A stretch of DNA of 62,040 nucleotides, from assembly GCA_025363475.1 (NCBI GenBank), contig JANYDS010000020.1, positions 1 to 62,040 of the forward strand. Direction: 5' to 3'. Below the pieces are notes generated by a model that worked only from the letters and a program-made list of their open reading frames with translations, ran no database searches and was not told the DNA's origin. The position numbers and the translations under genes were made by a program. Each line of letters begins with the position of its first letter. Position 1 is the first letter of the stretch. Source of the DNA: Terriglobia bacterium. Its GTDB lineage: Bacteria > Acidobacteriota > Terriglobia > Bryobacterales > Bryobacteraceae. Shown piece by piece: positions 1 through 62,040 of this stretch.

Positions 1-1
1 T

Positions 2-100
2 CCGGAACGTTTCGTTCGCAAGCCGCCTCAACCGCTGCCTGCGCCAAAGGAGGTCTGGATCAACAAACCACAACTACCTCCAGAGAATAAAACTCAGTAA
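2..100 (+). pseudogene. C-terminal tail of an integrase-type transposase (cut by window edge)
   Basis: The frame opening at base 2 reads PERFVRKPPQPLPAPKEVWI and continues to a TAA at 98-100. This ending, ERFV-R-PP followed a few residues later by W-I-N-K-P, resembles the tails of integrase-core transposases of the IS3 type as I remember them. Only about 32 codons are inside the window, so the catalytic DDE domain cannot be seen and the gene may be intact to the left. The decayed sequence to its right fits an insertion-element margin. The family call is by recollection and is moderate at best. Confidence 0.45.
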
Positions 101-431
101 ATTATGCTTCGAGGTGTCTCAAACACGTTGACACGCACCGCCGTGTACAGGCGGTGTCGGAGGTCCCGGTTGGCGAGGTATACATCGGCCCGGTACGACA
201 GGCACCACAAGCGATGTGCGGGCACCTTGATACAACGCGAAAAGACCCGTCCCTGTGTTGGCTGACAGTCCCGGTTGACGCTTGCGCCCGCCGGACAAAG
301 TGAAATACCTTCCGAGGAACATTGCTGAGACTGGATTTGCCAGATCCCTGAAAGAAATTTCCTATCGGCTTGCTGTTCTGCTCTTGAAGACCAGCGCGAC
401 TTTGCAGACAACGCTTCACTGAACAAGAGAG
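101..431. other. Gene-free stretch, nothing firmly identified
   Basis: No reading frame here has recognisable motifs on either strand. In one plus-strand frame around 340-430 there is IPERNFL followed by R-A-G-A-G-L. This could be the eroded F-box and G-box approach of the histidine kinase whose end is readable from 432, but the match is too weak to claim. The minus-strand open frames across this stretch look like chance frames. Confidence 0.4.
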
Positions 432-587
432 CTGGGGCTGGGCTTGAGCTTTGTGGCTTGGATCGTGCGCGCTCATGGCGGGTCTATTGATGTGCAAAGT
501 GAGCCGGGCAAGGGCACCAGGTTTCGTGTGATGTTGCCGTTGACTCTGGACAGCCCAGTGCCTCAACTGGAGAACGTAGTCAGTTAG
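432..587 (+). pseudogene. Remnant of a sensor histidine kinase (end of HATPase domain)
   Basis: The frame from 432 reads [20 protein letters not shown], then [10 protein letters not shown] and a TAG at 585-587. This is the G2 box and closing strand of the HATPase_c domain of two-component sensor kinases (GLGL, AHGG and GKGT-F motifs). An in-frame stop lies just upstream at 420-422, and no H-box or N-box is found in frame, so only the last ~50 codons survive. The next frame upstream reads R-A-G-A-G-L into the same site, which suggests a frameshift at the G-box. It ends a few bases inside the convergent TIGR03435 gene. Confidence 0.75.
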
Positions 588-1323
588 CCGCAGGCTTCGA
601 CACGTGATCGATGGCGACGGTGTCGATCGGACCCTTTGACGGCGTAAGTTTCAACCCGAGTTGTTCCTGCACGGCGGTAAAGATCGAAGGCCCCGAGCTT
701 TCATCCACGGGCTGCATCGGGCCCATGCTGATGTCGGGTGAATCGAGCGTGAAGTCGTATTCCCCGATGACCCCGGTCTTGTCGAGCACAGGGCGACCGA
801 GAACACTCGACAGTACAGCGGCGAACTGAGCGGGGGTGATCTTGACCATCATGAGGTGGCCGGAGCCCATCTGCATGGTGGGCCGTTGCGCGACGCTGGG
901 TTTCAGAACAGGCCCGGTGCGGGCGGGTTCCAGAAGGTAAACTTTGGCCTCTTTGGTTTCCTTGTGTACTTTCAATTCAAAGCGGTCCGCCAGCAGGCTC
1001 TGCAGCAGTTTTCGGACTTCAGCCGTCGCCGGGGCCGCCTCACCTTCCGCTTTTGCAGAGACCGTATAGGTTTCGGACCCGATCCAGCCTGGCCCGCCCG
1101 AGATTTGGTAATTCCGCATGTCGAAGGCGTACTGGATGAGCGCGCTCACCGTGTAGCCAGTGAAGGTTACGCGGGGGCCGGATGTGGCCACACTGCCGTG
1201 GCCAGGGATACCTGTGCGGTCTACCGGACGGATAGAAGCGACTTCGAAGGACGGGAGGGTTTGGGCGGAGAGAGAGCCGATGGCAATTGCGAAAGTACAG
1301 GCGATGCGCGGAATTGCGTTCAT
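580..1323 (-). CDS. TIGR03435-family secreted protein
   Basis: The product is about 247 residues of the TIGR03435 type, a family greatly expanded in Solibacter and relatives; its function is unknown. I chose the start at 1323 (M-N-A-I-P-R) because a signal peptide follows at once: a hydrophobic run ending S-L-S-A-Q, then FEVASIRP, the typical N-terminal signature. Other family features are SGGPGWI, a stretch like [36 protein letters not shown] and the closing QLGLKL-P-KGP-D-VAIDH. The frame continues upstream for 47 more codons, but these lack family features. The gene lies alone between decayed elements. In this lineage such genes are often scattered as paralogues; some are thought to be cell-surface associated, which is inference here. 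Confidence 0.88.
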
Positions 1324-1708
1324 GAACACTAGTGTAAACACTTCGCGCCGCAGCATAATCACAGTGGCCATTCTCTCCGTGGGGTCGTGCCTGATTACGG
1401 TGAGCCAAAGCGGAAATGCGACGTATGCCGCAGTTAGTTCGACGCAGGGGATTCCGATTGGCACGCGACCGCAAACAATTACCTTGAACCAGCCGGACGT
1501 AAGCTATAGTCCCGCTGCCTTCGCTCCCAGCGGGATCGGTCACCTCCGCCGGAGTTCGGTTCGAGCTCGCCCGCAAAAGCGCTATCTCGTTCCGGAACTC
1601 GACGTTTTGCGTCCGTAAATAAAGAAGTTCCGCTTCGTCAGCGCGTATTTCGGTTATGTCCACGTTTATTGTCCGGGCTTCTGAACTGACGACCGTCAAC
1701 GAGCCAGA
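1324..1708. other. Upstream region of the TIGR03435 gene with a possible gene scrap
   Basis: No complete gene was recognised. On the minus strand a frame from 1717 reads a short charged, heptad-like stretch (EAELLYLRTQNVEFRNEIAL) that could form a coiled coil. The frame then runs on into the antisense-like body of the neighbouring gene with no family features. It may be the remains of a small gene or a chance frame. Any promoter of the 580-1323 gene should lie here, but I could not pick out convincing -35 and -10 boxes. Confidence 0.3.
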
Positions 1709-1935
1709 TTGCCCCATCGTGTCATATTTTCGCCACGGGAGGTTTCCTGCCGCGATCAGTTTTTGTGCATGAGTTTCGCGAAATTGACTTTTCGTGAAAG
1801 CCTGCGCGACATCGAAGCATGCCTGCCGCCGACTAATTTGGTATTAATCTCGAAGCCACCATGTACGCAGTGGACTCGACCACTATCGAGCTCTGCCTCG
1901 TCGTCTTTCCATGGGCGCACTCTCGCCGGCGATGG
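1709..1935 (+). pseudogene. Remnant of an IS4-type transposase in two frames
   Basis: Two adjacent pieces in different frames match separate conserved parts of one transposase family. The first (1709 to about 1857) contains DQFLCMSFAKLTFRESLRDI followed by E-A-C-L, typical of the N-terminal part of IS4-like transposases carrying a DUF4372 region. The second starts at 1861 and reads MYAVDSTTIELCLVVFPWAH, which contains the first catalytic Asp block (DSTTI-LCL--FPWA). In intact relatives these blocks are separated by several tens of residues, so an internal deletion as well as a frame change has occurred. The rest of the DDE domain is absent. The remnant cannot be functional. Confidence 0.75.
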
Positions 1936-2240
1936 CAGGAGCGCTTTGGCCCGAGAGACCAAACCAAAACGAAATCCGCGAGCCCCCCGTCCTCATCTAT
2001 GACAGCGGAGAAACGGCCAGACCTTATCCCTCAGCAGACTCCGGCATTCTCCCACAGTGAAGGCCGGAAATGACCACGCCAATCCAACCCACCAGCCCTC
2101 CCGAACCCGCGCTGCTTCCAGCACAAACTGATGATTACCCGCCGGGCCGAACTGCTTGTTCGTCAGCGTGGCTGCCGAGGTTGACGCTCTGGGGTTGCGC
2201 GAACTGGCTCAGACGCTGGCCAGTTTATAGCGATCCGTTA
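1936..2240. other. Gene-free stretch between an IS remnant and the ATPase pair
   Basis: Nothing identifiable on either strand. Short plus-strand frames, including a proline-rich one from 2070, have no recognisable motif and use the same decayed DNA as the IS4-like remnant. The minus-strand ATPase gene ends at 2241, so this stretch lies downstream of it. I found no clear terminator hairpin. Confidence 0.4.
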
Positions 2241-3284
2241 TTACGCCAAACCGGCAGGAGCCTGTAGATGCATCTGGTCGGCCAGCTTTTCCAAGGCGCG
2301 CACGCCATCCACGTCCTGGTCCAGTTCTGAAAACACCTGCACTTCCCGCGCCTGGCCGGCATACCCCTGCTTCAGTTTCCAGATCTCTTTGCGGTGCGCG
2401 TCGCTCACGGTCTTATACCAGTCGAGAACTTCGCCCGCCAGGCCGCGCGGCACGGTATCCGGATACGGATGCAACCAGGCGCGGTTGACGCAAAACGCAC
2501 CAATCCGGAACTTGCGCTTGTTAAGCGCATCGGTGAAAAACGCGGCGTCGCGCAGAGCCTTCTGCGGCGTTGTCACGACCCGAAACTCAGTTACGGCAGG
2601 GTCGCGCAGCATCGCTACCGTCTTCTGCGCGCGCTTCGAATAGCCCTCCGCAATCGGATAGAACAGCGAATAGAAATCAAGAATCTGCCGCACAAGATGC
2701 ACGCCCAGAATCGATTCCACTCTACCCACGATATCCACCGCTCCCCTGCCGATGGCTGTCAAACCCAGACCCGCGGCCAGCTGATAAGTACGGCCCACGA
2801 GCTGAACCCTGCGTGAACCGGAAATATTGGCAAATAGTTCCGGTTTATCCAGAATCTCCAGCGCGTGCCGCGACGGTGCCGTATCGATCACGATGTGATC
2901 GAAGCCCTGCTGAATCAGCTGGTCAATCCGTTCCACCGCCATCAGTTCCTGCATACCGGCCAGTGACCCGGCAATAGTCGCATAGATGGAATGGTTCAGG
3001 ATCCGGTCAGACGTGGAATTCTTTGCATAGAGCCGCACGGCTTCATCAAGGGTGGCCCGTACATTTAGCAAAGAGGCCCAGAGTTCACCCGCCTTCGGAT
3101 CATCCAGAGGCACGCGCTGTTCGGTGATGTTATCGGTCAGTCCAAGCGCTGTGCGCAGGCGCAGGGAAGGGTCGGTGGTCATCACCATAGAGCGTTTGCC
3201 GGTCCGCGCGACAGCCAGTGCGGTGGCGGCTGCCACGGAAGTTTTACCCACACCGCCGGTGCCCAGATAGCAAATGATTTTCAT
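2241..3284 (-). CDS. ArsA/Get3-type ATPase, second gene of a pair
   Basis: A 347-residue P-loop ATPase of the ArsA/Get3 (TRC40) class. The P-loop is YLGTGGVGKTSVAAA near residues 6-20, followed by MTTDPS (switch I Asp) and DTAPSRHALEIL, the usual D-T-A-P-x-x-H element. The deviant Walker A of this class normally reads G-K-G-G-V-G-K-T; here the first Lys, which contacts the partner subunit's nucleotide, is Thr (G-T-G-G-V-G-K-T). The start ATG overlaps the stop of the upstream ATPase gene in an ATGA quartet at 3281-3284, so the two are translationally coupled and probably make a heteromeric complex. Paired ArsA-like genes are known in actinobacteria (Rv3679/Rv3680). There is no ArsB, ArsD or ArsR nearby, so arsenite export is not supported. 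The substrate is unknown. Confidence 0.85.
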   Translation of the reverse strand: MKIICYLGTGGVGKTSVAAATALAVARTGKRSMVMTTDPSLRLRTALGLTDNITEQRVPLDDPKAGELWASLLNVRATLDEAVRLYAKNSTSDRILNHSIYATIAGSLAGMQELMAVERIDQLIQQGFDHIVIDTAPSRHALEILDKPELFANISGSRRVQLVGRTYQLAAGLGLTAIGRGAVDIVGRVESILGVHLVRQILDFYSLFYPIAEGYSKRAQKTVAMLRDPAVTEFRVVTTPQKALRDAAFFTDALNKRKFRIGAFCVNRAWLHPYPDTVPRGLAGEVLDWYKTVSDAHRKEIWKLKQGYAGQAREVQVFSELDQDVDGVRALEKLADQMHLQAPAGLA

Positions 3285-4216
3285 GCCGGTTGCGGTTTCT
3301 CACCCGCACGGTGTTCCGGCAAAGTCAGCCACTGGCCGATCTGGTCGAGAAGATCAAGATCTCCGTCCCAATGGCGGATGCGCGGAATGGTCACCTGAGG
3401 CGCGGGAATCGCCGCTGCGACCTCCGCACCGCGTGCCCGCTCCGAACGACCGCGCGCCAGAGCGAAGCGAAATGCCGCTGATTCTTCGGAGGCTGTTTTC
3501 AACCGCGTCATCTCCTGTTCGGACGCGCTAAACAACGGCGAAACCAGATTCAGGATCAGGGCTGTACACTGGAGCCCGAAATCGCCCTGTAGCGCCTGCG
3601 TCATCTCAATGGTTTCCGCTATGGCCATTTCTTCGAGCGGCGTCACCGCCAGAATTTGCATGTTGGCGGAGTTGGAAAAGAAACGATCCAGTTCCGCTCC
3701 GGCCGCTGCGAGGGGTCCGGAAAGGAAGGTTTCAAAAGCACGGGCGGCGCGTAACGTACTCAGAAAATGCCCGCTGGCCGGCGCATCCCAGATCAGATAG
3801 TCGTAGTCCGGACCGTCTGCACCAGCCGCAGTTCTGCGCCGCTCTGCAAGCTGTTGCAGCCGCGCCAGAAAGTAGAACTCTTTCAGCCCAGGCGCAATGG
3901 CGATCAGGTTCGCGAAGAGTGAACTGTTCAGGATGGTCCGCGCCAGCAGAGGTACCGGAAAGTGCTTTTTCACAACCTCAGTGAGCAGTTCGCGCGGGTC
4001 AAGATGCACCACAAATAAGTTGCGGGCCGCGACGGGACAACGACGGCCCAGACCTTCGAGCGAGACCGAAATGGCCAGCTCATCGAGAGGCGCGGAACTC
4101 ACGATGACCACGCGTTTGCCCTCGCTCGCGTGCTTCAGCCCGAAGGCCAGGCTTAGAGTCGTTTTGCCGACTCCGCCTTTGCCGCACACAACCATGATTC
4201 GCGCCTGCGGGTCCAT
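3281..4216 (-). CDS. ArsA/Get3-type ATPase, first gene of a pair
   Basis: A 311-residue ATPase of the ArsA/Get3 class. The complete deviant Walker A is visible as VVCGKGGVGKTTLSLAFGLK near residues 9-28, with the signature Lys present. VIVSSAPLDELAISV occupies the switch I region, and WDAPASGHFLSTLRA the D-A-P-x-x-H switch II region. The region I would expect to bind a hydrophobic helix or tail is less conserved. It is the promoter-proximal partner of the gene ending at 2241 and overlaps it by four bases. The topoisomerase-helicase gene starts about 110 bases away in the opposite direction, so the two transcription units share an intergenic control region. A role in membrane-protein handling or envelope stress is inference from the Get3 and mycobacterial relatives. 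Confidence 0.85.
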   Translation of the reverse strand: MDPQARIMVVCGKGGVGKTTLSLAFGLKHASEGKRVVIVSSAPLDELAISVSLEGLGRRCPVAARNLFVVHLDPRELLTEVVKKHFPVPLLARTILNSSLFANLIAIAPGLKEFYFLARLQQLAERRRTAAGADGPDYDYLIWDAPASGHFLSTLRAARAFETFLSGPLAAAGAELDRFFSNSANMQILAVTPLEEMAIAETIEMTQALQGDFGLQCTALILNLVSPLFSASEQEMTRLKTASEESAAFRFALARGRSERARGAEVAAAIPAPQVTIPRIRHWDGDLDLLDQIGQWLTLPEHRAGEKPQPA

Positions 4217-4325
4217 TTATATGCCGTGGGACTTCTGAGTGTATCACCGCATTTTGGGAGCCGATCTATCTCCAGGTACTAGTTCTTGCGACCCGGTACC
4301 GGCCCGGCAACCGTACACTGGTAAG

Positions 4326-7300
4326 TTGGAACCCGTCACAATCGCGGTACTGGCTGAAAAGCCTTCGGTGGCCCGCGATATTGCCAAAGTTCTTGGTGCA
4401 AACACGCGCGGCGATGGCTACTTGCACGGCAATGGTTATGTTGTGACGTGGGCAGTGGGACACCTGGCCTCGCTCGCGCAGCCCCATGAAATCCGGCCTG
4501 ACTGGAAGGCGTGGCGGCGCGAGTCTCTGCCGATGCTGCCGGAAAACTGGCCGCTGGTGGTCTATGAAAAAACCAAAGATCAGTTTGAAGTGGTGCGCCG
4601 CATCCTCAGTTCTCCGCGTGTGTCGAACATCATTTGCGCAACGGACGCCGGGCGCGAAGGCGAACTCATCTTCCGCTACATCTATGAAGCTGCGGCCTGT
4701 TCCAAGCCCGTAAGCCGGTTGTGGATTTCGTCGCTAACGCCGGAAGCCATCCGTAAAGGTCTTGATTCCGTGAAACCCGGCATCGACTACGACCCGCTCG
4801 CGGATGCAGCCCGTGGCCGCAGCCGGGCCGACTGGCTGGTGGGAATGAACCTGTCCCGAGCTTACTCGCTGACCTATGGCGACGATCTTAGCGTGGGCCG
4901 CGTGCAGACTCCCACGCTGGCCATGGTGGTGGATCGGGAACTGGCCGTGCGGCAGTTTGTTCCTGAAGACTATGCCGAAGTTTCAGCCATTTTCCGGCCG
5001 CAGGGGAAACCGGATGCAGAAGCGTACAAAGGTACGTGGATCCGCGATGTGAATGAGATCCAGAAATCGGCGCGGCTTGATCCGGATGGCATAGAGGCTG
5101 CGCAGATCGTCGCGCGCGCACGCACCGGGGCTGCTGCCATTGAAACGGTACAGGCGGAAACGCAGCGCATGCCTCCGCCGTTTTTCTATGATCTGACGGA
5201 ATTGCAACGCCATGCGAACCGGCTGTTCGGTTTCAGTGCGCAGAAGACCCTGGATCTGGCCCAGATTCTTTATGAGCGCTACAAGCTCATCAGTTATCCG
5301 CGAACCGACAGCCGGCACCTTTCGCAGGATGTTGCCGCCACGCTGCCTCGCATTGTCCGCACCGTTGAGGGGGCTTATAAGGTGGATCTGGCTCCCGGGA
5401 CCGGTGAGAAACCGCTGGGGCGCAGGTTCATCGACGATGCGAAAGTCAGCGACCACCACGCCATCATTCCCACGGTGACTTCACCGGAGCGCGCTGATCT
5501 CACGCCTGACGAAGCGAAGATTTACGACTTGATCTGTCGCCGCCTGTTGAGCGCCTGGCATTCCGATCACGTCTGGGCCACCACTACGGTAATCACGGCG
5601 ATTGTGAATGCTTCCGTTACGGATCGCTACCATTCGTCCGGGAAAGCCATCCAGCAGGTCGGCTGGAAAGTACTTGACGTTCAGGTGCGCAAGAAGAACG
5701 CACAGCAGGAAGAAGAACAGGCGTTACCCGGCGGACTTGCGGCGGGGCAGGCACAGGATGTGCTGGATGCGGAAAGCGTTCGCAAGAAAACCCGCGCGCC
5801 CAAGCGGCTGACTGAAGCGACGCTGCTGACTGCGATGGAAACGGCGGGCAAGACGCTTGATGAAAAAGAGCTTTCCGATGCCATGAAAGAATCTGGCCTC
5901 GGGACGCCCGCAACGCGCGCTTCCATTATTGAAGTTCTGCTCAAGCGCGAATATATTCTGCGCAATGGCAAGAATCTCGAAGCTACTGATAAAGGCATTC
6001 GCCTGATTGAAGTGGTGCATCCGGAAGTGCGCAGTCCCATCATGACCGGGCAGTGGGAGGCGCGGCTCAAGCAGATTGAACGGGGCAAGGCGGAACTCGG
6101 GCCGTTTCTCGCTGGCATCGAAGAATATGTGCGTGAAGTGGTGGGCAAGGTGAAGGGAATGCCGGCTGCACCGCGGGCGTCCGGACCTGTATCCGGGGCC
6201 GGATCTATGGCAATGATCGGGGCGGCAACCCCGGCAACTGCGCCCGCGCCTGGACAGAATGTCACCGGCGTCATGGCTCTTGAAAACGAACCGCTGGAAG
6301 ACCTGCTGCACCGCGCTTTCGGATTCGCTTCGTTTCGCGCAAATCAGGAAGAAGTCTGCCGTACCATCGTCGAAGGCCGCGATGCTCTGCTGGTGATGCC
6401 AACTGGTGCGGGCAAGTCTCTCTGCTATCAGCTGCCGGGTGTGGCGCGGGGTGGAACCACGCTCGTAATCAGCCCGCTGATCGCTCTGATGGAAGACCAG
6501 TATGCCAAACTGCGCGAACGCGGGTTTGCGGTGGACTGCATTCATTCCGGGCGCGACCGGGCGGCTTCACGCCAGGTTTGCATCGACTACCTGGCGGGCC
6601 GGTTGCAGTTCCTGTTCATTGCGCCTGAACGTCTGCGCGTGACTGGCTTTCCGGAAATGCTGGCGCGCCGCAAACCAACCCTGATCGCGATTGACGAAGC
6701 GCATTGCATTTCCCAGTGGGGTCACGATTTCAGGCCCGATTACCGTTTGCTGGGAAGTTATCTGCCTACCCTGCGCCCCGCGCCCGTGATTGCTCTTACG
6801 GCGACCGCAACACAGGTAGTACAGGAAGACATCCGCCGGCAATTGGGCCTCGAAAGCTCAGCCAGTTTTATTCATGGGTTTCGGCGCTCGAACATCGCGA
6901 TTGAAGTGGTTGAGACCAGCCCTGGCCAGCGTCCCGACCTTGCCCGGCAGTTACTGCTTGACCCCGACCGGCGGCCCGCCATCATCTATACCCCCAGCCG
7001 CAAACAGGCCGAAAGTGTTGCGGCGCTGCTCAAGGCCGACTTCCCGACAGCGGCTTACCACGCGGGTCTCGATGCGGACCGCCGCAGCCGCGTCCAGGAA
7101 GGCTTTCTGAATGGAAAGCTGGAAGTCATCGTGGCCACTATCGCATTCGGTATGGGCATTGATAAGGCCAATATCCGGTCAGTGATGCATACTGCGCTGC
7201 CAGGCAGCATGGAGGCCTACTATCAGGAAATCGGCCGTGCGGGCCGCGATGGCGAACCCAGCCGCGCCATTCTGATGCATTCGTATGCGGACCGCTATAC

Positions 7301-8324
7301 CCACGATTTCTTCTATGAACGGGACTATCCGGAAGCGATTGTGCTGGACCAGATTTTTAACCGGCTGCATCCGGAACCTCAGCCGCGGGCATTGATCGAA
7401 AAGCAACTCCGCCTGGGTGCCGATGTTTTTGAAAAGGCGCTGGAAAAGCTTTGGACCCACGGCGGTGCGGTGATTGACTACTCTGATAACGTCAGCCGTG
7501 GCACTGCGGACTGGCGCGAATCCTATGTGGAACAGGGTGCGCAGAAGCAAAGCCAGATCGAATCGATGATTCGTTATGCGCAGGGTCAGCATTGCCGCAT
7601 GTCTACCCTGGTGCGGCATTTCGGTGACGTAAAAGACGGGCAGACGTCGTGCGGCATTTGTGATTTCTGTGCGCCGCAGGATTGCATTGCGCAGTTGTTC
7701 CGTGCACCGAGCGTGGAAGAGGAGCGAGTGGCCCGGGCGGCGATTGAGGCGCTGCGCGGCAGTTCGCGCTCGGTCGGGCGTCTGCATACAGAGCTGTGCG
7801 GGGACCGCAGTTTATCCCGCGATGAATTCGAGGAACTGCTGGGCGCGATGGCCCGTGCGGCGCTGGTTGTGATGACCGACGCGGTCTTCGAAAAAGACGG
7901 CAAGCAGATCCCTTACCGCAAGGTCCATATCACGCGCGATGCGGAACATGTTGACGACGGGACGCCGCTTGCAATCACGATTCGCGACGCTGCGCCCGGT
8001 GCCAAGTCAGGTGGCAAGGCATCCCGAACGACGAAGAAAAAGGCTCCGTCCGCCCGGAAGACAAATGCCTCGACGGTCAGCAGGGAGACAAAGGTCGCGG
8101 AGCCGTCTCCAGGCGAAAAAATGCTGCGTGCATGGCGTACCGGCGTGGCAAAGAAACAGGGTGTGCCTGCGTTCCGCATCTTGTCGGACCGTGTTTTGCT
8201 GGCCATCGCCGAAGACCAGCCGCGCACTGCTGCGGAACTTCTGGAGATTCCCGGCATCGGAATCAAGATGGTGGAGAAGTTTGGCGCCCAGATTTACCGC
8301 ATCCTGAACGAGTTACAAAAGTAG
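4326..8324 (+). CDS. DNA topoisomerase III fused to RecQ helicase
   Basis: One uninterrupted frame encodes two enzymes that act together on DNA junctions. Positions below count from the upstream ATG at 4239; subtract 29 for the TTG start at 4326, chosen because TIAVLAEKPSVARDIA then sits at the N-terminus as in TopB. Topoisomerase part, about 36-635: Toprim DAGREGELIF from Asp136 and active-site Tyr353 in LISYPRTDSRHLS. There are no C-terminal zinc fingers. An Ala/Pro/Gly linker spans about 640-680. RecQ part, from about 680: Walker A MPTGAGKSLCYQLP (Lys726), DEAHCISQWGHDFRPDY (Asp819), FGMGIDK and QEIGRAGRDG, then Cys1119 and a C-G-I-C-D-F-C zinc cluster. A Lys/Ser-rich spacer precedes an HRDC domain of about 75 residues. 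TopIII and RecQ catalyse double-Holliday-junction dissolution and decatenation. No start with a ribosome site lies at the junction. Confidence 0.92.
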   Translation: MEPVTIAVLAEKPSVARDIAKVLGANTRGDGYLHGNGYVVTWAVGHLASLAQPHEIRPDWKAWRRESLPMLPENWPLVVYEKTKDQFEVVRRILSSPRVSNIICATDAGREGELIFRYIYEAAACSKPVSRLWISSLTPEAIRKGLDSVKPGIDYDPLADAARGRSRADWLVGMNLSRAYSLTYGDDLSVGRVQTPTLAMVVDRELAVRQFVPEDYAEVSAIFRPQGKPDAEAYKGTWIRDVNEIQKSARLDPDGIEAAQIVARARTGAAAIETVQAETQRMPPPFFYDLTELQRHANRLFGFSAQKTLDLAQILYERYKLISYPRTDSRHLSQDVAATLPRIVRTVEGAYKVDLAPGTGEKPLGRRFIDDAKVSDHHAIIPTVTSPERADLTPDEAKIYDLICRRLLSAWHSDHVWATTTVITAIVNASVTDRYHSSGKAIQQVGWKVLDVQVRKKNAQQEEEQALPGGLAAGQAQDVLDAESVRKKTRAPKRLTEATLLTAMETAGKTLDEKELSDAMKESGLGTPATRASIIEVLLKREYILRNGKNLEATDKGIRLIEVVHPEVRSPIMTGQWEARLKQIERGKAELGPFLAGIEEYVREVVGKVKGMPAAPRASGPVSGAGSMAMIGAATPATAPAPGQNVTGVMALENEPLEDLLHRAFGFASFRANQEEVCRTIVEGRDALLVMPTGAGKSLCYQLPGVARGGTTLVISPLIALMEDQYAKLRERGFAVDCIHSGRDRAASRQVCIDYLAGRLQFLFIAPERLRVTGFPEMLARRKPTLIAIDEAHCISQWGHDFRPDYRLLGSYLPTLRPAPVIALTATATQVVQEDIRRQLGLESSASFIHGFRRSNIAIEVVETSPGQRPDLARQLLLDPDRRPAIIYTPSRKQAESVAALLKADFPTAAYHAGLDADRRSRVQEGFLNGKLEVIVATIAFGMGIDKANIRSVMHTALPGSMEAYYQEIGRAGRDGEPSRAILMHSYADRYTHDFFYERDYPEAIVLDQIFNRLHPEPQPRALIEKQLRLGADVFEKALEKLWTHGGAVIDYSDNVSRGTADWRESYVEQGAQKQSQIESMIRYAQGQHCRMSTLVRHFGDVKDGQTSCGICDFCAPQDCIAQLFRAPSVEEERVARAAIEALRGSSRSVGRLHTELCGDRSLSRDEFEELLGAMARAALVVMTDAVFEKDGKQIPYRKVHITRDAEHVDDGTPLAITIRDAAPGAKSGGKASRTTKKKAPSARKTNASTVSRETKVAEPSPGEKMLRAWRTGVAKKQGVPAFRILSDRVLLAIAEDQPRTAAELLEIPGIGIKMVEKFGAQIYRILNELQK

Positions 8325-8395
8325 GTCTTCGATTGGCCATCCCCTTGCAGGCTTAGTGGCGTACGTCACCGCGATTGACACAAGGGAGACACTTT

Positions 8396-8812
8396 ATGAA
8401 GAAGAAACTACTCGCACTCGCAATGCTTGCTGGAGGTGCGCTGTTTGGGCAGATTACGATCCAGATTGGGCCGCCTCCCCAGCCCCGTATTTTACGAGTC
8501 CGTCCACCTCAGCCTGGTCCGGGGTATGTCTGGGTTGACGGGTATTGGAACCCCAATGGGAACCGCTACCAGTGGCATCCGGGCTATTGGACGCGGCCAC
8601 CTTATGATGGTGCTCTCTGGATCAACCCGCGTTACGAAAGTGGCATGTTCAACAACGGCTACTGGCAGGGCGGGGGAAGGGAGCGTTTCGAGCACAATCA
8701 CGGCTGGGACCGTGACAAACGTAACCGGGATTACCAGCGCGATGAGCGCAAAGATGAACGCAAAGAACGCAAGGATGAACGCAAGGAAGATCGCCGCGAC
8801 GACCATAGATAG
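8396..8812 (+). CDS. YXWGXW-type secreted protein with charged tail
   Basis: A 138-residue protein. The start at 8396 is supported by AAGGGAG eight bases upstream and by an immediate signal peptide (M-K-K-K-L then a hydrophobic run, ending near G-Q). The middle is rich in Gly, Pro, Tyr and Trp with repeats of the form G-Y-V-W-V-D-G-Y-W, Y-Q-W-H-P-G-Y-W and N-N-G-Y-W, as in YXWGXW-repeat proteins of unknown function. The last ~35 residues are almost entirely Asp, Glu, Arg and Lys (repeats of D-E-R-K). Export is likely; no enzymatic motif is visible. Its stop lies one base from the convergent protease stop. Confidence 0.8.
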   Translation: MKKKLLALAMLAGGALFGQITIQIGPPPQPRILRVRPPQPGPGYVWVDGYWNPNGNRYQWHPGYWTRPPYDGALWINPRYESGMFNNGYWQGGGRERFEHNHGWDRDKRNRDYQRDERKDERKERKDERKEDRRDDHR

Positions 8813-8813
8813 T

Positions 8814-11800
8814 CTACTTGCCGGTTTTTAAGCTGGTGGTTTGCGTCCAGACGCGACCACCAGCGTCGGTTCCCGTCAGTACAAAGGTAAGCGTGGCGGG
8901 CTGAGGAAACCACTGAACCGACATGAGGGCGATTAGCGTACCGCGTGCCGGCAGCTGTGAATTTCCAAACAACGCACTGATCGCGGATGAGAAGCTGGTG
9001 CCGTTGATGGTCAACCCGGTGAGTTTCGTTGGCACGCCATTCTGTTCCTGAATTTTCAGAGCCGCAGGGATGCCTGCTTGTACCGATGTTGCCAAAGCAG
9101 CGCTGAAGACCACGCTTGACTTGAGAGCCGGGTCTGCCACAACAGTTAGCTGTGCGGTAGCGGCGGAAGCACCGAAATTTCCCGTGGGTATATAGGTAGC
9201 CAAAATGGTGTTAATGCCACCGGGCAGGCTGCTGCCTTTGATGGAGACGGAGCCGACAGCATTGATCCCGGAGGATGTGAGTGCCACTGTACTGAGCGGG
9301 ATCCCTGCTGCCGTGAATTTTGCCGAGCCGGTGGGGCTGGCCCTACCGGTGGTTGCTTTTACGCTGAATTGGAGTTGGGCCGTGCCGGTGGAGTTGACGG
9401 CGGCTGAACTGGCCGACAGACTTGCTGCGGTAGCTGTGGTTCCAGGCAGAACTGTTACGGTGACCTGACCTGATGAACTGGTGAAATTACCGGCGGCAAT
9501 GTAATTGGCAGTAATCCTGTTTTCCCCGGTGTTGAGAGCGCCGCCTTTCACGGTTAGGGTCGCGGTGGCCGTGCTGGCAGAAAACGTCAGCGATACCGAA
9601 CCCAGTTGCGTGGTACCCAACATGAATGAAACCGTGCCTGTCGGTGCCATGCTGCCCGACCCCGGTTTTACCGTTGCCACCACTTGCGTGCTTGCTGTCT
9701 GCGGCAGTGAAGCCGGTGTGGCCGAAACGCTGGTGGACGTTGCCACCGCGGGCGGTGTGACGGTGACCATCACTAACGCTGACGTGGAAGCGAAGGTCTG
9801 GTTCCCTTCATAACCCGCCGTCACGGTATTGGTGCCGGCGATGAGTGCCGAACCCTTAACGACAAGTGTCGCCACGCCCGCCGCACTCAAAGGCGCAGAT
9901 CCCAGTGCGTTCCTGCCCGAAAAAAACGATACATTGCCTGTCGGACTCGCGCTGCCCGTCGCAGCTTTCACCCTTGCCGCGATGGTTGTAGACCCGGCAG
10001 GGAGAATCGCGGCCGGAGCCGCCGTCACGGTTGCCGCTGTCGCGATGGGGGGCACAGCACCCACTACCGTGACCGGCGCGGATCTTGACTCCGCGAATCC
10101 GCTCGCGCCGGCAAATGAAGCTGTCAGTTGATTGGGGCCGGCCGCAAGCTTCGACGCAGTAATCGTCAGCGTCGCTGCGGACGAAGCTAATAGCGCTGTT
10201 CCCAAAATCGAGCTGCCTGCGGCAAAAGTTACGGTCCCGGAGGCCGCAGGTTTCACCGTCGCAGTCAGTTGAAAACCGGCACTAGTGGCATTTACCACCA
10301 GTGTGGTGGTGGTAGCGACCACGGTTGACGTGACACTGACCACCGCTGTTCCTGTGGAGTTGCTGAAATTCCCGGTCGCAACATAGGCCGCCAGAATCGT
10401 ATTACTGCCGGCCGCAAGGTCGCTGCCTTTCAACGTGAACGTCGCGGCCGCTTTGCTGCCCGTGATCACGACAGGCGCGGAACCGAGCGCTGTATTGCCA
10501 GAACCAAACGTTACTGTTCCCGCTGGAAGTGATGCGCCGGTGACGGCTGTCAGTGTCGCCGTCAGCAGCGTGGAAGCTGCTGATGCAATGGAGGCTGGGC
10601 TGGCGGTAAGGCTGAGTGTGGTTCCCGCCCCTCCTGGCTGACTCGTCCATTTCGTGACCAGGTTGTAAGCGTCAACAGATCCCAGCCCCGTCACCATGTC
10701 GTAACCGACGCCCGCTTTGTAACCGAACGAGCCGTTGGCACAACCGTTGCTGCCGGCAGCGCACGGAACTATGTTGTCGCCCGCGATGGTGTCGTGAAAC
10801 ACGTCCGACGTCTTCTGCGCCAGGTTGTAGAGCGCGGGATTGATATTGCCCAGACCTGCTTTGGCAAGGCTCCCCTTCGCCACCAGATACTGGTTGAGGA
10901 GCGACACAATACCGGCGAAAGCAGGCGAAGAAGCCGACGTCCCGCCTACGGAATACAACTGCCCGTTGGCAAACATCAGGTAACCATCGTGCGCGCCGGA
11001 GGCTGATAACGAGACATCAGGAACATCGCGCGCCTTGTCATCAGGCACGCCTGTTCCCGACTGCCACCACGGCTTGCCATAAACCTGACTAGCGCCTCCC
11101 CCTGTCGATGCAAGACCCTGCCCCAGCGCCGTGTCATTCCAGGCTTTTTCGGAAATCCAGCCGGAAGCAGAAGCCCAGTTCGCCGTGTTCGTGCTGCCCC
11201 ACCCGAGGCTGCTGGTGTCATTGGCTGTCTCATTAAATTCGGTGCCGCCGACAGCGGTCACTTCCGGGATGTTGGCTGGAAACACAACCGCCGGCCCGCC
11301 GGTTGCCACTTTCACGTTATAGTCGCACCCAGCCGCGCCGGAATCACCCGATGAATTCAGCCAGGTGATGCCCTGTGCGTTCGCCTGCTGGGCGATGGAA
11401 CGAAAGCCGGCGGGGTTGCCGGTCTCGCATCCGCCGTAGCTCAGGCTTATCACGGGGGCCAGATTCTGATCAATGGCGTATTGAATGGAATCGAAGACGT
11501 TGCGGGAATTGACGTAGATGATGGTCGCGTTACGGGCCACCGCTCCTGACCATTCCAGATCCAGATCGGCTTCTATCTGATCTTCGGGACTCACGCCCGG
11601 GTCTGAACCTGAAAGCACGATTTGCGGATCTTTTACCGGCAACCCGAAGCGGCTGCGGAATGCCCGTATATCGGCCAGGTTGATGTTTGTCTGGCCGGGA
11701 ATGACGATCTTCTGCCCGGTGCCGTCATATCCTGCTCTGTAAAGCGCAGAGATGTTGTAGATCGCAGCCAGGTCGTCCGGTGCCAGATAGTGGGCGCCGT

Positions 11801-12446
11801 TTGAAGCAGTAAACGCAGGCCGCATTCGTGTAGTTCGCTGCGGATGGGGCCGAAAGTCATCCAGACCGCGAATGCTTTCCACAAGATCTGCCACAGCCTC
11901 AGGAACGGCCGGTTCGGTCATGTTGGCGAAATGCGTCCCGCCATCCGCCGCGTAACGGTGCAATGAAGTTCGGAACGTCCGTGCCACTTGCCCGGCCGTA
12001 CCGCGAACTGAAATCCTGTTGCGCCCCCGCGCCACGGTGATGTCTGCAAAACCCTGCGCCTGCAGCCAGGAGGAAAGCGCGGCCAGATCCGCCGGGCTGG
12101 CACCGAAACGTTCGCCGAACTCTTCCGGTGTCAGCCAGTGCTGGTATTCCGGCGAAGCGGGGTTTCGCTGTTGTTCCAGGAAATCTTCCAGCAGCGCGGC
12201 CTGTTCGTCAGAGGGCTTGAGCATGAGCGAAAGGTTTTCCAGCACCAGAGAATCGGGGACAATCCCCCGGTCATTTTCCGGCAGGGCCAGCCGGTGGATC
12301 TGGCCACGCAGAGACACCATGCGACTGGCCTGTATCGGCCCCTGGATGCGCGCGGGCGGTGCAGCCAGAATTGCGGCGGCAGCAAGAGTTATCAGCGTGA
12401 GCAGGCGCGCGATTCCGCGAGCAGCTCTGCAAGAGATGACAAGCAC
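8814..12446 (-). CDS. Sedolisin (S53, pro-kumamolisin) protease with Ig-like repeats
   Basis: A secreted serine-carboxyl protease of about 1210 residues. I prefer the GTG at 12446: AGGAGG lies four bases upstream and a hydrophobic export signal follows. An ATG at 12470 is the alternative. A pro-domain of about 170 residues (S-P-E-Y-Q-H-W-L-T-P-E-E-F) precedes the catalytic domain. Counting from the GTG, the catalytic residues are Glu292 and Asp296 (QIEADLDLEW), oxyanion Asp368 (NSSGDSGAAG) and nucleophile Ser504 (SVGGTSASSPAFAG). The calcium site reads H-D-T-I-A-G-D-N ... G-Y-D-M-V-T-G-L-G. From about residue 610 come roughly five Ig-like repeats of about 95 residues (PTGTVSF--G---LGS-PL pattern), then a unique end. 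Sedolisins usually act at acidic pH. The Ig repeats probably anchor the enzyme or bind a surface, which is inference. Confidence 0.93.
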   Translation of the reverse strand: MLVISCRAARGIARLLTLITLAAAAILAAPPARIQGPIQASRMVSLRGQIHRLALPENDRGIVPDSLVLENLSLMLKPSDEQAALLEDFLEQQRNPASPEYQHWLTPEEFGERFGASPADLAALSSWLQAQGFADITVARGRNRISVRGTAGQVARTFRTSLHRYAADGGTHFANMTEPAVPEAVADLVESIRGLDDFRPHPQRTTRMRPAFTASNGAHYLAPDDLAAIYNISALYRAGYDGTGQKIVIPGQTNINLADIRAFRSRFGLPVKDPQIVLSGSDPGVSPEDQIEADLDLEWSGAVARNATIIYVNSRNVFDSIQYAIDQNLAPVISLSYGGCETGNPAGFRSIAQQANAQGITWLNSSGDSGAAGCDYNVKVATGGPAVVFPANIPEVTAVGGTEFNETANDTSSLGWGSTNTANWASASGWISEKAWNDTALGQGLASTGGGASQVYGKPWWQSGTGVPDDKARDVPDVSLSASGAHDGYLMFANGQLYSVGGTSASSPAFAGIVSLLNQYLVAKGSLAKAGLGNINPALYNLAQKTSDVFHDTIAGDNIVPCAAGSNGCANGSFGYKAGVGYDMVTGLGSVDAYNLVTKWTSQPGGAGTTLSLTASPASIASAASTLLTATLTAVTGASLPAGTVTFGSGNTALGSAPVVITGSKAAATFTLKGSDLAAGSNTILAAYVATGNFSNSTGTAVVSVTSTVVATTTTLVVNATSAGFQLTATVKPAASGTVTFAAGSSILGTALLASSAATLTITASKLAAGPNQLTASFAGASGFAESRSAPVTVVGAVPPIATAATVTAAPAAILPAGSTTIAARVKAATGSASPTGNVSFFSGRNALGSAPLSAAGVATLVVKGSALIAGTNTVTAGYEGNQTFASTSALVMVTVTPPAVATSTSVSATPASLPQTASTQVVATVKPGSGSMAPTGTVSFMLGTTQLGSVSLTFSASTATATLTVKGGALNTGENRITANYIAAGNFTSSSGQVTVTVLPGTTATAASLSASSAAVNSTGTAQLQFSVKATTGRASPTGSAKFTAAGIPLSTVALTSSGINAVGSVSIKGSSLPGGINTILATYIPTGNFGASAATAQLTVVADPALKSSVVFSAALATSVQAGIPAALKIQEQNGVPTKLTGLTINGTSFSSAISALFGNSQLPARGTLIALMSVQWFPQPATLTFVLTGTDAGGRVWTQTTSLKTGK

Positions 12447-12632
12447 GATTCCTCCTATCTGTAAATTCATAAAGGCGGGTTGTTTGAGCTCCTGTTTTTT
12501 GACCGGGTTCCCAAAAGCGAACACTCCCGTTTCAAAATGGAACTTCTGGTTAAGTCCACTATCGACGGAACTGCTCCCGGGCTGTAGAGGCGCAGGCGGT
12601 TTATTTTGGGACCGAAGCTACTATGAACAAGA

Positions 12633-13733
12633 GTGCCGGTGCTGCCGAAAACACTGAAAAGCGCTGTGCGCTGGAGCCTAACGATGTTGCTTGTGTTCCT
12701 GCTGACCGAAGCTGCCCTCTTCCGCTCGGGCTGGTATTTCAAAGATTTGGAACCCGACTCCTCGGCAGGCCTGGTGGAATATCCGTTGTACTGGCTGCGC
12801 CGCAGCACGGTGGCAAAGAACGCCCCTGCGAACCAGCACGAAATTATTGTGCTGGGCGATTCCAGAGTTGCGGAGGGTTTTTCCAGCCGTCAGGCCAGTG
12901 AAGTGACCGGGGGACAAACCCGCTTCTGGAATTTCGGCGTACCGGGTTCATCCCCGCGCGACTGGTATTACATTCTGCGCGACGCAGACCCATCCCGGCG
13001 CCGGTTCCGGGTCATCGTCATCGCCCTCGAACGCTACGCGGACGAAGACCTGTTTGACGATTATGCTGATCGCATCATTGATCTCAACTATTCCATCGGT
13101 CGTTTGCGACTTTCGGATTGTCCGGATTTTGCCTGGTCAATGAAAACCAGCACCCACCGGCAAACCGCCCTGACTGGTTGTCTGTTCAAGGGCCTGACTC
13201 TGCGCCTGGATCTGCGTCAATTCCTGAACGACCGGGCGGTGCGTCTCAAAGCAGCCCGTGCCAACCGCGAACACGGCCTCGAATGGCTCACCGGCTACAG
13301 CGGTATGAAGGAGAGTCTGGCCGGACTCTCGGCGGATGGGGAACATGGCAGCATCAACTACCCTCCCGGCCTGAGCGAAGCGCAAAGAGGCTCCATTCGT
13401 GCCACGGTAACGCCGATTTATGCCCCTGACCATGGGGCCACCACGCGCTATCGCACCCTCTGGCTGGGCCGGATTCTGGACCTTTATCGGAATTCGGCTA
13501 CCCGCATCGTCTTCATGGAATTGCCACGCAGCCCGCTTCCCATTCCGGATGCGCAGGTTCCCGCGCGGTTTGTTCAGTCCTTGCTAAACCGGCGCGGCGT
13601 CACCGTGCTGCCAGCCAGTACTTTCCGCGAATTCGAGCGCCCTGAGTTATTTGCCGACGGACGGCACCTCAACAGCGAGGGCAGGGCACTGATGAGTGCC
13701 AAACTGGCGAAACAGACGTCTGAATTAGAATGA
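12633..13733 (+). CDS. Membrane-anchored SGNH-like protein, copy 1
   Basis: A 366-residue protein beginning at GTG 12633. One N-terminal membrane segment (about 12-30) anchors an outside domain. IIVLGDSRVAEG holds the Gly-Asp-Ser block I (Ser77), and ADGRHLN near residue 342 gives the Asp-x-x-His of block V. These are the catalytic blocks of SGNH/GDSL hydrolases and of AlgJ/AlgX-type acetyltransferases. It stands immediately before a close homologue and an MBOAT gene, the usual setting of enzymes that move acyl (mostly acetyl) groups across the membrane onto a surface polysaccharide. I infer it transfers or removes such groups; the acceptor is unknown. Its stop overlaps the next ATG (ATGA at 13730-13733). 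Confidence 0.75.
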   Translation: MPVLPKTLKSAVRWSLTMLLVFLLTEAALFRSGWYFKDLEPDSSAGLVEYPLYWLRRSTVAKNAPANQHEIIVLGDSRVAEGFSSRQASEVTGGQTRFWNFGVPGSSPRDWYYILRDADPSRRRFRVIVIALERYADEDLFDDYADRIIDLNYSIGRLRLSDCPDFAWSMKTSTHRQTALTGCLFKGLTLRLDLRQFLNDRAVRLKAARANREHGLEWLTGYSGMKESLAGLSADGEHGSINYPPGLSEAQRGSIRATVTPIYAPDHGATTRYRTLWLGRILDLYRNSATRIVFMELPRSPLPIPDAQVPARFVQSLLNRRGVTVLPASTFREFERPELFADGRHLNSEGRALMSAKLAKQTSELE

Positions 13734-14833
13734 GCGGGGTACTTAGCCTGCAAAAGCCCCTCAAAAACGCCGTCTGGTGGAGCGTTATAACGCTGCTTGC
13801 ATTCTTCACCCTGGACGCGGCTATATTTCGCTCAGGCTGGTATGGCAAGTACCTGCAGCCGAATTCTTCCACAGGTATCGTGGAAGATCACCTCTACTGG
13901 CTTCTTCACACACCGCGAGTAAAAAAAGGCGAAGTGCTGGTACTGGGAGATTCTCGGGTGGCGGAGGGTTTTTCCGCGCCCACTGCCGGTGCGGAAGGTG
14001 CAAACCGTCTTAAATTCTGGAATTTCGGGCTTCCCGGCGCCTCGGTCCGCAACTGGTACTACGTGCTGCGTGATGCGGACCCTGATCGGCACCGGTTTAA
14101 AGCCATCGTCCTGTCACTCGAACGTTATACCGATGATGATTCCGCCGATAACCCGCCGGATCGCATTGCTGATTTAGGCTATTCGCTGGGACGTCTTCGC
14201 CTCACTGATTGCCGTGATTTCGCCATGTCGATGAAGTCACCGGAGCGCAGGCAAACGGCGCTTTCAGGTTGCCTGTTCAAGGGGCTGCCACTCTGCGCGG
14301 ATATTCATGAATTTCTGCTGGAGGCCGCAGCCCGAATCAAAGCGGCTGATGCCTCGCGCGAGCATGGTCTGGCATGGATGGACGGTTATACCGGTATCCC
14401 TGAAAATCTCACGGGCCTTTCGGCGGATATCGAACACGGAGTGATCAATTTTCCGGCCGGGTTGAACCCTGTGCGGACCATGTCGATCAAGCAATCCGTG
14501 CTACCCGTGTGGGCACCTGATAGGGGCCAGACCACAGCCTACCGAAAGTTGTGGATTGGACGTATTCTCGATCTCTATCGGGACACAGACACCCGGATCA
14601 TCTTTATTGAGATGCCCCGCGCTCCTCTTGCGTTGCCGGATGGAAAAGTGCCCCCGCGATTTCTGCAATCGATCGCTGGCCGGTCACAGGTCTCGGTAAT
14701 TCCGGCGGACAGGTTCCGCGACTTGGAACGTCCGGAATTATTTGGCGACGGCCTGCACCTGAATTCCACAGGCCGCGCATTATTCAGCGCGAAGCTATCC
14801 CGCGAAGTCTTTCGCGTACTGGGGATCCACTAA
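13730..14833 (+). CDS. Membrane-anchored SGNH-like protein, copy 2
   Basis: A 367-residue paralogue of the preceding gene, alignable end to end: both have F-R-S-G-W-Y after the membrane segment, VLGDSRVAEGFS (Ser75 here), WNFG-PG-S-R-WYY-LRDADP, and FKGL in the middle, and both end with DG-HLNS-GRAL (Asp340, His343). By eye roughly half the residues are identical, which indicates a tandem duplication followed by divergence. The ATG overlaps the upstream stop by four bases, and the MBOAT start follows two bases after this stop. The three are therefore very likely one operon. Two SGNH partners for one MBOAT could mean two acceptors, or one transferase and one esterase. Confidence 0.78.
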   Translation: MSGVLSLQKPLKNAVWWSVITLLAFFTLDAAIFRSGWYGKYLQPNSSTGIVEDHLYWLLHTPRVKKGEVLVLGDSRVAEGFSAPTAGAEGANRLKFWNFGLPGASVRNWYYVLRDADPDRHRFKAIVLSLERYTDDDSADNPPDRIADLGYSLGRLRLTDCRDFAMSMKSPERRQTALSGCLFKGLPLCADIHEFLLEAAARIKAADASREHGLAWMDGYTGIPENLTGLSADIEHGVINFPAGLNPVRTMSIKQSVLPVWAPDRGQTTAYRKLWIGRILDLYRDTDTRIIFIEMPRAPLALPDGKVPPRFLQSIAGRSQVSVIPADRFRDLERPELFGDGLHLNSTGRALFSAKLSREVFRVLGIH

Positions 14834-14835
14834 CT

Positions 14836-16218
14836 TTGCTTTTCACTACCTTCCCGTTTCTGGTCTTCCTGGTCGTTGTTCTGTGTCTGTTCTATCTGCT
14901 GCCACGGCCCGCCCGGCGATACCTGCTGCTGGCGGCGAGCCTGTTTTTCTACATGGCCTGGAACGTCAAGTTCGTGGTGCTGATTCTGGGACTGATTACC
15001 ATCGACTATTTTGCGGCGTTGTGGATTCGTTCACGCCAGGGCTGGCAGCGACGTATGGCCTTGCTGGTGAGTCTTGCAGCCAATATCGGCCTGCTGGGCT
15101 GGTTCAAATATGCGAATTTCATCCGTGAAACCTGGTTTCATTTTGCCCACGCCGGTGCGGTGGTTCAGCCCCTCGATATCATCCTGCCACTGGGTATCAG
15201 CTTCCACACGTTTCAGAGCATCTCGTATGTAATTGATGTCTATCGCGGGGAGCAGCCCGCGATTACCAGTTATGTGGACTACGCGCTGTTTGTCTCGTTC
15301 TTTCCGCAACTGGTAGCAGGGCCGATTGTACGCGCGAAGGAATTTTTCCTCGATTATTTCAACTGGCGGCCGCCCACAGCGGAGGAGTGGCAGCGCGCCT
15401 GCGCCATGATCCTTACGGGCTATGTGAAGAAGATGATCTTTGCCGACCAGTTCATGCTGGTGGCAGACCGCTATTTTGCGAATCCACAGGCGCTGCCCGG
15501 CCTGATTCCGGCATGGACCGGTGCCATCGCTTTTGCCCTGCAAATCTTCTTTGATTTTTCAGGCTATACGGATATTGCCATCGGTGTGGCGCTGCTGTTT
15601 GGTTTTCACTTTCCGGAGAACTTTCGACGACCCTATCTTGCAGCCAGCGTAACGGAATTCTGGCGGCGCTGGCATATGACCCTCTCGGGCTGGCTGCGGG
15701 ACTACGTGTATATATCGCTTGGCGGCAATCGGCGCGGTGAATTAAGAACTTATGCGAACTTACTTTTCACTATGCTGCTGGGGGGTTTATGGCATGGGGC
15801 CAGCTGGAATTTTGTGATTTGGGGTGGTTATCACGGAGCCCTGCTGGCGGTGGAACGTGCTGTTTGGGGCCGGAAAGAGCTGCGGGGTGTGGCCCGAATT
15901 CCGCTGGCGAGTTTGACTTTCCTGCTGGTTTGCGGAGGCTGGGTTTTCTTCCGCGCCAAGACCCTGACTGCGGCTTTGTATGTTACTGGTCAGATGTTTT
16001 CTTCGGTTCATGGGCACTCGCTCATGACTCCGCCGCACTGGCGTTTGGCTGCTGCTGCGCTTGTCGTCGCACTGTCGGAAGAATACGGCAGTATGTTGAC
16101 TAAGCTGGCTGTTTCTCCCGCCTGGTTAGTTACGGCGGTTGCGGTTATTGCTTTGCTGGCGATTGAGATTTTCAGCGCGTCAGATCAGGCCGTTCCGTTT
16201 GTATATTTTCAGTTTTGA
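14836..16218 (+). CDS. MBOAT-family O-acyltransferase (AlgI-like)
   Basis: A 460-residue polytopic inner-membrane protein starting at a TTG two bases after the preceding stop; the product then begins L-F-T-T-F-P-F, the typical AlgI-like start. About ten hydrophobic segments are visible. Family landmarks are LPLGISFHTFQSISYVIDVYRG, SFFPQLVAGPIVRAKEFF, FFDFSGYTDIAIGVALLFGF, and LLGGLWHGASWNFVIWGGYHG with the conserved His320. Such proteins pass acyl groups from a cytoplasmic donor to the outside for O-acetylation of polysaccharides (alginate, cellulose, peptidoglycan, capsule). With the two SGNH-like neighbours it makes a three-gene O-acylation cassette. No polysaccharide synthase is adjacent, so the target cannot be named. 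Confidence 0.9.
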   Translation: MLFTTFPFLVFLVVVLCLFYLLPRPARRYLLLAASLFFYMAWNVKFVVLILGLITIDYFAALWIRSRQGWQRRMALLVSLAANIGLLGWFKYANFIRETWFHFAHAGAVVQPLDIILPLGISFHTFQSISYVIDVYRGEQPAITSYVDYALFVSFFPQLVAGPIVRAKEFFLDYFNWRPPTAEEWQRACAMILTGYVKKMIFADQFMLVADRYFANPQALPGLIPAWTGAIAFALQIFFDFSGYTDIAIGVALLFGFHFPENFRRPYLAASVTEFWRRWHMTLSGWLRDYVYISLGGNRRGELRTYANLLFTMLLGGLWHGASWNFVIWGGYHGALLAVERAVWGRKELRGVARIPLASLTFLLVCGGWVFFRAKTLTAALYVTGQMFSSVHGHSLMTPPHWRLAAAALVVALSEEYGSMLTKLAVSPAWLVTAVAVIALLAIEIFSASDQAVPFVYFQF

Positions 16219-16227
16219 ACAGGCCAG

Positions 16228-18522
16228 TTACCGCAGGATCTTGTACACATTGCTATAGTCCTCGGTCCAGGTGCGCAGGCCTTCGATAGGTTTGATGACT
16301 CCCGCAGCTGTCTTCAGCTCGCCTTCATCGAAGAAGCCTGGTTTTGAAGTTACCAGGACCCAGTCGGACGCAGCTTCTTCGTCAATCTCAGTGCCGTCAT
16401 AACTGACAATTTTCGCTGTCTTTCCGCTTTCGGCAGCACCCAGTGCAATCACCGGCGCTAACCGCAAATAACGATTCGACACATGCACGGCAAGTACCCC
16501 ATTCGGAGTCAGATGCTGCCAGTACAAAGCCCACGCTTCACGCGTCAACAGGTGGACCGGGATAGCGTCGCCCGAAAACGCATCAACAACCAGTAAGTCA
16601 TACTTATCTTCTGGTTTATCTGCTGGTTCACGTTCCAGCACCAGACGTGCATCGCCCAGAATAACATCATGCTGCGCGCGGCAATCCTTCAGAAACGAGA
16701 ACTGCTCGTCTGCCACCTTCAGCACCAGCGGATTGATGTCGTAATAGCGGTAGCGGTCTTCGGTGCGCCCGTAAGCCGCGATTGTGCCTGCGCCCAGGCC
16801 GATGATGCCGACATGCATCGGGCCCTGCGGCTGCAAAGCATGAATGGCCAGGCCGATACCGGATTTGGCGGTGAAGTAAGTGGTGGGGCGGTGGCGGTTT
16901 GTGGCTCGCAGGAACTGTTCGCCGTGGTCAATCGTTCCGTGGCGCAGTACGCGGACGCGGCCCTGTGTGCCATCGGTATCGGAATCGTAGACCTGCAGCG
17001 AACCATAGAAATTGCGACCCAGCACCAGGGAATGGCTGTTAGTCACCCAGATGTCTTTAGCAAGGAACGCGACGATGCCGACTGTAATTCCCGCTGCGAT
17101 GGCGAACCGGGCAAAGCGCGCATCGGCTATTGAGCCTCCTTTTACGCGGCTGATCCAGAGCAAGTATGCGGCAACCATGCCGGCGAGGCCATAGAGCACC
17201 GGACCGTCATAGGGGCCTTTGAGAAAATGCGGAGCTTTGTAATACACTGCCGCCACGGTGCGGAAGATCGCATAGACTGCCAGCAGCAGCGCGAAACCGG
17301 CGAGGACTAATTTGTCTTTCGGGTCGGAAGTGGTATCGAGAGGTGCTTTGTCTCGTGAAGTTTCGGCCCAGAGTAAGTAGATAAACAACAGACTGGTAAG
17401 TGCCACGATCACCGGCAGATCATAGACTGCATTCAGCAGATAAGGTGCGGCAAAGCCGATCAGCAGGCCGCCGAAGGCTCCACCAAGTGACACCATCAGA
17501 TAGAACGATGTGAGGAACGCCGGGGCCGGACGACGTCGCGCCAGTTCTCCGTGGCAGACCATGAACAATACGAAAATCGCGACACAGAAGACAGCGATGG
17601 TGGGTTTGATGCCGCCGAATGCTTCGCCATTCACCATGCCGTACGCCAGTCCGGGAAGTGCAACTGCAGCCAGAAGAGTGAACGTCGTCCGGTGGTACCA
17701 GCGGTCGCTGTCGAAACAGAGGATGAAGCTGAGCAGATACAGGCTAAGCGGCGCGACCCACAGAAACGGAATGGGCGCAATGTTCTGAGTTACATGATTA
17801 GTCACGGCCAGCAGCAGGGCGGAGGCCGCGGCTGCAAGACCCATCCATAGCAGCTTGTCGAAGAATGCAGGCGCGGGACCAGTCTGCGTGGTCCTGGTTT
17901 CAGCAGCGGCGCGGTTATGCCGCGACAGCCAGGCGACAGTGCCGCAAACTACGGCGAACGTACCATAGGCGAGGGACCAGGTCCACGCCTGAGCCCGGTT
18001 GGTGAGGTTGGGTTCAATGAAGATGGGATAAGTCAGCAGCCCCGCCATGGAACCCGCGTTCGACAGGGCGAACAGACGGTAGGGCATGGCGCCGCCGTTG
18101 GCGCGTGAGTACCACGTTTGCAGCAAGGGACTGGTTGATGAGAGCAGGAAATAGGGCAGGCCCACCGTCATGGTGAGCAGGCCGAGGATGCCGAGCAGCG
18201 GGTCGCCCGGCTCGGTGGGTTTCCAGTGTAATGACGGCAGAATGGGCAGAGAGAACAGACTGACTGCCAGCAGGGAGAGGTGAATGGTGGTCTGCCGGCG
18301 TCCGGATTGTTGATTGAGCCAGTGCGCGTAAGCGTAGCCCCCGAGCAGCGCCATCTGGAAGAAGAGCATGCAACTGGTCCATACGGCTGCGGACCCGCCG
18401 AACCAGGGCAGGATCAGTTTGGCGATGAGTGGCTGAACTTGGAACAGCAGGAAGGCACTAAGAACGATGGTGGTGCCAAAGAGCGGCGTGGGGACACGGT
18501 TGGGCTGACTGTTTTCGGGCAT
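16228..18522 (-). CDS. Fused membrane protein with spermidine-synthase-like domain
   Basis: A 764-residue protein. The first ~500 residues form a dozen or more membrane segments, starting with LSAFLLFQVQPLIAKLILPW and SCMLFFQMALLGGYAYAHW, the hallmark of the fused MFS/spermidine-synthase-like family. The last ~200 residues are a Rossmann methyltransferase-like fold: HVGIIGLGAGTIAAYGR (nucleoside binding), YYDINPLVLKVADE, LGDARLVLE and YDLLVVDAFSGDAIPVHLLT, as in spermidine synthases. Whether it makes a polyamine is unproven; the family is common in Acidobacteriota and its substrate is uncertain. It is convergent with the MBOAT gene (gap nine bases). On its other side the peroxidase gene runs in the same direction 22 bases upstream, so the two could be cotranscribed. 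Confidence 0.85.
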   Translation of the reverse strand: MPENSQPNRVPTPLFGTTIVLSAFLLFQVQPLIAKLILPWFGGSAAVWTSCMLFFQMALLGGYAYAHWLNQQSGRRQTTIHLSLLAVSLFSLPILPSLHWKPTEPGDPLLGILGLLTMTVGLPYFLLSSTSPLLQTWYSRANGGAMPYRLFALSNAGSMAGLLTYPIFIEPNLTNRAQAWTWSLAYGTFAVVCGTVAWLSRHNRAAAETRTTQTGPAPAFFDKLLWMGLAAAASALLLAVTNHVTQNIAPIPFLWVAPLSLYLLSFILCFDSDRWYHRTTFTLLAAVALPGLAYGMVNGEAFGGIKPTIAVFCVAIFVLFMVCHGELARRRPAPAFLTSFYLMVSLGGAFGGLLIGFAAPYLLNAVYDLPVIVALTSLLFIYLLWAETSRDKAPLDTTSDPKDKLVLAGFALLLAVYAIFRTVAAVYYKAPHFLKGPYDGPVLYGLAGMVAAYLLWISRVKGGSIADARFARFAIAAGITVGIVAFLAKDIWVTNSHSLVLGRNFYGSLQVYDSDTDGTQGRVRVLRHGTIDHGEQFLRATNRHRPTTYFTAKSGIGLAIHALQPQGPMHVGIIGLGAGTIAAYGRTEDRYRYYDINPLVLKVADEQFSFLKDCRAQHDVILGDARLVLEREPADKPEDKYDLLVVDAFSGDAIPVHLLTREAWALYWQHLTPNGVLAVHVSNRYLRLAPVIALGAAESGKTAKIVSYDGTEIDEEAASDWVLVTSKPGFFDEGELKTAAGVIKPIEGLRTWTEDYSNVYKILR

Positions 18523-18544
18523 GTTGCGTAAGCATTTCAGGATA

Positions 18545-19645
18545 CTAAGGCTGCGTCGGCCGGTCTGTCAGGGTTTGCAGGAACGCGACTATGTCGTCGA
18601 TTTCGGGGTCAGTGAGGCTGGGCGGGTCGCCTGGTTTGCCTCCAAACGGGGCGGTTGTCTGGATGTTGCTTCGGACCTCCGGTGGCACCGGCCACTGATC
18701 GGGTTTGCGGTCACGTTCGGAGTAGAAAGCCACTGCGTCGCGGAGCGTATGGACGCTGCCGTTATGAAAAAAGACAGCCCGGGTGGCGACATTGCGCAGA
18801 CTCGGCGTTATGAACAGACCGCAGTATTCAGGATGTTGTGCAAGGTCTTTCCGCTCCGGGCCGCACAGGCCGAGATCGCGATAGTTCGGGCTTGCACGGA
18901 GGCCGAGCGCCGCATAGCCGTAATCAGTGAATTGGGGTGCAACTCCGGGGCGACTCTCGGCGGTGTGGCAACTGGAACAATTGCCTTTGGCAGGATCGAT
19001 GAACAGTTCATATCCGTGAGCTTCCTGGGGTGACAGGGGCGGGCCGCCCTTTCGCCACGCATCAAAACGGCTGTCATAGGGATAGAAATCCTGCTCGTTC
19101 TGCTGATAGATTTCGAGGGCTTCGAGAGCACCTGCAAACACCTGCTCATCGGTACCACCGTTGAGTTTCCGAAGCTCTTCAAAATATGCCGCTCTGCGTA
19201 TACGAGCGACAATCGCTGAAGGCGAACCACCGGCCATTTCAGATTCCGCCAGCAATGGAATGCGGGCCTGATCGCGGCCCCGGTTGACCCGTCCATCCCA
19301 GGTCAGGCCACCCGTGGGACCGGCATCCAAACTGTCATCACCCTTGTCCTGGTCAAAGTAATGTTCTGTGAACTGGGGAATCGTTTGCAAATAACGCAAT
19401 GAAGGTACGGCTCGGTTGCCCGGTTTCAGTCCGGGCGGTGGTCCGAAAGCATAAATCGGATCATGACAACTCGCACAAGAGACCTTGCCCGAGCCGGAGA
19501 GTGCAGGGTCCCGAAACAGTTTCGCGCCCAGTGCAGCGAACGCTTCGGCGTGCGCAGTCGCCGCAGGCCGTGACATTGCTATATGCGGCCTGGCGCAACT
19601 CACCAGCGCAATCAGTAAGACGCAGGGAGCGATTGACTTTGTCAC
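18545..19645 (-). CDS. Di-haem cytochrome c peroxidase / MauG-family lipoprotein
   Basis: A 366-residue protein starting at a GTG. The N-terminus is a lipoprotein signal: hydrophobic ALLIALVSC with the acylated Cys at 17. Two haem c sites are present, CASCH (57-61) and CSSCH (223-227), in the two-domain order of bacterial cytochrome c peroxidases and MauG. Supporting motifs are LFRDPALSGSGKVSCASCH, G-L-T-W-D-G-R near residue 113, TPSLRNVATRAVFFHNG and the closing L-T-D-P-E-I-D-D-I-V-A-F-L-Q-T-L. It probably reduces peroxide, or oxidises a partner protein, at the outer face of a membrane. It diverges from the phosphoesterase gene across only 36 bases, so the two promoters must overlap. Confidence 0.9.
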   Translation of the reverse strand: MTKSIAPCVLLIALVSCARPHIAMSRPAATAHAEAFAALGAKLFRDPALSGSGKVSCASCHDPIYAFGPPPGLKPGNRAVPSLRYLQTIPQFTEHYFDQDKGDDSLDAGPTGGLTWDGRVNRGRDQARIPLLAESEMAGGSPSAIVARIRRAAYFEELRKLNGGTDEQVFAGALEALEIYQQNEQDFYPYDSRFDAWRKGGPPLSPQEAHGYELFIDPAKGNCSSCHTAESRPGVAPQFTDYGYAALGLRASPNYRDLGLCGPERKDLAQHPEYCGLFITPSLRNVATRAVFFHNGSVHTLRDAVAFYSERDRKPDQWPVPPEVRSNIQTTAPFGGKPGDPPSLTDPEIDDIVAFLQTLTDRPTQP

Positions 19646-19681
19646 TAACTATAAATGTTCGCACCTGTAAAATAGACATTC

Positions 19682-21205
19682 ATGCCCGTGCGTAAACTTG
19701 CTCTGCTGGCCGTGCTTGCGGTCGCTGGAATTGGCTTCGCTGCCGCCCCTCGACCCGCGCTTAACGACATCCAAAACATCGTCGTCATCTACGCGGAGAA
19801 TCGCAGTTTCGATAACCTCTACGGCAATTTCCCCGGGGCCGACGGACTGAAGAACCTGAAGCCCGCAAAGTACCGGCAAACTGACCGGGATGGCTCACTG
19901 ATGAAAGTCCTGCCGCCCGTGTGGGGTGGCGTTACAGAGAAGTCCGTTATGCCCGTGATTCCGGAATCGCGCACTGCGGACATGCCGAACAAGCCCTTCG
20001 CCCTTGACGATCCCAAAGGGTTGAACTCCGCACTAACTGTGGTCACGCGGGATCTCTGGCACCGGTTTTATCAAAACCAGATGCAGATCCACGGCGGGCG
20101 CAATGACCGTTTTGCCGCGTGGGCAGATTCGGGCGGCCTGGTGATGGGTCACTACGACGGCTCGCATCTTCCGCTGTGGAAAATCGCGCAGCAATATACG
20201 CTGGCTGATCATTTCTTTATGGGAGCGTTTGGTGGTTCGTTTCTGAATCATCAGTGGCTGATTTGTGCCTGCGTGCCGGTGTATCCGAATGCCGATCAGA
20301 GTCCGGCGCGCAAGTCGATTGCAGCGGTGGAAGCGGATGGGGTGACACTCAAAGTCGCGACCATAAAATCGGCGATCGGGAATCAGCCGGAGTTCATCTC
20401 AGACGGCAACATTTCGCCGGATTTCTATGCCGTCAATACGATGCAGCCGCCGTATCAGCCGAGTAACGTGAAGCCTGCACCGGGCGGTAACCCCGCACTG
20501 GCGGATCCTGCGGCCGAGAACCGTTTGCCGCCCCAGACTGCGATCACGATTGGTGATCTTCTCAGCGCGAAGGGCGTCAGTTGGGCCTGGTATGCCGGTG
20601 CGTGGAAGGCGACTCTGGAAGGCCATAACAACCGAACGAACCCAAATTTTCAGTTTCATCACCAGCCCTTTAACTACTTCGCCAGCATGGCTCCTGGCAC
20701 AGAGCAGCGAACCAAACACTTGAAGGACGGCGGCCTGGCTGGGGCAGAATTTCTCAAAGCGGTGGACAGCGGCGCTCTGGAACAGGTCACGTTCTATAAG
20801 CCCCAGGGCAATCTGAACGAACATGCCGGGTATGCCGATATTCAGGCGGGTGATGATCATATCGCCGACGTCATCGCGCATTTGCAGAAGAGTCCGCAGT
20901 GGAAAAACATGGTGGTGATCGTGACCTATGACGAGAACGGCGGGTTCTGGGATCATGTCGCGCCGCCGAAAGCTGACCGCTGGGGTCCGGGCACGCGCAT
21001 TCCCGCCATCATCATTTCTGATTATGCGAAAAAGGGCAGGGTGGACCACACACCTTATGACACGACATCCATCCTGCGCCTGATCACGCGTCGATTTCAA
21101 TTGCCTGTATTGCCTGGCATTGCAGACCGCGATGCGAAGTTGAAAGCGAATGGCGGCACGGCGCTGGGCGATCTCACGGGCGCATTGAATCTGTTTGGGC
21201 GCTGA
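19682..21205 (+). CDS. Secreted AcpA-type phosphoesterase (acid phosphatase)
   Basis: A 507-residue exported phosphoesterase. After a signal peptide (V-R-K-L-A-L-L-A-V-L-A-V-A-G ... A-A-A), it shows IVVIYAENRSFDNLYG, the N-terminal metal site of the AcpA / phospholipase C superfamily. ADHFFMGAFGGSFLNHQWLI follows, and later VVIVTYDENGGFWDHVAPP and G-P-G-T-R-I-P-A-I-I-I-S with T-S-I-L-R-L-I. Members hydrolyse phosphomonoesters or phospholipids in the periplasm or outside; AcpA of Francisella is the reference. The length is normal for the family. The natural substrate cannot be told from the sequence. The NHL gene begins 58 bases downstream in the same direction and may be cotranscribed. Confidence 0.88.
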   Translation: MPVRKLALLAVLAVAGIGFAAAPRPALNDIQNIVVIYAENRSFDNLYGNFPGADGLKNLKPAKYRQTDRDGSLMKVLPPVWGGVTEKSVMPVIPESRTADMPNKPFALDDPKGLNSALTVVTRDLWHRFYQNQMQIHGGRNDRFAAWADSGGLVMGHYDGSHLPLWKIAQQYTLADHFFMGAFGGSFLNHQWLICACVPVYPNADQSPARKSIAAVEADGVTLKVATIKSAIGNQPEFISDGNISPDFYAVNTMQPPYQPSNVKPAPGGNPALADPAAENRLPPQTAITIGDLLSAKGVSWAWYAGAWKATLEGHNNRTNPNFQFHHQPFNYFASMAPGTEQRTKHLKDGGLAGAEFLKAVDSGALEQVTFYKPQGNLNEHAGYADIQAGDDHIADVIAHLQKSPQWKNMVVIVTYDENGGFWDHVAPPKADRWGPGTRIPAIIISDYAKKGRVDHTPYDTTSILRLITRRFQLPVLPGIADRDAKLKANGGTALGDLTGALNLFGR

Positions 21206-21263
21206 TTCGGTAGTAGAATCGTTGACGGTCGTGTTTTGGCCTCATTTAAGGGAGAAATTGTTG

Positions 21264-22391
21264 ATGTCCAGTGGAAACCAGATCAGATTCAAGTTCGCCG
21301 CGGCCGCCTTTGCGCTGACGACGGTGTGCGGAACAGCCGCATACGCGCAGGGTGATGCACCCACCAACGACGCTCCAAACCGTTATAAGACCGTGGAAGG
21401 CTGGGCCAAGCTTCCCGAAGGCCGCAAGTGGGGTTCCACCAGCGCCGTCGACATCGATAAGGATGGCAAGTCGGTTTGGGTGGCGGAACGCTGCGGCGCC
21501 AACAGCTGCCTTGACAACGCTACGCGTGAAGTGAAGAAGGTAGATTCCATCCTGAAGTTTGATGAGACCGGCAAGCTGGTCAAGAGTTTCGGTGCGGGTT
21601 TGCTGGTTGCGCCCCACGGCATCTATGTGGATAAGAAAACCGGCAATATCTGGGTCACGGATTATCAGGACAATGCACCTCCTCCTGCTGGCGGACGCGG
21701 CGCAGGCCGTGGTGCTGCTCCCACCGGACCCATTGGACCCCGTCCCGGTGCCACTGTTGGCGGACAGGTTTGGGAATTCAGCCCCGAAGGTAAGGTTCTT
21801 ATGACGCTCGGTAAGGCGGGCGGAGCGGCAGCCCCGGATTTCTTCTTCGCGCCGAACGATGTGATCGTCAACGCCAAGGGTGAAATCTTCGTATCTGAAG
21901 GTCATGGAGCAGGGAACAACCGGGTGTACAAGTTCAGCAAAGACGGCAAGCTGATCAAGGAATGGGGAAAGCTTGGTACGGGTCCCGGCGAATTTGACCA
22001 GCCGCACAGCCTGCAGTTTGATTCCAAGGGCCTGCTCTATATCGCTGACCGGAACAATAACCGGGTTCAGGTATTTGATCAGGACGGCAACTACAAGCGC
22101 GAGTTCAAGAACTTCAGCCGCGGCAGCGGTATTTTTATCGACAAGAAAGACAACCTCTATCTGGCCGATTCGGAATCGATGTCGGTTTCGCGTAACCATG
22201 ATGGCTGGAAGCGTGGCATTCGCATGGGCAGCCTCAAGGATGGGAAGGTAACTGGTTTCATTCCCGATCCTGTCGAGAAAGCAACCGGTACCAGCGCAGC
22301 GGAAGGCGTTGCGGTGGATGCCAAAGGCAATATCTACGGTGCCGAAGTCGGCCCGCAGGCTCTGAAACGGTACGAAAGAATCAAGAAATAG
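21264..22391 (+). CDS. Exported NHL-repeat beta-propeller protein
   Basis: A 375-residue protein. I chose ATG 21264 because AAGGGAG lies about nine bases upstream and a signal peptide follows directly (ending A-A-Y-A-Q). NHL-type blades are visible: HGIYVDKKTGNIWVTDYQDN, N-D-V-I-V-N-A-K-G-E-I-F-V-S-E-G, and HSLQFDSKGLLYIADRNNNR followed by V-Q-V-F-D. A Gly/Ala/Pro-rich loop interrupts the blades near residues 143-166. It resembles the propeller of peptidyl-alpha-hydroxyglycine lyase-like proteins, common as exported proteins in Acidobacteriota. No catalytic claim is made. It is followed by a strong hairpin at 22404-22436. Confidence 0.85.
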   Translation: MSSGNQIRFKFAAAAFALTTVCGTAAYAQGDAPTNDAPNRYKTVEGWAKLPEGRKWGSTSAVDIDKDGKSVWVAERCGANSCLDNATREVKKVDSILKFDETGKLVKSFGAGLLVAPHGIYVDKKTGNIWVTDYQDNAPPPAGGRGAGRGAAPTGPIGPRPGATVGGQVWEFSPEGKVLMTLGKAGGAAAPDFFFAPNDVIVNAKGEIFVSEGHGAGNNRVYKFSKDGKLIKEWGKLGTGPGEFDQPHSLQFDSKGLLYIADRNNNRVQVFDQDGNYKREFKNFSRGSGIFIDKKDNLYLADSESMSVSRNHDGWKRGIRMGSLKDGKVTGFIPDPVEKATGTSAAEGVAVDAKGNIYGAEVGPQALKRYERIKK

Positions 22392-22403
22392 TTTCTGTAC
22401 AAC

Positions 22404-22436
22404 CCCTGGGTGATCGCGTTAAGCGGTCGCCCGGGG
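22404..22436 (+). terminator. Strong hairpin, probable terminator
   Basis: The two arms (22404-22417 and 22423-22436) pair over 14 base pairs, three of them G-T wobbles, around a five-base GTTAA loop. It lies 12 bases after the stop of the NHL gene and about 180 bases before the giant gene. No T-run follows, so it may be a Rho-dependent or RNA-end-stabilising structure rather than a classical intrinsic terminator. Confidence 0.6.
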
Positions 22437-22618
22437 ATTACCTCGCCTGGTCCCCCGTTGGTACACCCTGCTGCGTTCGTCCTGTTTTTACCTGACCCTG
22501 CGCTATTCATAGTGTGAAGAAACAAAACGTCTGCTGGCCGCACTCGGTACAAAGAAAAGTTTGGTACTCTACTTTTATCGATTTTTCTGATCTAATGTCT
22601 TCTAAGGATTTCACGCCC

Positions 22619-25600
22619 ATGCGTAATGTCGTCGTTCGCGGTTTACTCGGATTAGCTCTCAGCGGTTTCGTGGCGGTGTGCTCTGCCGCAGTTGTCATCA
22701 ATACAGGTGCCAGTCTGGGGACCTATCCGATTGGAACCGTTCAAATACCCCTGGCAGCAACGGGTGGCGACGGGACATTCGTGTGGACGGTAACCGCCGG
22801 GACTCTGCCTCCGGGCCTGGCATTGCGGACTGACTTGCCATCCTTCTTTCCGCCGGGTACAGCATCGGCTGGTGTGATTGGCGTGGCGACCACGCCTGGT
22901 GCCTATTCGTTTACGCTGCAGGCGGCCAGCGCAGGCCAGACCGCGATCCTCGCGGCCACAATGAATATCACGAAACTGACTCCGGTAGCGCGAAATCAAC
23001 TGCCTGATGCATTCATTGGCACTCTCTACAATGCTTCGATTAATGTCCTGGGTGCTGCCGCCGGAAGCACTCCGGCGTTTACCGTCACTGGAGGTTCTTT
23101 GCCATCAGGGTTGATTTTGGCCTCGGATGGTACCATCACTGGCGCGCCAGCGACTGTCTGCAACTGCAACTTCAATGTCACGTTGAATGACGGTGCGGAC
23201 ACGGTCACCAGGAACTTCAACATCAGTACTTTAGTGGTTGGCTTCGCGACTGCGCAGATTTTGCCCAACGGCGTCCAGAACACAACCTACAACGCCACCA
23301 TAACCGGCAGCGGCGGCGCAGGCGGTTATTCATATCAGAATTTCGGCGGTCTTCCCAACGGTCTTTCTCTTTCGCCGGGCGGCGCGATCTCCGGCACCAT
23401 CACCGCCGGTCCGGGCAAATATAACTTCAATGTTCAGGTCACTGACTCGGGGAGTTTCAGTTCGCAGCGCGCGTTCTCCATCGATGTTGCGAGCAATGGC
23501 TTGCCGCAACTGAGCCCTTACGGAAGTCTCGATGATGCAACGGTCGGCAATTTCTTCAATCAGGGCTTCAGTGTTCAGGGCGCGGGTACTGGCCCGTTTG
23601 CCTTCAATGTGACTGGTTTGCCTGCGGGCCTGAATTTCCGCGTCGGGGGGCTGACGAATCCCAACATCAATCCTGGCGATCTGGAAATCTACGGCGTAAC
23701 CCAAACGGCTGGCAATTTTACTTACAGCGTGACCGTAACAGACGCGAATGGCAATACTGCGACAAATCCCTATACCCTGCTCGTTTCTGTGCTGGACCAG
23801 AATCCTGGCTTGCCTGGCGGGACCCTCGGCACGGCATACTCCCAAAAATTCCGCATCCTGGGCGGAACCAGCCCTTATTCCATCACCGTTGTTTCAGGCC
23901 AGTTGCCCGCAGGTCTGACTTTGAACGCGGCAACCCAAACCGTGAGTGGAACCCCTCTTGAAAACGGTCAGTTCAATCTGACGCTGCTTTTTAGTGACGC
24001 CGGCAGCAATGCTCTGCGCCGTTCGAGCCGGCTCGACATCGGGAATGCCGGAGGCGGAATTTCCATCAACAACCAGTCAAATCTCGGCCAGTTTGCGGCG
24101 TCGGCCACTGTCAATATTCAGCTCAACGCATGCTGTGTGGCGTCGACTACATGGTCACTGCTGAGCGGTTCGATGCCGACCGGGTTGAACCTGTCGACGA
24201 GTGGTGTCCTCTCGGGTTCACTCACAAGCGCCACACCCGGAACCTATACATTTCTCATTCAGGCCGCCGATGCTGCGCATCTGGCGGCGTCCGGTGCCAA
24301 ACAGTTCACGCTGGTTGTGAGTAACCTGGCAATCAACGGTAATCCGTCGTTCGGCAATGTCGGCGCTGCTTACAGCCAGACGCTAACGACGACCGGCGGT
24401 ACAGGCACAGCGAACTTCACTCCCGGTTCGTTTACCTTTCTGCCTCCCGGTTTGACTGTCGGACCCACCGGGGTGATCTCAGGAACTCCCACCAGCAGCG
24501 GTGCGTTCTCATTTACCGTTACGGCTTCCGATACTGCGGGGAACGTGAGTTCGCGTTCCTTCACGATTTCGATTTATCCTGCCGGCGGCGGACCCCCGGT
24601 TTCAATCTCAACGTCTGCCGGCCTGGGCACCATTCCGCTGGGTGATTACCAGCAGCAGTTAGTCGCAAACGGGGGAACTGGAACGTTCACCTGGGCCGTG
24701 ACAGCAGGTACGCTGCCGCCCGGAATCTCACTGCGGACTGACGGCGCTTCCTTCTTTTCACCCTCGGCGTCGGCCGGCTTGATCGGCGTAGCAACTACGC
24801 CGGGTTCCTATGCCTTTACGCTCACCGTAACCAGCGGGGGGCAAACGGCATCGCAGGCTTTCACGCTGAAAGTGACGGCACTCGAAATAAAGGATTTGTT
24901 CAGCCTGCCGGATGCGTTCACCGGCGCTTTCTTTTCCTACCAGCTAACTGCTCAGGGCGCGGCGGCTGGCAGTGTGCCGGCTTACTCCATCGCGGCCGGA
25001 TCGGCCTTGCCCACCGGGCTGAACGTTTCCAGCAGCGGCCTGATCTCAGGGACGCCTTCGGTCAACGGCTTTTTCAGTTTCACCCTCCAGGTGAATGACG
25101 GCACCGACACCGTCGTGCACTTCTTTCAGCTTCGTATTTCCGCGGTTTCGATAACCACGGCGGCCATCCTGCCAAACGGTCCTGCAGGCGGAATCCCCGG
25201 TTACACGCAGACACTAACGGCGGCAGGCGGAACCGCAGTCTATACATTCTCCGGTTGCTGTTTCCCGCAGGGCCTTTCACTTTCCACCGCAGGCGTTCTG
25301 GCGGGGAATATCCTTTCCAGCGTCAATCCCGGGGTCTACAGTTTCTCAATTAAGGTGAGCGACTCGGCCGGAAATTCCTACTCGAAACAGATGTCACTTG
25401 ATGTGATCGGCTCGACAGCCCGGCTCGCACGTTTGCAGGCGCAGACGGCGACCGGTGCGCTGGAAGATGCAACCATCGGCGATTCCTATTCCGTGGCCAT
25501 TGCGGTTCAAAACGGCGGAACTGCGCCGTTCACATGGACTGCCTCCGGTCTTCCTCCCGGCATGTCTTTCCGCTCCGGCAGCGGCACCACCAATTATGTG

Positions 25601-28600
25601 GGAGCCGGCTCGGTTGAACTGTGGGGTACCCCGTCAGCAACAGGTCTGTTTAACGTTCAGGTCACAGCTACTGACTTGCTGAATGCGAGCGTTACGCAGA
25701 TTTTCCCCCTGTTCGTCAGCGCGATGGACCACACCCCGAACCTGCCGAACGGCTTGCTTGGTGCGTCCTATAACGCGACGCTTCGTGTGATTGGAGGCAA
25801 TGCCGCGTCCTATTCGAGGACACTTGTCCAGGGCACACTCCCGGCCGGGTTAACTCTCAACAGCGGGACGGGTCTCATCACAGGTACGCCGACAGAGAAC
25901 GGGAATTTCAACCCGGTCTGGCTGTTCACCGACGCCTCCGGCGCGACTCTGCGCCACAGCGAAAATCTGTTCATCAACAATGTTGCGGGTGGTATATCGA
26001 TTAACAACAGCTCCAACCTGGGGACTTACACGGTAGGTTCCACTCTCAATTTCACCCTCGGTGCATGCTGCGTTACGAGCTATGCGTGGACCCAGCCTGC
26101 GGGCGCGCTGCCTCCTGGCGTAACACTAAACTCAGCCAGCGGTTTGCTTTCCGGCATCATGAACACCGCCGGAACCTATACATTCACCATCACGGCTGCC
26201 GATGTCGCCAGTGTTGCCGCCGCAGGCGTCCGTCAGTTCATTCTAATAGTCACGCCGTTAGCCATCACAACCGGTCCGCTCACTTACGGAACGCTGACTG
26301 CTGCTTACAGCCAGACGCTGGCTGCGACTGGCGGCACCGGGGCGCTTACATGGTCACTGCCGCTGGGGAATTTCCTGCCGCCCGGTCTGTCGCTTTCAAG
26401 CGGTGGCGTGATTAGTGGAACTCCGGTCAGCACGGGTAATTATTCGTTCAATGTCGCGGTGGCGGATACGGCCAGCCACACCGCTACGCGCTTCTATTCC
26501 ATTGATGTCTATCCGGCAGGTGGCGGACCACCGGTTATTATCAGCACCGGTAGCAACATGGGCACCTGGCATACCGGTACCAACCAGATTTCACTCAGTG
26601 CCAGTGGCGGAAATGGTGTCTATACCTGGGCGCTTGTGTCAGGTAGTACATTGCCCCCGGGAATGGCGCTCCGAACCGACGTCCCCACCTTCTTCCCCTC
26701 CAGTGCACAAGCTGGATTGATTGGTGTGGCCACTACCCCGGGAACTTCCAGCTTCACGCTCAGTGTAACCAGTGCGGGTCAGACGGTATCGCAAGCCTTC
26801 ACCATCAAGTTTACGGCGCTGAATATCCGCAACTGGAATTTGCCCGACGTCTTTATTGGTGTACCGTTTACCTATCAGCTGATTCCGATCAGCAACAACG
26901 GCGCGGTTACGTTCTCGTTCTCCTCTACGGATACTTCGGTGCCGGCATGGCTCTCGCTTTCGAGCACTGGTTTGCTTTCCGGTACTCCGGGTGCTTCGGG
27001 CGTTTTCATTCTGCACCTGGTTACTTCTGACAGTGTCGATACCGTCAGCGAACAGTTAAACCTGAACTCGTTCGTGCTCAATATCACCACTCCCGGCCTG
27101 TTGCCCAACGGAACGCAAGGTGCCAGCTATTCGCAAAATCTCGCTGCTACAGGTGGCGCTGGCGGCTATCGGTTCACGGTTGGCAACGGACTTCCCTCTG
27201 GCCTGAATCTAAGTCTGGGCGGGACCATCGCCGGTACGATTACCGGCGGACCCGGCCTGTATTCCTTCCAGGTATCTGTGACCGATTCCAACAGCGTTGC
27301 CTACGTCAAACCGATGTCGATCAGCGTAGTGGGTGTGCCGGTTGCACTGCCTCGTATTTCAGCCAATCAGATCTTTGATCCGGTCTATGGAAACCCCTAT
27401 TCGACCACTATTGGCATTTGCTGCGGCGGGACTGCGCCTTTTGTCTGGACTGCCAGCGGCCTGCCAGCCGGCCTGTTCATCGCCTCGGGCCCTGCTGTGT
27501 CGTCGGGCGTGAATCCCGGAACCGCACAGATCTATGGTGTGCCGTCGCTGGCGGGTAGTTCCACTGCGACGATCACGGCTACGGATGCAAGCGGCCTTGT
27601 CACCAGCATTCTGCTACCGATTCGTGTTTCCACTCTGGATGTGGTGGCAACCGATTTCTCAAACGGCCTCCCGTCCGGCACCATCAACAGTGCGTACACC
27701 GCCTCAATCCGTGTTCTGGGCGGAACCGCGCCCTATTCCGCCGTACGCACGGCCGATGGACACATGCCTGCCGGTCTCAACGTTAGCGGGAACGGTTTGC
27801 TGGTTTCCGGCACACCGCTCGAGAACATTTTCGGTTCCCCCGGCTTCCTGTTCTCTGACTCGGCTGCTACCCCCGCCACACTGAAACGCAACATGAATAT
27901 CAGTATTGCGGGCGGCACCAACACGATTGGCGTAAATGGCAACGGGATTGACAGCTACAACCTCGGCACCATCCCGGTGAACGTGTCTTATTCGACCGGT
28001 CTTTCTGCGTGCTGCATCCCGTCTCTGACCTGGAGTCTGCCAGCCGGCAGCTTGCTGCCTCCCGGCCTGGTACTCTCTGCTGCCGGCGTCATCAGCGGAA
28101 TCCCGACAACCAGTGGAGTCTATACGTTCTTCGTCAGGGCTGCGGATTCGACGAATCTTCCCAATGGCGGCGTACGGCAGTTCCAGCTCACCGTTTCCCC
28201 CGTCACCATCACGACAACAAGTCTGCCGTTTGGCAACGCTGGTGCTGCGTATGCCCAGAATTTCGCTGCCTCCGGCACTTCCGGCGCAGTGTCATGGTCA
28301 CTGCCGTTTCCGACTAATGGTGCGTTGCCCCAGGGTCTGACACTTTCAACGGGTGGCGTGCTTTCCGGTAATCCCGTCAGTGCCGGCAATTTCACCTTCT
28401 ACATTCAGGTGACCGATGCGAGCAATAACATCGCCTTCCGCAACTTCAGCCTCAATATCTTCGCGGCAGGTGCCGTGCCGCCCCTGTCGCTTAATTTCGG
28501 ACTGGGCACCAGAATCCTCGGCCGTTCCGTATCTGATCTCAACGCTTCGGGCGGCTTCCCTCCGTATGCGTACTCGCTGAGTCCCGGTGCGACGGTCGTC

Positions 28601-31600
28601 GCGGGCATGCGTGTCCAGGACGGGCAGCCGTTGCCCCAGGGCTTCAGTTCCACCGCCGCGTACCTCGGCGTGCTGACAACGCCTGGAACTTACTCCAGCT
28701 CCATTCGGGTTACTGACAGCACCGGAACAACCTTTGACCGCGCCTTTACCTTTACAGTGGTTCCCTTCCTGCTGACCAGTCAGTTCAGTGCGCCGAAAGC
28801 TCTGGTCAATTCTTTCTATAGTTATCAGTTAACTGCTACTGGCGGCAGTGGCAATTACGTCTGGGCCATCAATAACCAGCCCACTGGTTTGACCATCAAC
28901 AGCTCCGGTTTAATTTCCGGCATTCCCACCGTGGCGGGATCGTACAATTTTTCTGTCACGCTGTCTGAGGTGGCGTCATCCACTGTTACCGCGTCGTTCG
29001 GAATGTCGATCGTGGTAAATCCGTTTGCGATTACAACCAGCCCGATACTCCCCCAGGGCGCAGCCAACAACGCCTATAACCTCCAGCTGCTGGCCCCAGG
29101 CTGCGGCGCGACTTGTTCGTGGTCAATCCTCAGCGGGTCTCTGCCTTCTCCGCTGACGCTGTCAGCGGGAGGCTTGATTGCAGGAACTTTCACCGGCACG
29201 GGCGGGGCAAACTCCTCATTCACCGCTGCCGCGCAATATACCTTTGCCGGTACAGCTACTGTCATCGTGTCGCAGGTGTTCGCCCTGAGTATCCCGCCCA
29301 CCACCATCTCGGGACTCTCGATTTCGACAAACATTGCTACCAGTAATGTGGTCGGGGCAACCATCACCAGCGTGCTCTCGGCCCTTGGCGGAAGGGCTCC
29401 CTATACATTTACCCTTCAATCGGGTACTTTGCCCGCAGGCATCACCCTGCAGAGTTCAGGTGCGTCCTTTGCGTCTTCCCTTACGCCGGGCTTTTCATAT
29501 CTGGCGGGCCGGCTCATCCAGGTGGGAACCAGCAACTTTACGCTTCAGGTGACGGATTCTTCTACCCCTGCCAGAACTGCCACAAAAGCATTCTCGTGGC
29601 AAGTTTCGCCGCTGAGTATTGAGTACACAAATCTCCCGCTGACAGGCTCGCTTGTTCTTGGCACGGCGTATACCCAGCAACTTTTGGTCATCGGCGGTAC
29701 GGGCAGCTATACGGCCTGGTCCAGTAACCCTGCGCCTGTTTATCCTGGTCTGACATTGGTCCCGGCAACAGGTCTGGTCAGCGGAACGCCCAGCAATACC
29801 GGATCAATCACGTCCGCCATTACAGTGAATGACAGCAGTTCCGGCACTGCAACTCAAAATGTTTCGTTCAACGGCGTTTCCTCAGCCGCTGTCAATGTGA
29901 CTCTCGGTGGTCCTGTCAACGGAACGGTCGTCGAAACCGGCATTACCAACACCTACAACCTAAATCCAAACGGCGGAGTCGGCCCGTACACGATCACGCC
30001 GGTTGGAACCCTTCCGGCGGGTGTTACGGTGCTTGTCGGCAATACGCTGACGACTAATTTCGGCAGCGCCTACACACTGCTGGTAGTGCCGGAAGCGGCT
30101 GGTTTGCTCACATTCACTCTTCAGATACAAGACGCAAACGGGGTCACGGGTGCCAGAACTTACACTCTGATCGCCACGGGGTTTACCAACATTGTGACCC
30201 AGTCTTTACCGGACGCTTCTGTCGGTGCAGCCTACTCGGCACCGCTGGTTGTGAACGGTGGTTCTTCTCCGGTGTTTGGCCTTGCTCCGGGCGCAGCACT
30301 GCCTGCGGGATTGTCGATCTCGGCATCCGGCGTAGTCAGCGGCACTCCGGCTGCGGGCAGCGCCGGCACCTACTCATTCAATGTTAGTGTCAGCGATGCC
30401 AGTGGTACCGCCATATTCACCATTTCACTCAGGGTATCGACGTTTGCAATCACAGGTTCGTCGGTGCTGCCAGTCGCAGTGGCCAATACGCCCTACGTCT
30501 ATCAGATGACTCAGTCCGGTGCCACCGGCAGTGTTTCCTGGGCGGCAGCCGGTTTGAACGGGGCGCTCCGGATGGATTCGACGGGCCGCATCACGGGAAC
30601 TTCCACGGGCACTTCACGTTTTGCGTTCACAGTGACTGCAACCGACTCTGCCGGGGCGAAAGTCATCCGGTTGATGACGCTTTTTTCGCGCAACCAGAAT
30701 GCGAATCAGCTTGATTTTTCCATTCTCAATACTGCACTGACAGATGCTTTTGCAGGCCAGTCCAGCTCCTACAATCTGATTCCCACGGGAGGCTTGCCTC
30801 CGTATAGCTGGTCAGTCACAGCGGGTTCTTCGGTGCCTCCGGGCTTGCGTCTGCTGAGCGGCGCAACACTTCCCTCCAACTTCAGTCCGGACGTAACAGT
30901 TCTTGCTGGTTCGCCCACCACTGCCGGTTCATATTCCTTCTCTCTCACTGCGACGGATTCGGCCGGTGCAACCATCACGCGCGTGTTTAACCTCAATGTT
31001 TCCGCTCTGAATCTGCCTGCCGGAAGCCCGCCCAACGCAACCGTTGGAACGGCCTACACGTTCCAGTTCTCACCCTTATACGGAACGGTGCCTTATACCT
31101 ATAGCGCTGCTCCGGTGAGTCTGACTCAGGACACTCTGCCGCCTGGAATTACGCTTTCGTCCGCCGGTCTGCTCTCAGGCACGGCAACGAGTAGTGGCAG
31201 CTATGCCTTTTTGCTGAATGTTCGCGACGGCACCGGCCAGAACTTCACCAGGAGGATGAGTTTCAATGCCGGCACAAGCGGCGGCACCTATGTAACCAGT
31301 ACAAACCTGGTCGGTGTTCCTGTGGGCTTCGGCGGACTTTCAACACTCAATGTGTCTGACGGCACTACCAACGCGATCTGGAGCGTTTCTTCCGGAAGCC
31401 TGCCTCCTGGCATGCAGATTGTCCAGGACAGCGTAAACGGCTCGTCCATCGAAGGAACCTCCAGCGCGCCTGGCAGCTATACCTTCACGATGCGTGCCAC
31501 GGACGCTGTTACCACGACCAGATTTCTTGAGCATGTGGTCACTTATCAATTCGCGCCGATGCAGCTTACCAATCCCGGCCCCACAGGCCTGGCTGGCGGA

Positions 31601-34600
31601 ATTTTCCCTGCAGGACAAGTCGGAACGGCCTATTCCGTTAACCTGACGGTTGCGGGGGGAACGGCACCATATACATTCAGTGAGTCTCCCTTCAACCCGC
31701 TGCCACCTGGCCTGACTCTGAGTGCAGCAGGTATGCTGTCGGGAACACCAACCGCCGCCGGTGTATTTAACCTGATACCGATCGTAAACGATTCCACCTC
31801 AGCTGCGAACCGTCTGGTTGCTTTCAGTCCTATTTCACTGGTGATCACTCCATCCGGTGTGAACGCTCCGCTGATTGCACGCGGCAACTTTGTTTCAGAT
31901 GTCACTCAGGGTCTTCCCGCTAACCTTCCGCTGGATCGTTTTGTGAAGGATGGAAAGACGCCTTATACATTTGCGGTTGCCCCTGGCTCCAGTCTTCCCC
32001 CGGGCATGAGTATTCTGGCAGGCGGCAATGGCGTTCCCTCATACCTCGCGGGAATCCCCACCGCAGGCGGAGCCAATGTCTTCGCGATCCAGGCTACTGA
32101 CGCCAGTGCGCAGACTTTCATCCGTAACATCACCATCAACGTGAGCGGCCTCTCTCTGGCACCCGATACCAGCCCGGCAGGAATCGTCGGGACGGCGTAT
32201 TCGGTCTCTTTCTTTGGAGCGGGCGGCGCGGCACCTTACACGCTTAAACTGGTCAAAGGTTCCGATCTGCCCCCCGGTCTGACAGGGAGTTCGACGGGTG
32301 TTCTGTCTGGCATCCCCACTTATCCCGGGAACTTCACCGTGGGTGTCATCCTGACGGATTCCCTGAGTAATACGCTGCAACGTTTTTATGAAATCACCAT
32401 AGACAATGCCGCAGGTCAGTCTCCGGCAGTCAAACTGGGACCACGTCCGGTCAACATTTACTACCAGATCGGCGACCCTGCGCCCTCAGTACCCGTTTCA
32501 GTGAACGAGACGAGCGGGACTCTGGCCTTCACGGCTGGTGTTTCGGGCATTACAGGTGCGACACTTTCAGCCACCAGCGGCACCAGGTCAGGTTCAGTTA
32601 ATCTGAACATCGCCACGGCGGGTCTTACGGCTGGCCGCTACCTGGGCCTGGTGGCGCTTGGTGCACCAGCGTCAATCAACAAAAACGATGCGGTACCGGT
32701 GATCTTCACGGTGGCCAACCCGCCGCCCTGCGCTTACGCTGTGTCTCCGCAAAACGCGACTTTTGATGCCGTCAGCGGCACAGGGAGCTTCAGTATTGCG
32801 GCCGCTTCTTATTGCACCTGGACTGCGGTTTCGTCTAATCCTGCAGTAACCATTACCAGCGCGGCATCAGGCAGCGGCAACGCCCGCATCAATTACACAG
32901 TGGGCGTGAATGCGCCAACCTCTCCGCAACGCGCCATTACGATTACGGTTGGTAGCGGGGCCACCACAGCCGTTCACACCGTTACGCAGTTCGCGGCGGC
33001 GGGCTGCTCTTTCTCCATCGATCCTTCGCTGATTCGGGCGACGGCGGCGGGCGGAACTGCAGTAGTCAACGTCAACACCGGGGCAACTTGTACCTGGACC
33101 GCAACAGGCCTGGGCGTTTCTCCGGCGGGCGGCACTGGGAGTGGCCCGGTAACGGTGACCATCCCGCCGAATGCTACGGCGGCACCAGTCAGCCTGACTG
33201 CAACCATTGCTACCCAGACGCTTACGGTTTCACAGACCGGCGTCAACTGTACCTTCAGCCTGAATTCGCCAGGTACTTCAGTGGGGTCAGGTACTTCAAA
33301 TGGTTCGGTTGATATCTCGACACCAACCGGCTGCGATTACAACACTGTTCCGGGACCAGCGTGGGTTTCGGTCACCTCTGGTGTCTCGGGTACCTCCACC
33401 GGTACGCCGCTGACTCTGACTTACTCAGTTGAAGCGAACTCGACAACGGCCTCCCGCTCCGGCACACTGCTGGTCGGGGGCCAGCCTTACCAGGTTACTC
33501 AGGCCGGCCTCGCTTGCAGCATCAGCCTCGATACTTCGGGTCTGGGCAGTCCCTTTGCCCAGGCCGGCGGTTCAGGAACGATCCGAATTAATGCCAACGG
33601 TGCGAACTGTGCCTGGACCGTGACGAACGGCGCAACATTTGCAACCGTTAGTCCCCTGAGCGGAAACGGGACCGGAACCATAACGGTAACGATGAATGCG
33701 GCTAATGCCGCCGCATCTGCCGCCACGGGGACGGTAGCGATCTCCGGTCAGACGGTAACGTTCTCACAGGCCGGTGTGAGTTGCGCCAGCGTCTACAGCC
33801 TGCGCTCCGCATCAGGTGTGGTTCCGTATACGGGCGGCAGCGGCTCAGTGGGTGTGATTGCCCCCGGCGCCTGTGCATGGACCACAGTGAGCAGTGATAC
33901 CAGCTGGCTCACCGCCACGCCGACTTCATCTGCTGGTTCCGCCGACATCCTCTTCGTTGCGCTGGCTAACCCCAGTACGACAACGCCGCGTACTGCAACC
34001 GTGACACTCAGCGGCAGCGGAAGTGGTGCGGGAAGCTCTGCCACCTTTACGGTGGCGCAGGCACAGGCACCCTGTTCCTTCACACTACCGGTGCCCGGAA
34101 CCACTGTCGCTTCCGGCGGCGTTGCCGGGGCAACCTTTGCCTTCACTACCGCAGCCGGATGCACGGCAAACCCGGTGAGCTACGCGAACTGGATAACAGC
34201 AGCTGGTCCGGGTGCAACGGGCAGCGGTAACATCACTTACGATGTTGCGGCGAATACTGGCGGCGCATCCCGCACCGGTACCGTACAAGTGGGCGACAAG
34301 TTGTTCTCAGTCACCCAGACGGGCGTCGCTCTGGCCTGTAATTACAGCCTCAACGCTTACGGCGCGGCTTACTCACAGATCGGTGGTAACAGCAGCATAC
34401 TGGGGTCGCAATCCGCAGTCGGTTGCGCTACGCCGGTCACCGGCACTACCCAGCCGACAATCGTTTCACTCGGAACCATAACTGGTCCAGCGAACAACAT
34501 CTTCACCCAGCCCTATGCGGTGAATGCGTTCAACTCAGCCACTCTTGCTGTGCGAAGGATGCAAATAACCTTCGGCGGCAAGATCTTCACAATCAAGCAG

Positions 34601-34612
34601 ACATCATGGTAA
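22619..34612 (+). CDS. Giant secreted repeat protein (putative-Ig and BACON-like modules)
   Basis: About 3997 residues. The start at 22619 is preceded by AAGGA (ten-base spacing) and opens a clean signal peptide (M-R-N-V-V-V-R-G-L-L-G-L-A-L, cleavage near V-C-S-A). A GTG at 22514 would add 35 residues with no signal-like features. By eye there are about 35 modules of 80-110 residues with the putative-Ig (He_PIG) pattern LPxGLxLxxxGxISGTPxxxG-Y-F-x-V-x-D. The first 21 fall into three super-repeats of seven modules each. From about residue 3370 there are seven BACON-like modules (CxYS ... GxxCxWT ... VTQ), each with a conserved Cys pair. There is no LPXTG motif, no C-terminal membrane segment and no obvious sorting domain. 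Such proteins usually act as adhesins or extended surface rods; that role is inference. Confidence 0.9.
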   Translation: MRNVVVRGLLGLALSGFVAVCSAAVVINTGASLGTYPIGTVQIPLAATGGDGTFVWTVTAGTLPPGLALRTDLPSFFPPGTASAGVIGVATTPGAYSFTLQAASAGQTAILAATMNITKLTPVARNQLPDAFIGTLYNASINVLGAAAGSTPAFTVTGGSLPSGLILASDGTITGAPATVCNCNFNVTLNDGADTVTRNFNISTLVVGFATAQILPNGVQNTTYNATITGSGGAGGYSYQNFGGLPNGLSLSPGGAISGTITAGPGKYNFNVQVTDSGSFSSQRAFSIDVASNGLPQLSPYGSLDDATVGNFFNQGFSVQGAGTGPFAFNVTGLPAGLNFRVGGLTNPNINPGDLEIYGVTQTAGNFTYSVTVTDANGNTATNPYTLLVSVLDQNPGLPGGTLGTAYSQKFRILGGTSPYSITVVSGQLPAGLTLNAATQTVSGTPLENGQFNLTLLFSDAGSNALRRSSRLDIGNAGGGISINNQSNLGQFAASATVNIQLNACCVASTTWSLLSGSMPTGLNLSTSGVLSGSLTSATPGTYTFLIQAADAAHLAASGAKQFTLVVSNLAINGNPSFGNVGAAYSQTLTTTGGTGTANFTPGSFTFLPPGLTVGPTGVISGTPTSSGAFSFTVTASDTAGNVSSRSFTISIYPAGGGPPVSISTSAGLGTIPLGDYQQQLVANGGTGTFTWAVTAGTLPPGISLRTDGASFFSPSASAGLIGVATTPGSYAFTLTVTSGGQTASQAFTLKVTALEIKDLFSLPDAFTGAFFSYQLTAQGAAAGSVPAYSIAAGSALPTGLNVSSSGLISGTPSVNGFFSFTLQVNDGTDTVVHFFQLRISAVSITTAAILPNGPAGGIPGYTQTLTAAGGTAVYTFSGCCFPQGLSLSTAGVLAGNILSSVNPGVYSFSIKVSDSAGNSYSKQMSLDVIGSTARLARLQAQTATGALEDATIGDSYSVAIAVQNGGTAPFTWTASGLPPGMSFRSGSGTTNYVGAGSVELWGTPSATGLFNVQVTATDLLNASVTQIFPLFVSAMDHTPNLPNGLLGASYNATLRVIGGNAASYSRTLVQGTLPAGLTLNSGTGLITGTPTENGNFNPVWLFTDASGATLRHSENLFINNVAGGISINNSSNLGTYTVGSTLNFTLGACCVTSYAWTQPAGALPPGVTLNSASGLLSGIMNTAGTYTFTITAADVASVAAAGVRQFILIVTPLAITTGPLTYGTLTAAYSQTLAATGGTGALTWSLPLGNFLPPGLSLSSGGVISGTPVSTGNYSFNVAVADTASHTATRFYSIDVYPAGGGPPVIISTGSNMGTWHTGTNQISLSASGGNGVYTWALVSGSTLPPGMALRTDVPTFFPSSAQAGLIGVATTPGTSSFTLSVTSAGQTVSQAFTIKFTALNIRNWNLPDVFIGVPFTYQLIPISNNGAVTFSFSSTDTSVPAWLSLSSTGLLSGTPGASGVFILHLVTSDSVDTVSEQLNLNSFVLNITTPGLLPNGTQGASYSQNLAATGGAGGYRFTVGNGLPSGLNLSLGGTIAGTITGGPGLYSFQVSVTDSNSVAYVKPMSISVVGVPVALPRISANQIFDPVYGNPYSTTIGICCGGTAPFVWTASGLPAGLFIASGPAVSSGVNPGTAQIYGVPSLAGSSTATITATDASGLVTSILLPIRVSTLDVVATDFSNGLPSGTINSAYTASIRVLGGTAPYSAVRTADGHMPAGLNVSGNGLLVSGTPLENIFGSPGFLFSDSAATPATLKRNMNISIAGGTNTIGVNGNGIDSYNLGTIPVNVSYSTGLSACCIPSLTWSLPAGSLLPPGLVLSAAGVISGIPTTSGVYTFFVRAADSTNLPNGGVRQFQLTVSPVTITTTSLPFGNAGAAYAQNFAASGTSGAVSWSLPFPTNGALPQGLTLSTGGVLSGNPVSAGNFTFYIQVTDASNNIAFRNFSLNIFAAGAVPPLSLNFGLGTRILGRSVSDLNASGGFPPYAYSLSPGATVVAGMRVQDGQPLPQGFSSTAAYLGVLTTPGTYSSSIRVTDSTGTTFDRAFTFTVVPFLLTSQFSAPKALVNSFYSYQLTATGGSGNYVWAINNQPTGLTINSSGLISGIPTVAGSYNFSVTLSEVASSTVTASFGMSIVVNPFAITTSPILPQGAANNAYNLQLLAPGCGATCSWSILSGSLPSPLTLSAGGLIAGTFTGTGGANSSFTAAAQYTFAGTATVIVSQVFALSIPPTTISGLSISTNIATSNVVGATITSVLSALGGRAPYTFTLQSGTLPAGITLQSSGASFASSLTPGFSYLAGRLIQVGTSNFTLQVTDSSTPARTATKAFSWQVSPLSIEYTNLPLTGSLVLGTAYTQQLLVIGGTGSYTAWSSNPAPVYPGLTLVPATGLVSGTPSNTGSITSAITVNDSSSGTATQNVSFNGVSSAAVNVTLGGPVNGTVVETGITNTYNLNPNGGVGPYTITPVGTLPAGVTVLVGNTLTTNFGSAYTLLVVPEAAGLLTFTLQIQDANGVTGARTYTLIATGFTNIVTQSLPDASVGAAYSAPLVVNGGSSPVFGLAPGAALPAGLSISASGVVSGTPAAGSAGTYSFNVSVSDASGTAIFTISLRVSTFAITGSSVLPVAVANTPYVYQMTQSGATGSVSWAAAGLNGALRMDSTGRITGTSTGTSRFAFTVTATDSAGAKVIRLMTLFSRNQNANQLDFSILNTALTDAFAGQSSSYNLIPTGGLPPYSWSVTAGSSVPPGLRLLSGATLPSNFSPDVTVLAGSPTTAGSYSFSLTATDSAGATITRVFNLNVSALNLPAGSPPNATVGTAYTFQFSPLYGTVPYTYSAAPVSLTQDTLPPGITLSSAGLLSGTATSSGSYAFLLNVRDGTGQNFTRRMSFNAGTSGGTYVTSTNLVGVPVGFGGLSTLNVSDGTTNAIWSVSSGSLPPGMQIVQDSVNGSSIEGTSSAPGSYTFTMRATDAVTTTRFLEHVVTYQFAPMQLTNPGPTGLAGGIFPAGQVGTAYSVNLTVAGGTAPYTFSESPFNPLPPGLTLSAAGMLSGTPTAAGVFNLIPIVNDSTSAANRLVAFSPISLVITPSGVNAPLIARGNFVSDVTQGLPANLPLDRFVKDGKTPYTFAVAPGSSLPPGMSILAGGNGVPSYLAGIPTAGGANVFAIQATDASAQTFIRNITINVSGLSLAPDTSPAGIVGTAYSVSFFGAGGAAPYTLKLVKGSDLPPGLTGSSTGVLSGIPTYPGNFTVGVILTDSLSNTLQRFYEITIDNAAGQSPAVKLGPRPVNIYYQIGDPAPSVPVSVNETSGTLAFTAGVSGITGATLSATSGTRSGSVNLNIATAGLTAGRYLGLVALGAPASINKNDAVPVIFTVANPPPCAYAVSPQNATFDAVSGTGSFSIAAASYCTWTAVSSNPAVTITSAASGSGNARINYTVGVNAPTSPQRAITITVGSGATTAVHTVTQFAAAGCSFSIDPSLIRATAAGGTAVVNVNTGATCTWTATGLGVSPAGGTGSGPVTVTIPPNATAAPVSLTATIATQTLTVSQTGVNCTFSLNSPGTSVGSGTSNGSVDISTPTGCDYNTVPGPAWVSVTSGVSGTSTGTPLTLTYSVEANSTTASRSGTLLVGGQPYQVTQAGLACSISLDTSGLGSPFAQAGGSGTIRINANGANCAWTVTNGATFATVSPLSGNGTGTITVTMNAANAAASAATGTVAISGQTVTFSQAGVSCASVYSLRSASGVVPYTGGSGSVGVIAPGACAWTTVSSDTSWLTATPTSSAGSADILFVALANPSTTTPRTATVTLSGSGSGAGSSATFTVAQAQAPCSFTLPVPGTTVASGGVAGATFAFTTAAGCTANPVSYANWITAAGPGATGSGNITYDVAANTGGASRTGTVQVGDKLFSVTQTGVALACNYSLNAYGAAYSQIGGNSSILGSQSAVGCATPVTGTTQPTIVSLGTITGPANNIFTQPYAVNAFNSATLAVRRMQITFGGKIFTIKQTSW
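22691..24598 (+). repeat. Super-repeat unit 1 of the giant protein (seven putative-Ig modules)
   Basis: This unit of 636 codons opens with INTGASLGTYPIG and the marker VTAGTLPPGLALRTD followed by I-G-V-A-T-T-P-G. It ends with I-Y-P-A-G-G-G-P-P just before unit 2. The sixth module carries an adjacent Cys pair (A-C-C-V-A-S, Cys at 24131). Confidence 0.8.
24599..26533 (+). repeat. Super-repeat unit 2 of the giant protein
   Basis: 645 codons in the same module order as unit 1. It opens ISTSAGLGTIPLG, then VTAGTLPPGISLRTD and I-G-V-A-T-T-P-G, and closes with V-Y-P-A-G-G-G-P-P. The sixth module has A-C-C-V-T-S (26066); the third module carries an additional G-C-C-F (25256). Confidence 0.8.
26534..28483 (+). 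repeat. Super-repeat unit 3 of the giant protein
   Basis: 650 codons opening ISTGSNMGTWHTG, then STLPPGMALRTD and I-G-V-A-T-T-P-G. It closes with F-A-A-G-A-V-P-P. The sixth module has A-C-C-I-P-S (28010); the fourth has I-C-C-G-G (27419). A fourth, more diverged cycle begins at 28484 (LSLNFGLGT, later L-G-V-L-T-T-P-G), after which the order is no longer clear. Confidence 0.75.
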
Positions 34613-34620
34613 GGCAGAGG

Positions 34621-37155
34621 ATGACTCAGACAATGCGCGAGAACAAGACAATGAAGAGCCTCAGCCTCATGATGAAAAACATTCTGCGGACCACCTCCGC
34701 GCTGCTGCTGGCGGTGTCGGCACTGATAGTGCCTGCATCGCTGTTGGCGGCGAATAAAGGCCCCGATTCGGGTGGCTATTCCGCCACTGATGCCACGGTG
34801 TACAGTTTTATTGATATATCAGGTCCGGGTGGCGGCGCAAGCGTTCTCAGCAACGCGGACGATTCAACAGCAGCCCTCACTCTGCCATTTTCGTTCGGAT
34901 TTTACGGCACGAATTACACTTTGGTTTGTGTTAGTTCGAACGGTGCGCTTTACTTCGTGCCGGATGCCAATGCCTGTACGGCAGTTGGCACCGCGAATGA
35001 CTTTGCCAATACCGATCTGACCGTAGCGGGCACGCCCAATGACTTACCGGCTGTTCTTCCGCTCTGGAGCGATTTGACCTTTCAGCAGGCGGGCGGCGGT
35101 TCGGTCTACTATCAGTCGTTCGGTGCAGTTGGTTCGCGCCGGTTTGTCGTGCAGTGGAGTAATGTCTTCCCGCAGGGTTCGGCGAGTGCAGTTACTTTTC
35201 AGGTGGTCCTCGCCGAGACAACGAATTCGATAACGGTTCAATATCAGACCGTCACGCTGGGCGGTGGAAACCCGGCCAGCAATGGAGCACAGGCTACAGT
35301 GGGTATCCGCAATTCCGGGGCTGTCTCTAACGGTCAGCAGATCCCCTGGAGCTACAACGTCGGCGTGCTCTCGAACAGCTATGCGATCCTGTTCACCAGC
35401 GGCGGCGCTCCTTCCGCGCCCGTGCTGACGGCTCCGGCCAATGGCGGCGCAAGCGTGAATACTCCGGTGACTTTGAGCTGGGCTGCGGCTGCCGGTGCCA
35501 CGTCTTACGATGTCTATTTCGGCATCACGTCGCCGCCCGCACTGGTAACGAATACGGTTGCAACTTCTTACATTCCCGCAGGCGTCTCGCTGGGAACTTC
35601 TTACAACTGGCAAGTGGTGGCAAAGAATGCTTCCGGCTCCAGCGCATCCCCCATCTGGTCGTTTACAACAGGTGCGGTGCCATGCACTTACTCACTTGAT
35701 TCACCCAGCGCGACATTCACATCCGCCGGTGGAACAGGTTCGTTCAATGTAACGGCTCCTGGAGCTTGTGCATGGACCGTTACCGGTACCCCGGCATGGG
35801 TAACCATCACGGCTGGCGCTTCCGGCACGGGCAATGGTCCGGTCAACTATACCGTTGGTCTGAATTCCGGGGCGGCTCTTGCGGCCACTCTGTCGATTGG
35901 CGGCCAGACTTATTCGATTACTCAGACAGCTGCCCCTGCCGGTGGTGGTGGCGGTGGCGGATCAACACCAACAGCCCCGACCATTTTCTGGACTACACCG
36001 TCGCCCATCACCTATGGGATTCCCCTTGGCGCAACTCAGTTGAACGCCGGCGCGAGCACGCCCGGCACATTTATTTATTCTCCGCCTGCGGGCACCATAC
36101 TCAGCGCGGGAACGCAAACCCTGTCTGCGGTATTTACGCCGGCTTCGCCCAATTTCACCAGCGCTTCGTCGGCTGTATCTCTGGTAGTGAATCGCGCGGC
36201 ACAGACCCTCACCTTCGGTGCCCTGGCTGACCGCACAACCGACACTGCAACTCTAAGTCTGACGGGCACGACCAGTTCCGGTCTTGCCCCCGTATTCAGC
36301 GTCATCTCCGGTCCGGCCACAGTAAACGGCAGCACGCTTACCATCACGGGATTGGGGACCATTACAGTTCGGGCCAGCCAGGCCGGTAATATTAACTACC
36401 TCGCGGCGACGCCAGTCAACCAGTCGTTCAGTGTGACGCTGGGTTCTGCAAATGTTGGTGCGATTGTCAACGCGGCAACCTACGCCAACGTTTCCCTGGT
36501 CGCCGATGCTTACGGCGTTGTCTTCGGTAAAGGCTTCTCCATCGATACCGCACAGGCGACTTCTGCCACCTTCCCCACGACTCTGGCGGGCGTCACGGTG
36601 ACCATTACAGACGTTAACGGCAAATCTGCGCTTGCCCTGCTCTACTACGTCTCGCGATCGCAGATTAACTTTGTCATGCCGAAGGGTCTGGCGACGGGAA
36701 CTGCCATTGTTACGGTAAACAACGTGATAGGCAAGGCAGGAACCTTCTCGACTAACATCGGGACTATTGCCCCTGCCTTCTTTACGGCTGATGCCAGCGG
36801 GAAGGGAACTGCGGCATCAGTTGCGGTTTCCATAACGCCGGATGGTGCCACTACCGTACTCTGCGGTGTGTCAGTCGCCTGCACTGCACCGATTGATGTT
36901 TCATCCACCACGGCCAGCGTCTACCTGAGTCTCTACGGCACTGGTATTCGCAACCTGCAGGATGCGGCGGCGGTAACAGTAGCCATTGGCGGTGTCCCGG
37001 CTAAGGTGACTTATGCCGGGGCGCAACCCACATTCCCTGGTCTTGACCAGGTAAACGTATTGCTTGACCGCTCCCTCGCAGGCAAGGGAACTCTGGATGT
37101 TGTGGTTACGATTGACGGCATTGCCGCCAATACAGTCCAGATCAACATCAAGTAA
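34621..37155 (+). CDS. Secreted multidomain protein with TIGR03437-type C-terminus
   Basis: About 844 residues. The ATG at 34621 has AAGG six bases upstream; ATGs at 34633 and 34651 are alternatives. A signal peptide ends near S-L-L-A-A-N. Order of domains: a nidogen-like or sandwich region (FSFGFYGTNYTLVCVSSNGA, about 65-260); a fibronectin/Ig-like domain (LTAPANGGASVNTPVTLSW); one BACON-like module with C-T-Y-S ... A-C-A-W-T; a Gly-rich hinge (G8 run near 440); an Ig-like MBG domain; and from about 610 the Solibacter-type C-terminal domain (V-N-A-A-T-Y ... LLYYVSRSQINFVMPKGLAT ... L-Y-G-T-G-I-R-N). The gene begins eight bases after the giant gene, so the two are probably cotranscribed and share the BACON-like module. 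No enzymatic motif is visible. Confidence 0.88.
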   Translation: MTQTMRENKTMKSLSLMMKNILRTTSALLLAVSALIVPASLLAANKGPDSGGYSATDATVYSFIDISGPGGGASVLSNADDSTAALTLPFSFGFYGTNYTLVCVSSNGALYFVPDANACTAVGTANDFANTDLTVAGTPNDLPAVLPLWSDLTFQQAGGGSVYYQSFGAVGSRRFVVQWSNVFPQGSASAVTFQVVLAETTNSITVQYQTVTLGGGNPASNGAQATVGIRNSGAVSNGQQIPWSYNVGVLSNSYAILFTSGGAPSAPVLTAPANGGASVNTPVTLSWAAAAGATSYDVYFGITSPPALVTNTVATSYIPAGVSLGTSYNWQVVAKNASGSSASPIWSFTTGAVPCTYSLDSPSATFTSAGGTGSFNVTAPGACAWTVTGTPAWVTITAGASGTGNGPVNYTVGLNSGAALAATLSIGGQTYSITQTAAPAGGGGGGGSTPTAPTIFWTTPSPITYGIPLGATQLNAGASTPGTFIYSPPAGTILSAGTQTLSAVFTPASPNFTSASSAVSLVVNRAAQTLTFGALADRTTDTATLSLTGTTSSGLAPVFSVISGPATVNGSTLTITGLGTITVRASQAGNINYLAATPVNQSFSVTLGSANVGAIVNAATYANVSLVADAYGVVFGKGFSIDTAQATSATFPTTLAGVTVTITDVNGKSALALLYYVSRSQINFVMPKGLATGTAIVTVNNVIGKAGTFSTNIGTIAPAFFTADASGKGTAASVAVSITPDGATTVLCGVSVACTAPIDVSSTTASVYLSLYGTGIRNLQDAAAVTVAIGGVPAKVTYAGAQPTFPGLDQVNVLLDRSLAGKGTLDVVVTIDGIAANTVQINIK

Positions 37156-37176
37156 AAGGATTCCTAAGCGATGCCG

Positions 37177-38421
37177 CTATAGCCGGTAACCGGCCATGGC
37201 GGCATCGCTCGCGAACATCCTGACAGTATCGAGCGAGAGTTGTTCCTGGTCCGCTCCCGCCGTTTTCATGGCCTTCTTTAGAATGTCGTGCGGCACGGTG
37301 ACGATATCGCAACCGGCGGCATTCGCTTCAAAAAGATTCCAGACTTCTCTGACGCTGGCCCATAGCAGCTCTGCCAGCGGAAGTGCAGCCAGTGCCTGTT
37401 TCGCAGCACGCATCACGGGCAGCGGGTCAAGTCCGGAATCGGCGATTCTCCCGGCGAAAACGGAAACCACGGCGGGTGTCCGAACATACAGAACTTCCGC
37501 CACACTGCGAACCTGACTGGCAGTCAGGATGGCAGTAACATTCACCTTGACGCCTTTGGCACAAAGCTCCCTAACAAGTTCGAGTGATGACTCTCCCCGC
37601 GTATTTGTAACTGGAATCTTGACGTAAACGTTGTCCCCCCAGGACGCAATGCGAAACGCCTGACGGCGCATCTCGGCGAATTCGTCTGAGAAAACTTCGA
37701 AAGAGACCGGCTTTTGCCGGACCACGCCCAAAACGTCTTTGGCGAAGGCTTCGTAATCCAGGATACCGGCCTTGTGCATCAGCGTGGGATTGGTAGTCAG
37801 CCCGCTGATCAGGGGGTCGGCATAGAGTGCGAACATGCGTTCGCGGTCGGCACCATCTGCGTAAATTTTTACACTCAGGTCCTCCAGTGCCTGATTTCTT
37901 ACGATGTGGCGGGTGGCATCGAGCAGACTGGAAGACCGCAGGACGGGTTGGGTTCTCAGTGGTTCGTTGTAGTGATGATCGATGAATATCGTGGTGCAGC
38001 CAGCCGCATTGCCGCAATCGATGTCGCGCCAGCGGTCACCCACCATGAAGCTCTGATTGAGATCGATGTTCAATGCGCGGGCTGCATCGAAGAGCATCCC
38101 CGGCCTGGGCTTCCGGCGGCTGGCCGAAGGTGAATCGGCTGGTTCGTAGCAGACTTCCACGCGGTCAATCGGCAGTTGGGCGCACATGGCCTCATTGATC
38201 AGTCTCACGGCATACTCAGTCTGCGTTCCCCGTCTCACGTCGGGCTGGTTCGTGACCACCACCAGCAGATAGCCGGCATCTTTAAGTGACTGGCACGCTT
38301 CGCGCACGCCGGGTATTAGCCGGAACCCGGAAGGTTCGTCAGGGGGGAAGGGAAGTCCATTGCGGACCACGGGCTGGTTGATGACGCCGTCACGATCCAG
38401 AAAAACTGCGCGATTCACCAT
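37177..38421 (-). CDS. HAD phosphatase fused to a transaldolase domain
   Basis: A 414-residue two-domain protein. The start at 38421 puts RAVFLDRDGVINQPV, the HAD nucleophile block, at the N-terminus. VVVTNQPDVRRG, K-P-R-P-G-M-L and MVGDRWRDIDCGNAAG complete a HAD-IIIA phosphatase of the GmhB/histidinol-phosphatase type (about 1-185). From about 200 a transaldolase-like barrel follows: KIYADGADRERM, I-S-G-L-T-T-N-P-T-L, Lys268 in NVYVKIPVTNTRGE (Schiff-base Lys position), VKVNVTAILTASQV and FAGRIADSGLDP. Transaldolase forms sedoheptulose 7-phosphate; GmhB dephosphorylates heptose bisphosphate. The gene overlaps the SIS isomerase gene by seven bases. The fusion joins the supply step with a later step of one pathway. 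Specificity for heptose rather than another sugar is inference. Confidence 0.87.
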   Translation of the reverse strand: MVNRAVFLDRDGVINQPVVRNGLPFPPDEPSGFRLIPGVREACQSLKDAGYLLVVVTNQPDVRRGTQTEYAVRLINEAMCAQLPIDRVEVCYEPADSPSASRRKPRPGMLFDAARALNIDLNQSFMVGDRWRDIDCGNAAGCTTIFIDHHYNEPLRTQPVLRSSSLLDATRHIVRNQALEDLSVKIYADGADRERMFALYADPLISGLTTNPTLMHKAGILDYEAFAKDVLGVVRQKPVSFEVFSDEFAEMRRQAFRIASWGDNVYVKIPVTNTRGESSLELVRELCAKGVKVNVTAILTASQVRSVAEVLYVRTPAVVSVFAGRIADSGLDPLPVMRAAKQALAALPLAELLWASVREVWNLFEANAAGCDIVTVPHDILKKAMKTAGADQEQLSLDTVRMFASDAAMAGYRL

Positions 38422-38999
38422 TTTGTTCCTACCTGCTGCAGGCGGGGATGCGAAACGAAGAGATGCCAGAAAACCGCCTGAAACGCTTCGGTCAGAGGGG
38501 TGATGCGATCCGGGTTCACGGTGGGTACGATCACGCAGACATTGGCCACACGGGCGGTGTAGCCGCCGTCCCGCCCCACGATTCCGATGATGGCCGCTCC
38601 GGTCTTGCGGGTAAATTCCAGAGCGGCCACCAGGTTGGGGCTGACATTCAGTTCGCGGTCTCCGCCGCCCACGGAAAGCACCATCACGCCGTCTTCCGGC
38701 CGCAGGCGGCTGCCTTTGAGCCAGGCGGAAAAGGTGGTTTCCCAACCCTCGTCGTTGGTACGAGCGGTTAGTTCTGAGACGTTATCGGTGGGTGCATAGG
38801 CTTCAAAGCCGCAGAGTTTACGGAAGTCATTGACGGCGTGACTGGCGTTGGCCGCACTGCCGCCCACGCCCAGGATAAACAGGCGGCCCCCACGATCACG
38901 AATGGTGGCGAGCAGGTCAACAGTGGCTTCCAGCACGTTTGGGTTCGTTTTGCGCGTTACTTCCGTCACCTCGGCGAGGTAGCGTTCACTGAAAGTCAT
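38415..38999 (-). CDS. SIS-domain sugar-phosphate isomerase (GmhA-like)
   Basis: A 194-residue SIS protein. Start 38999 has GAGG nine bases upstream and lies inside the end of the nucleotidyltransferase gene (14-base overlap). ILGVGGSAANASHAVNDFRK is the phosphate-binding block equivalent to G-N-G-G-S-A-A-D-A-Q-H in GmhA. The metal-ligand His is present, and the Glu four residues on is replaced by Asp. VMVLSVGGGDRELNVSPNLV is the second SIS block. GmhA converts sedoheptulose 7-phosphate into D-glycero-D-manno-heptose 7-phosphate for surface heptose synthesis. Its neighbours (nucleotidyltransferase, HAD phosphatase, transaldolase) fit that pathway. Another ketose phosphate remains possible. 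Confidence 0.82.
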   Translation of the reverse strand: MTFSERYLAEVTEVTRKTNPNVLEATVDLLATIRDRGGRLFILGVGGSAANASHAVNDFRKLCGFEAYAPTDNVSELTARTNDEGWETTFSAWLKGSRLRPEDGVMVLSVGGGDRELNVSPNLVAALEFTRKTGAAIIGIVGRDGGYTARVANVCVIVPTVNPDRITPLTEAFQAVFWHLFVSHPRLQQVGTKW

Positions 39000-39663
39000 G
39001 GGCGAATTCCTCAAGGCCAGCAGGGGACCCAATTTCATAGAACCGATCATGGACTTCGTGCGCGACCAGGTCTCCGGCGTTCAGCAACCGATCAAATACC
39101 TGGGCGAGGTCGAATTCAGACGCGGGCGGAGTCTGATGGAACGCCGAGACCGAAAAGAGGCTGAGGCCGTAGTCGATGTGCTGCATTTCAGGAATTGGGT
39201 TCGTTTTGTCGTAAACCCGGATGCGCTCGCCGTCGAACCAGACGTTGCTTCGTCCCCAGCGGTTTTGGTTGCGGTAAACCGTCATGAGCGCGGCGGCCCC
39301 GGATGATTTAAAGGCACGCAGCACGGCGGAAAAATCTGTTGGCAACCAGGAATCGCCGTAGATCACAAAGAACCGTTCTCCGAGTAAAGGCAGCGCCCGC
39401 CGGATGGCCCCTGCTGTCCCCAGCGCAACGGGACCGTCAAACGAATATTCGAGGGTGCTGCCGAAGTAGCCGCTGACTTGCTCTCCAAGATGCCCTGCGC
39501 AAACTACAATCCGCCGCAGGCCTTGTGCCCGGAGATAGTCGATCTGATGGGCCAGGAAAGGTCGCCCGTGAACGGACAACATAGACTTCGGAATGGCATC
39601 GGTTAAGGGCCGCATCCGGGTCGAGAGGCCCCCGGCCAGGATCGCTATGGGAGTCGAATTCAC
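38986..39663 (-). CDS. Sugar-1-phosphate nucleotidyltransferase (HddC-like)
   Basis: A 225-residue NTP-transferase. The N-terminal AILAGGLSTRMRPLTDAIPK is the nucleotide-binding signature (G-G-x-S-T-R-M-R-P-L-T ... P-K). PVALGTAGAIRRALPLL and FFVIYGDSWLPTDFSA hold the G-T-A-G and metal-binding G-D sites, and it ends F-Y-E-I-G-S-P-A-G-L. This short single-domain form resembles mannose- or heptose-1-phosphate guanylyltransferases such as HddC. It heads a three-gene overlapping cassette with the SIS isomerase and the phosphatase-transaldolase, so activation of a heptose 1-phosphate is the best guess. GDP versus another nucleotide cannot be decided by eye. The nicotinamidase-like gene ends 47 bases upstream. 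Confidence 0.85.
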   Translation of the reverse strand: MNSTPIAILAGGLSTRMRPLTDAIPKSMLSVHGRPFLAHQIDYLRAQGLRRIVVCAGHLGEQVSGYFGSTLEYSFDGPVALGTAGAIRRALPLLGERFFVIYGDSWLPTDFSAVLRAFKSSGAAALMTVYRNQNRWGRSNVWFDGERIRVYDKTNPIPEMQHIDYGLSLFSVSAFHQTPPASEFDLAQVFDRLLNAGDLVAHEVHDRFYEIGSPAGLEEFAHDFQ

Positions 39664-39710
39664 GTCACTGAAACAGTGGCGGGAACCAGAATTATTCTCC
39701 GGTCAGAGTT

Positions 39711-40232
39711 TCAGACCGCAGAGGTCTGAACACAGAAGCCGCCGGCATCCGTAAATTCGCGTATCACTTTCGCCGCCTCTGTTTCCGAGAGGTGGTGAAT
39801 GGCATCCGTGACCAGCGAAACTTTGCAGCCACGCTTGAGCAGGCCCATGATGGCGAACTTCACGCAATATTCCGTCAGGACGCCGTAGACCACGCATTCA
39901 TCGATTTTCAGCGTTTCGAGCAGCTTTTCCAGCGACGGGTTGGTGAATAAATCCAGTTCGTCTTTCTCGATAAAAATCTGATTGGGCACCAGTGTCGCGG
40001 CCGGCTTTTGCTGCCCCACAGTACCTTTGATGCAGTGCGGCGGCCAGACCTTAAACTCTTCCGCATTCTCACCATGGGCGCACATAGTCGAGATCAGGGG
40101 CAGGCCCCGTTCACCGGCCAGGCGGTTCAGTTTCGCCACATTCGGAATTACATTCTCAGCACCGGGTGCATACAGAGCCCCGGCAGGGAAAACAAAATCT
40201 ATCTGGGTATCAATATCGAAAAAGGCTTTCAC
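39711..40232 (-). CDS. Isochorismatase-family cysteine hydrolase (nicotinamidase-like)
   Basis: A 173-residue hydrolase starting at GTG 40232, whose bases form a GTGA overlap with the stop of pncB. MKAFFDIDTQIDFVFPAGAL holds the first Asp, F-I-E-K-D-E-L-D-L-F the catalytic Lys, and VVYGVLTEYCVKFAIMGLL the nucleophilic Cys of the Asp-Lys-Cys triad. Coupling to nicotinate phosphoribosyltransferase strongly suggests it deamidates nicotinamide to nicotinate (PncA role) in NAD salvage. Family members can also act on other amides, so the exact substrate is inferred from context. The length is typical for a compact nicotinamidase. Confidence 0.85.
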   Translation of the reverse strand: MKAFFDIDTQIDFVFPAGALYAPGAENVIPNVAKLNRLAGERGLPLISTMCAHGENAEEFKVWPPHCIKGTVGQQKPAATLVPNQIFIEKDELDLFTNPSLEKLLETLKIDECVVYGVLTEYCVKFAIMGLLKRGCKVSLVTDAIHHLSETEAAKVIREFTDAGGFCVQTSAV

Positions 40233-41500
40233 GCCGTCACCTCGGCCATCAGATTTTCAAGCGCGTCAGAGCGCTTCATCAACCGCGGGAACGGCTTTGG
40301 GGGCCATTCCACGCGCTTGCGGATCTCTTCGAGCGAAGGCAGCGGTTCCACCAGTTCACCGCCCAGTATCACGGGCTTTAAGAGGGCCTCGGCACCCGGC
40401 ACGCATTCGTCATGTAAACCCAGCAGATCGTAATCCGGAAAGCGGAATAGTTGTTTGGCTCCGGGGATGGTACCTTTTTCCGCACTGTGTTTGGCGGTGT
40501 AACGAGTGTGGCCGGGCCGCTCGATTTCCACGAGTTTATAGATGCTGCCCATGGAAGGCGCATCGGCGGAAGTCGCCAGTTCCGTTCCCACGCCGAACGC
40601 GTCAATAGGCGCACCGTCTTCCACAATAGCGGCGATGCGAACTTCGTCCAGATCGCCACTGGCAATGATCCTGGTTTCGGTCAAACCAGCATCGTCGAGG
40701 ATACGGCGGATGCGGCGCGAAAGCAGGAAGAAATCACCGCTGTCGATGCGGACTCCCCACAGTGGTTTTCCCAACCGAGCCGCCGTGCGCGCGCCTTCAA
40801 TCGCATCGTAGGTGTCTACGAGCTGAACCGTTTGGTCGGCCAGCAAATTCTGCAGTTCGCGAAAAGCTTCCGTTTCTGAATCAAAAGCCATCACCCAGGA
40901 GTGCGCCGCTGTTCCCACCACAGGAATGCCGTAGCGATAGCCTGCAAGGGTATTGCTGGTGCCGGCACATCCGCCAATATAGGCGGCCCGGGCGCTGAGT
41001 ACCCCTGCTTCCGGCGTGTGCGCGCGGCGCGTACCGTAATCGAAAACACCTCGTCCATCAGCCGCGTGGGCCAGGCGGACTGCTTTCGAGGCAATCAGGG
41101 TCTCAAACGAAACTGCCGACAACAGGTACGTCTCGGGAATCTGACCTTCAATCAGCGGCGCCCGAATGTTCATCAGCGGTTGCCCGGCGTAAAGCACAGT
41201 GCCTTCGGGAACGGCGAAAACATCGCCGGTAAAACGGAATGAAGCGAGATATTCCCAGAAAGCCGGTTTCGCATGGCGGAAGTGCGGAAGTCCCCGCAGC
41301 CACGCAATCTCGTCGGCCTCGAAGCGCAGATTGAGAAGATAATCCACGGCGCGGTGCAGACCTGCGGCCACGACGAAATCGCGGTTGCGGGGCAGTCTCC
41401 GGATGGTGAATTCAAACGTCCCGGTCTCGTGCTGCTTGCCCGCCGCAAAATAGCCGGCGGCCATCGTCAACTCGTAGAGATCGGTAAGCAGGCCGTTCAA
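40229..41500 (-). CDS. pncB: Nicotinate phosphoribosyltransferase
   Basis: A 423-residue enzyme of NAD salvage that joins nicotinate and PRPP to make nicotinate mononucleotide. I took TTG 41500 as start, two bases from the stop of the upstream gene, because the product then begins N-G-L-L-T-D-L-Y-E-L-T-M-A-A-G-Y-F, the family N-terminus. Other landmarks: FEFTIRRLPRNRDFVVAAGL, VFAVPEGTVLYAGQPLMNI, VFDYGTRRAHTPEAGVLSAR, YIGGCAGTSNTLAGYRYGIP, GTAAHSWVMAFDSETEAF and WGVRIDSGDFFLLSRRIR. The following gene is a nicotinamidase-like hydrolase overlapping by four bases, giving a compact two-step salvage module. Confidence 0.93.
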   Translation of the reverse strand: MNGLLTDLYELTMAAGYFAAGKQHETGTFEFTIRRLPRNRDFVVAAGLHRAVDYLLNLRFEADEIAWLRGLPHFRHAKPAFWEYLASFRFTGDVFAVPEGTVLYAGQPLMNIRAPLIEGQIPETYLLSAVSFETLIASKAVRLAHAADGRGVFDYGTRRAHTPEAGVLSARAAYIGGCAGTSNTLAGYRYGIPVVGTAAHSWVMAFDSETEAFRELQNLLADQTVQLVDTYDAIEGARTAARLGKPLWGVRIDSGDFFLLSRRIRRILDDAGLTETRIIASGDLDEVRIAAIVEDGAPIDAFGVGTELATSADAPSMGSIYKLVEIERPGHTRYTAKHSAEKGTIPGAKQLFRFPDYDLLGLHDECVPGAEALLKPVILGGELVEPLPSLEEIRKRVEWPPKPFPRLMKRSDALENLMAEVTA

Positions 41501-41501
41501 G

Positions 41502-42836
41502 CTATTTCTTCTTGTCGTTCGTACTGGGGGGCGTTTTAGCGGGCATTTGCTGCTTGATCCCTGCGATCGCTTTTTGCAACTCGCCGATGTTCTTCGCTTC
41601 CACAATGTAGACCGGCGCTTCACCGTCGCGCTGCGCGTTAAACGCTTCGCCGTCTCTATTGATCGTAACCCGTTCCACCCGTTTCTTTTCGCCGGACGTT
41701 ACGGCCAGAGTCAAAACTTTAGTCCCTGACATCTTTTCCGAAAACTTCACCGCGCTCAAATCGCGCACTTTATCCAGCACAGTTTGAATACTTGCCGGGT
41801 CGAACTGCACCTGATTCGCGGTCCACTTTTCACCCGCTTTTTCATAGGCCTGACCGTTTACTTCAACCTTCGACGGGTCAGTGAAACCGAAATCGAAGAT
41901 GCGTTTATCGCGGTAGTCGTCGATCGATTTATTCAGACCGTCCGCAATGTCCGGCATGATCTTGTAGACGTTTTCCACTGCCGAACTTTTGGCGTAGTAG
42001 CTGCTGTCGGCGGCCTTGCGCACTTCAAGGGTTTGCGTTTCCTTCTCGTCCGTGGCTGTGGCGATGGCAATTTTCGCGCCCGTGGCAAAAGCCTTTGCCG
42101 CATCCTTTTCATCGTAATTACCGGTCAGGTCGATGCGGGCATCCACCATCTTGCGGATCAGATCCTGGGCCTGCAGGGGGTCGGCACGATAGTGGCGCGG
42201 TTTTACAATCTGCCAGTCCAGCTGTTCGTTCTTGCTGAACTCAAATACGGGTCCCCTGGCGGCCAGCGTGAACGACTTCAGCTTGTTCTGGTTGAATGTC
42301 ATCAGCCGTTTGTCGCGCAGGTCGCTGAGTGTCTTGTCGACACTGGCCTTGACTGACGAGGCGATTGTGTAGACCTTCGGGTCGTCACCCAGCTTTGCAT
42401 AAAGATTCCCGGTGCCCGGCGTTTCGCCGCCGGTGAGCAGCTTGTAGACTTTGCCTCCCTTCGCCGTAATGTCGATTTCAAAAACCGGCGTTTCAAGCCC
42501 GAATTCTTTCAAGCTCGTCGGGTGTTCATCAATGATGCGCTCGGCTGAAATTGAGGCTAAACCACCCAGCATCGGGCTGACCATTTCGGAATCAGCTCCA
42601 AGGTGTTTCGGTTCCGTAATCTCCCAAATATCCGAGACTTTCTTCAGGACAATCGGATCTTCGCCCGCCTTCGCCAGCCGGAGGCCTTCAATCTGCGCCG
42701 GGTCAAGTGTAACCAGTTTCGGGGCCACCGGAGTATCAGATTTCTTGCCCGCATCCGGGTTCTTGCCGGTGTACCAGACAAGCCCCCCGAGTACGCCGAG
42801 CACGACCACCCCCGCAATCAATCCGCCTGTCTTCAT
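41502..42836 (-). CDS. DUF4340-domain membrane-anchored protein
   Basis: A 444-residue protein with one N-terminal membrane segment (G-G-L-I-A-G-V-V-V-L-G-V-L-G-G-L-V-W-Y) and a long outside domain built of repeated sandwich-like units of the DUF4340 type (DIWEITEPKHLGADSEMVSP, later LDWQIVKPRHYRADPLQA, D-K-R-L-M-T-F and D-K-R-I-F-D-F). Such genes commonly sit at the end of Gld-like ABC transporter operons, as here, six bases after the GldG-like gene. The role is unknown; a periplasmic accessory of the exporter is inferred. The tail is Lys-rich. Confidence 0.82.
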   Translation of the reverse strand: MKTGGLIAGVVVLGVLGGLVWYTGKNPDAGKKSDTPVAPKLVTLDPAQIEGLRLAKAGEDPIVLKKVSDIWEITEPKHLGADSEMVSPMLGGLASISAERIIDEHPTSLKEFGLETPVFEIDITAKGGKVYKLLTGGETPGTGNLYAKLGDDPKVYTIASSVKASVDKTLSDLRDKRLMTFNQNKLKSFTLAARGPVFEFSKNEQLDWQIVKPRHYRADPLQAQDLIRKMVDARIDLTGNYDEKDAAKAFATGAKIAIATATDEKETQTLEVRKAADSSYYAKSSAVENVYKIMPDIADGLNKSIDDYRDKRIFDFGFTDPSKVEVNGQAYEKAGEKWTANQVQFDPASIQTVLDKVRDLSAVKFSEKMSGTKVLTLAVTSGEKKRVERVTINRDGEAFNAQRDGEAPVYIVEAKNIGELQKAIAGIKQQMPAKTPPSTNDKKK

Positions 42837-42842
42837 CCGGTG

Positions 42843-44201
42843 CTATCTCCGCTTCCACCAGGTGGAAACACCCGAGAGAATCACAATCAGGGGCAGCATA
42901 ATCACACTGGTGAAGAAAAGCACCCACATCGCGTTACCGGTAACTTTCATGCGACGGTCTTCCGGATCTTTCGGCCGGATCGAAATCAGGTCTTCATCCG
43001 AAGTGAGCCAGTTGAACATGTTCAGAACCAGGTTCTTGTTTCCAACCGGCGCACCGAAGATGGAATTGGTGAGCCAGCTGGAACTGCCAACAACAACGAC
43101 CAGGCCCTGTGTGGGCGCTTTGCCCACTTTGATTGCCGCACCCAGAGTAAAGGGGCCTTTGGGGCCTTTATCGAGGTCGGCTTCTTTCAACGGAAGCTTC
43201 GGGTCCTGCAGGGAGATACTCTCCGCAGAACTGCCGAAAAGCTTTTCGCCAGGTGCTTTGACATCAAGGCTGCGGGAGAGCGGGAACACCGTGTCGATCC
43301 CCACCATAACGTTTACGATCGCGTGAGACGCATAGGCACTGACCACAGGCGAAAACTGCCCCAGCGCGGAACGCGGATCGAGGATTACATCCCTTGTGGG
43401 TGTAACTCCCCAGCCCGCGAGCATCGCTTCAATATTGGGCGTGTCGCCCATCTTGTCGTTGGGCAAATTCAGCACAGGGTCAAGATTGACGAGTGCCCGG
43501 CCACCGCCTTCAACGAACTTCTTAACCGCCGCAACGGCTTCCTGAATGTAATCGGTCTTCGGTCCGCTAATCACGATTACGGTACAGGTGGAAGGAACTT
43601 CCGGTTTGCCGATCAGGGAGACGGTATCGGTCTTGTAATTGTTCTTTTCGAGCACGTCCTTGACCGCAGCGTAGCCTTCGCGTGTCGTATCAATCAGCGG
43701 ATGTTCGCCGGAGCCATTGATGAAACAAACCATCCGCAGGCCCGTCTTGATGCTGCGAACCAGCGCTCCAGTCAGTTCCTCTTCGGTAAGGGAGCGGGCT
43801 GTTTCCTTCTTGACCCCACTGTCGACAATTATGTCGCCAAATGCGCGAACACCTTCGGCACGGGCGACGTCGGGTTTTTTTTCCGGGTCGATGTACTGAA
43901 TGTGGATCTTCGTCGAGAGGTTCTTATAGCGGTCAAGCATGTTGCGTGCCTGATCGAAGCTTTCACTCTTGTTGAAGTAGTAGATATTGATATCGCGAGT
44001 CAGATTACCGGTAATCTTCCGGGTCTGATCGGACAGCGTGAAGCGCTTGTTGGCGGTTGCGTCAAACGTCGCATTCTTCCGGCTGGCCAGCCAGTTCGCC
44101 AGGCCCACCGCGCCCACAACCACAGCTACATAGAGGACAAGAAACGCGCCGTACCGCGTCTGCCGTGCTTTAATCCATTCGCTTGCCATTATGCCCGCCA
44201 C
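42843..44201 (-). CDS. GldG-like ABC transporter auxiliary protein
   Basis: A 452-residue protein with an N-terminal membrane helix (G-A-F-L-V-L-Y-V-A-V-V-V-G-A-V-G), a large soluble domain and a C-terminal membrane helix (W-V-L-F-F-T-S-V-I-M-L-P-L-I-V-I-L). The soluble part contains R-D-I-N-I-Y-Y-F-N-K, MLDRYKNLSTKIHIQYIDPE, VIVISGPKTDYIQEAVAAVK and VEGGGRALVNLDPVL, the pattern of GldG-type substrate-side components of ABC transporters. It overlaps the permease gene by 13 bases. In Bacteroidetes GldG works in gliding and protein secretion; in Acidobacteriota the cargo is unknown. Confidence 0.86.
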   Translation of the reverse strand: MAGIMASEWIKARQTRYGAFLVLYVAVVVGAVGLANWLASRKNATFDATANKRFTLSDQTRKITGNLTRDINIYYFNKSESFDQARNMLDRYKNLSTKIHIQYIDPEKKPDVARAEGVRAFGDIIVDSGVKKETARSLTEEELTGALVRSIKTGLRMVCFINGSGEHPLIDTTREGYAAVKDVLEKNNYKTDTVSLIGKPEVPSTCTVIVISGPKTDYIQEAVAAVKKFVEGGGRALVNLDPVLNLPNDKMGDTPNIEAMLAGWGVTPTRDVILDPRSALGQFSPVVSAYASHAIVNVMVGIDTVFPLSRSLDVKAPGEKLFGSSAESISLQDPKLPLKEADLDKGPKGPFTLGAAIKVGKAPTQGLVVVVGSSSWLTNSIFGAPVGNKNLVLNMFNWLTSDEDLISIRPKDPEDRRMKVTGNAMWVLFFTSVIMLPLIVILSGVSTWWKRR

Positions 44202-44956
44202 CTCAGGGAATCAAGAGATCGCGATGTCATGAACAGCGCGAGGAAAATTGCCGAGAAGTAGAAAATCAGATCCTTCGTTTCCACGATGCCCCGCGAGAAT
44301 GGCTCGAAGTGAGTCAGGATTGAACAGTACGCGATTGCCTGCGCCCAGCCCGCTTGATTGTAGGAGCTGACCCAGCTCAGCACCCAGAGCAACAGGCAAA
44401 TCGAAAACGTTGAAGCCCCGGCGATGATCTGGTTTTTCGTCGTGGTGGAAATGAAAGTTCCAATTGCGAGGATTGTCCCGCCCTGCAAAATCAGTCCCAG
44501 GTAACCGGTGGCGACGGGACGCCAGTCCGGGTGGCTCCAGGCGAACAGCAGCGCGATATCGAGAGCGGAAATTGCCAGCATGCAAAGGTACATGCCCATC
44601 GCGCCCAGCCACTTGCCTAAGATAATTTCCCAGTCGCTGATAGGCGATGTCATCAGCAGTTCGATGGTGCCAGAGCGCTTTTCTTCCGCGAACAAACGCA
44701 TGGAAATCAGCGGGATCAAAAACAGACCCACCACGCTCGCATTGTTCAGCAGCGGAGCAATTACCCATTCATTCACGCTCATGGGCTGTTCCTGCCCGCT
44801 CATTTGTGACTGGACGCCTGCGTTCACGAAAAACTGTGCCGCGCTATAGAAAAAGAAGCCGAAGACCAAACCAAACAGGCCCATCAGCAGGTACGCTACG
44901 GGCGAGGCAAAATAGGCCTTCAGTTCCTTCCCGCAAATTGTGCCGATGTTTCTCAT
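44189..44956 (-). CDS. ABC-2-type permease (GldF-like)
   Basis: A 255-residue membrane protein with about six hydrophobic segments. It starts M-R-N-I-G-T-I-C-G-K-E-L-K-A-Y-F-A-S-P-V, typical of ABC-2 permeases, and carries the family motif MRLFAEEKRSGTIELLMTSP followed by I-S-D-W-E-I-I-L-G-K-W-L-G-A. Its ATG overlaps the stop of the ATPase gene (ATGA) and its end overlaps the GldG-like gene by 13 bases, so ATPase, permease and auxiliary protein are made together. It is the transmembrane channel of the exporter. Confidence 0.9.
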   Translation of the reverse strand: MRNIGTICGKELKAYFASPVAYLLMGLFGLVFGFFFYSAAQFFVNAGVQSQMSGQEQPMSVNEWVIAPLLNNASVVGLFLIPLISMRLFAEEKRSGTIELLMTSPISDWEIILGKWLGAMGMYLCMLAISALDIALLFAWSHPDWRPVATGYLGLILQGGTILAIGTFISTTTKNQIIAGASTFSICLLLWVLSWVSSYNQAGWAQAIAYCSILTHFEPFSRGIVETKDLIFYFSAIFLALFMTSRSLDSLRWRA

Positions 44957-45918
44957 TGCGTCACTGCTCCGGTTTCTTTTTTACTTTCAGATTTTGTGAG
45001 TTCAAGGAAAATTTCTTCGAGGGATTCGCCTACCGCACGCAGTTCAGTCAAATTCCAGCCCGCTTGCACCACCGCCCGCGCCAGTTCCGGACGCACTTCC
45101 CGTTCCGCCATACCGAAGACTTCAAATGATGCCGTGCCATCCCGGCCATCGCGCGAAACCACGCGGGCCACGCCTGAGACCTGTTCGAGGCGCTGCCGCA
45201 CTGAATAGGAATCGGCCCCGGTCACTTCGATCAGCACCGTTTCAGATGCCTGCCGGCGGCCATGCAGATTCGCCACCGAATCTACCGCTACAATTTCTCC
45301 GGCGTTGATGATGACCACTTTGCTGCAGGAATGCTCCACTTCCGAAAGGATGTGAGTGCTGAGAATGATGGTGTGGTCGCCTGCCAGGCTGGCGATCAGT
45401 TGCCGGGCTTCGCGCTGCTGTTCCGGATCAAGGCCAGAAGTTGGCTCATCCAGAATCAGCACCGGCGGATTGTGAATGATCGCCTGGGCCAGACCGACTC
45501 GTTGTCGATAGCCCTTGGAAAGTTTGCCGATGATGGTGTTCTTGACATTGGTCACCGCGCAGCGTTCGCAGGCTTCATCCACCCGTTTGGCCACGTCGTT
45601 TGAGGCAATGCCCTTGAGTTTGGCGACGAAAGTCAGATAAGTAGTGACGTCCATTTCCGGGTAGACCGGGGGAGTCTCTGGCAGGTAACCAATACGTTTC
45701 TTGACCTCAAGCGGATGCTCAAGGACATCGAAACCGGCCACGCTGACGGCACCCGCGCTCGGTGGAAGGAAGCAGGTGAGGACGCGCATCGTAGTCGTTT
45801 TCCCGGCGCCGTTCTTGCCCAGAAAACCGACGATCTCGCCCTTGCTCACTTCGAAGGAGATGTTGTTGACTGCGACATGGCGTGCGTATCGCTTGGTCAG
45901 GCCTTCGACTTTAATCAT
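44953..45918 (-). CDS. ABC transporter ATPase (GldA-like)
   Basis: A 321-residue ATPase, start at 45918 (M-I-K-V-E-G-L-T-K-R-Y). Walker A is FLGKNGAGKTTTMRVL, the Q-loop region IGYLPETPPVYPEMDV, the signature L-S-K-G-Y-R-Q-R-V-G-L-A-Q-A, Walker B PPVLILDEPTSGLDPEQ, and the switch H-loop IILSTHILSEVEHSC. A C-terminal extension of about 90 residues follows, as in GldA. It is the first gene of a nine-gene minus-strand run down to 37177. The 145 bases upstream separate it from the divergent ZIP gene and must hold both promoters. Confidence 0.93.
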   Translation of the reverse strand: MIKVEGLTKRYARHVAVNNISFEVSKGEIVGFLGKNGAGKTTTMRVLTCFLPPSAGAVSVAGFDVLEHPLEVKKRIGYLPETPPVYPEMDVTTYLTFVAKLKGIASNDVAKRVDEACERCAVTNVKNTIIGKLSKGYRQRVGLAQAIIHNPPVLILDEPTSGLDPEQQREARQLIASLAGDHTIILSTHILSEVEHSCSKVVIINAGEIVAVDSVANLHGRRQASETVLIEVTGADSYSVRQRLEQVSGVARVVSRDGRDGTASFEVFGMAEREVRPELARAVVQAGWNLTELRAVGESLEEIFLELTKSESKKETGAVTQ

Positions 45919-46066
45919 ATGGAATATAAGTTTTGACGAACTTTGCCACAAGAAGTTACGGGTGACTTCAAACCACCTGTTTTCTTATATCTGGCAGCGC
46001 TCACCATAATACCAGGTTTACATACGGGATTGGGTATTCGCTCACCGCCTGTACAGTAGAGGCTTG

Positions 46067-46711
46067 GTGTCCGAAGGTTCCAGTTCCGCGATTCTTGCTC
46101 TGCCTGCTGCCGCAACGCTGGCAGCGGTTGTTGCGGCGTCGGCGGGGATTGTACTCACCGGACGGCCGCAACTCACGCGTTATCTGATTCCCGTGAGCGG
46201 CGCGATTCTGGTGTTAGCAGCGCTTTTCGGTGTGGTGCCGGAGCTGGTTGATGACATCGGCTGGATCTGGGTCTTGCCGCTCATGGCCCTTGGCTTCGGT
46301 GTACTCACCCTGCTGGACAGGTATTCATTTCCGGTATGTCCGTCATGCGATCACGGTGAGCACTATGGTTTCGTTGCACCGCTTTTGATTGCTACCGCCG
46401 TTCACGCGTTTATTGATGGCTGGGGCCTGGTGGCCGTCCACCTTGCTGCTCCTCGCGGGGGCAAAGCGGTTGCGGTGGCGATCCTGCTGCACAAGATTCC
46501 AGAAGGACTGGCCCTCGGAACGGTTTTGAGCCTTCTGCTTCGTCGCGCGGGACCGGCACTCGGGTGGTGTGTTCTGGCGGAATCCGCCACACTGGCTGGA
46601 GGCGCGACAGGCCTGTGGTTAACGCCGGCCGGTTGGGTTAGCTATCCGCTCGCCATTGCTGCGGGAACGTTTCTATATTTGGGGATTCAGGCTATGCGTC
46701 CCGCCCGGTAG
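46067..46711 (+). CDS. ZIP-family metal transporter
   Basis: A protein of about 214 residues with seven or eight membrane segments. ATAVHAFIDGWGLVAVHL and ILLHKIPEGLALGTVL are the two His-rich metal-site helices of ZIP transporters (H-x-x-x-D-G and H-x-x-P-E-G). A short C-P-S-C-D-H-G-E-H-Y loop between them could bind metal. I prefer GTG 46067, four bases after AGAGG; TTG 46064 directly before it is the alternative. It is shorter than many ZIPs, but both signature helices are complete. It probably imports zinc or another divalent cation across the inner membrane. Confidence 0.83.
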   Translation: MSEGSSSAILALPAAATLAAVVAASAGIVLTGRPQLTRYLIPVSGAILVLAALFGVVPELVDDIGWIWVLPLMALGFGVLTLLDRYSFPVCPSCDHGEHYGFVAPLLIATAVHAFIDGWGLVAVHLAAPRGGKAVAVAILLHKIPEGLALGTVLSLLLRRAGPALGWCVLAESATLAGGATGLWLTPAGWVSYPLAIAAGTFLYLGIQAMRPAR

Positions 46712-46742
46712 TAGGTCCGCTTGAAATATGAATTTCGGCCCT

Positions 46743-47114
46743 TCAACGCTGCCCATATCTGGATTTCAAACCTGCGATGCGATCCCTTGTATGAGTGATA
46801 AGGCACATGGTAAGTGCAGGAGTGCCACCGGTTCCTCGACCCCAAACGGCGTGCTCAGCGTCACAGTCTGCTTCGCGACAGGCGATCCATTTGCGTTCGG
46901 AATCCTCGAGTTTTTGAACAACTACTTCGTCGTAGTCCGCCGCGCTCTTTAACGCTTTTTGATATTCCGAGTTCAGCTCGGCGTCCACTTGTTTGTATAG
47001 TGCCACCAGGCACATGGAAGTATCGTATGTGGCGCCTGCGCACTCGTTTTCAGGGTATTGGGCGGCGGTGGTCAACGTGAAGACCAGCGACAGCAAGAGC
47101 GCTCGTATGGTCAT
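46743..47114 (-). CDS. LprI/DUF1311-family exported protein
   Basis: A 123-residue protein with a short signal peptide (R-A-L-L-L-S-L-V-F-T-L-T-T-A-A) and the DUF1311 pattern: N-E-C-A-x-A-T-Y-D-T-S-M-C near the start, then LEDSERKWIACREADCDAEH and G-G-T-P-A-L-T-M-C-L-I-T-H-T-R-D-R. Five Cys in the mature part, including C-A, C-R and C-D contexts, suggest disulphide bonds. The mycobacterial member LprI inhibits lysozyme; for this protein that activity is only a possibility. It is convergent with the ZIP gene. Confidence 0.8.
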   Translation of the reverse strand: MTIRALLLSLVFTLTTAAQYPENECAGATYDTSMCLVALYKQVDAELNSEYQKALKSAADYDEVVVQKLEDSERKWIACREADCDAEHAVWGRGTGGTPALTMCLITHTRDRIAGLKSRYGQR

Positions 47115-47154
47115 AAGTCCGCCATAACGCTAACATGCCTAGGCTCAAGCAAGA

Positions 47155-47300
47155 CTACGACTTACCTCGATAGCGCAGTTCGTGCTCGAACAGGCCGTCG
47201 GTAAGCACGTGGATGAAGTCAAAGAAGAACCCGGCAGCGGTCGCATTGGGAAAGTTTGGCGGCGCTAGCGACTCAGTGACAGTACTCTCGCCGACGCCAG
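47155..47300 (-). pseudogene. Unidentified gene scrap
   Basis: On the minus strand one frame ends in NATAAGFFFDFIHVLTDGLF, then E-H-E-L-R-Y-R-G-K-S and a TAG at 47155-47157. The composition looks like real coding sequence, but no start or upstream domain can be joined to it. I do not recognise the family. It lies between the LprI-like gene and a chemoreceptor remnant, in a stretch of about 600 bases without an intact gene. Confidence 0.3.
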
Positions 47301-47335
47301 ATTGAAAGTCGTCACGTGGGGCCAATCAAATTGAA

Positions 47336-47646
47336 TCACTCACGATCACGGGAATCGTGAGGCTGCGGATTCGGTTTGAAAACTGCGAACAGCCTGCGAG
47401 AGTTTGATTCCGCCTCATTCTTTTGCTCCGCAGTCTCCATCAGCATGTGCCGCAGTACCAGCGCTCTCTGCTCTTTCATCAAACGGTCCAGCCGCAGGAA
47501 TCGAAGCTTCTCTTGGCAACGAGTTGACAACGAGAGCGTTTGCAGCAAAGCTCATCACTGGCGCTGAGAAGTGAAACCGTACACAGAATGATGGTGAGGC
47601 CCACCAGCGCACCACAGGCGAGAGAAATTCTTGTGCCGATCGTCAT
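47336..47646 (-). pseudogene. Remnant of a methyl-accepting chemotaxis protein
   Basis: From ATG 47646 the minus strand reads MTIGTRISLACGALVGLTII and L-C-T-V-S-L-L-S, the first membrane helix of a chemoreceptor. The reading then has to change frame to continue through N-A-L-V-V-N-S-L-P (chemoreceptor-like), and changes again for KEQRALVLRHMLMETAEQKN, which looks like a periplasmic sensor helix. It stops at 47336. HAMP and signalling domains are absent. At least two frame changes and loss of the C-terminal two thirds make it non-functional. Confidence 0.65.
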
Positions 47647-47710
47647 GTCAATTGCGCTCCATGCAGGTCTATCGGCGGGCGTGGACAATTTCTTTAATTC
47701 AGAGAATCTC

Positions 47711-48469
47711 TTAAATCGAACCGGTGATGGCCACCGGGCGGATTGGCGAGCCCGTGCCGCCTTTTATTTTGAGCGGCAGAGCAACAAACTGAAACTCTGT
47801 GACCCCAGCTTCGGCCAGGGATTCCAGATTCAGACACTCAATAATATGAATGCCGTTTTCTACCAGCAGATGAACATGCACCTCCATGCTGGAAGGCACG
47901 CGCTCAAACGCCACGGTGTCTGACCCGGCGGCGAAAATACCCCGTTCACTCAACCAGCGGGCGGCGGGAAGTGTCGGTCCTGGACCTCTGGGAATGGCAC
48001 CCGAACCCCCGGTCAGGAATTGTTTTGAATTGTTCCAGAAGCGTCCCCAACCCGTACGGATGAGGGCGATGCCACCAGGCTGCGGCATTACGCCACAGGC
48101 CGCCAGGTGCTCCGGCGTAATCGTCCAATCAACGGGCAGCGCATCCATACCTTCGAGTTTTGCGATATCGAAAAGCACACCAGGCCGGAAGATCGGCGCA
48201 ATGGTCTCCACCCCGTGTTCTTCAATTCCCGTGGCGCAGGTCTGGGTTGGTTTGATGTCACCAAACAATTTACCGCAGCAGCTGAAGTGTGAAAGCGCGT
48301 CAATATGAGTGCCTACATGGCCGCCCATCGTAAACGTTTCAGACGAAGAACTGATGTCGCCTTCGATTACATAATCCCCGTGCAGCTTGTTCAGGCTGAA
48401 CAGAAACGGCGGATGCGCCGGATGGTGCGGAATACCCGGAAACAGGGGCTGACCAAGGTCGTAAATCAT
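47711..48469 (-). CDS. Cyclase-family hydrolase (kynurenine formamidase-like)
   Basis: A 252-residue member of the cyclase / KynB-like amidohydrolase family. It opens M-I-Y-D-L-G-Q-P-L-F-P-G-I-P. TFTMGGHVGTHIDALSHFSC contains the metal-binding H-x-G-T-H-x-D. GIALIRTGWGRFWNN and W-L-S-E-R-G-I-F-A-A-G-S-D-T are later family blocks. Members hydrolyse N-formylkynurenine or other small amides and lactones; the substrate is unknown here. The ATG overlaps the stop of the Xaa-Pro peptidase gene (ATGA at 48466-48469), so they are translated together. Confidence 0.85.
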   Translation of the reverse strand: MIYDLGQPLFPGIPHHPAHPPFLFSLNKLHGDYVIEGDISSSSETFTMGGHVGTHIDALSHFSCCGKLFGDIKPTQTCATGIEEHGVETIAPIFRPGVLFDIAKLEGMDALPVDWTITPEHLAACGVMPQPGGIALIRTGWGRFWNNSKQFLTGGSGAIPRGPGPTLPAARWLSERGIFAAGSDTVAFERVPSSMEVHVHLLVENGIHIIECLNLESLAEAGVTEFQFVALPLKIKGGTGSPIRPVAITGSI

Positions 48470-49515
48470 CCGGTTTGGCGCAGTTCTTTCGACGTCGGTG
48501 TGAGAATTTCGCAGCCAGTTGCCGTCACCAGAACGGTATCTTCTATGCGGATTCCGCCCCAGCCTTCCTGGTAGATTCCCGGTTCGACGGTAATCACCAT
48601 GCCTGGTTCCAGCTTCGTCGGATCTTTTCGCCCAAGACGCGGCGGTTCGTGAATTTCAAGGCCCAGACCGTGGCCGGTTGAGTGAATGAACTCTTTATCC
48701 AGATTGTGGCGCTTCAGTACAGCACGCGTGATCTGATCCACCCTGCCCGCAGTTACACCGGGTTTGATTGCATCGATCGCTGCCAGTTGCGATTCCAGTA
48801 CCGCCGCATACCCTTTCTTATAAAGGGTGGTGGGTGGACCCACATGCACCATCCGCGTCATGTCGCTGGCGTAACCCGCTTCAAACGCGCCCATGTCGAT
48901 GAGCAAAATGCCCGCGTTGATTTTCGTTTTTCCGGGGCGGGCGTGGGGCTGGGCAGAGTTGGGTCCAACGGCGACGATGGTGTCAAACGCGGGGCCGTCT
49001 GCTCCAAATTTGCGGCTGTGGTAGTCAATTTCGGCAGCCAGTTCTGTTTCGGTCATGCCGGTTTTGAAGCGTTTCAGCGCGGCTTCGAGTGCCTTTGAAT
49101 TGGTGATGACAGACGCGCGGATTTTGGTAATTTCGTCATCAGTTTTCACCATCCGCAAAGTCTCAATCAGGACTTTTGCGGGTTTGAGTTTGAAATCGGA
49201 AAAAGACTCGTACCGACCCACCGTGAGGTGTTCAGCTTCGAAACCGACGCGGCGGATCTTCAGGCGTTTGAGGTCCTCCTGAATCGCTTCAGACAGCATG
49301 CCTTTGGCTATGACCACCTGGCAGGTACATTGCACTGCGGATTGCACGGTATAGCGCGGGTCAGTATAGAGCGTGATGGCTCCATCGGGAAAGACCAGCA
49401 GCCAGCCATTGCTGCCGGTAAAGCCGGTAAGATAACGGACGTTTTCCGGCTTCGTGACCAGAAGTGCGTCAAACTTCTGGTCACGGAAAAGAGCGGTAAC
49501 GGTGGGTGCGGACAT
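48466..49515 (-). CDS. M24B Xaa-Pro aminopeptidase / dipeptidase
   Basis: A 349-residue metallopeptidase. The start 49515 (M-S-A-P-T-V-T-A-L-F-R) precedes the creatinase N-domain (DALLVTKPENVRYLTGFTGS). The catalytic pita-bread domain carries the dinuclear metal ligands: Asp in LLIDMGAFEAGYASDMTRMV, His in FIHSTGHGLGLEIHEPP, Glu in VITVEPGIYQEGWGGIRIED. It releases N-terminal residues preceding proline or cleaves Xaa-Pro dipeptides in the cytoplasm. It lies five bases after the quinone reductase gene and overlaps the cyclase gene. Confidence 0.93.
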   Translation of the reverse strand: MSAPTVTALFRDQKFDALLVTKPENVRYLTGFTGSNGWLLVFPDGAITLYTDPRYTVQSAVQCTCQVVIAKGMLSEAIQEDLKRLKIRRVGFEAEHLTVGRYESFSDFKLKPAKVLIETLRMVKTDDEITKIRASVITNSKALEAALKRFKTGMTETELAAEIDYHSRKFGADGPAFDTIVAVGPNSAQPHARPGKTKINAGILLIDMGAFEAGYASDMTRMVHVGPPTTLYKKGYAAVLESQLAAIDAIKPGVTAGRVDQITRAVLKRHNLDKEFIHSTGHGLGLEIHEPPRLGRKDPTKLEPGMVITVEPGIYQEGWGGIRIEDTVLVTATGCEILTPTSKELRQTG

Positions 49516-49520
49516 AAATC

Positions 49521-50489
49521 TTAAGGGATGAGCAGGAGCTTGCCAGCCGTCTTGCGGCCTTCCAGATCGCAATGGGCCTGCGGTGCGTCGGTCAGCGGAT
49601 AGGTCTTGTCGATACGGAGCTGAAGCTGGCCGGTACCGATCCACCGCAGTACATCGCCTGCCCGCCAGAGCAACTCTTCGCGAGTGAGGCAGTAATGCGC
49701 CAGGCTCGGGCGGGTTAGGAATAATGAGCCTTTGGGATTCAGAATATTGGGGTCAATCGGTGCGACGGGGCCGCTCGACTGGCCAAACAAAGCCATCATG
49801 CCGCGGGGGCGGATGATGTCCAGGCCCTTCAGAAACGTAGTGGCTCCCACGGAGTCGTAAATCACATCGACCCCTTTGCCGCCCGTGAATTTCTTAACCT
49901 CGACGGCAAAGTCTTCACGCGTGTAAACAATCACTTCATCGGCCCCGGCCGATTTAGCGATGGCGGCTTTCTCGTCATTGCCCGCCGTTCCGTAAACGGT
50001 TGCGCCCAGCATCTTGGCCATCTGCACGATCAGGCGCCCCGCCCCGCCGGCCGCAGCATGAACCAGAACCTTGTGGCCGGGTTGCAGGGGAAAGGTTGAG
50101 TGGGTCAGGTAGTGCGCGGTCATGCCTTGGAGCATGGCTGCAGCGGCTGTTTCAAAGCCCACATTCTCAGGCAGGACCACCAGTGTGGACGCGGGAACCG
50201 TCGCGTATTCGGCGTAGGAACCACGGTGCATCGCATAGGCAACGCGGTCACCGGGTTTCACGATGGTGACTCCCTCGCCAACTGATTCCACCACGCCCGC
50301 CGCTTCATTGCCGGGCGTGAACGGAAGTTCAGCCTTGTAGAGACCAGCGCGAAAGTAGACGTCAATATAGTTCACGCCAGTGGCGGCAATCTTGACAAGG
50401 GCTTCGCCCGGGCCGGGTGAAGGTATGGGCGCGTCAACCAGCTTCAATTCTTCGGGACCGCCGGGGGTAGATACCTGAATGAGTTTCAT
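49521..50489 (-). CDS. NADPH:quinone oxidoreductase (MDR family)
   Basis: A 322-residue zinc-independent medium-chain reductase. MKLIQVSTPGGPEELKLVDA at the start, the quinone-reductase signature AAMLQGMTAHYLTHSTFPLQ, and HAAAGGAGRLIVQMAKMLGA (Gly-rich NADP site) are clear, and the zinc-binding Cys residues of alcohol dehydrogenases are missing. It probably reduces quinones or related alkenals with NADPH. It runs in the same direction as the membrane protein upstream (12-base gap) and the peptidase downstream (five-base gap). Confidence 0.92.
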   Translation of the reverse strand: MKLIQVSTPGGPEELKLVDAPIPSPGPGEALVKIAATGVNYIDVYFRAGLYKAELPFTPGNEAAGVVESVGEGVTIVKPGDRVAYAMHRGSYAEYATVPASTLVVLPENVGFETAAAAMLQGMTAHYLTHSTFPLQPGHKVLVHAAAGGAGRLIVQMAKMLGATVYGTAGNDEKAAIAKSAGADEVIVYTREDFAVEVKKFTGGKGVDVIYDSVGATTFLKGLDIIRPRGMMALFGQSSGPVAPIDPNILNPKGSLFLTRPSLAHYCLTREELLWRAGDVLRWIGTGQLQLRIDKTYPLTDAPQAHCDLEGRKTAGKLLLIP

Positions 50490-50501
50490 AGTTTTGTCGA
50501 G

Positions 50502-51056
50502 TTAAGGTGTGTGAGATCGAAGTGCCCGACGGGTATGAACCGCCAGAGCGTACACTATTAAAAATAATACAGTGAAGGGAAACAGGCAGAGCCGGCCCAC
50601 AGTGCGCGGCGCGCCTTCGCCCGCCAGACCTGCCCGAACCAGCATGAATCGCCGGATGATGGCCGCGCGGTCACGGTGGACCCAGAAGTAGTCGGCATTC
50701 TCATTGATGACAAAGAATTTGGCCGGCGTGCGCAGCGCCAGAAACCATTTCCATTTCGTCATGATTGGCTCTGCCGAACAGATCACGCCTGCAAAGGAAT
50801 AGTTGCGTTCGCGCAGCAGGCGGAGCAGTTGCTGCCTGCCTCCTGGCGAACCGTAGTCCGAAACGTGGAATGTCCGGGTCTGAGCTGGAAACCCTTCGGG
50901 CAGCCCTGCGTAACAGGTCACCAGATCAATCGAAACTTCCTGCCCCCACATGTCATACAAATGGGGCAAAAGCTTTTCGAGGAGGGAACGCGACCCGCTT
51001 TCTATGAGGAGAACCCGCGTGAGGGGCGGTTCGCGGCGGGTTAGGAAATAGCGCAC
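50502..51056 (-). CDS. Hypothetical protein with C-terminal membrane segment
   Basis: A 184-residue protein starting at GTG 51056; no clear ribosome site was seen. The N-terminal ~130 residues look like an alpha/beta fold (TRVLLIESGSRSLLEKLLPH, I-D-L-V-T-C-Y-A-G-L-P, then YSFAGVICSAEPIMTKWKWF and K-F-F-V-I-N-E-N-A-D), somewhat like the first half of a glycosyltransferase or a nucleotide-sugar reader. One hydrophobic helix (F-P-F-T-V-L-F-L-I-V-Y-A-L-A-V) near the end anchors it. I do not recognise the family. It heads a run of four minus-strand genes to 47711. Confidence 0.6.
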   Translation of the reverse strand: MRYFLTRREPPLTRVLLIESGSRSLLEKLLPHLYDMWGQEVSIDLVTCYAGLPEGFPAQTRTFHVSDYGSPGGRQQLLRLLRERNYSFAGVICSAEPIMTKWKWFLALRTPAKFFVINENADYFWVHRDRAAIIRRFMLVRAGLAGEGAPRTVGRLCLFPFTVLFLIVYALAVHTRRALRSHTP

Positions 51057-51230
51057 TACTGAACAGGATTAACACATTGCGTGTCAGGAATGGGTATACT
51101 GAGATTTACCTTTACTTCCCTCCCGTTTCTCCATTACTTTGATCCCCGCCTACTTTAGAGCAAGTCAGCTCGCGCCAACCCGGCTTCCAAGATTCGCCAA
51201 CCCAAGAAACGTGAACCAGGTATAGTAACA

Positions 51231-51800
51231 TTGATATCGGAATTCAGTAGAGGTGCCAGCAGTCCCGAGCAGTTTCCCACCGACGGGCTGCCCGAGGTCG
51301 CTTTTCTGGGGAGAAGCAATGTCGGAAAATCCAGTCTTCTGAATGCAATTGCAGGGAAACCGGGAAAGCGCGGACTGGCTTTCACGAGTAATACGCCCGG
51401 TCGTACACAGTCGATCAACTTCTATCGCATAGACGGCACCATGTATTTTGTCGATCTACCCGGGTACGGATACGCCAAGGTACCTTTGGCATCGAAGGCT
51501 GAGTGGGCACGGCTGATTGAGCAATATTTACAGGAGCGACGCAGTCTCAAGCTATCTTTTTTGATCCTGGATGCCCGGCGCGGCTGGATGGATAAGGACC
51601 TCGACCTGAAGGACTGGCTCGAGGCCAACAATCACCCTTATATCGTCGTAGCATCGAAAATAGACAAACTGAATCAGGCAGAACAGGCCCGCGGACTGAA
51701 GGCGATACGCCAGCACGCGGAACCGCTGCCGTTCTCGGCCGTCACTGGCCGGGGAGTGAGGGAAATTTGGCAAGCGATAACGAAAACAATCCAGCAGTAG
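51231..51800 (+). CDS. engB: Ribosome-biogenesis GTPase YihA/EngB
   Basis: A 189-residue GTPase needed for large ribosomal subunit assembly. TTG 51231 is the only plausible start, since the frame is closed just upstream. All G motifs are present: G1 [17 protein letters not shown]2 T in [14 protein letters not shown]3 [14 protein letters not shown]4 V-A-S-K-I-D-K-L, and G5 [13 protein letters not shown]. Length is as expected. Its last 34 bases overlap the start of rho in a different frame, so translation of the two is coupled. Confidence 0.94.
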
Positions 51801-53341
51801 AGACTCCGGTCCCCGTACAGGAAAAGGCCGGGGTGCCTGTTCAAGAAAAGCCTGTCGAGCGCGCGGCGCGTCCGGTGAAGAAAGTCGAGGCTGCAGCGGC
51901 CCCGGTGGCAGTTGCTCCGGTGTCTACTCCGGTTGCTGAGGCTGCGCCCGTTGTTGCAACGGCTCCTGTTGCTGTCGCACCAGTGCAGCAGGAATCCACC
52001 AGTCATAACGTGACTGCCGGTCTTGCACCGCAGGATCATCCCGGTCAGCAGCGCCGCAAACAGCAGCAGAACCGGCCCGGTGCCGGTCCGACGCTTGATC
52101 TGGTGGCGCTCAAAGACATGAGTATCCTGAACCTGAACCAGGTGGCGAAGGACATGGGCGTGCTCAATGCCGCAGGTCTGCGCAAACAGGAACTCATCTT
52201 CAAGATTTTGCAAACTCAGGCTGAGAAGAGCGGTCTGATCTTCTCGGAAGGCGTGCTGGAATGCCTGCCGGATGGCTTCGGCTTTCTGCGCGCGCCGGAA
52301 TACAACTACCTGCCGGGTCCGGACGATGTGTACGTTTCGCCGTCGCAGATACGACGCTTTGATCTGCGCACCGGTGACACGGTGTCAGGTCAGATTCGTC
52401 CTCCCAAGGAAGGCGAACGTTACTTTGCCCTGATCAAAGTTGATGCGATCAACTTTGAACCGCCAGAGGAAGCCCGCAACAAGATTTTCTTTGATAACCT
52501 GACGCCGCTTTATCCGGATCAGCGTTTGAAGCTGGAAACGGTGAAGGATAACTTCTCCGGGCGCGTGATGGATTTGGTCACGCCCATCGGCAAGGGTCAG
52601 CGCGGTTTGATCGTTGCGCCTCCGCGTACCGGTAAGACGATGTTGCTCCAAAATATCGCTAACTCGGTTACCACCAATCACCCGGAAGTTTCGCTGATTG
52701 TTCTACTGATCGACGAGCGGCCGGAAGAAGTCACCGACATGCAGCGCAGTGTTCGCGGAGAAGTCATCAGTTCCACGTTTGATGAACCGGCGACACGGCA
52801 CGTGCAGGTTGCGGAGATGGTGATTGAAAAGGCCAAGCGGCTGGTCGAGCACAAGAAGGACGTTGTGATTCTGCTCGATTCCATTACGCGTCTGGCCCGC
52901 GCTTACAACACGATTGTGCCGCCTTCGGGCAAGGTGCTTTCAGGTGGTGTGGATTCGAATGCACTGCAGCGTCCGAAACGGTTCTTTGGTGCGGCCCGCA
53001 ATATTGAAGAGGGCGGTTCGCTCACAATCATCGCCACTGCGCTGGTCGATACCGGCAGCCGAATGGACGACGTGATTTTCGAAGAATTCAAGGGTACCGG
53101 TAACATGGAAATCCATCTGGACCGGAAGCTGATCGAAAAGCGTGTGTTCCCGGCCATTGATATCAATAAGAGCGGTACGCGGAAAGAAGAATTGCTGATG
53201 CCGGCGGATGAGTTGAACCGGGTTTATATTCTGCGGCGGGTGCTGAGTCCGTTGTCTCCGGTGGAGACGATGGAACTGCTGCTCGACAAACTGGGTAAGA
53301 CGCGGACCAACAGCGAGTTCCTGGCTTCCATGAGCCGGTAG
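51767..53341 (+). CDS. rho: Transcription termination factor Rho
   Basis: A 524-residue hexameric RNA helicase that ends transcription. TTG 51767 has GAGGGAA just upstream and lies within engB. The first ~105 residues are an Ala/Pro/Val/Gln-rich low-complexity extension, followed by the Rho N-terminal helix domain ([20 protein letters not shown]) and the cold-shock-like RNA-binding domain ([33 protein letters not shown]). The ATPase core has [37 protein letters not shown] and [15 protein letters not shown]. It ends at the R-loop block [19 protein letters not shown] and I-D-I-N-K-S-G-T-R. The N-terminal extension is longer than in E. coli Rho (419 residues), as in other species with inserted disordered regions. 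Confidence 0.95.
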
Positions 53342-53344
53342 CGG

Positions 53345-54310
53345 TTAACGTGCCGGGTAAGTAACCGGGACAGAGTAAACGGGGGGCAGATGTTCAGCCA
53401 GCGGCTTCCAGCTTCCACCGGCGTTACTGGTGCCGAACACGGCTCCGCCCGTGGTCCCGAAATACACGCCCGCGTTGTCCAGGTGATCGGACGCCATGGC
53501 TTCGCGGAGCACCAGTGAGAAGTCATTTCGCTGGGGCAGTCCGCATGTCATGAATTCCCGGTTCCTGCCGTTATCGCGGCTGCGGACCACGCGGAGTTTT
53601 CCCGCTTTGAACTGCGTGCGGTAAACGCCGCAGTGATTCTGCTGATAAAGCGCATCACGTTTGCGGGGATGCGCCAGCAGTTTATGCACGCACTGACCCA
53701 CTTCAGGGAACTTTACCGGCTGGAAACCGCACAGCACATTACCGTTGAATGGCTCTCAGGTTTGGCCGGTGTCCGAGCTTCGAAAAGCTCCCGCCGCCGA
53801 GATGCCCACGACAACGCGTCCTTTCCCCAGAGCCTGGATGGAATGGACCATCATGCCGCCCGCGCCAGGCATCCATTGTTCGCGCGTGGGGTGTTGGGAA
53901 AGACCTTCGACAAGGTGCCAGTTGTCGCCATTGTCTGTGCTGCGAAACAGAACGCCGGGGTCCGCACCCAGCCAGAGAGCATTGGGATCATCCGTCGCAC
54001 TGGGAGCGATATGCCAGATGCGCTTCAGCGGTGCATCAGGGAGTTTACCCTCCGTGGTCAGCCCTGTCTCAGCTACCTGCCAAGTCCTGCCTCCGTCGGT
54101 ACTGCGCTGGAGGTGTGACCCGAACCAGGCATCACCGACTGCGGCGTAGAGCCGTTCAGGATTGCGCGGATCCTGTACTACGTGATGAACTTCCTTGCCA
54201 GTGAAGACCGGACCGGAAATCGTCTATTTCTTTCTGTCAGACGAACTAAAGACAAAAGCACCCTTCCTGGTGCCGACCCAGACCTTGATAGTTGCTGCAC
54301 CCATCCGCAT
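53345..54310 (-). pseudogene. Decayed BNR-repeat (sialidase-like propeller) gene
   Basis: From ATG 54310 one frame runs to 53345 with two in-frame stops: TAG at 54226-54224, after SSSDRKK, and TGA at 53758-53756, after SDTGQT. Both stand where relatives have Trp (K-W, T-W-E-P). BNR/Asp-box motifs are clear: STDGGRTWQ, STDNGDNWH, PGAGGMMVHSIQALGKGRVV and HPRKRDALYQQNHCGVYR. After N-H-C-G-V-Y-R the text jumps to G-K-L-R-V-V-R-S-R-D-N-G, omitting about 55-60 residues that I recall in intact WD40/YVTN/BNR-like relatives. So two nonsense changes and an internal deletion have removed function. It is convergent with rho, three bases away. Confidence 0.85.
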
Positions 54311-54380
54311 ATCTTACTCCACGCGGGGCAGACACGCTCAAGGCAGCAGGACGTCGACCAGCGGCATGGCAATTCGTCCA

Positions 54381-54821
54381 TCAGCAAGTTCTCATCATGC
54401 CGTCGGTTGCGGTGGCCCAACCGCCAGCAGTGACTTGCCATCCGCGGTGTTTCCACGGGTCGATCACCCAGATGTTTGGGACACCAAAAACGACATAGTC
54501 ATCCAGCCGGTCTTGCATGTCGGCCATTGTGTCGTCTGGCGACATCACTTCGACGCAGAGGTACGGGGGCGCAGTGAATATCTCTTCGTTCGGAAGGGGT
54601 GATTCGACCACCACTATATCTGAAATCCGAACCCGCGCGGCGCCAACCCGCACTCGCATTCCCGTCAAAGGTTCAAGACGCGGGATACCGTTACAATTTG
54701 CGAACCAGGCGGTGACCGGTGATTGAGCCAAAGCATGTCTGTGTTCACCGCCGTTACGCTCCAGGACTGCACCGTCGAGGAAGTCGCAGTCGGGGTGAAA
54801 GCTCATACCGAGATACATCAT
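54381..54821 (-). CDS. Uma2-family (DUF820) endonuclease-like protein, short at the C-terminus
   Basis: A 146-residue protein of the Uma2 family of PD-(D/E)XK-fold proteins, common in Cyanobacteria and Acidobacteriota and of unclear role. Seen: LDGAVLERNGGEHRHA, VRVGAARVRISDIVVVESPL, PPYLCVEVMSPDDTMADMQD (acidic Asp and Glu of the core) and Y-V-V-F-G-V-P-N-I-W-V-I-D-P. The usual family end (about 20-40 residues after the W-V-I-D-P strand) is cut short at G-M-M-R-T-C, next to the BNR pseudogene. It may be a degraded copy or simply short. ATGs at 54821, 54818 and 54806 are all possible starts. Confidence 0.7.
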   Translation of the reverse strand: MMYLGMSFHPDCDFLDGAVLERNGGEHRHALAQSPVTAWFANCNGIPRLEPLTGMRVRVGAARVRISDIVVVESPLPNEEIFTAPPYLCVEVMSPDDTMADMQDRLDDYVVFGVPNIWVIDPWKHRGWQVTAGGWATATDGMMRTC

Positions 54822-54862
54822 CCACCGAAATCCGCATGGATTAACGACAGACCGTGAAAACG

Positions 54863-56176
54863 CTACTTCAGTGCCTTGCGTTCGCGCTTCGGTGTCCGGC
54901 CACGGATCTTGATATGGATCGGCGTGCCTTCAAATCCAAATCGTTTCCGCAACTGGTTGGTCAAATAGCGTTCATGCGAGAAGTGCAAATCGCCAGCCTT
55001 ATCGGTAAAGACAATGAACGAGGGCGGACGGATACTAGCCTGCGTAATATAGAGAATTCTGCGTTCTTCAAAATGCAGGGTTTCCACGAAGCGGTTAAGT
55101 TCACCGGTAGTCACGCGGTGGAAGGCTGATTCGTTCACTTTCACGATCAGATTGAGCAGGTCATTGATACCGGTCTTTTTCGCTGCCGACATGAAAACCA
55201 ACGGAGCGTATTCAAGAAATTTCAGACGGTCCCTGACATCCTGCTCGAAGATTTTCTTATTGACATCGCTGGTCAAATCCCACTTGTTGATCACCAGGAT
55301 AACCGGACGGCCGCCTTCATGGGCATAGCCTGCGATCGTTGCGTCAAGGCCGACAAAACCCTCGCTCGCATCCATCACCACAACCACAATGTCAGCCAAC
55401 CGGATATGACGGCGGGCCATAACCACACTCAGCTTCTCCGCCATGAGCTTGGTCTTGCCCTTGCGACGGATACCGGCCGTATCGACGAAAACAAAAGTCT
55501 CGCCATTGCGCTCGATGGTTTCATCCACGGCGTCGCGAGTCGTGCCGGCGATGGGCGAAACAATAGCGCGTTCTTCGCCGGTCAGGGCATTGAGCAGCGT
55601 CGATTTACCCACGTTAGGGCGGCCAATAATGGCGACCTTGATGCCACGAACCTCAGGCGCTTCCGGAACAACGGGGAAGCTTTCCGTGACATGGTCCAGC
55701 AGTTCCTGAATTCCCAGCCCATGCTCAGAGGAAACCGGGAAGACATCTTTGATCGCAAGGCTGTAGAAGTCGTACGCCAGACTGTCTTTCGCGCCCGTGT
55801 CCGCTTTGTTCACAACCAGACTAATCGGCCGGCCGATCTTGCGCAGCATGCCCGCCAGATCACGGTCGGAGGAAGTGATTTCACTGCGGCCATCTACCAC
55901 CAGCAGCACGTGATCCGCTTCCTTCAGCGCGACCTGCGCCTGGGCAAGAATCTGGCTCGGAATGTAATCTTCGTCGCGCACCACGATGCCGCCGGTGTCG
56001 ATCAGTTCGAAATGTTTGCCATCGTGTTCGGCTTCGCCCGAGATCCGGTCACGCGTGATACCAGGCTCATCGCCCACAATGGAGCGGCGCTGCCTGGTTA
56101 TCCGGTTGAAAAGAGTGGATTTGCCGACGTTGGGCCGGCCCACGATGACAACGGTGGGCCTAACGGCTGACGTCAT
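54863..56176 (-). CDS. der: Ribosome-assembly GTPase Der/EngA
   Basis: A 437-residue GTPase with two tandem G domains and a C-terminal KH-like domain, essential for large ribosomal subunit maturation. G1 motifs VVIVGRPNVGKSTLFNRI (near residue 9) and VAIIGRPNVGKSTLLNAL (near 181) are both intact, as are D-T-G-G and D-T-A-G, V-V-N-K-A-D and V-I-N-K-W-D. The Lys/Arg-rich end (G-R-T-P-K-R-E-R-K) matches the family. It diverges from the DinG-type gene over 38 bases. Confidence 0.96.
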   Translation of the reverse strand: MTSAVRPTVVIVGRPNVGKSTLFNRITRQRRSIVGDEPGITRDRISGEAEHDGKHFELIDTGGIVVRDEDYIPSQILAQAQVALKEADHVLLVVDGRSEITSSDRDLAGMLRKIGRPISLVVNKADTGAKDSLAYDFYSLAIKDVFPVSSEHGLGIQELLDHVTESFPVVPEAPEVRGIKVAIIGRPNVGKSTLLNALTGEERAIVSPIAGTTRDAVDETIERNGETFVFVDTAGIRRKGKTKLMAEKLSVVMARRHIRLADIVVVVMDASEGFVGLDATIAGYAHEGGRPVILVINKWDLTSDVNKKIFEQDVRDRLKFLEYAPLVFMSAAKKTGINDLLNLIVKVNESAFHRVTTGELNRFVETLHFEERRILYITQASIRPPSFIVFTDKAGDLHFSHERYLTNQLRKRFGFEGTPIHIKIRGRTPKRERKALK

Positions 56177-56214
56177 ATGTTTTCATGATATCAGTGTCTG
56201 CCTAACCCGGTTTC

Positions 56215-58146
56215 ATGATCAGGACCCCACAGAAGGGGAGTGCCGTTCGGCGCTTCTTCCGGCCGGATGGCTTGCTGGCATCAAAACACACCGGCTTTGA
56301 GTCACGCCCGGGCCAGGTTGAGATGGCTTTAGCCGTCGAAGATGCCCTGCTCGAAAAACGCAAACTGATCGTCGAAGCAGGCACAGGAACTGGCAAAACG
56401 CTGGCCTATCTGGTGCCCGCACTGCTTTCCGAACGCCGCGTAGTGATTTCCACTGGCACTAAAGCGCTGCAGGAACAGCTGTTTTTCCGCGACATTCCGT
56501 TTCTCGAACGTGTGCTCGACCGTCCTCTGCGGGTCTGTTACATGAAGGGCCGCAGCAACTACGCCTGCCGCCAGAAAATTTACGATGCGGCCGATTCGCC
56601 CGTTCTGACGGGCATGGACGAGGTCTCCGATTTTCAGATCATTAGCGATTGGGAGAAAACCACAGACACCGGTGACCGGGCCGAAATTCGTACCTTGCCG
56701 GAAGACAGTACCGTCTGGGGGAAGCTCGACGCCCGCAGTGAACTCTGCGCCGGGCAGAAGTGCAAACAGCACGAACGATGTTTCATCACCCTGATGCACC
56801 AGCGTGCTGCCGAGGCGGATATCATCATCGTCAACCACCACCTCTTCTTTGCCGATCTGGCGGTTCGCCGCGATGATATGGGCGCAATTTTGCCCGATTA
56901 CAATGCGGTTATTTTCGATGAAGCGCATGAGATTGAGGACATCGCGGGGCAGTATTTCGGCTTTACGGTGAGCAGCTATCGGGTGCTCGATCTGCGGCGC
57001 GATATTGCTGTTCTCTCGAGGGCGCGCAAGTTCGGATCAGAGGAACTGGACCGCATTTTGATCCGGCTGGAAGAGCTTTCCCTGTTGTTCTTCGGACTGC
57101 TGCCGGGTGATGACGGGCGCACTAATTTCACTGGCCGGGGAGAGTTCTTTGAACAGAACCGTGAGAGCTATCAGGATTTTCTGGCCGCTTTCGATCTGCT
57201 GGCATCAACCCTGAAGCTGATTCCCGATTCTCCTCAGGACGTGATTCCGCTCTTCCGCCGCGCGGTGGAATTGCGGGCCGCGCTCCAGTTTTTAATCGAA
57301 GGGAACAATCCCGGTTTCGTGCACTGGATTGAGCGGCGGGGGCGGGGAACTTTCCTGCAAGCCACGCCCATCGATGTTGCTGATCTTCTGCGCCAGCACC
57401 TGTGGGACAAGGTGGATTGTGCCGTGCTTACTTCAGCGACTCTGGCGGTGGCAGGCACGTTTGATTTCGTTCGCGGACGGCTGGGCCTCGATATGCCGCG
57501 CACGCTGATTGTGCAGAGCCATTTTGATTACCAGTCCCAGGCGCTGCTCTATATTCCAAACCATCTGCCGCATCCGTCGAGTCCGGGCTATGTGGCGGCC
57601 GCGAGCGATGAAATTGTACGAATTTTGGGCGCGAGCAAAGGCCGGGCGTTTGTCCTGTTTACCAGCTATTCGCAGATGCGCATGGTTTATGACCGGGTGT
57701 CTTTCAGCATCGATTATCCGATTCTGGTACAGGGGACAGGGCCGCGCATGGCGCTGCTCGACGAATTTCGCGAAACGCCCCACTGTGTGCTCTTCGCCAC
57801 TTCGTCCTTTTGGCAGGGCGTCGATGTGCCGGGCGAGCAGTTAAGCTGCGTTATCATCGATAAGTTACCTTTTGCTGTGCCGAATGACCCTGTAGTTGAG
57901 GCCCGGATTCGCGGTGTGCGTGAGGCCGGGGGCAATCCTTTTTACGATTACCAGATCCCGCAGGCGGCGATTGCGCTGAAGCAGGGGTTCGGAAGATTGA
58001 TCCGGACACGTTCAGACCGGGGAGTGCTTTCATTGCTCGATCACAGAATTACGCAACAGCGTTACGGCCAGGTTTTTTTCGACAGTCTGCCGGATTATTC
58101 GTTTACCCTGCAATTCGGGGATGTGGAGAAATTTTTCGATGTTTGA
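56215..58146 (+). CDS. DinG/YoaA-type ATP-dependent DNA helicase
   Basis: A 643-residue superfamily-2 helicase of the XPD-like iron-sulphur group. Walker A VEAGTGTGKTLAYLVPALL has Lys61. Four Cys for the [4Fe-4S] site lie in RVCYMKGRSNYACRQK and ELCAGQKCKQHERCF. IIVNHHLFFADL and IFDEAHEIED (Asp235) follow. Later motifs are CAVLTSATLAV, SSFWQGVDVPGEQL and KQGFGRLIRTRSDRG, with the arginine finger. Such enzymes unwind D-loops, R-loops and damaged forks. It lacks the N-terminal exonuclease domain of Gram-positive DinG. The QueD-like gene starts eight bases inside its end. Confidence 0.92.
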   Translation: MIRTPQKGSAVRRFFRPDGLLASKHTGFESRPGQVEMALAVEDALLEKRKLIVEAGTGTGKTLAYLVPALLSERRVVISTGTKALQEQLFFRDIPFLERVLDRPLRVCYMKGRSNYACRQKIYDAADSPVLTGMDEVSDFQIISDWEKTTDTGDRAEIRTLPEDSTVWGKLDARSELCAGQKCKQHERCFITLMHQRAAEADIIIVNHHLFFADLAVRRDDMGAILPDYNAVIFDEAHEIEDIAGQYFGFTVSSYRVLDLRRDIAVLSRARKFGSEELDRILIRLEELSLLFFGLLPGDDGRTNFTGRGEFFEQNRESYQDFLAAFDLLASTLKLIPDSPQDVIPLFRRAVELRAALQFLIEGNNPGFVHWIERRGRGTFLQATPIDVADLLRQHLWDKVDCAVLTSATLAVAGTFDFVRGRLGLDMPRTLIVQSHFDYQSQALLYIPNHLPHPSSPGYVAAASDEIVRILGASKGRAFVLFTSYSQMRMVYDRVSFSIDYPILVQGTGPRMALLDEFRETPHCVLFATSSFWQGVDVPGEQLSCVIIDKLPFAVPNDPVVEARIRGVREAGGNPFYDYQIPQAAIALKQGFGRLIRTRSDRGVLSLLDHRITQQRYGQVFFDSLPDYSFTLQFGDVEKFFDV

Positions 58147-58519
58147 AGTTTCCGTTGAACATACATTCGCAGCCGGGCACGCCCTGAGGAACTACCGGGG
58201 CAAGTGCGAGAACGTGCATGGGCACAACTACAAAATCCGGGTCATCGTCCAGGGTGAAAAACTGGATCAGACTGGCATGCTTGCGGATTTCGTGGTGTTG
58301 AAACGGCTGTTGCGCGATGTTTCCGAGCGTCTGGATCACGTGTTTCTGAACGACATTGAGCCGTTTGACACTTTAAATCCCACTGCGGAAAACATGGCGA
58401 TCTATTTCTGCGGAAAGATGCAGGAAGGTTTGAAGCTGGAAAACCCGGTGGAAGTGGCGGAAGTTACGGTCTGGGAAACAGACATTCAATCCGCCACCTA
58501 CCGTCCGGGCCGCGCTTAG
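58139..58519 (+). CDS. 6-carboxytetrahydropterin synthase-like protein (QueD/PTPS)
   Basis: A 126-residue enzyme. ATG 58139 overlaps the helicase end by eight bases. Zinc ligands His14, His27 and His29 (HTFAAGHALRNYRGKCENVHG) and catalytic Cys23 are in the QueD arrangement. Asp/His residues in LKRLLRDVSERLDHVFLN and Glu in T-V-W-E-T-D complete the site. QueD makes 6-carboxy-5,6,7,8-tetrahydropterin from dihydroneopterin triphosphate in queuosine synthesis; related PTPS enzymes make biopterin. No queC, queE or queF is in the window, so queuosine use is inferred from the family. Confidence 0.9.
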   Translation: MFEVSVEHTFAAGHALRNYRGKCENVHGHNYKIRVIVQGEKLDQTGMLADFVVLKRLLRDVSERLDHVFLNDIEPFDTLNPTAENMAIYFCGKMQEGLKLENPVEVAEVTVWETDIQSATYRPGRA

Positions 58520-58522
58520 ACT

Positions 58523-58849
58523 CTATTCAGTCCAGTAAGTAACGAGCAAGCCTTCGCCGGCTACATCCGCATCAACCGCGTACTCAGCGAGCCGGATGGA
58601 ATTAGCGCCGTCCTGCGATTCCACGGAAAAATACTCCGAAAAGCCACCGCTGGCATTGGGCCACAGGACGCGTGCTACGCCGGTCAGCGCACTTTTGGCC
58701 ATGGCGGGCGCACCGATATAGGTTTTACCGGTAAGCCCGGGGATCACCTGAAAAAACAGTTTTGACGCGGTGAGCGTCGTGTCCGTCGTGAGCGGAACAG
58801 GGGTGCCTGGTGTTGCGACATTCACCCTTCCCTTCAGATTCATATGCAT
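58523..58849 (-). CDS. Hypothetical 108-residue protein
   Basis: I chose ATG 58849, with GAGGAG about seven bases upstream. The frame stays open further upstream, but there it crosses the ferredoxin gene in another frame and is not coding. The sequence has beta-rich patterns (MHMNLKGRVNVATPGTPVPL, FFQVIPGLTGKTYIGAPAMA, then S-A-L-T-G-V-A-R-V-L and S-I-R-L-A-E-Y-A-V-D-A). I do not recognise the family. It resembles small structural or phage-like beta proteins only in general character. It lies downstream of, and in the same direction as, the ferredoxin gene. Confidence 0.5.
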   Translation of the reverse strand: MHMNLKGRVNVATPGTPVPLTTDTTLTASKLFFQVIPGLTGKTYIGAPAMAKSALTGVARVLWPNASGGFSEYFSVESQDGANSIRLAEYAVDADVAGEGLLVTYWTE

Positions 58850-58892
58850 GGAAAACTCCTCGGCTGCATCATAATCCCGCGCCGTGGCATTT

Positions 58893-58912
58893 CTGGCGCA
58901 AGAAAGCGCCAG
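58893..58912 (-). terminator. Short perfect hairpin after the ferredoxin gene
   Basis: A seven-base-pair stem (CTGGCGC paired with GCGCCAG) around a six-base loop. It lies 74 bases after the ferredoxin stop and before the start of the hypothetical gene. There is no T-run, so it could be a weak terminator or a processing structure. Confidence 0.35.
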
Positions 58913-58985
58913 GCTGTTGAATCCAAGAGGGAAATAGTTTTGTGCCGCTTGTGACCAGAATCGCCGGGCCACACTCCTGCGGGAA

Positions 58986-59246
58986 TTACCTGCCGAAATA
59001 GGCAGCGTTCTTCGCCGTGAAATCTGTCCATTTTTCTGGCAGATCGTCGAGCGCGAAGATGGCGGACACGGGACAAACCGGCACGCAGGCGCCGCAATCG
59101 ATGCACTCAACGGGATCGATATACAACATTTCGGCGTCGGCAAACTTGCCGTCTTCTTTTTTCGGGTGGATGCAATCAACGGGGCAGGCGTCGACGCAAG
59201 CCGCGTCCTTGGTGCCAATGCATGGTTCTGCAATTACGTATGCCAT
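58986..59246 (-). CDS. Seven-iron-type ferredoxin
   Basis: An 86-residue electron carrier. Cys9, Cys17 and Cys21 (C-x7-C-x3-C-P) plus Cys25, and Cys48, Cys51, Cys54 and Cys58 (C-x2-C-x2-C-x3-C-P), give the spacing of FdxA-type ferredoxins with one 3Fe-4S and one 4Fe-4S cluster. The start M-A-Y-V-I-A-E-P-C is standard. It probably serves oxidoreductases in the cytoplasm; the partner is not visible here. It diverges from galU. Confidence 0.92.
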   Translation of the reverse strand: MAYVIAEPCIGTKDAACVDACPVDCIHPKKEDGKFADAEMLYIDPVECIDCGACVPVCPVSAIFALDDLPEKWTDFTAKNAAYFGR

Positions 59247-59347
59247 AGGTGTTTGGAAACTTCCAGGTTACCATACGCCATCTGACGCTTCGGTAACCGA
59301 AAGAGGACTTGCGAAGCCGCTACCCCAGCCATCAATATAGTAGAGTT

Positions 59348-60235
59348 ATGGCCGCAGCCAAAGTTCGCAAAGCAGTTTTTCCCGCCGCCGGTTTAGGCAC
59401 TCGTTTTCTGCCCGCCACCAAGGCCCAGCCGAAGGAAATGCTGCCGCTGGTGGACAAGCCCATCATTCAATACGGCGTGGAAGAAGCCCTGCATTCCGGC
59501 ATTCGCAACATCATCATGGTGACGGGTCGCGGCAAGAGCGCCATTGAAGACCATTTCGATGTCAGTTTCGAGCTCGAAAATCTTCTGGAAAGCCGCGGCA
59601 AAACGGAACTCCTGAAGATTGTCCGCCAGGTTTCTGATCTTATTGATGTTTCGTATATCCGGCAGAAGGAAGCGCTGGGTTTGGGCCATGCGGTGCTGCG
59701 GTCTCAGGACCTGGTGGGTCCGGAACCTTTCGCAGTGGTTCTGGCCGACGATGTGATTGATTCCGAGACTCCCTGTATCCGGCAGCTTCTGGACATCTAC
59801 GAATTTTTCGGTGCGCCGGTGCTGGCTGTGATGGAAGTTCCGCCGGAAGCCATATCATCCTACGGCTGCATTGATGCTGAGCCGGTAGCCCACAACGGGA
59901 GTAAAGGCAAAGTATTCCGCATCCGCGATCTGGTGGAAAAGCCGAAGCAGAATGAAGCGCCGTCGAACCTGGCAATAATCGGACGTTATATCCTGACGCC
60001 CGACGTTTTCGATTCCATCAGTCAGGTGGAGCCTGGTTCCGGTGGCGAAATTCAGCTGACGGATTCGCTGCGCCACCTGCTCCGGAGCCGCCCCCTGTAT
60101 GCGTATAAATTCGACGGCAAGCGTTATGATGCGGGGGACAAACTGGGCTTTTTGAAAGCTACGGTTGAGTTTGCTTTGCAGCGCCGTGATTTAGGCGGTC
60201 CGTTTCGGGAGTATCTTAAAAGCCTGGCCTTATAA
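59348..60235 (+). CDS. galU: UTP-glucose-1-phosphate uridylyltransferase
   Basis: A 295-residue enzyme making UDP-glucose from UTP and glucose 1-phosphate. The start at 59348 puts KAVFPAAGLGTRFLPATKAQ at the N-terminus (nucleotide-binding G-x-G-T-R-x-L-P). PKEMLPLVDKPIIQYGVEEA, FAVVLADDVIDSETPC and RYILTPDVFDSISQVEPGSG with G-E-I-Q-L-T-D follow as in GalU. UDP-glucose feeds surface polysaccharide and trehalose or glycogen routes, possibly including the substrate of the O-acylation cassette, which is inference. The TlpA-like gene begins one base after its stop. Confidence 0.94.
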   Translation: MAAAKVRKAVFPAAGLGTRFLPATKAQPKEMLPLVDKPIIQYGVEEALHSGIRNIIMVTGRGKSAIEDHFDVSFELENLLESRGKTELLKIVRQVSDLIDVSYIRQKEALGLGHAVLRSQDLVGPEPFAVVLADDVIDSETPCIRQLLDIYEFFGAPVLAVMEVPPEAISSYGCIDAEPVAHNGSKGKVFRIRDLVEKPKQNEAPSNLAIIGRYILTPDVFDSISQVEPGSGGEIQLTDSLRHLLRSRPLYAYKFDGKRYDAGDKLGFLKATVEFALQRRDLGGPFREYLKSLAL

Positions 60236-60236
60236 A

Positions 60237-61169
60237 ATGCGAAAACACATTCTTGCCCTTGCCGCCTGTTGTGGACTTGTCTACGGTCAGGCTGTTGCAC
60301 TGGTGCCTTTGATTCACAAGGCCGCGATGGCCGGGGATTTTGCGGCGGCGCAGAAGGCGCTGGATATCTACCGCCAGGCAGTTGGTGTGACGCCTGAATA
60401 CATTGAAGCCTGTTCGTGGATGGGCAGGGGTCGGCTCAACGCCAAACAGTTCGATGCCGCGCAAGCCAATGCTGTTGAAATTCGCGCGCTTTCCGACGCC
60501 TTACTCAAAACCCGCAAACTGGACGCTGAACCGCACTTGCCCATCGCGCTGGGAGCTGCTATTGAAGTGCAGGCACAGGCACTGGGGCAGCTCAACCGCA
60601 GGGACGAAGCGGTGTTGTTCCTCCGTGATGAACTGAAGCGCTGGCAAGGCACGTCGATCATCATGCGTTTGCAGAAGAATGTGAATTTGCTCACGCTCGA
60701 AGGGAAGCCGGTTCCGGAAATCGTGGCGACGGTGGGAATTGGCAAAACGAACCCAATGCCGCTAAGCGCACATAAGGGCCACCCGATTCTTATCTTTATG
60801 TGGGCGCACTGGTGCGGTGACTGCAAAGCGGAAGTGGGCATCATCGAGAAATTGATGGCGGCTTACGGCCCGCGAGGACTGGTTGTGGTGGCGCCTACAC
60901 AGCACTATGGATACGTGGCGGGCGGGGAAGACGCGAAGCCGGAAGCGGAAACGAAGTACATCAACGAAGTATTTGCGGCCTATTATGCGCCGCTTCGCAA
61001 CGTGGAAGCACCGCTGAGCGAAGCCAATTTTACTCGTTTTGGCGTGAGTACCACTCCGACCCTGCTGCTGGTGGACGGGAACGGGATTGTACGGCTTTAC
61101 AACCCGGGTGCCATGACCTATGAGGCGCTGGCGGGTCGAATCGAACCTTTACTTCGTCAAACTATGTAA
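60237..61169 (+). CDS. Exported thioredoxin-like protein (TlpA-type) with helical N-domain
   Basis: A 310-residue protein starting one base after galU. A signal peptide (R-K-H-I-L-A-L-A-A-C-C-G-L) precedes about 150 helical, TPR-like residues (A-A-M-A-G-D-F-A-A-A-Q-K-A-L ... AQALGQLNRRDEAVLFLRDE). A thioredoxin fold follows with the redox site WAHWCGDCKAEVGIIEKLM (Cys193, Cys196) and cis-Pro in GVSTTPTLLLVDGNGIVRL. It probably reduces or exchanges disulphides outside the inner membrane, perhaps for haem proteins or the many Cys-bearing secreted proteins. The link to galU appears only positional. Confidence 0.85.
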   Translation: MRKHILALAACCGLVYGQAVALVPLIHKAAMAGDFAAAQKALDIYRQAVGVTPEYIEACSWMGRGRLNAKQFDAAQANAVEIRALSDALLKTRKLDAEPHLPIALGAAIEVQAQALGQLNRRDEAVLFLRDELKRWQGTSIIMRLQKNVNLLTLEGKPVPEIVATVGIGKTNPMPLSAHKGHPILIFMWAHWCGDCKAEVGIIEKLMAAYGPRGLVVVAPTQHYGYVAGGEDAKPEAETKYINEVFAAYYAPLRNVEAPLSEANFTRFGVSTTPTLLLVDGNGIVRLYNPGAMTYEALAGRIEPLLRQTM

Positions 61170-61212
61170 TTCGCGGCAACCTTGGGGCTGTAGTTCGACT
61201 CTCTTAATTAAC

Positions 61213-61884
61213 ATGAAATTGTTTTGGATCTTTGGCGGAATCGTTTTAATGCTCGGTTCGTCGCTGGCGGCACAAGAAAGTGGCGCGGGTGTTACCCCGG
61301 AAGACAAACACGCTTTCGGTGTTTTGCCCAATTACCGTACCGTGGAAAGTGCGGATACGTTCCGTTCGATTTCGACGAGGCAGAAGTTCAAGATTGCCGC
61401 GGAGGACACGTTTAGTGCGCCGTCCTATCTGCTGGGCGGGGTGTTTGCCGGTCTCTCGCAAATGAATAACAGCAACCCTTCGTTTGGACAGGGGGCTGAG
61501 GGTTATTTGAAACGGTATGCCTCGAATACGGCCGATCAGGATATCGGGAATTTCATGACCGAAGCGATCATGCCGTCGCTGTTGCACGAAGATCCCCGCT
61601 ATTTCCGCAAGGGGACGGGTTCTATAAAAAAGCGGCTGTTGTACGCAGCGAGCCGTGTGCTGATCACGCGCACGGATTCCGGTGGGACGTCATTCAATAC
61701 GGCGGAGTTTCTGGGGAACGGGACGGTGGCTGCGATCGGGAATCTCTATTATGCGGATGCAAAGGGTTTCTCGCCGACGATGCAGCGGATGTTTACCCAG
61801 ATCAGCACGGATGCCATTTCTAATGTGCTCAAGGAAATCTGGCCGGACGTGAAGCGGAAATATTTTAATAAGAAGAAAAGCTGA
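61213..61884 (+). CDS. Conserved exported protein of unknown function
   Basis: A 223-residue protein. ATG 61213 is followed directly by a signal peptide (K-L-F-W-I-F-G-G-I-V-L-M-L-G-S-S-L-A-A-Q). The mature part contains RQKFKIAAEDTFSAPSYLLG, MPSLLHEDPRYFRKGTGSIK and a Tyr/Gly-rich middle (Y-A-A-S-R-V-L-I-T-R-T-D-S-G-G). I recall similar exported proteins in Acidobacteriota but cannot name a function. The Lys-rich C-terminal tail ends at the border of the IS21 remnant. Confidence 0.65.
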   Translation: MKLFWIFGGIVLMLGSSLAAQESGAGVTPEDKHAFGVLPNYRTVESADTFRSISTRQKFKIAAEDTFSAPSYLLGGVFAGLSQMNNSNPSFGQGAEGYLKRYASNTADQDIGNFMTEAIMPSLLHEDPRYFRKGTGSIKKRLLYAASRVLITRTDSGGTSFNTAEFLGNGTVAAIGNLYYADAKGFSPTMQRMFTQISTDAISNVLKEIWPDVKRKYFNKKKS

Positions 61885-61889
61885 AGGTC

Positions 61890-62040
61890 GGTCGTGCGGC
61901 AGAAGACTTCCACCGTGTCCGCCGTGGATCGCACATCCACCTCCTGATGCACCAGCGCATGCGGCACGCTGTAGCAATGCCGGTCCACTTCCACGTGATA
62001 GTTGAGATCCACCCGGCTTGTCTTCCACTGGCCAAACTCG
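61890..62040 (-). pseudogene. Remnant of an IS21-type transposase (istA)
   Basis: Reading leftwards from the window edge, the minus strand gives F-G-Q-W-K-T-S-R-V-D, then LNYHVEVDRHCYSVPHALVH, Q-E-V-D-V-R-S-T-A-D-T-V-E-V-F. This is the late conserved part of IstA transposases (Y-H-V-E-V-D-x-H-Y-Y-S-V-P). After V-E-V-F-C-R the match stops abruptly at about 61890, where the preceding gene's end begins. The usual C-terminal ~100 residues and istB are absent, so the element is truncated here; what lies beyond 62040 is unknown. Confidence 0.85.

Follow-up and report, generated by a model that had tools for sequence, protein, structure and literature searches.

A topoisomerase III and a RecQ helicase encoded as one chain in Bryobacterales and in a second phylum

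The BLM–TOP3A–RMI1/2 and Sgs1–Top3–Rmi1 systems of humans and yeast, in which the two enzymes are separate partners, resemble the protein analyzed here; unlike them, it is a single chain whose topoisomerase is N-terminal and of the bacterial TopB type, and no Rmi domain was found in the chain by Pfam. According to passages of a review, these systems contain the same two enzyme families (PMC8191776), and action on the same intermediates is expected. In E. coli, in contrast, TopB and RecQ are separate proteins. An earlier, sequence-only reading of the locus had assumed that they form a dissolvasome there, a point on which the literature does not agree: a passage of one review states that RecQ and TopIII are able to form a complex (PMC8191776), whereas passages of two other papers report no physical interaction, or an interaction that was not observed (PMC4125114; PMC13244152). 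In the same sources, E. coli RecQ stimulates topo III in vitro, topo I is preferred as the partner of RecQ (PMC4125114), and genetics places topo III with RecG and not with RecQ (PMC13244152); we count the latter two statements against the dissolvasome reading proposed below. In one record from Listeria, recQ and topB adjoin, 23 bases apart, as two proteins and in the reverse of the fusion's order, so that the two genes are also found paired outside the fusion. The helicase-like part of reverse gyrase is N-terminal, which is opposite to the domain order found here, and the helicase of the fusion belongs to the RecQ family. A likeness is that reverse gyrase, as a passage of the review describes it, likewise combines topoisomerase and helicase domains within a single polypeptide (PMC8191776). 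Identity with reverse gyrase was rejected (the NCBIfam rgy model requires 471.7 bits and gave 113, over the topoisomerase part only). No paper on this TopB–RecQ fusion was found in the literature searched.

We analyzed a stretch of 62,040 nucleotides from a Terriglobia bacterium of the order Bryobacterales (the window), in which one gene encodes, in this order, a complete topoisomerase III of the TopB type, a linker of about 40 residues predicted to be disordered and a complete RecQ helicase. Its features are listed below, with residue numbers counted from position 4326.

4326..8324, + strand: TopB–RecQ fusion gene, a single stop-free frame of 1332 residues counted from TTG 4326
4347..4733, + strand: Toprim domain (Pfam PF01751, residues 8-136), with DAGREGE at 4644-4664
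4791..6107, + strand: type IA topoisomerase core (Pfam PF01131, Topoisom_bac, residues 156-594; whole-protein E 1.4e-107)
5040..5078, + strand: segment (residues 239-251) that aligns where E. coli TopIII has its decatenation loop
5295..5297, + strand: active-site tyrosine, residue 324, in the motif SYPRTDS (Tyr in 59/59 fusions)
6171..6290, + strand: linker of low conservation, predicted disordered (identity 0.15-0.21 in bins 621-660; pLDDT mostly <50)
6339..6824, + strand: RecQ helicase lobe 1 (Pfam PF00270, DEAD, residues 672-833), with Lys697 at 6414-6416 and DEAH at 6693-6704
6945..7253, + strand: RecQ helicase lobe 2 (Pfam PF00271, Helicase_C, residues 874-976)
7296..7550, + strand: extra stretch from lobe 2 to the zinc domain, about residues 991-1075, in the gap between two aligned domains of 1oyw
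7533..7670, + strand: RecQ zinc-binding domain with four Cys (Pfam PF16124, RecQ_Zn_bind, residues 1070-1115)
7713..7931, + strand: winged-helix-like region with a beta-hairpin, from the secondary structure of the predicted model
8121..8303, + strand: HRDC domain (Pfam PF00570, residues 1266-1326), helices in the predicted model

The sequence-only reading had proposed that the two enzymes are made as one polypeptide with a linker of about 40 residues, and this was borne out: the frame is open throughout, including the interval 6160-6280, where a stop or frameshift was looked for; 58 other loci have the same architecture; and the linker (residues ~616-655 in the window) has a median length of 40 residues in the 59 fusions (range 14-129). 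The motifs already named are present (DAGREGE at 107, SYPRTDS at 323, PTGAGKS at 692 and DEAH at 790), and the residues previously called Tyr353 and Lys726, which had been counted from GTG 4239, are Tyr324 and Lys697 here. That GTG would give 1361 residues, with the stop at 8324 either way; TTG 4326 is the more likely start. Among the frames of relatives (17 shown), the starts vary, all of them lie before the conserved AEKPS and several are near the position of TTG 4326.

In the topoisomerase half, which aligns with residues 5-608 of E. coli TopIII, the cut-offs of two NCBIfam models for DNA topoisomerase 3/III were exceeded (NF005829, 668 bits against 597; TIGR01056, 576 bits against 515.75). 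The segment at 5040..5078, located by alignment to the loop residues of E. coli TopIII, is longer than its counterpart in three TopA proteins and may be a decatenation loop. The absence of C-terminal zinc fingers was noted correctly, as the topoisomerase half and linker of the window protein contain no CxxC; it is not a peculiarity of the fusion, however, because a passage on E. coli TopIII describes its C-terminal domain as likewise shorter (PMC8191776).

The RecQ half aligns with the E. coli RecQ core and exceeds the cut-off of the RecQ family model (TIGR00614, 389.5 bits against 219.8), whereas its score for the equivalog DNA helicase RecQ is below the cut-off (TIGR01389, 477.5 against 640.2). 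Compared with E. coli RecQ, which does not align over 7296..7550, it has this extra stretch, where the predicted model shows helices, and its winged-helix-like region is accompanied by no Pfam RQC match in the window protein. Judged by these scores, it is a RecQ-family helicase of a divergent branch.

We then compared the occurrence of the fusion among genomes. Of 200 genomes sampled from the order Bryobacterales, 85 had the whole fusion in one frame, and five of these 85 (G1217, G1315, G1270, G1230 and G1219) consist of one to four contigs. The same was found in 22 of 188 genomes of the phylum of a Myxococcales MAG; the fused form spans several families in two phyla. Its distribution is patchy: no fusion was seen in about half of the 200 order genomes (37 of these without a match at 1e-60) or in 3 of the 15 genomes sampled from the window's own genus, and two genomes of the window's family (G187 and G289) have neither the fusion nor TopB. 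No plasmid- or phage-borne fusion was found: among the 5000 best-scoring plasmid records and the 90 matching phage records, none covered 80% of the query at a single site. Apart from frames within the fusion itself, the most widespread gene cluster was shared by no more than 4 of the 40 named fusion loci, and 33 of these loci have flanking sequence of over 3 kb on one side or both. Around the window gene, neither the two ArsA genes nor 8375-8812 nor 8814-12524 had a match in any other locus, a DUF3738 gene was matched in L046 and L054, and the genes at 12633-16218 were matched in L065.

For sequence comparisons, 59 fusions including the window were used, for which more than 500 residues of each half were required; copies cut by a contig end or carrying a frameshift were left out, as were duplicate loci of the window and of seven relatives, and a few of the 58 other loci run off their contig or are missing the last domain. 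The active-site Tyr, the Toprim acidic motif DAGREGE, the Walker Lys, DEAH, motif VI (GRAGRDG) and the four zinc Cys were invariant (59/59). In six pairs of fusions, dN/dS was 0.04-0.13 in both halves; purifying selection acts on both, and the proposed covalent one-to-one joining of a complete TopIII to a complete RecQ holds. The window genome is a 96-contig draft, which could raise the suspicion of a sequencing or assembly artefact. The chance of this is negligible given the unbroken frames in relatives, some of them in genomes of very few contigs, and an artefact or pseudogene was rejected by these frames together with the invariant catalytic residues and the low dN/dS.

The two halves co-vary (r = 0.92 between pairwise identities; maximum of 999 permutations, 0.35). 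Trees were built from 72 and 113 rows and then from reduced sets of 51 and 50. The topoisomerase halves formed one clade (support 100/99; 100% of 200 bootstrap trees). The fused topoisomerase accordingly has a single origin, with later transfer between phyla. Some stand-alone RecQs nest among the fusions, which indicates that the helicase can do without coupling in some lineages. A single clade of all fusion RecQs was rejected against all stand-alone RecQs (AU p 6.9e-5) and was not rejected when only Acidobacteriaceae-type stand-alones and the outgroup were included (p 0.304); on these trees, the Acidobacteriaceae RecQ may be either a descendant of the fusion or older than it. Two genomes that share a genus have, in frame after the topoisomerase, a decayed RecQ stub without DEAH and the neighboring motifs; the stub is still under purifying selection (dN/dS 0.136), from which a structural or DNA-binding role would follow.

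Structure prediction covered one 1200-residue and one 717-residue piece of the fusion. Foldseek ranked RecQ cores highest against the RecQ half, and E. coli TopIII ranked highest against the two-part model, in which pTM was 0.47, linker pLDDT was below 50 and no fixed arrangement of the halves was predicted; the linker is, on this model, a flexible tether. One open frame at 59 loci implies physical association of RecQ with topoisomerase III, provided that the chain is not cut after translation. An internal start or linker cleavage might free RecQ, so that one chain is made and two are used. An ATG lies directly ahead of the RecQ part in the window, the 59 linkers hold 28 in-frame ATGs, and in three fusions (two of them near-copies) a linker ATG is accompanied by a sequence resembling a ribosome-binding site, at a frequency at least as high as elsewhere in the genes (50/1328). 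However, in this count of ATG codons, 56 of the 59 fusions, the window included, have no such start; an internal ATG start was rejected as a general feature, and we consider release of RecQ very unlikely. It is also improbable, if less so, that two independent enzymes are kept in a common transcript and polypeptide as a convenience, with no functional coupling. The unconserved length and sequence of the linker, the lack of a predicted fixed arrangement and the RecQs found alone would fit this explanation, whereas retention of the fused form across families and phyla with co-varying halves argues against it, as does the fact that even the decayed stub stays in frame. A further argument against it is that, once contig cuts, frameshifts and a few ambiguous cases are set aside, every topoisomerase of the fused type came with a RecQ part.

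We further examined separate copies of the enzymes, as the sequence-only reading had suggested. A second TopB was found in none of 44 fusion genomes tested, where the other type IA rows were all TopA-like (18 rows in a first batch, the remainder likewise), yet at least 3 of the 22 fusion genomes of the Myxococcales MAG's phylum carry an ordinary TopB as well. A second RecQ was present in 17 of the 44 and absent from 27 (1e-40). The window genome has no TopB besides the fusion, nor any other RecQ that exceeds the family cut-off. RuvC was found in 32 of 33 genomes examined; the idea that the fusion replaces RuvC was thus rejected, and dissolution is not the sole outlet for junctions.

We propose, with a probability of roughly 0.7, that the fusion is a single-chain RecQ–topoisomerase III dissolvasome for joint molecules and late replication links, its coupled activity and substrates being what we infer. 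The RecQ half would unwind and branch-migrate joint molecules (double Holliday junctions, D-loops and the last duplex between converging forks), and the tethered topoisomerase III half would cut and pass the exposed single strands, so that links are removed without crossover. The flexible linker would hold the topoisomerase close to the single strands made by the helicase, making a fixed contact between the halves unnecessary. In lineages with the fusion, it would cover the work of TopB and, in many, that of RecQ. We counted in favor the completeness of the halves, the invariant catalytic residues, the selection on both halves, the co-variation, the single origin, the lack of another TopB in the genomes tested and of a second RecQ in many of them, the flexible tether, the Listeria gene pair and the in vitro stimulation in E. 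coli, and against it the prevalence of RuvC, the lack of a recurrent neighbor, the solo nested RecQs, the patchy spread and the ordinary TopB of some fusion genomes.

A narrower version of the dissolvasome reading, with which its likelihood overlaps, is that the protein is mainly a replication enzyme: the RecQ half would open duplex behind the fork or the final stretch where two forks converge, the topoisomerase III half would clear precatenanes, and recombination would be secondary. This is possible, at less than even odds. Precatenane removal is described in a passage of one paper as the only well-established role of E. coli topo III (PMC13244152), and RuvC gives junctions another outlet; however, the zinc, winged-helix-like and HRDC parts are retained in the RecQ half, and the present data do not distinguish the two roles. 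With similar odds, the dissolvasome may be an ancient module that arose once and was exchanged among Acidobacteriota, Myxococcota and, sporadically, further phyla; its topoisomerase would have come to depend on the RecQ arm, whereas the helicase would not depend on the topoisomerase. Helicases of this type are repeatedly solo, the fused topoisomerase type was not clearly seen so, and the decayed stub is still under purifying selection, which are signs of such a dependence.

As an enzyme of fixed 1:1 composition, the fusion could serve in dissolution assays, and its natural variants (RecQ alone, and the topoisomerase carrying only the decayed stub) allow the contribution of each part to be told apart. 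While cooperation of RecQ with topoisomerase III is disputed in E. coli, a fusion under selection in two phyla implies that both are present at the same place and time in these bacteria. Its presence in many soil bacteria suggests that both enzymes are used together to separate tangled chromosomes.

The fusion of topoisomerase III (TopB type) and RecQ in one protein is real and conserved. The sequence-only reading had claimed both enzymes in one frame, and both are borne out by the open frame, the Pfam and NCBIfam matches and the alignments. The gene and one of its internal segments are as follows:

4326-8324, + strand: TopB-RecQ fusion gene, a single frame of 1332 residues with a TTG start at 4326 and an alternative GTG upstream at 4239
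7296-7550, after helicase lobe 2 and ahead of the zinc domain: extra helical stretch in this branch of RecQ, from the alignment to E. coli RecQ and the structure model

The Pfam domains follow the order Toprim, Topoisom_bac, DEAD, Helicase_C, RecQ_Zn_bind and HRDC, and its NCBIfam scores lie above the cut-offs of the DNA topoisomerase 3 and RecQ family models and below that of the RecQ equivalog. Residues 5-608 of E. coli TopIII align with the topoisomerase half and the E. coli RecQ core with the RecQ half, in which approximately 85 residues of the extra stretch are without equivalent in the alignment. Two ArsA-type ATPase genes with a four-base overlap (2241-4216, – strand) lie divergent from the fusion, and no counterpart of them was found among the other fetched loci. 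At 12633-16218 (+ strand), two tandem genes of similar look and without a Pfam match precede an MBOAT acyltransferase gene.

We compared 59 fusions (the window fusion and 58 others, some of them near-copies) and found that EKP, DAGREGE, the active-site Tyr, the Walker Lys, DEAH, motif VI and the four zinc Cys were invariant; positions adjoining these, such as Ser323 and Ala695, varied, and the linker ranged from 14 to 129 residues. For six fusion pairs, the dN/dS values of both halves were 0.04-0.13; dS between the window fusion and that of locus L039 was approximately 1.9, which is near saturation. The pairwise identities of the topoisomerase halves correlated with those of the RecQ halves (r = 0.92; largest value in 999 permutations, 0.35).

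In the predicted structure of the RecQ half with the linker (pLDDT 88, pTM 0.76), a winged-helix-like region with a beta-hairpin and an HRDC domain were present, and RecQ cores were the top Foldseek matches, with a TM of only 0.72 on the target and an rmsd of 7.8. In a two-part model of 1200 residues, the linker pLDDT was below 50 and the overall pTM was 0.47; therefore, the halves have no predicted fixed arrangement. E. coli TopIII was the top match of this model, and since the TM on the target was approximately 0.55 and the rmsd approximately 12, the topoisomerase domains of the model are not positioned exactly as in the crystal structure. Where bacterial topoisomerase III has its decatenation loop, the fusion carries a segment that is longer than in three TopA proteins and may work as such a loop; Rmi1 is described as the functional equivalent of this loop (PMC13244152). 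The linker ATGs are no poorer than other ATGs in ribosome-binding-like sequences, as would suit an internal start giving free RecQ; we nevertheless consider such a start very improbable.

The window genome (4.16 Mb, 96 contigs, completeness 96%) encodes two type IA topoisomerases, namely a TopA-scoring frame of 842 residues and the fusion, which is also its only RecQ above the family cut-off; RuvC is present. We searched 49 genomes, comprising 44 with a fusion (more than 500 residues in each half; 40 Acidobacteriota and 4 Myxococcales), one with a fusion cut by contig ends, two with a truncated form and two with none. In each, one type IA enzyme, occasionally in pieces, was seen in addition to any fusion or truncated form, except that the fusion was the sole type IA enzyme seen in G321. 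All the other type IA rows were TopA-like: 18 scored 82-106 bits against the fused topoisomerase, compared with 404-480 bits for 15 stand-alone TopBs, and the remaining 29 stretches (G241, G281 and G246 included) matched the window-genome TopA far more strongly than TopB or the fused topoisomerase, the opposite of the pattern of four stand-alone TopBs. Regarding separate copies, about which the sequence-only reading had asked, a second TopB was found in none of the 44 genomes, but a row of ordinary-TopB strength stood alongside the fusion in at least 3 of 22 fusion genomes of Myxococcota (G421, G466 and G491). One or two additional RecQ-family matches (1e-40) were present in 17 of the 44, and the other 27 had no such match beyond the fusion. 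No ordinary-TopB-like row was among the matches listed for 200 genomes of the window's order (three candidates scored per genome). Two genomes of the window's family (G187 and G289) have neither fusion nor TopB; a short RecQ is present, and the single type IA match in each (L152 and L150, respectively) has a TopA score.

Among the stand-alone TopB-type frames, two of approximately 1064 residues (L161 393-3581 and L162 603-3797) carry five or six CxxC motifs in a long C-terminal part. In Listeria (L177 2980-6929), recQ and the topoisomerase III gene lie side by side in the order recQ-topB, with a 23-base gap.

The nearest named relatives of the window fusion were Bryobacterales and other Acidobacteriota MAGs. 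In a named genome scan, which kept the best 79 loci out of 244 relatives, the carriers included Bryobacterales, Solibacter, Paludibaculum, Bryobacter and four Myxococcales MAGs. As to how many genomes share the fusion, a frame spanning both halves and 1250 or more residues long was among the matches listed for at least 85 of 200 genomes of the window's order, and approximately 20 more held pieces split by contig ends or frameshifts; it was not found among the matches listed for the remainder, 37 of which had no match at 1e-60. The fusion also occurred in at least 22 of 188 genomes of the phylum to which a Myxococcales MAG (G331, locus L072) belongs, called Myxococcota here after record titles, and in one frame in at least 7 of 297 sampled Acidobacteriota genomes (G000, G005, G021, G055, G062, G152 and G176), a sample in which G246 has a fusion interrupted by contig ends and G241 and G281 have the truncated form. 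At least one carrier was found in the phylum of a deltaproteobacterial locus, L109 (G595; 148 genomes, E limit 1e-90), and in that of a Verrucomicrobia MAG (G1073; 145 genomes, 1e-100), and none among the matches listed for 398 genomes in the phylum of an alphaproteobacterial MAG (1e-110). These absences are soft, because the genomes were evenly drawn, only matches listed were counted and few candidates were scored per genome.

In a topoisomerase tree, 30 fusions and one truncated form split from 19 stand-alone TopBs (support 100/99; 100% of 200 bootstrap trees), and a larger quick tree concurred (support 99); both have long branches among the stand-alone rows. Fused topoisomerases of different phyla were interleaved, and the simplest account would be a single fusion event followed by inter-phylum transfer. 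The long-stemmed clade that holds the RecQ halves also contains stand-alone RecQs, those of Acidobacteriaceae among them. In a reduced RecQ tree, the fusions were monophyletic in 0 of 200 bootstrap trees; their grouping was rejected against all stand-alones (P = 6.9e-5), and it was not rejected against only the Acidobacteriaceae-type stand-alones and the outgroup (P = 0.304). Because of these results, the stand-alone RecQs of L037 and L086 probably lost their topoisomerase half, as perhaps did that of L026, near a contig end. Rows in two Myxococcota genomes (G399 and G411) and one of the window's order (G1215) might be fused-type topoisomerases without RecQ.

The truncated form was found in two genomes of one genus (family f2):

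L015 1387-4080 (G281): fused-type topoisomerase with RecQ remnant
L016 1441-4065 (G241): fused-type topoisomerase with RecQ remnant

The remnant, 184 residues in frame after the topoisomerase, has EEAE at the DEAH position and a changed Walker motif with the Lys retained, and the QWGHDFRP stretch is gone. Between the two genomes, dN/dS was 0.136 for the remnant and 0.075 for the topoisomerase; the remnant is under purifying selection without DEAH. Each genome also encodes a separate RecQ, in which the Walker, DEAH and zinc motifs are intact. Since the topoisomerase nests within Bryobacterales fusions and the closest relatives of the remnant are fusion RecQs, these results suggest transfer followed by decay.

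As families, RecQ performs unwinding and branch migration and topoisomerase III single-strand passage; acting as a pair, they remove double Holliday junctions by dissolution and resolve links late in replication (PMC8191776). The sequence-only reading had placed the separate E. coli proteins in a dissolvasome; for E. coli, one paper denies a physical interaction, although RecQ stimulates topo III in vitro (PMC4125114), and a 2026 paper states that none has been observed and that genetics favours RecG (PMC13244152). A description of the fusion was not found in open-access titles and abstract openings; in the main text, 'fusion' and 'fused' are absent from PMC8191776 and PMC4125114, and 'fused' in PMC13244152 refers to a reporter only. 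Public domain databases may well already show this architecture. The fusion has a single origin by the simplest account, the evidence for functional coupling of the halves is good but indirect, and the fusion is the previously known RecQ-topoisomerase III pairing in single-chain form.
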